From an uncultured Pseudomonadota bacterium (lineage in GTDB: Bacteria; Pseudomonadota; Gammaproteobacteria; Steroidobacterales; Steroidobacteraceae), in assembly GCA_903908825.1 (NCBI GenBank), contig CAIVTJ010000076.1, forward strand, positions 1-36,072: a DNA stretch of 36,072 bases. The letters are read 5' to 3'. Below, in pieces: positions 1 to 36,072 of this stretch. The notes beneath the pieces were generated by a model. It was not told where the DNA came from. It searched no databases and saw nothing but the letters and a program-made list of their open reading frames with translations. The position numbers and the translations under genes are program-made. How positions within the stretch are numbered: the stretch's first letter is position 1; each line of letters opens with the position of its first letter.

Positions 1-1
1 C

Positions 2-94
2 CCTCAGATACTGTCTTATTTGGTGGCTGGTGAATCCGCCACCGACACCCCGTACAGCCAACTCGTCACCGCCCTGCGCGACGCCCGGGCGTGA
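2..94 (+). CDS. sdhE: FAD assembly factor SdhE, C-terminal end (partial)
   Basis: Only the last 30 codons are inside the window; the gene enters from the left edge and stops at TGA 92-94. The visible tail (roughly ILSYLVAGE...LVTALRDARA) resembles the C-terminal helix of the small SdhE/YgfY family, which promotes covalent flavinylation of succinate dehydrogenase SdhA. The main support is context: sdhE directly followed by ygfX is a conserved gammaproteobacterial pair, and a YgfX-like protein follows here. The tail alone is too short for a secure assignment, so the call rests on gene order plus a weak sequence resemblance. Confidence 0.5.
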   Translation, partial: PQILSYLVAGESATDTPYSQLVTALRDARA

Positions 95-137
95 ACCTGG
101 CGCGCCACGACGACGGCGCGCGCAGCCGGCAGGGTCC

Positions 138-554
138 CTGCCGATCCAGCCCAGTTATGGTTTGCTGCTTGGGGTCTGGCTGTCGGTCTGTGCCTGCCCG
201 CTGGCGCTGTGGCAGTTGGGCGGACTGGCGGGTCGCTGGCAGGCCGCCATCGCCGCCGTCCTCGCCAGCCTGCTGCTGCCGGTCCTGTCGCAGTCCATCC
301 TGCTGCGCGGTCCGCAGGCCCCGCGGCGCCTGCAGTGGGACGGGCAGGGCGGTTACAGCCTCGACCTGGCCGGCGGCTATCGCGAGCCGGTCCACATCCA
401 CCGTGCCAGTCTCGCCAGCGCCCGCTGGCTGTGGCTGGTGGTCCGGGGGCAGCGGCGCTATACGCTGTTCATGGATCGGCAACGCGTTGACCCGGCGGCC
501 TTCGCGGCGCTGCGGCGGCAGTTGCGAACTTTCCGCCGCAGCCATGGTCAATGA
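138..554 (+). CDS. ygfX: YgfX-like membrane protein (5' end unresolved)
   Basis: This frame encodes two adjacent hydrophobic helices (YGLLLGVWLSVCACPLALW and a second segment around AAIAAVLASLLLPVL). A soluble tail follows with RRLQWDGQGGYSL and a Trp/Leu-rich stretch, the layout of YgfX (about 135 residues in E. coli), an inner-membrane protein usually encoded beside sdhE. The start is unclear. The frame stays open back to a GTG at 30, but that would overlap sdhE by 65 bases. No ATG or GTG lies between 94 and 162; a CTG at 138 would give 138 residues and keep the pre-helix LPIQPS segment, and a TTG lies at 162. A GTG at 91 that overlaps the sdhE stop is in a different frame, so a one-base indel near 110-135 is possible. 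Function beyond the family resemblance is not shown by the sequence. Confidence 0.6.
   Translation: MPIQPSYGLLLGVWLSVCACPLALWQLGGLAGRWQAAIAAVLASLLLPVLSQSILLRGPQAPRRLQWDGQGGYSLDLAGGYREPVHIHRASLASARWLWLVVRGQRRYTLFMDRQRVDPAAFAALRRQLRTFRRSHGQ
526..552 (+). promoter_or_regulatory. Putative sigma-E (RpoE) promoter upstream of rpoE
   Basis: GAACTT at 526-531 is followed by a 16-base spacer and TCAAT at 548-552. The -35 core and the spacing match the sigma-E/AlgU consensus (GAACTT, 16-17 bases, TC-rich -10); the -10 is a weaker match. The site overlaps the end of ygfX and would start transcription near 558, leaving a leader of about 40 bases before rpoE. Autoregulation of rpoE operons by sigma-E is established in E. 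coli and Pseudomonas, so the position makes sense. This is a prediction from motif and position only. Confidence 0.45.
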
Positions 555-599
555 GTTACCAGGGCCGTTTGCCCGTCAGGCAGAGGCGCTGCGCCGAAC

Positions 600-1208
600 A
601 TGAGCGACGACGTAAGCGATCTGGTGTTGGTGCAACGCGTCCAAGCGGGTGAGAAGGCTGCCTTCGACCTGCTGGTGCGCAAGTACCAGCATCGGGTGGT
701 CAAGCTGGTCATGCGCTATATGCGTCAGCCGGCCGATGCCGAAGATGTCGCGCAAGAGGCGTTCATCAAGGCTTATCGGGCGTTACCTCAGTTCCGGGGG
801 GAAAGCGCCTTTTACACCTGGCTGTACCGGATCGCGATCAACACGGCCAAAAATGCCATCGTGTCCCGGGCTCGCAGTCCGGTGGAGTATGACTTGGACC
901 TGCAGAACACCGAAGAAACCTACGACCTGCAAAGCCGTCTGGCCGACCACGACACGCCTGAGGCGCTGGTAATGGCCGAAGAAATCCGCACTGTGGTCAA
1001 CCAAGCCATGGAGGCCTTGCCTGAAGACCTGCGCACGGCCATCGTGCTGCGCGAATTGGACGGGCAGAGTTATGAGGCTATCGCAGCCACCATGGACTGC
1101 CCTGTCGGCACCGTGCGGTCGCGCATATTCCGGGCGCGTGAGGCTATAGACCGGCGTCTGCTGCAGGTGTTTGATGGTGGATTGGGACGACTGGAGGAGT
1201 TGGCATGA
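600..1208 (+). CDS. rpoE: RNA polymerase sigma factor RpoE (sigma-E / AlgU type)
   Basis: This 202-residue ECF sigma factor directs RNA polymerase to envelope-stress promoters. Sigma region 2 is clear: LVRKYQHRVVKLVMRY, then DAEDVAQEAFIKAYRAL, then the promoter-melting segment FYTWLYRIAINTAKN at about residues 73-87. Region 4 follows (EALPEDLRTAIVLRELDGQSY, then the recognition helix PVGTVRSRIFRAREAI, about residues 138-183). Length and sequence are typical of gammaproteobacterial RpoE/AlgU. The stop overlaps the start of the anti-sigma gene rseA (ATGA), so the two are translationally coupled. A candidate self-regulated promoter lies just upstream. No strong ribosome-binding site is visible; the purine stretch at 582-586 is rather far from the ATG at 600. 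Confidence 0.95.
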   Translation: MSDDVSDLVLVQRVQAGEKAAFDLLVRKYQHRVVKLVMRYMRQPADAEDVAQEAFIKAYRALPQFRGESAFYTWLYRIAINTAKNAIVSRARSPVEYDLDLQNTEETYDLQSRLADHDTPEALVMAEEIRTVVNQAMEALPEDLRTAIVLRELDGQSYEAIAATMDCPVGTVRSRIFRAREAIDRRLLQVFDGGLGRLEELA

Positions 1209-1900
1209 ACGAAACCGAGCGTGATAGCCAATTATCAGCCCTGTTCGATGGCGAACTGGCGGCCGATCCGGCCGCGCTGGTCACCCGTCGACTGCTGAAA
1301 GACCCCGCCTTGCGCGCCACTTGGGGGCGTTATGCGCTGATCGGTGCTGTGCTGCGGCAAGAGCCGCTGCTGCAACCGGCGGGCGGGCGCGCTGATCTGG
1401 CCGATCGGGTGCGGCTGTCTGTGCTTGCCGAACCGGCGCTGGCGCCCGCGGCCCAGCCCCCGGTGTTTGCGCAGCCGGGTGCCGGCAGTTGGCGTCGCGG
1501 CCTGACAGGCGCGGCCTTGGCCGCCAGCGTTGCTGCAGTCGCCGTGCTGGCATTGCGCTGGCAGGCGCCGGTGGCCCTGGCACCGATGGCTGCCCAGCCG
1601 TCGCAGTTCACCACGGTCGTCGCTGCCAACAGCACGCCGCCGCAGTCCGGCAGCGCGCAGCCCGAGCCGGCCGTGCGCACCGGCGTCCAGGATGTGGCGC
1701 ACAGCTACACCACGCCGCGCCAGTCGCAAGCCAGCAGTGCGCGTCTGCCTGCGCCCTTGGTCAACTATGTCGTCGCGCATAGCGAGTACGCCAGCCCGGG
1801 CGCGCGCTTAAGCTCGCTGTCGGCGCAGATGTCCGGTTCCATGGACCCGGACGTGAACACCCACGAGATGACGAAGGCAGAGGTCAGTGCCCGCCGCTAA
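1205..1900 (+). CDS. rseA: Anti-sigma-E factor RseA (MucA-like)
   Basis: The protein has 231 residues. Its N-terminal cytoplasmic domain (about residues 5-72: QLSALFDGELAADPA, then a ...RYALIGAVLR segment) matches the RseA N-terminal domain that wraps around sigma-E. A single transmembrane helix follows at about residues 99-118 (GLTGAALAASVAAVAVLAL). The periplasmic tail is Ala/Ser/Gln-rich and poorly conserved, ending in a segment like the MucA C-terminus (LVNYVVAHSEYASP). Family knowledge: under envelope stress RseA is cleaved by regulated proteolysis, releasing sigma-E, and RseB protects it. It overlaps rpoE by four bases and rseB by 14 bases, consistent with one operon. Confidence 0.9.
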   Translation: MNETERDSQLSALFDGELAADPAALVTRRLLKDPALRATWGRYALIGAVLRQEPLLQPAGGRADLADRVRLSVLAEPALAPAAQPPVFAQPGAGSWRRGLTGAALAASVAAVAVLALRWQAPVALAPMAAQPSQFTTVVAANSTPPQSGSAQPEPAVRTGVQDVAHSYTTPRQSQASSARLPAPLVNYVVAHSEYASPGARLSSLSAQMSGSMDPDVNTHEMTKAEVSARR

Positions 1901-2927
1901 CCCCTCCCGTTCTTGCAGCCTGCTGGCAGCCTGCTGGGCTGGCGGCGCGCTGTTGTGGGCTGCCTGCAGTTCGGCCGCCGACGACCCGCGTGTGTGGGTC
2001 GATCGTATGAATCAGGCGTTGGCGACCCGCAACTACGACGGCGTTCTGGTGCATCAGTTGGGCGACCGGCAGGACACGCTGCGCATCATCCACCGCATTC
2101 AAGATGGCCATCTGACCGAGCGGCTGCTGTCGGCAGATGGCTCGGGGCGTGAGTTCGTGCGCAGCGACAACGAACTGGTCAGCTACTTCCCTGACCGCCG
2201 CATCGTCGTGGTTGAGCGGCGCAGCCGCAGCCTGGGGTTTATCGGCGGATTGCCGGGCGTCGACGCTAATTCGTACACCCAATACGACCTGGGGGACGCG
2301 GAGCCCGCCATGGTGCAGGGGCGGCCGACGCGGCTGGTCAGCATCCGCCCGCGTGACAGCTATCGCTACGGCTACCGGCTGTGGATAGACGAAAAGACCA
2401 ATATGCCGGTGCAAACGCAGCTGTTCGCCGGAGATGGCACCATTATCGAGCAAAATACCTTTGCATCTTTAAGCCTGCCGGCGCGCATCGAGGAGCCACT
2501 GCTGCGCTCGCAGTTGCCGACCGACGGCTACCGCTGGTTGCGGCGTGAGCCGCCGCAGTTCAAGCCCGGTGAAAAAGTGTCGTGGGCGGCGCAGGCCTTG
2601 CCCCCCGGGTTTCGCCGTACGGGCGTGGGCGGTGGCGAGGTCAGCAACAAGCCCGTTTCGCATCTGTTGTTCAGCGATGGTCTGGTCACGGTGTCCGTGT
2701 TTATCGAGAGTGCCGAGACGCCACCGGCCCTGAGCCGCAATGGCACGCCGCGCAAAGCTGACGGTCCGGCGCAATTGGGCGCGGCCGCGGCTTTTACCGC
2801 GCATATCGACGGCTATCGGGTGACGGCGGTCGGCGAAGTGCCGCCGCTGACGGTGCGCCTGATCGCCGAGTCTTTGCGGCCCCAGCCCGAGGCAGGCGCC
2901 GCCAGTCCGGTTGCCCCCGTCCGTTGA
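1887..2927 (+). CDS. rseB: Sigma-E regulatory protein RseB (MucB)
   Basis: A 346-residue secreted protein. Residues 1-31 form a signal peptide (Arg near the start, a hydrophobic Leu/Ala/Gly stretch, cleavage near CSSAADD). The mature part carries the MucB/RseB N-terminal fold (VWVDRMNQALATRNYDGVLVH, then LVSYFPDRRIVVVERR and YGYRLWIDEKTNMPVQT) and the smaller C-terminal domain (SHLLFSDGLVTVSVFIE). Family knowledge: RseB binds RseA in the periplasm, blocks its proteolysis and senses mislocalised lipoproteins or LPS intermediates. GTG start; overlaps rseA by 14 bases. The next gene in many relatives (rseC or degP/mucD) is absent here. The stop overlaps the TTG start of the glutaredoxin-like gene. 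Confidence 0.92.
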   Translation: MPAANPSRSCSLLAACWAGGALLWAACSSAADDPRVWVDRMNQALATRNYDGVLVHQLGDRQDTLRIIHRIQDGHLTERLLSADGSGREFVRSDNELVSYFPDRRIVVVERRSRSLGFIGGLPGVDANSYTQYDLGDAEPAMVQGRPTRLVSIRPRDSYRYGYRLWIDEKTNMPVQTQLFAGDGTIIEQNTFASLSLPARIEEPLLRSQLPTDGYRWLRREPPQFKPGEKVSWAAQALPPGFRRTGVGGGEVSNKPVSHLLFSDGLVTVSVFIESAETPPALSRNGTPRKADGPAQLGAAAAFTAHIDGYRVTAVGEVPPLTVRLIAESLRPQPEAGAASPVAPVR

Positions 2928-3190
2928 GTGCCGCTGAGCCACCGTCGGCGCGGCAGCTGACTGTGCTGTCGCGTGAGGGCTGCGAGCTGTGTGAGCAGCT
3001 GTTGGCGGACCTTGCCGACCTGGCGGCGACGCTGCCCTTGCCGGCCATCAGCGTGCAGGACGTTGATGACGATGCGCAGCTGGCGCGCCGCTACGGGCTC
3101 GATATACCCGTTTTGCTGCTGGATGGCGTCAAGGTTTGTCAGCATCGCTTGGACGCTGCCGAGCTGCGCCGGTTGTTACGGCACCGGTAG
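2924..3190 (+). CDS. Glutaredoxin-like protein (DUF836 family)
   Basis: This 88-residue thioredoxin-fold protein has a CxxC pair in the usual place, after the first beta strand (LTVLSREGCELCEQL; Cys20 and Cys23). A conserved IPVLLLDG, the equivalent of the cis-Pro region, follows. DUF836 glutaredoxin-like proteins are small and often sit beside lepA or rpoE in gammaproteobacteria; their physiological partner is generally unknown. The most likely start is TTG 2924, whose TTGA overlaps the rseB stop; there is no in-frame ATG near the N-terminus. A thiol-disulfide role is inferred from the CxxC motif. Confidence 0.75.
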   Translation: MSAAEPPSARQLTVLSREGCELCEQLLADLADLAATLPLPAISVQDVDDDAQLARRYGLDIPVLLLDGVKVCQHRLDAAELRRLLRHR

Positions 3191-3204
3191 GGTCCGCCGC
3201 AAGC

Positions 3205-3210
3205 TATAAT
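3205..3210 (+). promoter_or_regulatory. Putative sigma-70 -10 element for lepA
   Basis: A perfect TATAAT lies in the 72-base gap between the glutaredoxin-like gene and lepA, and a GC-rich stretch (CCGCGCGCGCC) follows immediately. No convincing -35 hexamer lies 16-18 bases upstream (the sequence there is CACCGG-like). A weak, possibly growth-rate-controlled promoter for the lepA-lepB run is a reasonable reading, but the evidence is the -10 alone. Confidence 0.4.
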
Positions 3211-3262
3211 CCGCGCGCGCCGCAGGGCGTCTGACCAGTCCACGGCGCCACGGCGGGCCTCG

Positions 3263-5056
3263 ATGCATCTCATACGCAATTTTTCTATCATCGCCCATGT
3301 TGATCATGGCAAGTCCACGCTGGCCGACCGTCTGATTCAGATGTGTGGCGGTCTGGCAGACCGCGAAATGCAGGCCCAGGTGCTCGACTCCATGGATCTG
3401 GAGCGCGAGCGTGGCATCACGATCAAGGCGCAGAGCGTCACGCTGCACTACCGTGCGCGGGACGGACAAACCTATCAGTTGAACCTCATCGATACCCCGG
3501 GGCACGTCGACTTCTCTTACGAGGTCTCGCGCAGTCTGGCGGCCTGTGAGGGTGCGCTGCTGGTGGTCGATGCCGCGCAAGGCGTTGAGGCGCAGAGCGT
3601 CGCCAACTGCTACACCGCGCTCGAGCAGGGTCTCGAAGTCGTGCCGGTACTCAACAAAATCGACCTGCCGTCGGCTGATCCCGACAAAGTCATCAAAGAG
3701 ATCGAAGAGATCATCGGCGTTGACGCCCAGGAGGCGCTGCGCGTCTCGGCCAAGACCGGTGAGAACGTCGATGAACTGCTCGAGCAACTGGTCGCGCGCA
3801 TTCCGCCGCCCAAGGGCGATCCCAATGCGCCTTTGCAGGCGCTCATCGTCGATTCCTGGTTCGACAACTATGTCGGTGTGGTGTCGCTGGTGCGGGTGGT
3901 CAACGGCACGTTGCGCGTCGGCGAAAAAATCCGCGTCATGTCTACCGGTCGTAGTCATCCCATCGACAAACTCGGTCGCTTCACACCCAAGTCGGTGGCG
4001 CTGCGCCAATTGTCAGCGGGTGAAGTCGGCTTTGTCATTGCCGGCATCAAAGAGATCGACGGCGCGCCGGTGGGTGACACCATCACCACCGAAGTTCATG
4101 GCAGTCACGATTCGTTACCGGGTTTTAAGCAGGTGCAGCCGCGCGTGTTTGCCGGTGTGTTTCCGGTCAACACCGAAGACTACGAAGCCTTCCGCGATGC
4201 GCTGGCCAAGCTGCGCTTGAACGACTCGGCCTTGCATTACGAGCCCGAGGTATCCACCGCGCTGGGCTTTGGCTTTCGCATCGGCTTTCTGGGGCTGTTG
4301 CACATGGACATCGTGCAAGAGCGCTTGGAGCGTGAATACCAGCTCGAACTGATCACCAGTGCACCGACGGTGGTGTACGAGGTACTGCGCACCGACGATG
4401 AGGTCGTGCACGTCGACAACCCGTCCAAGCTGCCGCCGACCAATCTGGTGGCCGAGCTGCGCGAGCCCATCATCACCGCCAACATCCTTGTGCCGCCCGA
4501 ACCTGTCGGCGCGGTGTTACAGCTGTGCAGTGAAAAGCGCGGCGTGCAGAAAAAAATGCTCTATCTGGGTACGCAGGTGTCGTTGCAATACCAATTGCCG
4601 CTGGCCGAAGTGGTGCTCGACTTCTTCGACCGGCTCAAGAGCTCCAGTCGTGGCTATGCCTCGTTCGACTATGAGTTCAGCCACTTTCAGCCTGCGCCCT
4701 TGTCCAAGCTGGACATCCTGATCAATGGCGACAAGGTCGATGCCTTATCGATCATCGTGCACCGCGACAACGCTTATGCGCGCGGCCGTGAGTTGGTCGA
4801 CAAGATGCAAGAGCTGATTCCGCGGCAGATGTTCGAAGTCGCGGTGCAGGCCGCCATAGGCTCGGCCATCATTGCCCGCGCCAGCGTTAAGGCGCTGCGC
4901 AAGAACGTGCTGGCCAAATGTTATGGTGGCGACCTGTCCCGCAAGCGCAAATTGCTCGAAAAGCAGAAAGAGGGCAAAAAGCGCATGAAACAGGTGGGCT
5001 CCGTCGAGATACCCCAGGAGGCCTTCCTGGCTGTGCTTCAAGTGGGTCGCAAGTGA
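3263..5056 (+). CDS. lepA: Elongation factor 4 (LepA)
   Basis: A 597-residue translational GTPase, the usual length for LepA. The G-domain motifs are intact: P-loop AHVDHGKST at residues 11-19, DTPGH at 77-81 and NKID at 131-134. The LepA-specific C-terminal region is recognisable by [24 protein letters not shown]-4 binds the ribosome and can back-translocate tRNAs; it is also linked to ribosome assembly. A -10 sequence upstream may start a new transcript here. lepB follows after 7 bases, the classic lepA-lepB pair. Confidence 0.97.
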
Positions 5057-5063
5057 GGCGCCA

Positions 5064-6146
5064 ATGCTGCTGCAATTGATCGATGTGCTGGTTTTGTTGC
5101 TGATTCCGGTCGCGGCCATAGCCATAGTCGACGACTGGTTTCTGCGTCCGTCACGCCGTCTGGCGGCCCATCCTGCACCTTCCCAAGAGCCGGCCTTGTT
5201 GCGCGTGGTCTACGGTGTGCTGCCGGTCATGATCTTCGCCGGCATCGTGCGTTTGTTTCTGTCGCAGCGCCTCGATTTCAGTCTCGTGCTGGTGGTCGTC
5301 GCAGCGGTGTCTGCAGTGGTCTATCTGCTCGATGTCCTGTTGATGAGCCGCCGCCGTCAGGCCGCGCTGCACGCTACAGGCAAGCCGGCCATGGCCAGTC
5401 CCGAGCCGGTTATCGTCGATTACGCGCGCAGCTTTTTGCCAGTGGCCATCGGTGTGTTGTTGCTGCGTTCGTTTCTGTTCGAACCGTTTCGCATCCCCTC
5501 CGACTCGATGATGCCCACGCTCTATGCCGGCGATTTCATCGTCGTCAACAAGTACGCTTATGGCTTGCGCCTGCCCGTACTCAATACGCGCTTTGTCGAT
5601 ATCGGCAGTCCACAGCGCGGTGATGTGGTGGTGTTCCGTTATCCGCCCGATCCGTCGGTCAACTACGTCAAGCGTCTGGTGGGTCTGCCGGGTGATCGCG
5701 TGCGTGTGCAAGGCGATCGCGTCTACGTCAATGGCCAAGTGGCGCCGTGGGTCGAGTTGCCGCGTTATTCCGACGGCTGTTACGCCGGCATGCAGCGTGA
5801 GCATGAAACCCTGGGCGAGCATGAGCACGATGTCCTGCATTGTCTGACCATGAACGATCTGGCGACCGCGCCGTTCCCGTCTTGCAATCGCGACCTTGAT
5901 CGCGGCTACCAGTGCGATCCGGATCCGGCCGGCAGTCTTGATCGCGGTGATCGCCCGGAGTATCTGGTGCCCGAGGGTCACTACTTCATGGTCGGCGATA
6001 ATCGCGACAACAGCGCGGACAGTCGTTACTGGGGTTTTGTGCCCGATGCCAATCTGGTCGGTAGGGCGCAACGCATCTGGCTGAACGTCGACTTCCGTCG
6101 CGGTTGGGACTGGATTTGGAGCCGCATGGGACGCAAGGTCGATTGA
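5064..6146 (+). CDS. lepB: Signal peptidase I
   Basis: This inner-membrane protease removes signal peptides from exported preproteins. Three hydrophobic segments are seen: residues 4-22, about 50-92 (possibly two passes) and about 124-138. The catalytic domain is complete: box B FRIPSDSMMPTL with nucleophile Ser148, box D YVKRLVGLPGD with general base Lys203, and box E GDNRDNSADSRYWG at residues 311-324. At 360 residues it is somewhat longer than E. coli LepB. Between boxes D and E is an insertion with four Cys (239, 260, 274, 284) and several His, placed to fold on the periplasmic side. The gene follows lepA and its stop overlaps the ATG of the DUF4845 gene. Confidence 0.96.
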   Translation: MLLQLIDVLVLLLIPVAAIAIVDDWFLRPSRRLAAHPAPSQEPALLRVVYGVLPVMIFAGIVRLFLSQRLDFSLVLVVVAAVSAVVYLLDVLLMSRRRQAALHATGKPAMASPEPVIVDYARSFLPVAIGVLLLRSFLFEPFRIPSDSMMPTLYAGDFIVVNKYAYGLRLPVLNTRFVDIGSPQRGDVVVFRYPPDPSVNYVKRLVGLPGDRVRVQGDRVYVNGQVAPWVELPRYSDGCYAGMQREHETLGEHEHDVLHCLTMNDLATAPFPSCNRDLDRGYQCDPDPAGSLDRGDRPEYLVPEGHYFMVGDNRDNSADSRYWGFVPDANLVGRAQRIWLNVDFRRGWDWIWSRMGRKVD

Positions 6147-6529
6147 TGCGCGCCGCAAGCTCTTTGCCCGGCAGGCAATCTGGCGCCACCTTTCTAGGCT
6201 GGCTCATCTTGTTGACGCCTCTGGTTATCTGCGCTTATGCCGTTTTACGGCTGCTGCCCGTTTACATCAATCAGTACAAGGTCTCTAGTGTGCTGAGCAG
6301 TTTGGCCACTGAACAGGCCGGTAATGCGGCTCTGACGACGGCGGCTTTACGCGCTTCGGTGGTGCGCAACCTCGATATCAACAGCGTTGAGTTCCCGACC
6401 GCAGACGATTTCACTTTCGTGCGCGAGGATGGGACCTGGGTCGTCACCGTGAACTACGAGGACCCGGTGCCCTTGTTTCTGCATCTGAGCCTGCTCGCCA
6501 GTTACACCAAGCAAGTGCGGTTCCAGTGA
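6146..6529 (+). CDS. DUF4845 membrane protein
   Basis: This 127-residue protein has one N-terminal transmembrane segment (FLGWLILLTPLVICAYAVLRLLPVYINQYKV) and a small extracytoplasmic domain ending in NYEDPVPLFLHLSLLASY. It matches the DUF4845 family, which is regularly found between lepB and rnc in gammaproteobacteria and whose function is unknown. The ATG at 6146 overlaps the lepB stop (TGATG) and is preferred over an in-frame codon at 6104 that would lie deep inside lepB. Confidence 0.85.
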   Translation: MRAASSLPGRQSGATFLGWLILLTPLVICAYAVLRLLPVYINQYKVSSVLSSLATEQAGNAALTTAALRASVVRNLDINSVEFPTADDFTFVREDGTWVVTVNYEDPVPLFLHLSLLASYTKQVRFQ

Positions 6530-6553
6530 GCCACCTTGGCTGATACGGCCCGC

Positions 6554-7297
6554 ATGCAGCAGCCCGATTGGCCGCAAGCGTGGCTGCGTCAGGTCTTGGC
6601 TTATGAGCCGCGCGACCTGGACCTGTTCCGGCGTGCGCTGACGCATCGCAGTGCCGGCGGTGCCAGCAATGAGCGCCTTGAGTTTCTGGGTGACTCGGTG
6701 CTCAACCTGATCATCTCGGACCATTTGTTTGCGCGCTTTGCCGAAGCAGACGAAGGGCAGTTGTCGCGTTTGCGTGCCCGCGTGGTCAGTGCACCGCCGC
6801 TGGCTGAAGTCGGCATCGCCTTGGGGCTGGGTGCTGTGCTGCAGATGGGAGGCGGCGAGTTGCAGTCGGGTGGTTATCGTCGTGAGTCCACGTTGGCTGA
6901 CACCACCGAAGCGCTGATCGCAGCGGTGTATCTCGATGGCGGGATGGAAGCCGCGCGCGTGCTGGTGTTGCGGCTGTTCGCCCCCGTGCTCGCGAGCCTG
7001 GATGTCGCCGCGGTGCTCAAAGACCCCAAGACGCGCTTGCAAGAACTGCTGCAGGCCCGTTCTCTGCCCTTACCTGTTTATGAATTGCAACGAGTGGAAG
7101 GTGAACCCCATGCGCAGACATTTTTCGTGAGCTGCCAGGTCCGTTGTCCGCCGGGCACACGTTCACTGGCCGTGGCTGTACCGGCTACAGGCCTGGTCGT
7201 GCAGGGCGCAGCCGATGGCAGCACGCGCCGGCGCGCTGAACAGGCCGCGGCGGCACAGGTGTTGGTGCAATTAGGACAGGTGGCGCGTCATGACTGA
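6554..7297 (+). CDS. rnc: Ribonuclease III
   Basis: Cleaves double-stranded RNA in rRNA and mRNA processing. The RNase III signature NERLEFLGDSVLN carries Glu43 and Asp47, and the second catalytic patch LADTTEALIAAVYLD carries Asp116 and Glu119. The C-terminal double-stranded RNA binding domain starts near residue 156 (DPKTRLQELLQ) and ends with the GSTRRRAEQAAAAQ helix. The ATG at 6554 gives 247 residues; a TTG at 6536 would add six. The 3' end overlaps era by 8 bases. The rnc-era-recO order is conserved in gammaproteobacteria, where era and rnc are both needed for 16S rRNA maturation. Confidence 0.95.
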   Translation: MQQPDWPQAWLRQVLAYEPRDLDLFRRALTHRSAGGASNERLEFLGDSVLNLIISDHLFARFAEADEGQLSRLRARVVSAPPLAEVGIALGLGAVLQMGGGELQSGGYRRESTLADTTEALIAAVYLDGGMEAARVLVLRLFAPVLASLDVAAVLKDPKTRLQELLQARSLPLPVYELQRVEGEPHAQTFFVSCQVRCPPGTRSLAVAVPATGLVVQGAADGSTRRRAEQAAAAQVLVQLGQVARHD

Positions 7298-8195
7298 TCC
7301 TGTTGTACCGGCTGATTTCCGTTGCGGCTTTGCTGCGCTGGTCGGACGCCCCAACGTGGGTAAGTCGACTTTGCTCAACGCCTTGGTTGGACAAAAACTC
7401 TCCATCGTCACGCCGCGACCGCAGACCACGCGGCACCGTGTCTTGGGATTGGTGAACTTACCCGAAGCGCAGATCGCTTTTGTCGATACGCCCGGCTTGC
7501 ATCATCACGGCAGTCGCGCACTCAACCATGCCATGAATCGCACGGCCGCTGCGGCCGCGGTCGATGCTGATCTGGTGTTGTTTGTGGTTGAGGCACTGCG
7601 CTTCACCGATGAAGACGAACTGGCTTTGGCCCGGGCCGCACAGTCGGGCAGGCCGGTCATCGCCCTCGTCAACAAGGTCGATCAGGTTGGCGACAAATCA
7701 CGCCTGCTGCCGTTTATCGCGCAGTTGGCTGAGCGCCATGCCTTTGTCGATGTGCTGCCTTTGTCGGCCCTCAAACCGGCCGATACACCGCGTCTGATGG
7801 CACTGATCGTGCGGCATCTGCCGGTGTCGCCGCCCTTGTTCCCGGTCGAGCAACTGACCGATCGGGACGAGCGTTTCCGCATCGCTGAAGTGATCCGCGA
7901 AAAACTCACCTTAGAGCTCAACCAGGAAGTGCCCTATGGCATTGCTGTGGAGATCGAGGGCGTTGGTGAAGAAGACGGGCAGAAGGTCATCGCCGCGGTG
8001 ATCTGGGTCGATCGTTCCGGGCAAAAGCCCATCGTCATCGGCCCCGGTGGCGCACGACTCAAGCGCGTGGGCAGTTCGGCACGGCGTGAACTCAATGCAC
8101 TGCTCGGGCAGCGGCTGCACCTGACGCTGTGGGTCAAGGTGCGTGAAGACTGGGCCGATAGCGCTCAAGCACTACGGCAACTCGGGCTCGAATGA
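7290..8195 (+). CDS. era: GTPase Era
   Basis: This 301-residue protein is the size of E. coli Era. The N-terminal G domain has GRPNVGKST, the switch region PRPQTTRHR, DTPGLH and NKVD. The C-terminal KH domain binds the 3' end of 16S rRNA and shows IREKLTLELNQEVPYG followed by VIGPGGARLKRVG, where the GxxG loop reads GPGG. Era is essential for 30S assembly. It overlaps rnc by 8 bases and recO by four (ATGA), so co-translation is likely. Confidence 0.97.
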   Translation: MTDPVVPADFRCGFAALVGRPNVGKSTLLNALVGQKLSIVTPRPQTTRHRVLGLVNLPEAQIAFVDTPGLHHHGSRALNHAMNRTAAAAAVDADLVLFVVEALRFTDEDELALARAAQSGRPVIALVNKVDQVGDKSRLLPFIAQLAERHAFVDVLPLSALKPADTPRLMALIVRHLPVSPPLFPVEQLTDRDERFRIAEVIREKLTLELNQEVPYGIAVEIEGVGEEDGQKVIAAVIWVDRSGQKPIVIGPGGARLKRVGSSARRELNALLGQRLHLTLWVKVREDWADSAQALRQLGLE

Positions 8196-8932
8196 GCGCG
8201 GCCGGCAGCGCGGTAGAGCTGACGCCAGGCTATCTGCTGCACCATCAGGCGTGGCGTGATACCGGGCGCGTGCTCGAGGTGCTGACGCGTGACTACGGTC
8301 GTTTGTCTTTGTTTGCACGGGGTGTACGCGGACCCAAGTCGCGTCTGGCCGGTGTGTTGCAACCGTTTACACCGCTGCTGTTGTCCTGGCGTGGCAAGGG
8401 TGAGGCGCCTTGGCTGACCGGGGCGGAATACGATCCGCAGCAACCTCAGGGTGTAGCACCTTTGCCGCCGGCCTGCATTTTGTCCGGCTATTACCTCAGT
8501 GAATTGGTGCTGACGCTGACTGCGCGGCATGATCCGCAGCCCGACATCTATGAGCATTACGATGCGACGCTGCGCCGGCTCAAAGATGGCGCGGCACTCG
8601 AGCGGGAGCTGCGCTTGTTCGAAAAGCGCCTGCTCGATGCTTTAGGTTATGGCATCGATGCAGTCAGTCTCGCTTCCGGTGATCCGATCGAGGATGGCAA
8701 GTATTATCACTACCGGCCGGCTGAAGGCTTGCAAGAGGCGGTCGCTGACAGCCCGGGACGGATTGCCGGTGCGACGCTACGCAGTCTGGCTGCCGAGCAG
8801 TTGCACGAGCCGGCCGAGTTGGAACAAGCGCGTTTGCTGCTGCGCGTGGCTTTGGGACAGTGTCTGGAAGGACGCACACTCAAGACCCGAAAAGTAGCCC
8901 GTTCTTTATGGCAGATGAGGCACCCGGCTTGA
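8192..8932 (+). CDS. recO: DNA repair protein RecO
   Basis: This 246-residue protein starts with the RecO OB fold ([39 protein letters not shown]) and continues into the helical domain ([13 protein letters not shown], then [16 protein letters not shown]). RecO works with RecR and RecF to load RecA on SSB-coated gapped DNA and can anneal strands. No zinc-binding Cys cluster is visible, as in E. coli RecO. It overlaps era (ATGA), and its stop overlaps the pdxJ start (TGATG). Confidence 0.93.
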
Positions 8933-9684
8933 TGAAAACCCACGATCCCAACATGGCGCGACGTTTTATTGCGCTGGGTGTCAATGTCGATCACATCGCG
9001 ACGGTCAGGCAGGCGCGGGGTGGCCGGCATCCCGATCCGGTCCATGCTGCGCTGTTGGCTGAGCAGGCCGGTGCCGACAGCATCACGATGCACCTGCGCG
9101 AAGATCGCCGTCACATACAAGATCACGACCTGTTTTCACTGCGGCCCTTGCTGCAGACGCGCATCAACCTCGAGATGGCCGTCACCGACGAGATGATCGA
9201 TATCGCCTGCCGTTTGCAACCCGAGGACTGCTGTCTGGTACCCGAGCACCGTCAGGAGCTCACCACCGAGGGTGGTTTAGATGTGGCTGCTACCTTGCCA
9301 GCCGTCAGTGCTGCTACGGCCCGTCTGTCAGCGGCGGGTATTCGCGTGTCGCTGTTCATTGACCCTGAAGAAACACAGATCGAAGCAGCCGTGGCTGCGG
9401 GCGCAGCGGCCGTAGAGCTGCACACCGGTGCGTATGCCGAGGCGCAGGGTGTCGCGCGTGCCGTGCAATTACGCCGTCTGGTGCGCGCTGCACAGCGCGG
9501 TATGGAAATGGGTCTGCGCATCAATGCCGGCCATGGCCTCGACTATCACAATGTGCAGCCGGTAGCAGCCATACCGGAAATTGTCGAACTCAATATCGGT
9601 CATGCCATCGTGGCCAGAGCGCTGTTTGTCGGACTGGCACAAGCCGTTCGCGACATGAAGGTGCTGATGCTGGCGGCCAGATGA
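8932..9684 (+). CDS. pdxJ: Pyridoxine 5'-phosphate synthase PdxJ
   Basis: Condenses 1-deoxy-D-xylulose 5-phosphate with 3-amino-2-oxopropyl phosphate to form pyridoxine 5'-phosphate in de novo vitamin B6 synthesis. The family hallmark [17 protein letters not shown] near the N-terminus is followed by [16 protein letters not shown]. Further on are the TIM-barrel phosphate-binding segments (INAGHGLDY and [12 protein letters not shown]). The ATG at 8932 ([12 protein letters not shown]) gives 250 residues and overlaps the recO stop; reading from an earlier codon would run back into recO. In many gammaproteobacteria acpS follows pdxJ, but here rlmD does. Confidence 0.95.
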
Positions 9685-11018
9685 AAGGCCGGGGCGCAGA
9701 GCCGCAGACCGGCCGGGTGGCGGCCCTCAACTCCGAGGGCGAGGGTGTCGTACGAGACGGCAAGGCCGCCTTCGTTGCCGGTGCCTTGCCCGGCGAGCTC
9801 ATCAGCTATCAGCGACTCACGCAGCATAAGAGTCACGATGAAGCGCGCTTGCTCGAAGTGCTCGAACCCTCACCCGAGCGCATCGATCCGCGTTGCGCGC
9901 ACTTTGGTGTCTGTGGTGGTTGTGCTCTGCAGCACATCGATCATGCAGCGCAGTTGGCCATCAAAGATGGCGAGCTGCGTGAAGCACTGGGGCGTGTCGG
10001 ACAGGTTGAGCCGCAGCAGTGGTTAGAGCCTCTGGCAGGACCTGCATGGGGCTATCGTCGCAGAGCGCGTCTGGGCGCTCGCTATGTGAATGCCAAGCAG
10101 CGCGCGCTGGTCGGGTTTCGCGAACGCTTGAGTAGCTTTGTCGCTGAGTTGTCGCGTTGCGAAGTGCTGGTGCCGCAAGTCGGCGGGATGCTCAAAGAGT
10201 TGTCGGCGCTGGTGTCGCAATTGTCCATCCGTACGCGGATGCCGCAGATCGAAGTTGCTGCGGCCGATAACCAGACGGCGTTAGTGCTGCGCACACTGTT
10301 GCCGCTGACCGGCGAGGACCGTGTGTTGCTGCAGCAGTTCGAACAGGCGCATGCGGTGCGTTTTTATCTGCAGGCCGGTTCACCGGATGACCTGGAGACC
10401 CTGGATGGCTTGGACAGCCCGCTGTGGTACGAGCTGCCCGAGTTTGCGGTGCGCTTGCAGTTCCGGCCCAGCGACTTCATACAAGTGAACGGCGCCATGA
10501 ATCGCTTGCTGGTGTCGCGGGTCATCGAGTTGCTGCAGTTGGACGCGCAGTCCACCGTGCTCGATCTGTACTGCGGCTTGGGCAACTTCACGCTGCCTTT
10601 AGCCAGGCGCGCGGCCGCGGTGTTAGGGATCGAAGGTGACGCGGGCTTGGTACAGCGCGCGCGCGATAACGCTGCGGCCAATCAACTGGACAATGTGCGC
10701 TTTGAAACCGCCAATCTGGCGGGCGATGAAGCCGCCGCACAATGTTTGCGTCTGGCCGGCGAACCGGGTCGTTATTCGCATGTGCTGATCGATCCGCCGC
10801 GCACCGGCGCACGCGATATTTTGCCAGCCATCGCAAAACTGGCGCCGCGCCGGCTGGTCTATGTGTCCTGCCATCCGGGCAGTCTGGCGCGTGACTTGGG
10901 TGAGCTGGTGCGCGACCACGGCTTTGTGCTGCGGGCCGCCGGCATCGTCGACATGTTCGCGCAGACCACTCACCTGGAGTCTATCGCCGTGCTCGACGGT
11001 CCCGGGGTTACCCCGTGA
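9681..11018 (+). CDS. rlmD: 23S rRNA (uracil-5-)-methyltransferase RlmD
   Basis: A 445-residue SAM-dependent enzyme that methylates U1939 of 23S rRNA. It has an N-terminal TRAM-like RNA-binding segment. Next comes the iron-sulfur cluster motif C72-x5-C78-x2-C81 with a fourth Cys at 160. The Rossmann methyltransferase domain has [11 protein letters not shown] at about 293-303 and DPPRTGAR at 371. The nucleophile is Cys397 ([13 protein letters not shown]), and the general base is Glu433 (HLESIAVL). These residues separate RlmD from RlmC and TrmA. It overlaps pdxJ by four bases (ATGA) and nagZ by four (GTGA). Confidence 0.94.
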
Positions 11019-12055
11019 CGCTGGGCCCGTTAATGGTTGACGTCGCCGGCCCGCAGCTGACGGCCGAAGATCGTGAGCTACTGCGTCATCCGCTGGTGGG
11101 CAGCGTCATTTTGTTCACGCGCAACTATGTTGATGTGGCGCAATTGCGGCAGTTGGTGGCCGACATCAAAGCGCTGCGTGCACCAGCCTTGCTGATCGGT
11201 GTTGATCACGAGGGCGGGCGCGTGCAGCGGTTCCGCAGCGGTTTTTCCGTGCTGCCGCCAGCAGCGCGCCTGGGACGGGAGTTTGATCTGGCGCCGCGTC
11301 AGGGGCTCGATCGGGCGCGTCGCATGGGTTGGTTGATGGCGGCCGAGCTGCGGGTGATCGGCATCGATTTCAGTTTTGCGCCCTGTGTCGACCTGGACTA
11401 TGGCGTCTCCGAGATCATCGGCAATCGCGCGTTTCATGCGCACAGCGATGCGGTGGGTCAGTTGGCGGTGGCCACCTTGCAGGGCATGCGAGAGGCCGGC
11501 ATGGCCGCGACCGCCAAACACTTTCCAGGTCATGGCGCAGTGGTGGCCGATTCGCATCTGGCTCTGCCGGTAGACCGGCGTGAGTTGCCTGACCTGACCG
11601 CCGATATGGCGCCTTACCGGCGGTTGATCGCCAACGATCTGGCTGCGGTGATGATGGCCCATGTGTTGTTCCCGGCCATAGACACCGTGCCAGCCAGTTT
11701 TTCGCGGCGCTGGGTGGGGGATATCCTGCGCGCAGATCTGGGCTTTAAAGGCGTGGTGTTTGCTGACGATCTGTCTATGGCCGGCGCCGGCGCGATGGGC
11801 GATGTGATCGCCCGGGCCGAGGCCGCCATGGACGCGGGCTGCGACATCCTGCCGGTGTGCAATGACCGCGCGGCGGTGGTGCGCTTGTTGGATGGTTTGA
11901 GCACTACGCCTGGGCCTGCCAGCCAGTTGCGCATCCGCTGGATGCGTGGCCGGGAGGGAGTGTTGCCGGCGAGATTGTCTGACCACCCGCAGTACGCGCC
12001 GTGTCTGGCAGCCTTGGCCTATTGCCAGCAGGCGCCCGTGTTGCAACTGGACTAG
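11015..12055 (+). CDS. nagZ: Beta-N-acetylhexosaminidase NagZ
   Basis: Cytoplasmic family-3 glycoside hydrolase of peptidoglycan recycling. It removes N-acetylglucosamine from 1,6-anhydro-muropeptides. Seen in the sequence are LLIGVDHEGGRVQRF, the bifunctional loop KHFPGHGAVVADSH that supplies the acid/base His, and FADDLSMAGAGAMGD with the nucleophile Asp. The length, 346 residues, is typical of single-domain NagZ, and there is no signal peptide. GTG start with a four-base overlap on rlmD. Its TAG stop shares the CTAG palindrome with the stop of the convergent csiV-like gene. Confidence 0.95.
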   Translation: MTLGPLMVDVAGPQLTAEDRELLRHPLVGSVILFTRNYVDVAQLRQLVADIKALRAPALLIGVDHEGGRVQRFRSGFSVLPPAARLGREFDLAPRQGLDRARRMGWLMAAELRVIGIDFSFAPCVDLDYGVSEIIGNRAFHAHSDAVGQLAVATLQGMREAGMAATAKHFPGHGAVVADSHLALPVDRRELPDLTADMAPYRRLIANDLAAVMMAHVLFPAIDTVPASFSRRWVGDILRADLGFKGVVFADDLSMAGAGAMGDVIARAEAAMDAGCDILPVCNDRAAVVRLLDGLSTTPGPASQLRIRWMRGREGVLPARLSDHPQYAPCLAALAYCQQAPVLQLD

Positions 12056-12708
12056 CCTGGCTCTTCGCTGCCGCGCGGTGCGACCTGGGCGATGATGCCT
12101 AGGGCCGGGTGATCAAAATATTGGCGTTCGTTGAGTTTGATGCGGCGGATCTGGGCCAGTGTGTAGCGCGTGTTGGCCGAGGGCGCAAAAACCAGATTAA
12201 AACCCAGATGCAGATACGTGCCGCGCTCCAGGCGCACAACGCCGGTCAGGCCTGAGCCACTGAGCCCCAGTTGTTCGACCGGGATGCTGCTGCCGGTGTT
12301 CCAAGCGCTGGCTGTTTGGGTCCACACCGCATGGGCGATGACCTTGTGGCCGCCGGCCGCATTGAGCCGGGCCGCGACATCGCTCATGCGCCGCCGCGTA
12401 GCCGGTAGCAGTTCGCCAAAGCGGGCGCTGCGCGCACCGTCATTGCCGCCGGTGTCGCTGTCTTGCAGAAATTCGTTGCCGGCTGCTGTCGTGTCTTCAC
12501 CGGCGGCGCTACCGCTGTTGCGAAACACGATCATCTCGACGGTGTACAGGCTGGCTGCAGCCGGTGCGGTTTTAGCAGCGCCGGCCTGTGACCAGGCGCT
12601 GCGTGCCGGCAGCATCGCTGTGGCAGCACCGGCCAGCAATGCCAGACCCAGCTCGCGACGAGCTAACGAGACGATCTCTGCACTGCGCGGGCGACGGAAT
12701 GAACTCAT
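12052..12708 (-). CDS. csiV: CsiV-like exported protein
   Basis: This 218-residue protein has a signal peptide (an Arg-rich start including RRELGLALLAGAAT, then cleavage near SAWSQA; the twin Arg could also mean Tat export). The mature part opens with LYTVEMIVFRN, typical of the CsiV family, and ends with LGFNLVFAPSANTRYTLAQIRRIKLNERQYFDHPALGIIAQV. CsiV is a periplasmic peptidoglycan-binding protein described in Vibrio cholerae, where it influences noncanonical D-amino-acid effects. The gene follows mfd after 9 bases in the same direction, a common position for this family. A long Ala/Ser/Gly linker makes the middle hard to align, so the family call is more secure than any function. Confidence 0.72.
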   Translation of the reverse strand: MSSFRRPRSAEIVSLARRELGLALLAGAATAMLPARSAWSQAGAAKTAPAAASLYTVEMIVFRNSGSAAGEDTTAAGNEFLQDSDTGGNDGARSARFGELLPATRRRMSDVAARLNAAGGHKVIAHAVWTQTASAWNTGSSIPVEQLGLSGSGLTGVVRLERGTYLHLGFNLVFAPSANTRYTLAQIRRIKLNERQYFDHPALGIIAQVAPRGSEEPG

Positions 12709-12717
12709 GGCTGCATT

Positions 12718-15700
12718 CTAACGCCGGACCGGCGCCGGTGCTGCCGGACTGGTCAGTCGCGCCAACAGCGCATGGGCGATGTCAGCCCGGTCATCCGGAT
12801 CACCGCCCAGACTGATGCGCAGTTTGAGGGCGCCCTCCAGCTTGTAGATGCGGGGCTCTTTCTGGATCAGGCGGATCAGTTGCTGCGGATCGATGCGGTG
12901 GTCGGCCTCGAACACCACATAGCTGGACTGCTGCCCGACATCAAAGCGGCGGATGCCGGCGGCGCGTGCGGTCAAGGTCAGGCGCGCGATGCGCAGCAAG
13001 GTCACTGCTGCAGGCGGCAGGGGACCGAAGCGGTCTATGACTTCTGACTGCAGATCGTCCAGCGCGGTACTGCTGTCGGCCGCTGCGATGCGCTTGTACA
13101 GCGTCAGGCGCATATGCACGTCACCGATGTAGTCGTCGGGTAGCAGGGCCGGCAGGTGCAGATTGACCTCGGTGGCGGCCGCCAGCGGCCGGTTCAGGTC
13201 TATGTCGCGACCTTCCTTGAGTGCGGTCACGGCGCGTTCGAGCATGTCCAAGTACATGGTCAGGCCGATTTCAGTCAGCTCGCCGCTTTGCGACTCGCCT
13301 AAGAACTCGCCGGCACCGCGGATCTCCAGATCATGGGTCGCCAGCACGAAACCTGCACCCAGCTCTTCCAGCGCTTCGATGGCCTCCAGACGTCTGGCGG
13401 CATCGGCCGTCAGGCCGCGCCGGGAAGGCACGATCAGATAAGCATAAGCACGGTGATGCGAGCGACCCACGCGCCCGCGCAACTGATGCAGTTGCGCCAG
13501 ACCCAATCGGTCGGCGCGATTGATCATGATGGTGTTGGCGGTGGGCACATCGATGCCACTCTCGATGATGGTGGTGCACAGCAGGATGTCGAAGCGCCGG
13601 TGATAGAAGTCGATCATCAGCTGTTCAAGATCACGCTCGCGCATCTGACCGTGACCGACGCGCACGCTGGCCTCGGGTATCAATTGCCGCAGGTCTTCGG
13701 CGATCTTCTCGATGGACTGCACTTCGTTGTGCACAAAATAGATTTGCCCACCGCGGCGCAGTTCGCGCATGGCCGCTTCGCGTATTGCCGGGCCATCCCA
13801 CTCAGTGACGAAAGTTTTGATGGCGATGCGCGATGGGGGCGGCGTGGTGATCAACGACAGCTCACGCAGTCCGCCCAGCGCCATGTTGAGCGTGCGCGGG
13901 ATGGGCGTGGCGGTCAGCGTCAACACGTGCACTTCGGCACGCATGGCCTTGAGCCGCTCTTTATCGCGGACGCCGAAGCGATGCTCTTCGTCGATGATCA
14001 GCAGGCCCAAGTCTTTGAATCGTGCATCGGCGTGCAGCAAGCGGTGCGTGGCGATGACGATGTCGACCTTGCCATCGGTCAGCGCATCCAGCGTGGCGCG
14101 TGATTCTTTGCCGGCACGGAAGCGCGACAGCGATTCAATGCGCACAGCAAGATCGGCAAAGCGGTCTCTGAAAGTGTTGGTGTGCTGCTCGGCCAGCAAA
14201 GTGGTGGGCACCAGCACGGCCACCTGCTTGCCGGCTTGCACTGCGACAAACGCCGCACGCACAGCCACTTCGGTCTTGCCGAAGCCGACGTCGCCACAGA
14301 CGATGCGATCCATAGGCCGTTCGCTGGCCATGTCGGCCAACACTTTGTTGATGGCCTCGGCTTGATCGGGTGTTTCTTCGAAGGGGAAAGCGTTGGCAAA
14401 GGCTTGGTAGTCGCGCTCGTCGGCTACCAATGACAGTCCGCGCCGGGCCTGACGCTGCGCATAGAGATCGAGCAGTTCGGCTGCGACATCGCGGATTTTT
14501 TCTGTGGCGCGTTTGCGCGCCTTGGCCCATTGGTCTGTGCCCAAGCGATGCAGCGGCGCTGACTCGGGCGCTGCGCCGGTGTAACGGCTGACCAGATGCA
14601 AGGCTGCCACCGGCACATAGATGCGGTCGCCGCCGTGGTATTCGATGACCAGAAACTCGCCGGGCTGCTCGTTGATCTCCATGACCTGCAGGCCGACATA
14701 GCGACCTACGCCATATTCTTCGTGTACCACCGGTGCGCCGGCTGACAGATCTTGCAGATCACGCAGGATGGCCGCCGGATCTAAAGCCTGCCGGCGGCGG
14801 GCGCGCTGCTGACGGGCACGCTGGCCGAACAGTTGCGTATCAGCCAGCAAGACCAGCGGCGGATCCAGCAGTGCCAGCGCGCCCACGTCGGCGGCCAACA
14901 GCAGGCTCAGTCGATCGGTGGCGGCTGCGGCTTGTTGCCAGTCGTTCGGTAAGGCCGGCTTCAGCCCGGCAGCGCGCAGCAGATCACCCAGCACCTCGCG
15001 GCGACCGGGCGAATCGGCACCGATGATGATGCGACCGGGGAAGCTGGCCATGAAGTCCAGCAAGGGCGTCAGTGGTTCGGCGGCACGCGCATCCAGGCGC
15101 AGCGCCGGCACCGGTGCGCTGGGCAGTTCGATGGCTGGCGTTGCACGACCTGCGGCGGGCGTGAGATCGCTGCCGATGATGATGGTCGGCTGCGGCGCTA
15201 AAGCCGCCATGACTTCTACCGGCGACAGGAACAGTTCGGACGGGTCGAGCAGCGGCCGCTCGATGTCGTGCCGGCGATCTTCGTGGCGCGTGACGATGCC
15301 GTTCCAGACGCCCTCGAGTGCCGCCGTCAAGGCCGGTTCGATCACCACCAGCAGATGTGCGGGCAGATAGTCGAACAGCGTGGCCGTGTGTTCATAGAAC
15401 AAGGGCAGATAAAACTCGATGCCCGGTGCGGCGCGTCCTTCGCTGACTGCGCGATACAGGTTGGAGCGGCTGGGTTCACCTTCAAAGCGCGTGCGGTAAC
15501 GGCGGCGGAAGTTCTTCAGCGACTCGTCATCCAGCGGCACTTCGCGGGCCGGCAGCAACTGGAAGCTGTCGATCTTCTCCAGCGATCGCTGCGATTCGGG
15601 ATCGAAGTGACGGATGCTTTCGATCTCGTCATCAAACAGGTCGATGCGTAGCGGTGCGGGCGTGCCCATCGGGAACACATCGAATAAGGAGCCGCGCAGC

Positions 15701-16263
15701 GCGTATTCGCCCGGTGCGGTCACCTGGCCCACCGGGTAATAGCCCGCTTGCGTCAGTTGCGTACGCACCTGTTCCAAGTTGAAGGCCTGACCGGTACGCA
15801 GGCTGAAGCTGCGCCCTTGGATAAACTCGCGCGGCGGCAGGCGCAGCAGCAGCGTTTCGGCGGTCAGCAGCAAGATACCGCGGCGGGCCAGAGGCAACTG
15901 CGCCAGCGTCGCTAGACGCTCGGAGATGATGTCCGGGTGCGGCGAAAACAGGTCGTAGGGCAGCACTTCCCAGTCCGGCAATTGCAGCAGCGGCAGGTCG
16001 GCAGGCGCAAAAAACCGCAGCTCCCGCGCCAGATCATCCAATGCCCTGGCATCGGCTGCCACCACCAGCAGCAGGCGTTCATCGGCCGCCGCCGCCTGTG
16101 CGATGGCCAAGGCGCGGGCGCTGCCGTGCAAGCCACGCCAGCTCAAGCGGGGGTTGCGGGCATCCGGGCGGGGTGGTTCGGGCAGGCGTTGGGTGGCGGA
16201 CAAAGCAAGCGCTGCGGGCGGCTGAAAGGGGCGGCGAATATAGCACCGCCGGCACAACGGCAT
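12718..16263 (-). CDS. mfd: Transcription-repair coupling factor Mfd
   Basis: Removes RNA polymerase stalled at DNA lesions and recruits UvrA. Domains in order: the UvrB-homology module (LPDWEVLPYDLFSPHPDIISERL at about residue 95), the RNA polymerase-interacting domain (HEEYGVGRYVGLQ at about 514), and the RecG-like translocase. The translocase carries Walker A GDVGFGKT at 657-664, DEEHRFG at 758, TLTATPIPRTL and QLHQLRGRVGRSHHR, followed by the C-terminal regulatory domain. The ATG at 16263 gives 1181 residues. The first 20 or so do not look like Mfd, and a TATATT -10-like sequence on this strand (16242-16237) lies inside them, so the true start may be the TTG at 16203. It is divergent from lolC. 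Confidence 0.96.
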   Translation of the reverse strand: MPLCRRCYIRRPFQPPAALALSATQRLPEPPRPDARNPRLSWRGLHGSARALAIAQAAAADERLLLVVAADARALDDLARELRFFAPADLPLLQLPDWEVLPYDLFSPHPDIISERLATLAQLPLARRGILLLTAETLLLRLPPREFIQGRSFSLRTGQAFNLEQVRTQLTQAGYYPVGQVTAPGEYALRGSLFDVFPMGTPAPLRIDLFDDEIESIRHFDPESQRSLEKIDSFQLLPAREVPLDDESLKNFRRRYRTRFEGEPSRSNLYRAVSEGRAAPGIEFYLPLFYEHTATLFDYLPAHLLVVIEPALTAALEGVWNGIVTRHEDRRHDIERPLLDPSELFLSPVEVMAALAPQPTIIIGSDLTPAAGRATPAIELPSAPVPALRLDARAAEPLTPLLDFMASFPGRIIIGADSPGRREVLGDLLRAAGLKPALPNDWQQAAAATDRLSLLLAADVGALALLDPPLVLLADTQLFGQRARQQRARRRQALDPAAILRDLQDLSAGAPVVHEEYGVGRYVGLQVMEINEQPGEFLVIEYHGGDRIYVPVAALHLVSRYTGAAPESAPLHRLGTDQWAKARKRATEKIRDVAAELLDLYAQRQARRGLSLVADERDYQAFANAFPFEETPDQAEAINKVLADMASERPMDRIVCGDVGFGKTEVAVRAAFVAVQAGKQVAVLVPTTLLAEQHTNTFRDRFADLAVRIESLSRFRAGKESRATLDALTDGKVDIVIATHRLLHADARFKDLGLLIIDEEHRFGVRDKERLKAMRAEVHVLTLTATPIPRTLNMALGGLRELSLITTPPPSRIAIKTFVTEWDGPAIREAAMRELRRGGQIYFVHNEVQSIEKIAEDLRQLIPEASVRVGHGQMRERDLEQLMIDFYHRRFDILLCTTIIESGIDVPTANTIMINRADRLGLAQLHQLRGRVGRSHHRAYAYLIVPSRRGLTADAARRLEAIEALEELGAGFVLATHDLEIRGAGEFLGESQSGELTEIGLTMYLDMLERAVTALKEGRDIDLNRPLAAATEVNLHLPALLPDDYIGDVHMRLTLYKRIAAADSSTALDDLQSEVIDRFGPLPPAAVTLLRIARLTLTARAAGIRRFDVGQQSSYVVFEADHRIDPQQLIRLIQKEPRIYKLEGALKLRISLGGDPDDRADIAHALLARLTSPAAPAPVRR

Positions 16264-16309
16264 CTAACCGGCGGCGGGGGGTGGGCAGTCGTGTTTAAAT
16301 CAGCCGCGC

Positions 16310-17560
16310 ATGTTCCATCCTTTGCCGCTTTCAATAGGCCTGCGCTACGTGCGGGCCCGTTCGCACAAGTTCTTTGTGTCGTTCATCACGTGGATCTCTT
16401 TGGCAGGGGTCGCTGTGGGCGTGGCCGCGCTGATCGTCATTCTGTCGGTCATGAACGGCTTTGCAGGCGAATTGCGCGATCGCTTGTTGTCCTTGTCTGC
16501 TGCGGTGCGGGTGAGTGTGGTGGCCGAGGCTGGCGGCAACCTGCAAGCGCTGGCGCCGCGCTTGCGCAGTCTGCCCGGGGTCACGGCGGTGATGCCCTAT
16601 GCCGAGTTGCAGGTGCTGGCGGTACATGAGCCGGAGATGCTGCCGCTGCTGCTGCGCGGCGTCGATGTCGCCGCAGATGCCGGCGGCGGCTTGGATGGAC
16701 TGGCGCATCTTATGGCCGATGGCAGCGCAGAGGCCTTGCGCAGCGACGCCGATGCGGTGGTCATCGGTCGCATCGTTGCTGACCGGCTGGGTCTGGCGGT
16801 GGGCGATACGCTGACTTTGCTGGTGCCGGTGGTCGATGCCGGCGGTGTGCCCGACGGGCGTCTGCGGCAGCTGCACATTGGCGGCATCTTTGAGGCCGGC
16901 ATTGCCGATCACGATTCCACCTTGGCGTTTGCCAGTCTGGCCACCCTGCAGGCTATCGGCACACAGGCCTCAGCCGATGCCGGTTTAAGGTTGACCTTAA
17001 GCGATGTGCTGGCTGCACCGCAGATCGCCGCGCAAGTGGCACGCCTGGCCGGCCCGGGCTTTGTAGTGCGTGACTGGACGCAAGATCACGCCAGTTATTT
17101 CCGCGCGATCCGCATCGAGAAAACCATGATGGCGGTGATCCTGCTGCTGATCGTCGCCGTGGCCGCGTTCAATCTGGTGGCCATGCTGATGATGGTGGTC
17201 ACCGACAAGCGCACTGATATCGCTATTTTGCGCACCTTGGGCATCAGCCCGGGCAGCATCGCGGCGGTGTTCCTGACTCAGGGCCTGGTCATCGGCTGGT
17301 TGGGTGTGTTGGCTGGTGTGCTGCTGGGTGTCGGTCTGGCCCGCAATGTCGGCACACTGGTGCCGTGGTTAGAGCGCGTGTCCGGATTGCAGCTGATGAG
17401 CGCGGACGTCTACTACATCACGGCCATACCCTCGGATCTGCATTGGGCCGATGTCGGTTTGATCGCAGGCTTGGCGCTGGCTTTAACAGCACTGGCGACG
17501 GTCTATCCGGCACTGCGTGCAGCTGCCACGCCGCCTGCCGAGGCGCTGCGCTATGACTAG
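16310..17560 (+). CDS. lolC: Lipoprotein-releasing ABC transporter permease (LolC/E family)
   Basis: A 416-residue inner-membrane subunit of the Lol system, which extracts outer-membrane lipoproteins from the inner membrane and hands them to LolA. The family N-terminus is clear (PLSIGLRYVRARSHKFFVSFITWISLAGVAVGVAALIV, then the ILSVMNGF motif). A large periplasmic domain and a C-terminal FtsX-type bundle follow (FNLVAMLMMVVTDKRTDIAILRTLGIS and two further helices). It is divergent from mfd across a 46-base gap and immediately followed by a paralogous permease and lolD. Assigning this copy to LolC and the next to LolE is by order only. Confidence 0.88.
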   Translation: MFHPLPLSIGLRYVRARSHKFFVSFITWISLAGVAVGVAALIVILSVMNGFAGELRDRLLSLSAAVRVSVVAEAGGNLQALAPRLRSLPGVTAVMPYAELQVLAVHEPEMLPLLLRGVDVAADAGGGLDGLAHLMADGSAEALRSDADAVVIGRIVADRLGLAVGDTLTLLVPVVDAGGVPDGRLRQLHIGGIFEAGIADHDSTLAFASLATLQAIGTQASADAGLRLTLSDVLAAPQIAAQVARLAGPGFVVRDWTQDHASYFRAIRIEKTMMAVILLLIVAVAAFNLVAMLMMVVTDKRTDIAILRTLGISPGSIAAVFLTQGLVIGWLGVLAGVLLGVGLARNVGTLVPWLERVSGLQLMSADVYYITAIPSDLHWADVGLIAGLALALTALATVYPALRAAATPPAEALRYD

Positions 17561-18817
17561 GTGCCGCTGGTGAACCTGCCTTACGAGTGGCTGCTGGGTA
17601 CACGCTATCTGCGCTCGGCCAATCGCCGTGGTTTTCTGTCATTCATCTCGCTGACCTGCATCGCCGGATTGATGTTGGGTGTGGCGGTACTCATCGTCGT
17701 GCTGTCGGTCATGAATGGCTTTGAGAGCGAGCTGCGTTCGCGCATCCTCAACGTGACCTCACATGCCACGTTGATGGGTCTGGAGGGTCCGCTGGTCGAT
17801 TGGCAGACAGCGCGCAGTACAGCTTTATCGACTCCGGGTGTAGTGGCTGCTGTGCCTTATATCGAGGCACAGGCCATGTTGACCCAAGGTCAGCATCTGG
17901 CAGGCGCGCAGTTGCGCGGTGTTGATCCGCAACTTGAACGCAGTGCAGTGGGCTTAGGAAGGCAGTTGCTGCAAGGTTCACTCGATGACCTGCAAGCCGG
18001 TCAGTATCACATCGTGCTGGGCGAAGCTTTGGCTCAGGAGTTGGGTGCCAAGATCGGTGACAGCATCGTGTTGCTGGTACCGCAAGGTACCGCCACGCCC
18101 ACCGGCATCATGCCGCGCATGCGCCGCTTTACCGTCACGGGTCTGTTCCGCTCCGGGATGTACGAGTTTGACCGGGGGCTGGCCTTGGTGCACATCGAAG
18201 ACGCCTCGCGTTTGTATCGCCTGGGCACTGCCGTGACCGGCCTGCGCTTGGCACTGGCCGACCCGCTGACAGCGCCGCGTATGGTGCGGCAACTGGCGGT
18301 CACTCTGGGCGGCGGGTTTTACATCAGCGACTGGACGCGTAACCACGCCAATTTTTTTCGATCGATACAGATGACCAAGTCGATGCTGTTCGTGATCCTG
18401 CTGATGGTTGTCGCCGTCGCGGCCTTCAACATCGTGGCGACGCTGGTGATGATCGTCAAAGAAAAGCAATCCGATATCGCCATCTTGCGCACATTGGGTT
18501 GCGGCCCGGCTAATGTGCTGGCGGTGTTCGCCGTGCAGGGTGTGCTGATCGGCGTCTGCGGTGTCGTTTCCGGTGTTGCGCTGGGCGTGCTGGTGTCCAC
18601 TCATTTAGAGTCACTGGTCCACGGCCTTGAGCGCCTGACAGGTCAACATTTTCTCGATGCAAAGGTGTATTTCATGAGCGATCTGCCAGCGCAGGTGCAG
18701 GGCATGGACGTGCTGCAGATTGCCGCCGTGGCATTTTTATTGTGTGCACTGGCTACGGTCTATCCGGCTTGGCGTGCGGCGCGCACAGCACCGGCTGAGG
18801 CACTGCGTCATGACTGA
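17561..18817 (+). CDS. lolE: Lipoprotein-releasing ABC transporter permease (LolC/E family), second copy
   Basis: This 418-residue paralogue of the upstream permease has the same architecture: N-terminal helix with VLSVMNGFESELRSRIL, a large periplasmic domain, and a C-terminal FtsX domain (VAAFNIVATLVMIVKEKQSDIAILRTLGCG). The GTG start directly abuts the preceding TAG; a second GTG at 17570 is also possible. Two permeases followed by the ATPase suggest a heteromeric LolCDE-type complex rather than a LolF homodimer. The 3' end overlaps lolD by 8 bases. Confidence 0.87.
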   Translation: MPLVNLPYEWLLGTRYLRSANRRGFLSFISLTCIAGLMLGVAVLIVVLSVMNGFESELRSRILNVTSHATLMGLEGPLVDWQTARSTALSTPGVVAAVPYIEAQAMLTQGQHLAGAQLRGVDPQLERSAVGLGRQLLQGSLDDLQAGQYHIVLGEALAQELGAKIGDSIVLLVPQGTATPTGIMPRMRRFTVTGLFRSGMYEFDRGLALVHIEDASRLYRLGTAVTGLRLALADPLTAPRMVRQLAVTLGGGFYISDWTRNHANFFRSIQMTKSMLFVILLMVVAVAAFNIVATLVMIVKEKQSDIAILRTLGCGPANVLAVFAVQGVLIGVCGVVSGVALGVLVSTHLESLVHGLERLTGQHFLDAKVYFMSDLPAQVQGMDVLQIAAVAFLLCALATVYPAWRAARTAPAEALRHD

Positions 18818-19523
18818 TGCAACTGCAGCAGAGTTGGCGGTGCTTGAGGCACGCGGCATCGTGCGCGGCTTTGCTGAAGGGTCGGGCAGTCTGCAAGTGC
18901 TGCGCGGACTGCAATTGCAGGTGGCGGCCGGCGAGCGCATCGCCATCGTCGGCGTGTCCGGTTCGGGTAAGACCACCTTGCTACAGGTGCTGGGCGGACT
19001 CGATGCCCCGGATGCCGGTCAGGTATTGGTGCAAGGTCAGGATATCCACGCCATGCCCGAACGGCAGCGTTGTGCATTGCGCAATCGCACCTTGGGTTTC
19101 ATCTATCAGTTTCATCACCTGCTGCCGGAGTTCTCGGCCCTCGAGAACGTCGCCATGCCCTTGCTGGTGCGGCGCGAGCCGGTCGCAGACGCCATGGCGA
19201 GCGCGCGCGAATTGTTGCGGCAGGTGGGCCTGTCTGATCGCCTCGAGCACCGTCCGCATCAGTTGTCAGGGGGTGAGCGGCAGCGTGCCGCTGTGGCCCG
19301 CGCCTTGGTGACTCAGCCGCGATTGGTGTTGGCCGATGAGCCGACCGGCAATCTCGATGGCGCCAATGCCGGGCAGGTTTTCGAGTTGATGCTCGAGCTC
19401 AACCGTGAACGGGGCACCAGCCTGGTGGTGGTGACGCATGACCGCCGCCTGGCGGCGCGCATGGACCGTGTGTTGGTGTTGAAAGACGGAATATTGCTCG
19501 AAGAGGCCGCAATCAGCGGCTGA
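18810..19523 (+). CDS. lolD: Lipoprotein-releasing system ATP-binding protein LolD
   Basis: A 237-residue ABC ATPase that powers LolC/E. Walker A GVSGSGKTT, Q-loop segment YQFHHLLPEFSALENVAMPLL (the LolD-type sequence that contacts the permeases), signature LSGGERQRAAVARAL, Walker B LVLADEPTGNLD and switch THD are all intact. The ATG at 18810 overlaps the lolE end by 8 bases; reading from any earlier codon would put the N-terminus inside lolE. The 3' end overlaps the convergent DUF2062 gene by 11 bases. Confidence 0.95.
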   Translation: MTDATAAELAVLEARGIVRGFAEGSGSLQVLRGLQLQVAAGERIAIVGVSGSGKTTLLQVLGGLDAPDAGQVLVQGQDIHAMPERQRCALRNRTLGFIYQFHHLLPEFSALENVAMPLLVRREPVADAMASARELLRQVGLSDRLEHRPHQLSGGERQRAAVARALVTQPRLVLADEPTGNLDGANAGQVFELMLELNRERGTSLVVVTHDRRLAARMDRVLVLKDGILLEEAAISG

Positions 19524-20031
19524 CCTGGGCGCGGCGGGCGCGTAGCTTGCGCAGGGTGTTGCGACGCCACGCAAACTCCAGGATCAGGTAGGTGCCATAG
19601 CCCAACACTGCCGCGCACACCACACAGCCGACCAGAAACGGCTTCCAGACCGGGCCCAGACTGTTGTGTAGCCAGCTCCAACTCAGTTCAAAGGCGAATT
19701 GCGTTTCGGGTTGCCCTACCAGAGCCGATCCGACCCGATACGCGCCATAAAATATCGGCACGATGGTCAGCGGGTTGTTGACATAGATGGCCGCAACGAG
19801 CACCGGCAGGTTCAAGCGCCAGATCACCGCGACCACCACGGCCAGCAAGGTGTGTATCGGCAGCGGCAGAAAACAGATGGCAATACCCACCCCTGCCGCG
19901 CGGGTTATGGCACGACGACTGGTCGACCATATCTGCACGTCGGCCAGGTGTTCGCCGAATATCCGGAAGAACCATTGCTTGCGCAGGGTTTCCGGATTCG
20001 GGACAAATTTGCGCATGAGGCGTCGGGACAT
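19513..20031 (-). CDS. DUF2062 membrane protein
   Basis: This 172-residue protein has the DUF2062 hallmarks: an N-terminal RKFVPNPETLRKQWFFRIFG, a first helix ending in CFLPLPIHTLLAVVVAVIW, then IYVNNPLTIVPIFYGAYRVG and a last transmembrane segment near the C-terminus. The family is widespread and of unknown function; a position between lol genes and comEC is common in gammaproteobacteria. The ATG at 20031 is preferred because family similarity starts there; MRKF at 20016 is the alternative. It is divergent from comEC and convergent with lolD. Confidence 0.82.
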   Translation of the reverse strand: MSRRLMRKFVPNPETLRKQWFFRIFGEHLADVQIWSTSRRAITRAAGVGIAICFLPLPIHTLLAVVVAVIWRLNLPVLVAAIYVNNPLTIVPIFYGAYRVGSALVGQPETQFAFELSWSWLHNSLGPVWKPFLVGCVVCAAVLGYGTYLILEFAWRRNTLRKLRARRAQVSR

Positions 20032-20047
20032 AGGCGGGCGGCATCCT

Positions 20048-20070
20048 AGCAGGCCTTCAGCGGGCCTGCT
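20048..20070. repeat. Perfect inverted repeat between DUF2062 and comEC
   Basis: AGCAGGCC at 20048-20055 and GGCCTGCT at 20063-20070 form a perfect 8-bp stem around a 7-base loop. It lies in the roughly 90-base divergent gap, 17 bases upstream of the DUF2062 start and about 50 upstream of the comEC start. No T-run follows on either side. It could be an operator dyad or a leader hairpin; nothing in the sequence decides between these. Confidence 0.4.
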
Positions 20071-20121
20071 GCGGCAGCCGGTCACGTTCATCGTTGCTGA
20101 CTGTCTACGGAGAATACTCCC

Positions 20122-22404
20122 CTGTTCTGGCATGCGAGCTTGTTGCTGGCCGGTCTGATCGGCCGGCTGCTGTGTCCGGATTTTTGGCCTCACTGGGCCG
20201 CAGGCCTGCTGCTGCTCGCAGGTCTGGGGCTGTTAGTGCTGCGCTCCTGTCGCCCGCTTGCGTTTGTGTTGCTGGGCCTCGGTTGGGGACAGCAGGCTGT
20301 GCAGCAACATCAGCAGGGTTTGCAGGGCAGTGAAGAGCGCTCACTGGTAGAGGCGGAAATTGTCAGCATCCCGCAGATCAGCGGGCATGGCGCCAGCTTT
20401 ACTGCGCGCTTGATCTTCCCGCGCGAACCGCAGCGGGCCGTGCAGTTAGCGCACGTGAGCTGGTCTTCGCCGCAGGCTTGGTCCGTCCATGCGGGTGAGC
20501 GCTGGCAGTTGCTGATGCGCTTGCGGCCACCGCGCGCCAGTTTTAATCCGGGCGCGGTGGACATGGAACGCAATTATCTGCGCGATCATATCCAGTCATT
20601 GGCTGCCGTCATCAAATCGCCGCTGGATCAGCGTTTGGCGGCGGCACCGGCGTCCTGGCTGCGGCTGCGCGAGCGCTTGGCACGGCAGATCAGTGCAGCT
20701 GTGCCCGATCCGGCCAGCGGTGCGCTGCTTGCAGCGCTGGCTGTCGGTGAGACCGGTGAAGTCACGCGCGAGCAGTGGCGCGTATTCAACGCCACTGGCA
20801 TCACGCATCTGGTGGCTATCTCGGGTATGCATGTGACGCTGTTTGCCATGCTGGCCATGGCTGTGGTGCGCCGCTTATGGCAGATCGCGGCGCGTTACGG
20901 CTGTGGTTGGCCGCGCGAGCGCTGTGCAGCAGTGGCCGGCATCGCTTTGGCCAGTGGTTATTCGTTGTTGGCCGGCTTTTCGGTGCCGACGCAGCGCACG
21001 CTGATCATGCTGAGCGCCTGGTTGTTGTGGCGGGAGTGCGCACGTTCCGCCAGAGCTTCCTCGTCGCTGGCCGTGGCGGTTTTTATGGTGGTGTTGTGGG
21101 ATCCGTTCGCAGTGCTCGCAGCAGGCTTCTGGCTGTCGTTCATCGCGGTGGCCGCCATCATCGGTATTGCCGGCGGGCATCTGCTGCCGCTCTCGACGGT
21201 GCGCACGGCGGTGACCGTGCAAATGGCGGTGTTCGTCGCGTTGCTGCCGGTGACCGTGGCGATCTTCGGCTCGGTATCGCTGGCCGGTTTGCTGGTCAAT
21301 GTCGCGGCCATCCCGCTGTTTACCTATGCCTTGGTGCCGGCTGCTCTGGGGAGTACCGCGGTTTTGCTGTGCCTGCCTGCCGCGTGGAGTGCACCGTTGG
21401 TACAACTGCTGCTGCGCCTCGGTGCCGCCGTTGCCGATACTGTGGCGCCCTGGTTGTCGCGCGCCGCAGACAGCCCGCAGGCCTTGTGGCTGCTGGCGCC
21501 ACCGCTGTGGTGGTATCCCTTGGCAGCGCTGGCAGTCCTGTTGCTGCTGCTGCCCTGGGCGTGGCCGCTGCGCTCCTTGGGCCTGTTGTCGCTCTGGCCC
21601 TTGTTGTCAGCCGATCCGCGGCCACCGCCGGGGCAATTAGTCCTCACGGTATTGGATGTCGGCCAAGCCACAGCGGTGCTCCTGCAAACCCGGCAACACG
21701 CCTTGCTGTATGGCACCGGCGATACCTTCGGCAGCGCTGGTGGCAGCGTCGAGCGTGCGGTGTTGCCTTATGCGCGCCTGCAGGGCGTACGGCGCCTGGA
21801 TCGCGTGATACTGCCGCGGCTGGACCGGGACAGCGGCGAGGGCGTGGGTGCGCTGCAAGCGGCGATGACAGTGGGGCCCTTGTTTGCCGCTGCGCCGCGC
21901 AGCGGGCCCTTGCCACCCGAGGCCGAAGACTGCAGTCAGGCCGATGCGCCGGCACGGGAGTGGGTCTGGGACGGATGGCGCTTCCAATGGCGCAGCGAGG
22001 GGGCAGCCAGTTGTGTGCTGCATGTGGCCGGTCCCGGCGGTAGCGTACTGCTGGCCGAAGGCTACAGTGGCAGTCTGCTGCCGTTGTTGCCGCCCGATGG
22101 GCAGCAACTCGATACGGTGCTGCTGCCGCGGAAGGGTAATGGCATAGGACTGGCGGTCAGCGATCTGCAGGCGCAAGCGGTGACACGGGGTGTGGCCAGT
22201 CTGGGGCGCAGTGCTGCGTCCGGGCCTGTCTGGCAAGCGTGGCGTCAACAGGCCCTGGCAAGTGGGCTTAAGGTGTTTGATACCACCCGCGACGGCGCGA
22301 TCCGTTTGCAGTTCGCGCCAGATCAGCGCGTGCAGTGGCAGCTTGCGCGGGCTGGCAGCAGCGGCGTGTGGCACGCCATGGCGCCGCCGCCCGGTGTCAG
22401 GTAA
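20122..22404 (+). CDS. comEC: ComEC/Rec2-family DNA uptake protein with a degenerate metallo-beta-lactamase domain
   Basis: Inner-membrane channel protein for DNA uptake in transformation. It has two N-terminal hydrophobic helices, an OB-like periplasmic part, and the competence core (ALAVGETGEVTREQWRVFNATGITHLVAISGMHVTLF, then GFSVPTQRTLIML), with about ten helices. A C-terminal domain from LTVLDVGQATAVLLQT has the length and order of the ComEC metallo-beta-lactamase domain but lacks its metal ligands (see findings). No ATG is near. A GGAGA at 20109-20113 sits 8 bases before CTG 20122, used here, giving 760 residues; TTG 20140 would give 754. The frame is closed by a stop at 20098. In Neisseria-type relatives ComEC is needed for transformation; whether this one still works is not known. 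Confidence 0.85.
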   Translation: MFWHASLLLAGLIGRLLCPDFWPHWAAGLLLLAGLGLLVLRSCRPLAFVLLGLGWGQQAVQQHQQGLQGSEERSLVEAEIVSIPQISGHGASFTARLIFPREPQRAVQLAHVSWSSPQAWSVHAGERWQLLMRLRPPRASFNPGAVDMERNYLRDHIQSLAAVIKSPLDQRLAAAPASWLRLRERLARQISAAVPDPASGALLAALAVGETGEVTREQWRVFNATGITHLVAISGMHVTLFAMLAMAVVRRLWQIAARYGCGWPRERCAAVAGIALASGYSLLAGFSVPTQRTLIMLSAWLLWRECARSARASSSLAVAVFMVVLWDPFAVLAAGFWLSFIAVAAIIGIAGGHLLPLSTVRTAVTVQMAVFVALLPVTVAIFGSVSLAGLLVNVAAIPLFTYALVPAALGSTAVLLCLPAAWSAPLVQLLLRLGAAVADTVAPWLSRAADSPQALWLLAPPLWWYPLAALAVLLLLLPWAWPLRSLGLLSLWPLLSADPRPPPGQLVLTVLDVGQATAVLLQTRQHALLYGTGDTFGSAGGSVERAVLPYARLQGVRRLDRVILPRLDRDSGEGVGALQAAMTVGPLFAAAPRSGPLPPEAEDCSQADAPAREWVWDGWRFQWRSEGAASCVLHVAGPGGSVLLAEGYSGSLLPLLPPDGQQLDTVLLPRKGNGIGLAVSDLQAQAVTRGVASLGRSAASGPVWQAWRQQALASGLKVFDTTRDGAIRLQFAPDQRVQWQLARAGSSGVWHAMAPPPGVR

Positions 22405-22434
22405 TTGCCGGGCACGTTAGGTATCATCGCTGCC

Positions 22435-23058
22435 ATGTGGGAACTCGTGCGCGCCGGCGGCCCGTTTATGTGGCCGATCATCCTCTGCTCCGTTATCGCG
22501 TTCGCAATCGTGCTCGAACGGCTGTGGTCGTTGCAGCCCGGTCGGGTCATGCCGGCCGATTTGCAGCGGCGCGCCTGGCGTCTGGTCGAGACCGGGCAGG
22601 TCAACGACAAGCTCATCGCCGCACTGGAAAACAACTCACCTATGGGCCGTCTGCTGGCCATCGGCGTGCAGCATCAGCAGCGCACACGCGACGTGTTGCG
22701 CGAGCGCATGGAAGATGCCGGCCGCCATGTTGTTTACGATCTCGAACGCTATCTCAACACGCTGGGCACCATCGCCGGCATAGCACCGCTGCTGGGGCTG
22801 TTGGGTACCGTCACCGGCATCATCAAGTCCTTTAATGCCATTGCCGTGGGCGGTCTCGGCGACCCGCGGTTGTTGTCGGTGGGTATCTCCGAAGCGCTGA
22901 TCTCCACGGCTGCCGGTTTGTTAGTGGCGATACCATCGCTGATCGCGTTTCGCTATCTGCGCGGCCGGGCAGAGCATCTGGTCATGCTGATGGAAAAAGA
23001 CGCCAGCCGCTTTATCGATGAGTTGGAAGCGCGTGGCACCGGCAGCAACCCGCCATGA
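22435..23058 (+). CDS. exbB: MotA/TolQ/ExbB proton channel family protein
   Basis: This 207-residue inner-membrane protein has an N-terminal helix (GGPFMWPIILCSVIAFAIVLERL). The two ExbB/TolQ C-terminal helices follow, with GTIAGIAPLLGLLGTVTGIIKSF and LISTAAGLLVAIPSLIAF. It forms the proton channel with ExbD and energises an envelope partner; no tonB is in view. In gammaproteobacteria exbB-exbD commonly sits between comEC and lpxK or msbA. The ATG at 22435 (MWELVRAGG) fits the family N-terminus. It overlaps exbD by four bases. Confidence 0.92.
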   Translation: MWELVRAGGPFMWPIILCSVIAFAIVLERLWSLQPGRVMPADLQRRAWRLVETGQVNDKLIAALENNSPMGRLLAIGVQHQQRTRDVLRERMEDAGRHVVYDLERYLNTLGTIAGIAPLLGLLGTVTGIIKSFNAIAVGGLGDPRLLSVGISEALISTAAGLLVAIPSLIAFRYLRGRAEHLVMLMEKDASRFIDELEARGTGSNPP

Positions 23059-23492
23059 AGCTATCCGGCCGGCGTCTGGAAGACCCGGAAATCAACCTGA
23101 TCTCGTTTATCGACATCCTGTTGGTTGTGCTCATCTTCTTCATGCTCTCGTCCACCTTTGCCGAAGAGGGGCGCTTGAAAGTCCGTCTACCCGAGGCTGG
23201 CCAGTTGCCGGTGCAGCAGAGCGGCCCCGAGCCCATTGTCGTGACCGTCACCCAGTCGGGTAGTTACCGGGTTAATGAACGTGAACTGGTCAACAGCAGT
23301 GCCGAGACCTTGCGGGGAGCGGTGCTCAAGGTGGCCGGTGAGCAGCGCACTGCCCGCATCACGCTGCGTGCCGATGGACGCGCACAGCATCAGTCGGTGG
23401 TGAAGGCTATGGATGTTGTCGGGCGCTTGGGTTTTGCCCAGATCGACATCGCCACCGTTGATACCCAGACTGTGGGCAGCCAGACACCGTGA
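23055..23492 (+). CDS. exbD: ExbD/TolR family biopolymer transport protein
   Basis: A 145-residue protein with a short cytoplasmic start and a single transmembrane helix. The motif INLISFIDILLVVLIFFML carries the proton-conducting Asp (residue 20). The periplasmic domain ends with a TolR-like segment (HQSVVKAMDVVGRLGFAQIDIAT). It acts with the ExbB product of the preceding gene. It overlaps exbB (ATGA) and msbA (GTGA) by four bases each, so the three are probably one transcript. Confidence 0.93.
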   Translation: MKLSGRRLEDPEINLISFIDILLVVLIFFMLSSTFAEEGRLKVRLPEAGQLPVQQSGPEPIVVTVTQSGSYRVNERELVNSSAETLRGAVLKVAGEQRTARITLRADGRAQHQSVVKAMDVVGRLGFAQIDIATVDTQTVGSQTP

Positions 23493-25228
23493 CCCAAACC
23501 CGAAGCGCTCCGGTCTCAGGGACCCGAACCTACCGTCGCTTGCTCTCTTATGCGCGGCCTCATAAAGGGCTGTTCATGATTGGCGTGATCGGTATGGTGA
23601 TTTCTGCAGCCACCAACAGTGCGCTGACCTGGTTCATCAATTTCTTTATCCAGAAAGGCTTTGTGGAGCCTGATCCGCGAGTGCAGTGGCTGGTGCCGCT
23701 GGGTGTAGTAGGGCTGATTGTGTTCCGGGGTCTCGGCGATTATCTGGGGACTTATTTTCCTGGCATGGTCGGACGGCAGGTCATTAAGGCGATGCGCGGC
23801 GACCTGTTCGCGCAGTATCTGCATCTGCCTAGCGCGTGGTATGACCGTCATTCCGGCGCGGCCATGCTGTCTCGACTTACTTACGACATAGAACAGGTGG
23901 CCGAGGCCACCACCAACTCCATCACGGTAATCATTCGCGACTCACTGACGCTGGTCGGCCTGCTCGGTACGATGTTTTATCTGTCTTGGCGCCTCACGCT
24001 GTTGCTGTTTGTTGTGGCGCCGGTCATCAGTGTGATGATGAAGAGCGTCAACAAGCGCTTTCGTCGTTACAGCGCGCGCATCCAAGCCTCCATGGGTGAT
24101 GTGACGCGCGTAGCCAAAGAAGCGATTGAGTCGCAGCGGCTCATCAAGGTGTTCACGGCTCAACCCGATCAGTTGCGTCGCTTTGACCAGGTCAACGACG
24201 AAAACTGCCGCAGCAATGTGCGTCTGATCAATGCGCGCGCCGCGAGCAATCCGGTGGTGCAGGTTGTAGCTGCGCTGGGTCTTGCAATAGTGCTGGCTGT
24301 AGCCCTGCGTCAGGCTGTGCAGCCAGGCGGATTTGTCGCCTTCATCGCGGCCATGCTGCTGATGATGGCGCCGCTCAAGGCCCTGGTGGCTGTCGCAGGT
24401 CCCTTGCAGCAAGGCATTGCCGCCGGTGCCGGCATCTTCGAGGTGCTAGATACTGCGCGTGAACCTGTCGGCGGTACGCACCCGCTGTCGCGTGCCAAGG
24501 GCTATCTGGCCTTTGAGGACATCGGCTTTGCCTATGGCGAGGCACACGGTCCGGTGCTGTACAACATCAATCTGGGCATTCCCGCGGGCCACACGGTGGC
24601 TTTTGTCGGGCGATCCGGCAGCGGCAAGTCCACGCTGGTGTCGCTGGTGCCGCGTTTTTACGATCCGCTCAGTGGATGCCTGCGTCTGGATGGCATCGAT
24701 GTACGTGACTATCCGCTGCAGGACCTGCGCCGGCAGATCAGCTACGTGGGTCAGGAAGTACTGCTGTTTGACGACACCATCCGCAACAACATCCTTTGCG
24801 GCTTGACCGACGTGGACCCGCAACGGGTTGAGGCTGCTGCGCAAGCGGCATACGTCACCGAGTTCACGAACCAGTTGCCGCTGGGTTTGGAGACGCTGGT
24901 GGGCGAGCGCGGCACGTTGCTGTCGGGTGGTCAACGCCAACGCATTGCCATCGCCCGTGCCTTGCTGCGCGATGCGCCGGTACTGATTCTCGACGAAGCG
25001 ACCTCTGCGCTCGATAACGAATCAGAGCGGCACATTCAGGCGGCATTGGCGGAACTCGTGCGCGGCCGCACGACCTTGGTCATCGCACATCGCCTGTCTA
25101 CCGTAGAGCAGGCTGACCGCATCGTGGTCCTGGATGCCGGGCGCATCGCCGAAATGGGAACGCATGGCGAACTGCTGGCCCAAGGTGGTTTGTACGCGCA
25201 GTTGCATCGACTGCAGTTCGATGCCTGA
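23489..25228 (+). CDS. msbA: Lipid A export ATP-binding/permease protein MsbA
   Basis: This 579-residue half-transporter flips lipid A-core across the inner membrane. The N-terminal six-helix ABC exporter domain includes RQVIKAMRGDLFAQYLHLPSAWYD and RLTYDIEQVAEATTNS. The C-terminal ATPase has Walker A GRSGSGKST, signature LSGGQRQRIAIARALL, Walker B LILDEATSALDNESE and switch IAHRLST. Length and the lpxK neighbour fit MsbA rather than another exporter. GTG start overlapping exbD; it overlaps lpxK by 8 bases. Confidence 0.94.
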   Translation: MTQTRSAPVSGTRTYRRLLSYARPHKGLFMIGVIGMVISAATNSALTWFINFFIQKGFVEPDPRVQWLVPLGVVGLIVFRGLGDYLGTYFPGMVGRQVIKAMRGDLFAQYLHLPSAWYDRHSGAAMLSRLTYDIEQVAEATTNSITVIIRDSLTLVGLLGTMFYLSWRLTLLLFVVAPVISVMMKSVNKRFRRYSARIQASMGDVTRVAKEAIESQRLIKVFTAQPDQLRRFDQVNDENCRSNVRLINARAASNPVVQVVAALGLAIVLAVALRQAVQPGGFVAFIAAMLLMMAPLKALVAVAGPLQQGIAAGAGIFEVLDTAREPVGGTHPLSRAKGYLAFEDIGFAYGEAHGPVLYNINLGIPAGHTVAFVGRSGSGKSTLVSLVPRFYDPLSGCLRLDGIDVRDYPLQDLRRQISYVGQEVLLFDDTIRNNILCGLTDVDPQRVEAAAQAAYVTEFTNQLPLGLETLVGERGTLLSGGQRQRIAIARALLRDAPVLILDEATSALDNESERHIQAALAELVRGRTTLVIAHRLSTVEQADRIVVLDAGRIAEMGTHGELLAQGGLYAQLHRLQFDA

Positions 25229-26240
25229 GTCGCGCTTCGATCCGATCTGGTACGGCGGCGTCAGGCCGTCGTGGTTGCTGCGTGTGTTGGGGTTGGTGTG
25301 GCGCTGCGTTATGGCGCTGCGCAACTGGCTTTATCAGCAGCGCGTTCTGCGCGCAGGCCGCGCGCCGGTGCCGGTCCTTGTCATCGGTAATCTGACCGCT
25401 GGTGGCACCGGTAAAACACCGCTGACGGTGTATCTGGCGCGGCTGCTACAAGAACTGGGACACCATCCCGGTATCGCCTCGCGTGGTCATGGCCGCAGCA
25501 GCACAGGCTTGCAGTGGGTCCATGCTGACAGCACCGCAGCCGATGTCGGTGATGAGCCGCTGTTGCTGCAACAGCGCACGGGTTTGCCCGTCTGCGTTGC
25601 GGCACGGCGCATCGAGGCGGCCCGCGCCCTGGTGGCAGCCGGCTGTGATGTGGTGCTGTGCGATGACGGTCTGCAGCATCTGGCCTTGGCGCGCGACCTG
25701 GAAATCTGCGTGGTCGATGGCGCACGCGGCTTCGGTAATGGTCTGTTCGTGCCGGCCGGTCCGCTGCGGGAACCCCGCTCACGTTTGCACAGCGTCGATC
25801 TGGTGGTCATCAACGCGGCTGTGGCTGGGTCTGCGGCCAGCGATTTACCCGACGGTTTGCAGATGCGGCTGGCAGGAGATCTGGCCTGGCCGCTGACTGG
25901 CCTTGCTGAGCCCAAGCCTTTGAGCGCGTTTGCCGGGCCCACCGTGCATGCGCTGGCCGGTATCGGCAACCCGGGCCGGTTCTTTGCGCAGCTGCGCCGC
26001 GCGGGCTTGACACCGGTCGAGCATGCCTTTGCTGATCATCACCGGTACGCAGCTTCCGACCTGCAGTTCGCACACGGTCAAGTGCTGCTCATGACCGAGA
26101 AGGATGCAGTAAAATGCCGCAGCTTTGCCGCGCCTGGTTACTGGTATGTGCCCGTCGAGGCCACTTTTGATGCGGCTGACACGCAGCGTTTGCGGCAGCT
26201 GCTGCTGGCACTGTTTACCGGGGGAACTTCATCGCCATGA
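25221..26240 (+). CDS. lpxK: Tetraacyldisaccharide 4'-kinase LpxK
   Basis: Phosphorylates the 4' position of the lipid A disaccharide. This 339-residue protein has an N-terminal membrane-associated helix (SWLLRVLGLVWRCVMALRNWLY), a P-loop VIGNLTAGGTGKTPLTVYLARLL, and the LpxK segments EPLLLQQRTGLPVCVAARR and CDDGLQHLALARDLEICVVDG. The ATG at 25221 (MPESRFDPIWYGG) overlaps msbA by 8 bases. Placement beside msbA and kdsB groups LPS synthesis and export genes. It overlaps trm112 by four bases. Confidence 0.95.
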   Translation: MPESRFDPIWYGGVRPSWLLRVLGLVWRCVMALRNWLYQQRVLRAGRAPVPVLVIGNLTAGGTGKTPLTVYLARLLQELGHHPGIASRGHGRSSTGLQWVHADSTAADVGDEPLLLQQRTGLPVCVAARRIEAARALVAAGCDVVLCDDGLQHLALARDLEICVVDGARGFGNGLFVPAGPLREPRSRLHSVDLVVINAAVAGSAASDLPDGLQMRLAGDLAWPLTGLAEPKPLSAFAGPTVHALAGIGNPGRFFAQLRRAGLTPVEHAFADHHRYAASDLQFAHGQVLLMTEKDAVKCRSFAAPGYWYVPVEATFDAADTQRLRQLLLALFTGGTSSP

Positions 26241-26428
26241 TCGATACACGCTTGCTCGACATCCTGGCTTGCCCGCTGTGCAAAGGTGCTTTGCAATGGC
26301 ACAAGCAGCAGTCGGTGCTGGTCTGCCGCTTTGACCGCCTGGCCTTCCCGGTGCGCGATGACATTCCGGTGATGCTCGAGGGCGAGGCCCGTGCGCTGGC
26401 CGTCGACGATCCGCTGCTGGCCCGCTAG
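26237..26428 (+). CDS. Trm112 family protein (YcaR-like)
   Basis: A 63-residue protein with the YcaR/Trm112 pattern: LLDILACPLCKG near the start, then LVCRFDRLAFPVRDDIPVML. Three Cys are present (two in CPLC and one in VCR). In eukaryotes Trm112 activates several methyltransferases; the bacterial partner is usually not known. A place between lpxK and kdsB is the standard location in gammaproteobacteria. The ATG overlaps the lpxK stop (ATGA). Confidence 0.9.
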   Translation: MIDTRLLDILACPLCKGALQWHKQQSVLVCRFDRLAFPVRDDIPVMLEGEARALAVDDPLLAR

Positions 26429-26431
26429 CGC

Positions 26432-27193
26432 ATGTTCCGCATCGTCATACCGGCGCGCTATGCCTCATCGCGTTTGCCCGGCAAACCCCTGCTGGCCTTG
26501 GCGGGCAAACCTTTGCTGCAGTGGGTGCACGAGCGTGCCTTGGGCTGCGGGGCGATAGAGGTTCTGGTGGCCACAGACGATGCGCGCATTGCCGAGGTTG
26601 CCCGTGGTTTCGGCGCGCAGGTGGTGCTGACCGCGGCGCACCATGAAACCGGTACGGATCGCATCGCCGAGGTCGCCCGTCTGGCTGGCTGGTCAAACGA
26701 CGCCGTCGTGGTCAACCTGCAAGGCGACGAGCCTTTGATGCCAGCGCAGCTGGTGCGTCAGGTCGCCGCGCTGTTGGCCCGCCATGAGTCTGCGGACATC
26801 GCCACGCTGGCTGCACAACTCGACAGCGTCACCGCGCTGCTGGACCCCAATGTCGTCAAAGTCGTCACCACGCCGCAGGGCCGGGCGCTGTATTTCAGCC
26901 GTGCCCCCATTCCATGGGATCGGGATTCGGCAACCCAAGGGTTAAGCAGTCAGGTCAGTGTCGCTGGCGCACGTCGTCACATCGGCCTTTATGCCTACCG
27001 TGTCAGTGCGCTGCAGCGCTTGGCGGCTTTGCCGCCGACGCCCTTAGAACGTTTAGAGCGGCTCGAACAGTTGCGCGCCTTAGAGCACGATATGGATATC
27101 CGCGTCGACGAGGCGCAGGTGTTGCCCGGTCCGGATGTCAACACCGCCGCAGACTTGCAGCGCGCCGCGATCTTGCTTGCGGCTCAGGGGTAA
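26432..27193 (+). CDS. kdsB: 3-deoxy-manno-octulosonate cytidylyltransferase KdsB
   Basis: Activates Kdo with CTP to form CMP-Kdo for attachment to lipid A. The 253-residue sequence opens with IPARYASSRLPGKPLLALAGKPLLQW, contains VLVATDDARIAEV, TGTDRIAEV, VVNLQGDEPLMP and ALYFSRAPIPWDRD, and ends with the usual LEQLRALEHDMDIRV. All key nucleotidyltransferase motifs are intact. It starts 3 bases after trm112. Confidence 0.96.
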   Translation: MFRIVIPARYASSRLPGKPLLALAGKPLLQWVHERALGCGAIEVLVATDDARIAEVARGFGAQVVLTAAHHETGTDRIAEVARLAGWSNDAVVVNLQGDEPLMPAQLVRQVAALLARHESADIATLAAQLDSVTALLDPNVVKVVTTPQGRALYFSRAPIPWDRDSATQGLSSQVSVAGARRHIGLYAYRVSALQRLAALPPTPLERLERLEQLRALEHDMDIRVDEAQVLPGPDVNTAADLQRAAILLAAQG

Positions 27194-27196
27194 ATC

Positions 27197-27673
27197 ATGG
27201 CAATGCCTGCGATCTATCAGATGCCCGTTACGGACATGGCCAGCGCCATACAACTGTCGCTAGCGCCGGTGTTTTTGCTCAACGGTATAGGCGTGCTGTT
27301 GGCCATGCTCACCTCGCGTCTGGCGCGCATTGTCGATCGCGCCCGCACCTTAGAGCATCGCTTGCGCGAGGCTTCGGCGCATGAGGCCGCAGAGCTGGTC
27401 GGCATACTGGCCATCATCCGCACGCGCGCCCGCTTAATGAATCAGTCGATCACCTTGGGCACCGTGTCTGCGCTGCTGGTCGCCATGGTGGTCGCCTTGC
27501 TGTTCACCTCGGCGATGATCTCGTTCTCGCTGTCCACGCTGGTCGGACTGCTGTTCATTCTGTCCATGCTGGCGCTGGTCGCAGCCCTGATCTCATTTCT
27601 GGTCGAAGTGCGCGTGGCCACGGCATCACTGCGCATCGGCCCACACAAAGCGATCCAACCCCAAGGAGACTAG
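27197..27673 (+). CDS. DUF2721 membrane protein
   Basis: A 158-residue protein with three predicted helices ([74 protein letters not shown]). Between the first two lies a charged loop with [13 protein letters not shown]. This is the DUF2721 pattern; function is unknown. It starts 3 bases after kdsB. An ATG at 27203 is an alternative start. The ribosome-binding site of adhC overlaps its last codons. Confidence 0.8.
27663..27668 (+). promoter_or_regulatory. Strong ribosome-binding site for adhC
   Basis: AAGGAG lies 7 bases before the adhC ATG at 27676 and just inside the end of the DUF2721 gene. It is the clearest Shine-Dalgarno sequence of this gene run, where most genes rely on overlapping stops and starts, and suggests adhC is translated efficiently in its own right. 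Confidence 0.75.
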
Positions 27674-27675
27674 AC

Positions 27676-28788
27676 ATGAAGACACGTGCTGCGCTGGCCG
27701 TCGGTGCCGGCAAACCGCTGGAGATTCACGAGCTCGATCTGGCCGGTCCGGCCGCGGGTGAAGTGCTGGTCGAGATCATGGCCACCGGTGTGTGCCACAC
27801 CGATTACTACACCTTGTCAGGCAAAGACTCCGAGGGTGTGTTCCCGTCCGTGCTGGGCCATGAAGGCGCCGGTATCGTCCGTGAGATCGGTGCCGGCGTA
27901 ACCAGTGTCAAGGTCGGTGACCACGTCATTCCGCTCTATACGCCCGAGTGCCGCGGCTGCAAGACCTGTCTGAGCCGCAAATCCAACCTGTGCACCGCTA
28001 TCCGTGCAACACAGGGCAAGGGACTGATGCCGGACGGCAGCAGCCGTTTCAAACTCGGTAACGAAACCGTTTATCACTACATGGGTTGCTCGACCTTCAG
28101 TAACTTCACGGTGCTGCCTGAGATCGCGGTGGCCAAGATCCGTGAAGACGCCCCCTTCGACAAGGTGTGCTACATCGGCTGTGGTGTTACCACCGGCATC
28201 GGTGCGGTCATTTACACCGCCAAGGTCGAGCCCGGCGCCAACGTGGCCGTGTTCGGTCTCGGTGGCATCGGCCTCAATGTCATTCAGGGCGCCCGCATGG
28301 CCGGTGCCGACAAGATCATCGGTGTCGATATCAACCCTGCCAAGCGCGCCATGGCCGAACAGTTCGGCATGACCCATTTCATCAATCCCACCGAGGTCGG
28401 CACCGATAAAGTCGTGCAGGCGGTGGTCGATGCCACGGCCGGCGGCGCCGATTACACCTTCGATTGCACCGGCAACGTCCACGTCATGCGCCAAGCTCTG
28501 GAGAGCTGCCATCGCGGCTGGGGCCAGTCGATCATCATCGGTGTGGCCGAGTCGGGCCAGGAAATCGCCACGCGGCCTTTCCAGTTGGTGACCGGCCGGG
28601 TGTGGAAGGGCAGTGCCTTCGGTGGTGCCCGCGGCCGCAGCGATGTGCCCAAGATTGTCGACTGGTATATGGAAGGCAAGATCCGCATCGATGAACTCAT
28701 CACTCACCAGATGCCCCTGGACAAGATCAACGATGCCTTCCACCTGATGCATGAAGGCGAGTCCATCCGCTCGGTGGTGGTTTACTAA
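27676..28788 (+). CDS. adhC: S-(hydroxymethyl)glutathione dehydrogenase / class III alcohol dehydrogenase
   Basis: Oxidises the spontaneous adduct of formaldehyde and glutathione to S-formylglutathione with NAD; it can also reduce S-nitrosoglutathione. At 370 residues it is the usual class III length. Catalytic zinc ligands Cys40 (GVCHTDYY), His62 (GHEGAG) and the Cys of [12 protein letters not shown] are present, as is the structural zinc set Cys92, 95, 98 and 106. The NAD site reads [26 protein letters not shown], and QATQ-like [16 protein letters not shown] is typical of the family. It closes a run of envelope genes, but the functional partner is probably the methylamine cluster downstream, which produces C1 units. 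No S-formylglutathione hydrolase gene (frmB/fghA) follows. Confidence 0.95.
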
Positions 28789-28795
28789 GTCGGTT

Positions 28796-28822
28796 GCGCC
28801 CGGTCCACCGTTGGCCGGGCGC
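28796..28822 (+). terminator. GC-rich hairpin downstream of adhC
   Basis: GCGCCCGG at 28796-28803 pairs with CCGGGCGC at 28815-28822. The stem continues inward as CCA/TGG around a CCGT loop, with one bulged T at 28804. It begins 8 bases after the adhC stop. No T-run follows, so it is not a textbook intrinsic terminator; it may block read-through with Rho or stabilise the 3' end. Confidence 0.5.
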
Positions 28823-28842
28823 ACTGCTGCGGGGCGAGTTGC

Positions 28843-28867
28843 ACCGCCTTGAGGCTCACACGGCGGT
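28843..28867. repeat. Dyad upstream of the marR promoter
   Basis: ACCGCC at 28843-28848 and GGCGGT at 28862-28867 are inverted copies separated by 13 bases. The centre is about 87 bases before the predicted start of transcription, a distance seen for enhancer-binding protein sites at sigma-54 promoters. Six-base arms occur by chance in GC-rich DNA, so this is a weak candidate. Confidence 0.2.
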
Positions 28868-28914
28868 CAGTCGGCCTTTTCGATCCGTTGAGCGCGTTTT
28901 AAGCGGCCCTGCCG

Positions 28915-28931
28915 TTGGCACAGCGTTTGCT
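28915..28931 (+). promoter_or_regulatory. Putative sigma-54 promoter (or overlapping sigma-70 promoter) of marR
   Basis: TTGGCAC at 28915-28921, five bases, then TTGCT at 28927-28931 match the sigma-54 consensus (YTGGCACR-N4-TTGCW). GG (28917-28918) and GC (28929-28930) are exactly 12 bases apart, as required. Transcription would start near 28942. The same DNA can be read as sigma-70: -35 TTGGCA (five of six matches), 16 bases, and -10 TGTAAA at 28937-28942 (four of six). The two readings cannot be separated by eye; no clear NtrC-type upstream site was recognised. Confidence 0.5.
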
Positions 28932-28947
28932 TTGTTTGTAAAAGCAA
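28927..28947. promoter_or_regulatory. Putative MarR operator dyad over the marR promoter
   Basis: TTGCTTT at 28927-28933 and AAAGCAA at 28941-28947 form a perfect 7-bp-arm inverted repeat with a 7-base spacer. It covers the -12 element and start site of the sigma-54 reading and the -10 of the sigma-70 reading. MarR-family dimers usually bind dyads of about 16-22 bases, and many repress their own promoter from such a position. Binding by the adjacent MarR product is inferred. Confidence 0.45.
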
Positions 28948-28965
28948 CTCACGGCTGGAGGCCAT

Positions 28966-29466
28966 ATGGATTACGTAATGGGTGCGGTCAATGCCGGTGC
29001 TATGGCCGATCTGGAAAACCCGGGCGGCGCACTGTCCGATGACCAAATCGATCTTGGCGTCTTACCCGATCTGCTGGGCTACAACTTACGTTCAGCGCAG
29101 CTGGCGCTGCAACGCAGCCTCTCCAAGGCTATCCCCGGTGGCGATCCGGGTTCGGGCATCTTCGGCTTGCTGGTGCTGTGCGCCGGTAATCCTGGTATCT
29201 CGCAGATTCAGGTTGCGCGTCACCTGACCATCGACAAGGCCAGCGTTGTGGCTTTGGTGGACCGTGGTGAAGAGAGCGGTTGGTTGCAACGCCGTCGGGC
29301 ACCGGACGATCGCCGTCGTCATGGTCTGTTCATCACCCCGGAGGGTAACGCCCACTTGGCACAGATGAAGCTGCGCATGCGCAACTGTGAACACAGCTTT
29401 GATGCCTTGTTTGCTCCGGAAGAGCGTCAGCAGCTGCTGACCCTGCTGCAGCGCATCCGGCCCTGA
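28966..29466 (+). CDS. MarR family transcriptional regulator
   Basis: A 166-residue protein with the MarR winged-helix fold: an N-terminal dimerisation helix (LPDLLGYNLRSAQLALQRSLSKAI), the helix-turn-helix at about residues 77-97 (ISQIQVARHLTIDKASVVALVDRGEESGWL), and the wing (RRRAPDDRRRHGLFITPEG). GGAGG at 28957-28961 precedes the ATG at 28966 by 4 bases; an ATG at 28978 is an alternative. The gene stands alone between adhC and the convergent N-methylglutamate pathway cluster and has its own promoter and a dyad. The ligand is unknown; methylamine, formaldehyde or a pathway intermediate would fit the neighbourhood, but this is inference. Confidence 0.88.
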   Translation: MDYVMGAVNAGAMADLENPGGALSDDQIDLGVLPDLLGYNLRSAQLALQRSLSKAIPGGDPGSGIFGLLVLCAGNPGISQIQVARHLTIDKASVVALVDRGEESGWLQRRRAPDDRRRHGLFITPEGNAHLAQMKLRMRNCEHSFDALFAPEERQQLLTLLQRIRP

Positions 29467-29485
29467 CCGGCTGCGCTACGGATCA

Positions 29486-29514
29486 CCGGCTGCTGATGTC
29501 AGGTCAGCGGCCGG
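29486..29514. terminator. Hairpin between convergent marR and mgsC
   Basis: CCGGCTGCTGA at 29486-29496 pairs with TCAGCGGCCGG at 29504-29514 over 11 positions with one T-G wobble, enclosing a 7-base loop. It starts 19 bases after the marR stop and includes the mgsC stop codon on the other strand, so it could act on both convergent transcripts. There is no T-run on either side. Confidence 0.45.
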
Positions 29515-30856
29515 GTATCCAGTCGGTGCCCGCCAGCGGTACCCCGGCCATGGCCGCCGCCTCGACAGTCAAGGCCACCAAGTCCTCACGCTCCAGGTGA
29601 TGCACATCCTGTTTGCCGCAAGCGCGTGCCAAGGTGGTCAGTTCCATGGTCAAGGTCTTCAGATAGTTGCGCACTCGGCGCGCACCGGTCTCAACTTCCA
29701 AGCGTTGTTCAAGTAGCGCATCTTGGGTCGTCACGCCGACCGGGCAGCGACCCGTGTGGCAGTGATGGCAGTAGCCGGGACGCGTGCCCAGTGCCGCGTA
29801 GTCGGCTTGCGCATCGATATGCTGACCTGCCCGCATATAGCTGCTGCTGTTGCAGCCCAGCGCAAACAACATGCCTTGGCCGATGGATACTGCATCGGCG
29901 CCCATGGCCAGAGCTTTGGCGATATCCGCGCCAGAGCGTATGCCGCCCGAGACGATCAGTTGCACCTGGCCCGTCATGTTGAGGTCTTCCAGCGCATCGA
30001 CGGCCTGTCTGACAGCCGCGAGTGTGGGAATACCCACATGTTCGATGAACACGGTCTGCGTGGCGGCCGTGCCACCTTGCATGCCATCCACCACGACCAC
30101 ATCCGCACCCGAATGCACGGCCAGTTTGACGTCATGGAAGACGCGTGTTGCGCCAACCTTCACATAGATGGGTTTCTGCCAATCGGTGATCTCGCGCAGT
30201 TCGCGGATCTTGATCGCCAGATCATCGGGCCCCGTCCAGTCCGGATGCCGGGAAGCCGAGCGTTGATCGACACCAGCGGGCAAGGTGCGCATCTTAGCCA
30301 CACGCGGATTGACCTTCTGCCCGAGCAGCATGCCGCCGCCACCGGGCTTGGCACCCTGACCGATGACGATCTCGATGGCATCGGCGCGGCGCACATCATC
30401 GGGGTTGAAGCCATAGCGTGAAGGCAGGCACTGGTAGACCAGATGTTTGGAGGCATTACGCTCTTCGTCCGTCATGCCGCCATCACCGGTGGTGGTCGAC
30501 GTACCGGTTTCGGTGGCCGCACGACCCAGAGCTTCTTTCACGTTGGCTGACAGTGCGCCGAAGCTCATGCCGGCGACCGTGATGGGAATGTCGAGCTCCA
30601 AAGGCTTGCTGGCGTAACGCGTGCCCAGCACCGTACGGGTGGTGCACTTTTCGCGGTATCCCTCTAATGGGTAGCGTGACAGCGAAGCACCCAGCAGTAA
30701 CAGATCATCAAAGTGCGGCAGCTTGCGCTTTGCGCCCAAGCCCCGGATCTCATACAGGCCTGTGGCGGCTGCACGTTGCACATAGTCGATGACGTTGCGA
30801 TCAAAAGTGGCTGATTCTTCTTGCGACAAAGGGCCGCGATATTCGTTGGCTGACAA
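29504..30856 (-). CDS. mgsC: N-methylglutamate synthase subunit C (FMN-binding glutamate synthase family)
   Basis: This 450-residue protein is homologous to the FMN/iron-sulfur domain of glutamate synthase (GltB/GlxD type). Barrel segments PITVAGMSFGALSANVKEAL, KPGGGGMLLGQKV, VVDGMQGGTAAT and IVSGGIRSGADIAKALAMGADAV bind FMN. A Cys cluster, Cys363, 366 and 371 in YCHHCHTGRCPVG, fits a 3Fe-4S site. With MgsA and MgsB it converts glutamate and methylamine (delivered as gamma-glutamylmethylamide) to N-methylglutamate. The chosen start is TTG 30856, 7 bases after AGGAG (30868-30864) at the end of mgsB. The frame stays open further upstream, but only inside mgsB. A plain GlxD-like glutamate synthase is the alternative; gmaS and mgdCD upstream favour mgsC. 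Confidence 0.87.
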   Translation of the reverse strand: MSANEYRGPLSQEESATFDRNVIDYVQRAAATGLYEIRGLGAKRKLPHFDDLLLLGASLSRYPLEGYREKCTTRTVLGTRYASKPLELDIPITVAGMSFGALSANVKEALGRAATETGTSTTTGDGGMTDEERNASKHLVYQCLPSRYGFNPDDVRRADAIEIVIGQGAKPGGGGMLLGQKVNPRVAKMRTLPAGVDQRSASRHPDWTGPDDLAIKIRELREITDWQKPIYVKVGATRVFHDVKLAVHSGADVVVVDGMQGGTAATQTVFIEHVGIPTLAAVRQAVDALEDLNMTGQVQLIVSGGIRSGADIAKALAMGADAVSIGQGMLFALGCNSSSYMRAGQHIDAQADYAALGTRPGYCHHCHTGRCPVGVTTQDALLEQRLEVETGARRVRNYLKTLTMELTTLARACGKQDVHHLEREDLVALTVEAAAMAGVPLAGTDWIPGR

Positions 30857-30857
30857 C

Positions 30858-31553
30858 TCAGTACTCCTGGTTGGCGTCGGCGTTCCAGTGGTAGAGCCCG
30901 CGCGCCGAAGCGACTTTGCGAAACTCACTGGAAGGATGAGTGAACCCGGCCACGGTCAACAGCTGCGTCACTGCGGCATGGTCTTCGGGAAGCATGGGTT
31001 CAAAGCGTGCGTCGGCACCGAGTGATTTGACCTCGCCGCGCACATAGATGATGGCTTCATACAGCGAGTCACCCAGCGCGTCGCCGGCATCGCCGCAGAT
31101 CACCAGCCGGCCGGCCTGCGCCATGAAAGCCGAAAAGCTGCCGACACTGCCGCCGACAACGATGTCGCCACCCTTGAGCGAAATGCCGCAACGCAATGAG
31201 GCATCACCCTCGATGATCAGGCAGCCACCGTGCGCCGAAGCACCGGCGCTGGTCGAGGCAAAACCTTTGATGCGGACCAAGCCGGACATCATGTTTTCGC
31301 CGGCACCGGTGCTGGCGTTGCCGTGTACGGTGATCTGCGCGTGCTGATTCATGCCGCCGACGTAATAGCCAGCATGTCCCATGACATCGATCTGCACAGC
31401 GGTGTCGACGCCGCAGGCGATAGAGTGCGCACCGTCCGGATTAAACACGCGTACTGGCGTGCCGGCCGCCTGCTTCACCTCATGATGCAGATAGTGGTTG
31501 AGTTCGCGCAGGCTGTGTTGAGCGAGGTCAAAGTCCCGGTAGGGCGTGCTCAT
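30858..31553 (-). CDS. mgsB: N-methylglutamate synthase subunit B (GXGXG domain protein)
   Basis: A 231-residue protein made of the GXGXG beta-helix found at the C-terminus of large-subunit glutamate synthase. Repeats include GHAGYYVGGMNQHAQITVHG, NASTGAGENMMSGLVRIKG, ASTSAGASAHGGCLIIEGDA and GDIVVGGSVGSFSAFMAQAG. In N-methylglutamate synthase this is a separate structural subunit between the amidotransferase (MgsA) and the FMN subunit (MgsC). The ATG at 31553 overlaps the mgsA stop (ATGA), which is why it is chosen over a TTG at 31565. Confidence 0.86.
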   Translation of the reverse strand: MSTPYRDFDLAQHSLRELNHYLHHEVKQAAGTPVRVFNPDGAHSIACGVDTAVQIDVMGHAGYYVGGMNQHAQITVHGNASTGAGENMMSGLVRIKGFASTSAGASAHGGCLIIEGDASLRCGISLKGGDIVVGGSVGSFSAFMAQAGRLVICGDAGDALGDSLYEAIIYVRGEVKSLGADARFEPMLPEDHAAVTQLLTVAGFTHPSSEFRKVASARGLYHWNADANQEY

Positions 31554-32446
31554 GCGCGACTCCAACTGTAGATGGTGCGCGGTTGCGGTTCGAACAAGCG
31601 CGCATGCTTGACGCCGGGCAGGTGCGACAGCGACCGGAACTCTGAGGCGATAGCCACATAGTCATCGGTCTCGGCCACGATCGCCGGTTTGCAGGCGAAT
31701 GGGTCGCGCACCAATGCCAAGCCGTCACCGGTGCCGATCAGGAAGGTGAAAAAACCATCCAGTTCTTCAAAGCCTTGTTCTATGGCGGCGTTGATGTCAT
31801 CGCCTTCACGCATGCGCCATTCGAGAAAGCGGCAGGCCGCTTCAGTGTCATTGTCGGTCTCGAAGTGGATGCCCAGCGGCTCCAGCTTGCGCCTGACCTT
31901 ATGCGGGTTGGACAGCGAGCCGTTGTGCACAACACAGAAGTCACGCCCGGCGGTGAACGGATGCGCATGCGCAGGTGTGACCGCAGACTCTGTGGCCATG
32001 CGCGTATGGCCGACAGCATGGCTGCCGGTCAGCGCGCCAAACTGGTAGCGTTCGGCGATCTGCGCTGGCGTACCGATGTCCTTGTATAAGTCGATGCTGC
32101 TGCCGACTGACAGCACCACCAACTGGGGATGCGCGGCCAGCAAGAAGTTCTTAATAACTTGCGCATCGATTGAAGTGATCAGCACAGCATGGGCGCCGTT
32201 GGGAATCAGCTGGTGTTCGCCCTGATGCTGTTGTTGCAGGCTGTCTGCGACGCCTTGCCAATCGGGCTGGCCCGAAGGATAGAACAAACTGATCTTGGAG
32301 CCGCTCGCTAAGGCCGTGCTGAACACAGCAAGTCCTGCGGAGTCGGGCCCGCGATCGGTCATACCGACCAACATGGGTACCAGTAATTCGCCCAGACGTT
32401 CATCCCAGGCGGGTTTTTTCATCAACAGTCCGACGATGCCGCACAT
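31550..32446 (-). CDS. mgsA: N-methylglutamate synthase subunit A (class II glutamine amidotransferase)
   Basis: This 298-residue Ntn-type amidotransferase starts MCGIVGLL, so Cys2 becomes the N-terminal nucleophile after Met removal. Other family parts are GMTDRGPDSAGLAVF, GHTRMATESAVTPAHAHPF and FCVVHNGSLSN with its oxyanion Asn/Gly, then DNDTEAACRFLEWRM. In GltB-type enzymes this domain hydrolyses glutamine; in the N-methylglutamate pathway it is thought to act on gamma-glutamylmethylamide and pass on the methylamine. The ATG at 32446 is one base after the gmaS stop and is fixed by the need for Cys at position 2. Confidence 0.87.
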   Translation of the reverse strand: MCGIVGLLMKKPAWDERLGELLVPMLVGMTDRGPDSAGLAVFSTALASGSKISLFYPSGQPDWQGVADSLQQQHQGEHQLIPNGAHAVLITSIDAQVIKNFLLAAHPQLVVLSVGSSIDLYKDIGTPAQIAERYQFGALTGSHAVGHTRMATESAVTPAHAHPFTAGRDFCVVHNGSLSNPHKVRRKLEPLGIHFETDNDTEAACRFLEWRMREGDDINAAIEQGFEELDGFFTFLIGTGDGLALVRDPFACKPAIVAETDDYVAIASEFRSLSHLPGVKHARLFEPQPRTIYSWSRA

Positions 32447-32447
32447 A

Positions 32448-33782
32448 TCAGAAGAACTCGAGGTAGCGGGTGGTTTCCCAATCGGACACATGACGGGCGT
32501 ATTCGGTCCACTCCATGCGCTTGAGGGCGATGAACTCAGCCGCCAGCTCGCCACCCAGACCGTCGCGCACGACTTCGTCTTGCTCCAGCGCAATGATGGC
32601 TTCGAGCAGGTTTTGAGGTAGGACGCCGATGCCCTGTCGGGCGATCTCATCGGGACTGAGTTCATAGAGGTTCTGATTGTTCGGCGCACCCGGATGCAGA
32701 CGGCGCTGCACGCCATCCATACCGGCAGCGATGATCGCGGCGGTGACCAGATAGGGATTGCAGCCGGCATCGGGCAAACGCATTTCCAAGCGGCCGCCGG
32801 GGATGCGCACGCAGCTGGTGCGGTTGTTGTCACCGTAGGCGATGTATGCCGGTGCCCACGTCGCACCGGACAGCGACCGGCCCACCACCAGACGCTTATA
32901 TGAATTGACGGTGGGCGCGCAGATCGCAGTCAAGGCGCGCGCATGGGCCAGGATGCCGCCCACAAAGTGATAGCCCATCTCGGACAGCGCCAGACCGTTA
33001 GGGTCGGACTTGTCCATGAACAGGTTGGGCGTGTTGGCATTGCCCATAGAGATATGAAAGTGGGCGCCGCTGCCGGTGCGATTGGAGAACGGCTTGGGCA
33101 TGAAGGTGGCGACCATGCCGTGCTTGTGGGCGACTTCACTGGCGGCCATCTTGACCAGCACGAAGTTGTCGGCCGAGGTCATGGCATCGGCATAGGTGAA
33201 GTTCACCTCGAACTGACCATTGGCATCCTCATGGTCTATTTGATAAACGTCCACGCCCACGGCGCGCAGGCCATCTACCATCTCATCGAGTACGTGTGAG
33301 GTACGCGACAGACCCTTGTAGTCATAGCAGGGTTTATCCAGGGTGTCGGTCGGATCGTGAGGGCCCAGACGCCCTGTGGCATCGCGTGACAACAGCATGA
33401 ACTCGGGTTCAATGCCGGTGTACAGCGTCAGTCCTTGAGCGGCTAATTTATCGAGTTGCCGTTGCAAAGCCACGCGCGAGCAATAAGGCCAAGGCTTGCC
33501 CTTGACCGTGCCATTACACACCAGTCGCGCATAGCCCGGCATCCACGGGATAACTTTCAGCGTGGCCAAGTCGCCAACGGCCATGTAGTCGGGACCTTGC
33601 GGGCCCATGCCGAAGCCCCACAGGGCAAAGCCGGCAAAACCAGCGCCATCGGTCAGCACCATGTCCAAGTGCTCGACCGGTACGGCTTTTGCTTTGGCTG
33701 ATCCATGGATGTCGACGAACTGCGCCAGTACATAACGGATCTTGTGGGTCCGCAGCAATTCAAGTGCTTGTTCTTTGTTCAT
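32448..33782 (-). CDS. gmaS: Gamma-glutamylmethylamide synthetase (glutamine synthetase family)
   Basis: This 444-residue member of the glutamine synthetase superfamily ligates methylamine to glutamate with ATP, the first step of the N-methylglutamate pathway. Metal-binding Glu residues lie in [10 protein letters not shown] (about 121-130), the central motif is [12 protein letters not shown] (234-245), and the Arg-rich ATP/glutamate site reads [14 protein letters not shown] then [14 protein letters not shown]. The N-terminus ([20 protein letters not shown]) is of the GlnT/GmaS type rather than GlnA. It starts 10 bases after mgdD and is followed at once by mgsA. A type III glutamine synthetase is the alternative on sequence alone; context decides for GmaS. 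Confidence 0.87.
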
Positions 33783-33792
33783 GGCAAACCGC

Positions 33793-34353
33793 CTAGTGAT
33801 CGGTGACGGAGAGGGAGGAATTAGCAGGGCTCTGCGCGCCCATGGCCGACAGGCATTCGCGCAAATACTGCCCTAGTGTCGGATCGCACCACAGACGCAA
33901 ACCCTGCGAGGCGCCGTGTGATTCGCGGATGAAGGTGACGCTGATGCCAGCCATCAACGTCATCACGGTCTCATCGGCCCGGGCCCGGGGTGACTCAAAG
34001 TCATAGGCGCAGATCTCGCGCAGAGCCGGGTAGAGCTGCGGGCCTTGCAGCAACAAGCTCGTGTCGCAGCGCTGCGCGAGACAATGACGGCCGTTGTTTG
34101 CAGCCAAGGCAGCGCACACGGCATCGATCAGGTCGGTGCCGTCTTGTTGCTCCAACAGAAACTCGTTAAAGCCCAGACGCAGGCAGCGACCCTGATAGGG
34201 CGCAGTCAAGGACACCACGCTATTGGGATTGGCCGGTACTGCGGCGCCAAGCTGCTGAAGCAAAGCCGCGGCCTCTGTGCCTTTGATGCCGCAGCGCTTC
34301 ACGCCGGTGACTTCGCTGAACCCAAACTGATGCCGGGCCACCGGTGTGATCAT
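33793..34353 (-). CDS. mgdD: N-methylglutamate dehydrogenase subunit D (sarcosine oxidase gamma-subunit family)
   Basis: A 186-residue protein resembling SoxG, the gamma subunit of heterotetrameric sarcosine oxidase: [16 protein letters not shown] near the start, [17 protein letters not shown], and a GcvT-like tail with [30 protein letters not shown]. In the dehydrogenase it packs against the SoxA-like subunit. Its ATG overlaps the mgdC stop (ATGA). In isolation it could be a sarcosine oxidase subunit; the gmaS and mgs genes immediately downstream favour N-methylglutamate dehydrogenase. Confidence 0.8.
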
Positions 34354-36072
34354 GACGCCTTGTCCTTCTGACGCGAGTTGGCCGGGTCATAGAACGGTGT
34401 GCTGACCACAACGGCGGCGTGTTCCGCGCCATCTTCACCACGGATATGCAGCCTTGTGCCGGCTGCGGCCAATGCCGGTTTGACCATGGCCAGTCCGATG
34501 GTCTTACCCAGTGTGGCGGAGCTGCCGATACTGGTGATGCGGCCGGCGATATCACCGTCAGCGATGATCAGGTGACATTCACTGACCGGCGCTTGCGCCT
34601 GGGTCAGCTCGAACCCCACCAACAGTTGTCGTGGTCCGCGCGCTTTGAGTATTTGCAGACTGCGTTGACCCACAAAGAAGGGCTTGTCTGATTTGACCGA
34701 CCAGCCCATGGACGCCTCGTACGGGTTGCTGAGTCCGTCTGTGTCCTGACTGACAATGATATGGCCCTTTTCAAGGCGCAGTTGCCGCTGGGCCTCAACA
34801 CCAAAAGGCTGCAAGCCGTGTTCGCCAGCTGCCCGGTGCAAGGCGTCCCACACCGTTAGCGCCTGATCTGTGGGAATGTGTATTTCATAGCCCAGTTCAC
34901 CGACGAAGCCCACGCGTGCCACGCGGGCCGGCACACCGGCAATGTGGCACTGCCTGGCAGCCAGATACGGGAACTGTTCCGGTGTCAGGGGCAGGTCGGT
35001 GCAGGCGGACAGAATGCTGCGGCATTGCGGACCGGCCAGGTTGAGAGCGGCTAAGTGACCGGTCAGGTTGTGCAGAATGCAATCGAGCTGCCATTCGGCC
35101 ACACGCCGCTGCATTTCGCGATAGACGGCCGCCGAGGCACTGGTGGTGGTGCTGACATAAAAATGCGCACTGTCATAGCGTGCGACCACGCCGTCATCGA
35201 TGATCGTGCCGGCCTCATCGACCATCACCGCATAGCGGGTGCTGCCGGGTTTCATGTCTGCAAAGCGCCCGGTGTACAGCCGCTCGAGCAGGGTTGCGGC
35301 ATCCGGTCCGTGCAGGTCGATCTTGCCCAGCGTCGACACGTCGATGATGCCGGCCTTGCTGCGCACAGCCTGCACTTCAGCGGCAACACACTGCGCGGCC
35401 GACCGTCCCGCAACCGCGTAATAAGCCGGTCTGCGCCATTGGCCAGCCGGCATCCACACCACACCAGCGGCTTCGTGCCAGGCATCAAAGGCTGTGCGCC
35501 GCAGTGGCGTAAAGCCGGTACCTGCCAGCGAGCCGATGCTCAGCGGTTGATAAGGCGGGCGCGCTGTGGTCAGCCCGACATGATGCAGCGGTTGATTGAC
35601 CAAGCTGCCGAGCAGACGCGCGGCATTGAGGTTGGACAGCTTGCCCTGCGACGGACCCATGCCCACCGTGCTGTAGCGCTTGAGCAGTTCAATGCTGTCA
35701 AAGCCTTCCTGAGCGGCGTGGACTAAATCGTCCAACGTCAGATCTTCATCGAGGTCGACGAACTCTTTGCCCTTGGGGTGCGGGTACAGCGGATAATTAT
35801 GGCTACGCGCCGGGCCACTGTGGGCTGGCACTTGCGGCAGGGAGGCTGCAGCTTGGCCACTGGCATACGCTGCAGCGGCTGCGCCGGCACAACGACCGTC
35901 GGCGGCTTTACCGGTGATGCTGTACTGGCCGTTAGCGCGTCCTGCCACAAACACGCCGTGCGGCAGTGTGGCGGGCACATGTTGTTGCAGGCCGTCATCG
36001 TGACGTAGCGTCGCGCCACCTTGAAGTGCCAGTTGCAAGGCCGGCATCCAACCTGCCGACAGCAGTAAGGCA
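34350..36072 (-). CDS. mgdC: N-methylglutamate dehydrogenase subunit C (sarcosine oxidase alpha-subunit family), 5' end outside the window
   Basis: The 573 visible residues run off the right edge: the frame is open through 36072, and the ATG at 36047 is internal. The visible part opens with the end of the FAD/NAD-binding domain (LLSAGWMPALQLALQGG, then GVFVAGRANGQYSITGKAADG). A linker typical of SoxA follows (LDEDLTLDDLVHAAQEGFDS, LKRYSTVGMGPSQGK). The C-terminal GcvT-like tetrahydrofolate-binding domain has GIIDVSTLGKIDLHGPDA, VGFVGELGYEIHIP and FGVEAQRQLRLEKGH. It accepts the methyl group from N-methylglutamate as methylene-tetrahydrofolate or formaldehyde. The usual partners mgdA and mgdB (SoxB- and SoxD-like) would lie beyond the edge. 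Confidence 0.85.
   Translation of the reverse strand, partial: ALLLSAGWMPALQLALQGGATLRHDDGLQQHVPATLPHGVFVAGRANGQYSITGKAADGRCAGAAAAAYASGQAAASLPQVPAHSGPARSHNYPLYPHPKGKEFVDLDEDLTLDDLVHAAQEGFDSIELLKRYSTVGMGPSQGKLSNLNAARLLGSLVNQPLHHVGLTTARPPYQPLSIGSLAGTGFTPLRRTAFDAWHEAAGVVWMPAGQWRRPAYYAVAGRSAAQCVAAEVQAVRSKAGIIDVSTLGKIDLHGPDAATLLERLYTGRFADMKPGSTRYAVMVDEAGTIIDDGVVARYDSAHFYVSTTTSASAAVYREMQRRVAEWQLDCILHNLTGHLAALNLAGPQCRSILSACTDLPLTPEQFPYLAARQCHIAGVPARVARVGFVGELGYEIHIPTDQALTVWDALHRAAGEHGLQPFGVEAQRQLRLEKGHIIVSQDTDGLSNPYEASMGWSVKSDKPFFVGQRSLQILKARGPRQLLVGFELTQAQAPVSECHLIIADGDIAGRITSIGSSATLGKTIGLAMVKPALAAAGTRLHIRGEDGAEHAAVVVSTPFYDPANSRQKDKAS

Follow-up and report, generated by a model that had tools for sequence, protein, structure and literature searches.

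The best reading of the marR promoter studied here is an NtrC/sigma-54-driven relay with NAC-like logic, in which a MarR-type regulator would be attached to formaldehyde/formate oxidation. We hold this reading, which is drawn from sequence comparisons, with reasonable confidence. The promoter lies in the window, the whole 36,072-nt stretch of DNA that was analysed, within the 177-nt gap between frmA and marR (28966..29466, + strand). If the reading holds, the cell probably makes this MarR regulator in nitrogen shortage.

A conserved sigma-54 element precedes marR

The -24/-12 element TTGGCACAGCGTTTGCT (28915..28931, + strand) matches the sigma-54 consensus YTGGCAYRNNNNTTGCW at 13/13 positions and is the single 13/13 match on both strands of the 36 kb window. 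Rechecking of the coordinates confirmed the arrangement first described in a sequence-only reading of this promoter, i.e., TTGGCAC (28915-28921) and TTGC (28927-28930), with GG (28917-18) and GC (28929-30) separated by N10. Transcription presumably starts at 28942 (+ strand), 12 nt past the -12 GC, as predicted from sigma-54 promoter geometry. The marR frame begins at 28966 and is preceded by GGAGG at 28957-28961.

The pattern TGGCAYNNNNNTTGCW gave 84 matches in nine genomes of the genus, compared to 17 with a reversed control, and 12 matches in the source genome, compared to 2 with this control. From the control rate, ~6e-5 matches are expected per strand of the gap. The element before marR exceeds chance.

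The motif TGGCAY-N5-TTGCT was kept before the marR genes of all six members of the m1 clade (the source genome G000, and G001, G002, G003, G006, and G007). The G002 and G003 genomes are near-identical, so that these six genomes represent five independent lineages. The start codon of the m1 genes lies 11–41 nt past the 16-base element. Mean column identity in the aligned frmA-marR gaps was 52% overall, while the element was kept in 6/6. The source genome also carries rpoN (455 bits; cut-off, 277). Because the element is conserved, we count the sigma-54 promoter as shown: judged from these comparisons, 28915-28931 is very probably the sigma-54 promoter of marR, as had been proposed earlier.

The same bases can be read as a sigma-70 promoter (TTGGCA-N16-TGTAAA, 5/6 and 4/6 matches), an alternative that the sequence-only reading had also mentioned. 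The element might then be a chance match, and transcription of marR would come from this sigma-70 promoter or read through from frmA. In G001, G005, and G006, m2 paralogs lie directly after frmA without a sigma-54 promoter. However, a TATAAT-like second hexamer at spacers of 15–18 reached at most 3/6 positions in each of the five relatives. The sigma-70 reading was rejected because this '-10' was conserved in none of them, and the conservation of the -24/-12 element in 6/6 genomes makes a chance match scarcely credible.

NtrC as the likely activator

The source genome contains ntrC (691 bits; cut-off, 558.6). As a positive control, we used the glnK promoters of eight genus genomes, which consist of a sigma-54 element and NtrC-type sites at ~-77 and ~-109. 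The glnK locus of G008 was excluded, as it had no usable site. The -12 motif of the glnK promoters in the genus is GTGC (seven) or ATGC (one), not TTGC, and their NtrC sites are 32 bp apart (L146-L150, L152-L154).

An NtrC matrix was trained solely on the 16 glnK sites and used to scan the region from -130 to -45 before 70 sigma-54 sites. These sites were derived from the 84 sigma-54 matches by omitting 11 of G002 that were unfetched and merging the G002/G003 marR site, which left 72, and by removing two with <130 nt upstream. The ortholog promoters of G006, G007, G002/G003, and G001 scored 15.5, 15.0, 13.1, and 13.0, respectively, and ranked 1st, 3rd, 9th, and 10th of the 70 when labels were disregarded. 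These four of the five distinct ortholog promoters scored above all 53 'other' promoters at four pseudocounts. For all five marR promoters, the Mann-Whitney p value was between 6e-6 and 3e-4 across pseudocounts, with 12 promoters labelled as nitrogen-related, in part after the scores had been seen, and with labels that are partly our own reading of protein starts (adenosine deaminase, nitrate-type transporter, isochorismatase family, flagellar, and pilin). The L058 promoter, with a score of 12.2 near those of marR, was moved to the nitrogen group on the basis of its downstream sequence, yet after its score was known; before this move, comparing marR with 54 others gave p = 8e-6.

In the window, two NtrC-like sites were found, each matching 9/12 positions of the NtrC consensus. 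Site 1, GCACTGCTGCGGGGC (28821..28835, + strand), starts 95 nt before TGGCA, and site 2, GCACCGCCTTGAGGC (28841..28855, + strand), follows 20 bp after site 1. The glnK-matrix score of this promoter (3.6, at site 1) was reached by 6 of the 53 'other' promoters (8 at the largest pseudocount), and its best single site was ordinary, as 0.11 of shuffles reached the same score. The pair score of 18 was reached in 0.1% of dinucleotide shuffles, with the pair spacing picked after looking, and was otherwise attained solely by promoters labelled nitrogen-related or marR. The same pair test gave 0/1000 shuffles for G007, 0.4% for G002/G003, 1.7% for G006, and 22% for G001, an ordinary value; G001 has one good NtrC site, at -55. 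In the gappy alignment of the gaps, 25 columns are invariant. The -24/-12 element accounts for 10 of them, box 1 together with the base before it for 6, box 2 and the start codon for 3 each, and other positions for the remaining 3.

Some of the NtrC-like boxes coincide in part with hairpins, and the -115 box in G002/G003 is the clearest example. In the window, a GC-rich 9-bp hairpin without a T-run lies after frmA (28795..28823, + strand) and shares 3 bases with site 1. Part of the NtrC signal could therefore stem from terminators.

Support for NtrC is thus strong in the relatives and weak in the source genome. This is also how the nitrogen-status activator suggested by the sequence-only reading fared: ntrC is present, and NtrC-type sites lie upstream of the ortholog promoters but are weaker in the source genome. 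A real sigma-54 promoter could also be served by a different activator, for example an enhancer-binding protein that answers to formate or C1 status. The source genome has eleven matches to PF00158, some of them weak, so that another activator could replace NtrC. The weakness of the NtrC-like sites in the window would agree with this, as would formate dehydrogenases listed among predicted sigma-54 genes of other bacteria in the accessible text of PMC12316311. However, the glnK-trained matrix groups the ortholog promoters with the nitrogen ones, and the scanned neighbours of marR included no recognisable activator gene. We consider a different activator rather improbable and NtrC the likely activator of marR.

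The dyad over the -12 box

The letters of the dyad TTGCTTT-N7-AAAGCAA (28927..28947; arms at 28927-28933 and 28941-28947, 7/7 complementary) and its overlap with the -12 box are exactly as first described. The further claim that the dyad is the operator of the regulator was not borne out. Perfect dyads whose arms span 7 bp or more and whose spacer does not exceed 10 appeared in 4.5% of dinucleotide shuffles of the 51-nt stretch 28915-28965 and in 17% of those of the whole gap; the dyad is barely above chance. No copy of it was present in the marR promoters of the five m1 relatives, although their MarR proteins are 40–72% identical and the DNA-binding domain is kept. The equivalent stretch of 4/5 relatives carries different perfect inverted repeats of 6–7 bp, two of these four being identical, as chance would give. 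An operator conserved together with its regulator, the mark of MarR autoregulation, was not found for this dyad. The dyad at 28927-28947 is probably a product of chance or species-specific, and it is very unlikely to be a MarR operator.

Autorepression is common in the MarR family. This, together with the exact dyad and its position over the -12 box, would speak for a two-signal switch of sigma-54 activation and MarR repression at 28927-28947. Since the dyad is not supported as an operator, such a self-blocking switch is not supported either. With the dyad missing in all five relatives, a shuffle frequency of 0.045–0.17, and unlike, chance-like repeats in 4/5 relatives, we regard it as highly improbable. 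The conservation in related genomes that the sequence-only reading had named as a check for both features was found for the -24/-12 element (6/6) and not for the dyad (0/5).

A common operator was also sought by eye upstream of 21 family homologs, and the blocks found there were missing from the window promoter. One of them, a TTTGCANTACGAACNATAACGAA..TATACT-type block common to the g10 promoters (L184-L188, L190, L192-L195), is probably a sigma-70 promoter with an operator. Upstream of three distant homologs (L196, L199, and L200), a GTATGT/ACATAC-type dyad followed by a TTGCGAA/TCGCAA-type repeat appears alike by eye.

The neighbourhood of marR

The gene upstream of marR, frmA (27676..28788, + strand), encodes S-(hydroxymethyl)glutathione dehydrogenase, as indicated by TIGR02818 (609 bits; cut-off, 544) and synteny. 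It precedes marR in all seven genus genomes that have the gene; in G007 and G005, the contig ends within frmA. On the same strand after marR, G002 and G003 have fdsG-fdsB-fdsA-fdhD, G006 and G007 have fdhD with the fds genes farther on, and G001 has fdhD and a ModE/molybdopterin-type gene. In the source genome, marR is on its own, and a separate contig (C186, L141) carries fdsGBA-fdhD, so the link between marR and formate dehydrogenase rests on the relatives.

This arrangement raises the question of whether the promoter serves a marR-formate dehydrogenase operon, of which the marR in the window would be a remnant after the downstream genes had left. Such an explanation is compatible with NtrC. 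The presence of fdsGBA-fdhD or fdhD after marR on the same strand in 5/5 other clade members favours it, and no sigma-54 score of at least 11/13 was found near fdsGBA-fdhD in the fetched 11.5 kb of C186. However, both the -24/-12 element and the marR frame are intact in the source genome without the downstream genes, and gaps of ~560 nt between marR and fdhD in G006 and 115 nt between marR and fdsG in G003 leave co-transcription only putative. We consider the operon explanation possible but the less likely one, next to a promoter that serves marR itself.

An N-methylglutamate (methylamine)-like cluster (29504..36047, - strand) is convergent with marR. Its profile matches include type III glutamine synthetase and glutamate-synthase-like, amidotransferase, and sarcosine-oxidase-like proteins, and we take it to be an N-methylglutamate pathway. 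The sequence-only reading had linked the promoter to this methylamine pathway; the cluster was found beside marR solely in the source genome. It gave no hit in the 5–16 kb fetched around marR in each of G001, G002, G003, G005, G006, and G007, and the tie between marR and the cluster was rejected on this ground. Type III glutamine synthetase was found above the cut-off in 3/9 genus genomes (G000, G001, and G005) and in none of G002, G003, and G006, all of which keep the promoter; G007 gave two part-matches below the cut-off. Going by gene order, the conserved theme near marR appears to be formaldehyde/formate oxidation, and the methylamine adjacency appears to be local. The cluster sits where the relatives hold formate dehydrogenase genes and reaches the contig end (29504-36072), so that its promoter may lie beyond the window.

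The MarR protein and its clades

The marR gene encodes a 166-aa protein of the m1 clade, with PF12802 (42 bits) and PF01047 (35.6 bits) both above cut-off, consistent with a winged-helix MarR domain. In a predicted structure (mean pLDDT, 82), the order of helices and strands fits the MarR winged helix. The protein matched solely MarR families and no LysR-type family. The nearest solved sequence is CouR (2.5e-15), and the best NCBIfam model is Saro_0803, with 81 bits, far under the curated 200. This protein resembles the CouR/Saro_0803 group in these matches. Its gene neighbourhood differs, being one of C1 metabolism and not of aromatics, the class of compounds to which CouR responds.

In the alignment, the column of Cys72 holds cysteine in 6/6 m1 proteins compared to 0/21 others (3 m2 proteins and 18 family homologs), and that of Cys141 in 5/6 compared to 0/21. 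In the predicted structure, Cys72 lies within helix 64-74 and Cys141 within helix 125-146. Speculatively, the invariant Cys72 could make the m1 MarR a thiol or formaldehyde sensor.

With a threshold of 1e-25, 7/9 genus genomes, counting the source genome, had a MarR match. The six m1 members form one side of a branch with 98/98 support. The m2 clade (99/99) comprises the G005 gene and the second copies of G001 and G006, all directly behind frmA, and the sigma-54 pattern TGGCAYNNNNNTTGCW was not found before any m2 gene. In the wider family, 52/217 genomes had a match at 1e-22. We inspected 24 wider-family loci, 23 of them outside the genus, with each scan beginning 250 nt ahead of the in-frame upstream stop. 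None of the 23 other-genus loci had a sigma-54 score >11/13 in the scanned stretch (11 was reached at L197), and none had a frmA or formate-dehydrogenase neighbour within ~1.5 kb. In the genomes examined, the sigma-54 promoter thus appears to be a property of the m1 clade of one genus. A search for related loci among the genome contigs gave one weak locus, and no Rfam family reached its gathering score in the window or in six further loci.

Known systems and the proposed mechanism

NAC of Escherichia coli and Klebsiella is a LysR-type regulator. It is a DNA-binding regulator whose gene is activated by NtrC and which relays the nitrogen signal to sigma-70 genes, according to the accessible text of PMC4066584 and PMC6299236. 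The predicted NtrC-switched regulator gene in the window resembles this case. In contrast to NAC, which acts widely, its product is of MarR type and is encoded beside frmA (and formate dehydrogenase genes in the relatives).

The remark in the sequence-only reading that MarR genes are rarely reported under sigma-54 control fits the literature searched, with one predicted case: in Xylella fastidiosa, the MarR-family gene XF1354 was placed behind a predicted RpoN site, TGGTACGGTATTTGCT, in 2010, and its authors noted in the accessible text that a regulator inside the sigma-54 regulon could account for indirect RpoN control (PMC3224663). As in the window, a sigma-54 site, in Xylella a predicted one, lies before a MarR-family gene.

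TtmR of Methylobacterium and HxlR of Bacillus subtilis are formaldehyde-responsive MarR-type regulators, and HxlR senses formaldehyde by a Cys-Lys cross-link, using its N-terminal helix (accessible text of PMC12180729 and PMC8879981). The window protein is likewise of MarR type and linked to formaldehyde, here by its frmA neighbour. Its invariant cysteine, Cys72, belongs to helix 64-74, in contrast to the N-terminal helix used by HxlR, and the accessible text on TtmR and HxlR mentions no sigma-54 or nitrogen input, unlike that predicted for the window marR. The literature searched yielded no account of a MarR gene driven by NtrC next to frmA or formate dehydrogenase genes. It contains a predicted sigma-54 site before a MarR gene, NtrC-activated regulators, and formaldehyde-linked MarR proteins, and no paper was found in it that joins them.

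In the mechanism we propose, phosphorylated NtrC would bind the tandem sites ~75–95 bp upstream when nitrogen is short and would remodel the sigma-54 polymerase at 28915-28931, with transcription beginning near 28942. The MarR-type product would then serve as a relay, comparable to NAC in enterics, and would probably tune formaldehyde/formate oxidation when nitrogen comes from C1-releasing compounds, e.g., methylamines or purines. Candidate C1 genes are frmA upstream and, in the relatives, the formate dehydrogenase genes downstream. We infer the targets, ligand, and physiological benefit of the MarR protein, and the chance that the relay acts on formaldehyde/formate genes is, in our estimate, slightly below even.

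A more elaborate version, which we put forward as doubtful, is a coincidence detector. Here, the frmA-linked MarR, one of two related copies in the genus, would have acquired a thiol (Cys72, with Cys141) along with its NtrC/sigma-54 promoter. Its synthesis would be confined to nitrogen shortage, and formaldehyde or a related electrophile would switch it. If true, C1 detoxification and formate oxidation would be tuned when methylated amines or purines are the nitrogen source. The proposed relay would be a MarR counterpart of NAC, leading from a nitrogen-starvation promoter through a small local regulator to formaldehyde/formate handling. Among the genomes examined, the promoter is limited to one MarR clade of one genus, so that the capture of this regulator by NtrC would be a bounded case.

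Other NtrC/sigma-54 promoters in the genus

In the source genome, a gene with an adenosine/adenine-deaminase-like start, by our own reading, lies behind an NtrC/sigma-54 promoter (G000:C41, L081). In its G001 counterpart (L047), the sigma-54 element is retained, and a good NtrC site is missing.

A conserved ~95-nt transcript-like block was observed right after an NtrC/sigma-54 promoter in 8/9 genus genomes (L087 3855-3949, - strand, after G000:C250:7958-7973; also L117, L055, L106, L069, L116, L067, and L058). At six of these loci, it had no Rfam match at the gathering score. In three loci, gltB lies 839–1534 nt downstream. A stem in the block encloses a C-rich loop (with as many as nine C) and is followed by a GC-rich terminator with a T-run, and at 11 of its 25 consensus pairs at least one sequence is changed on both sides with pairing kept. 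From its sequence, the block looks like a nitrogen-starvation small RNA.
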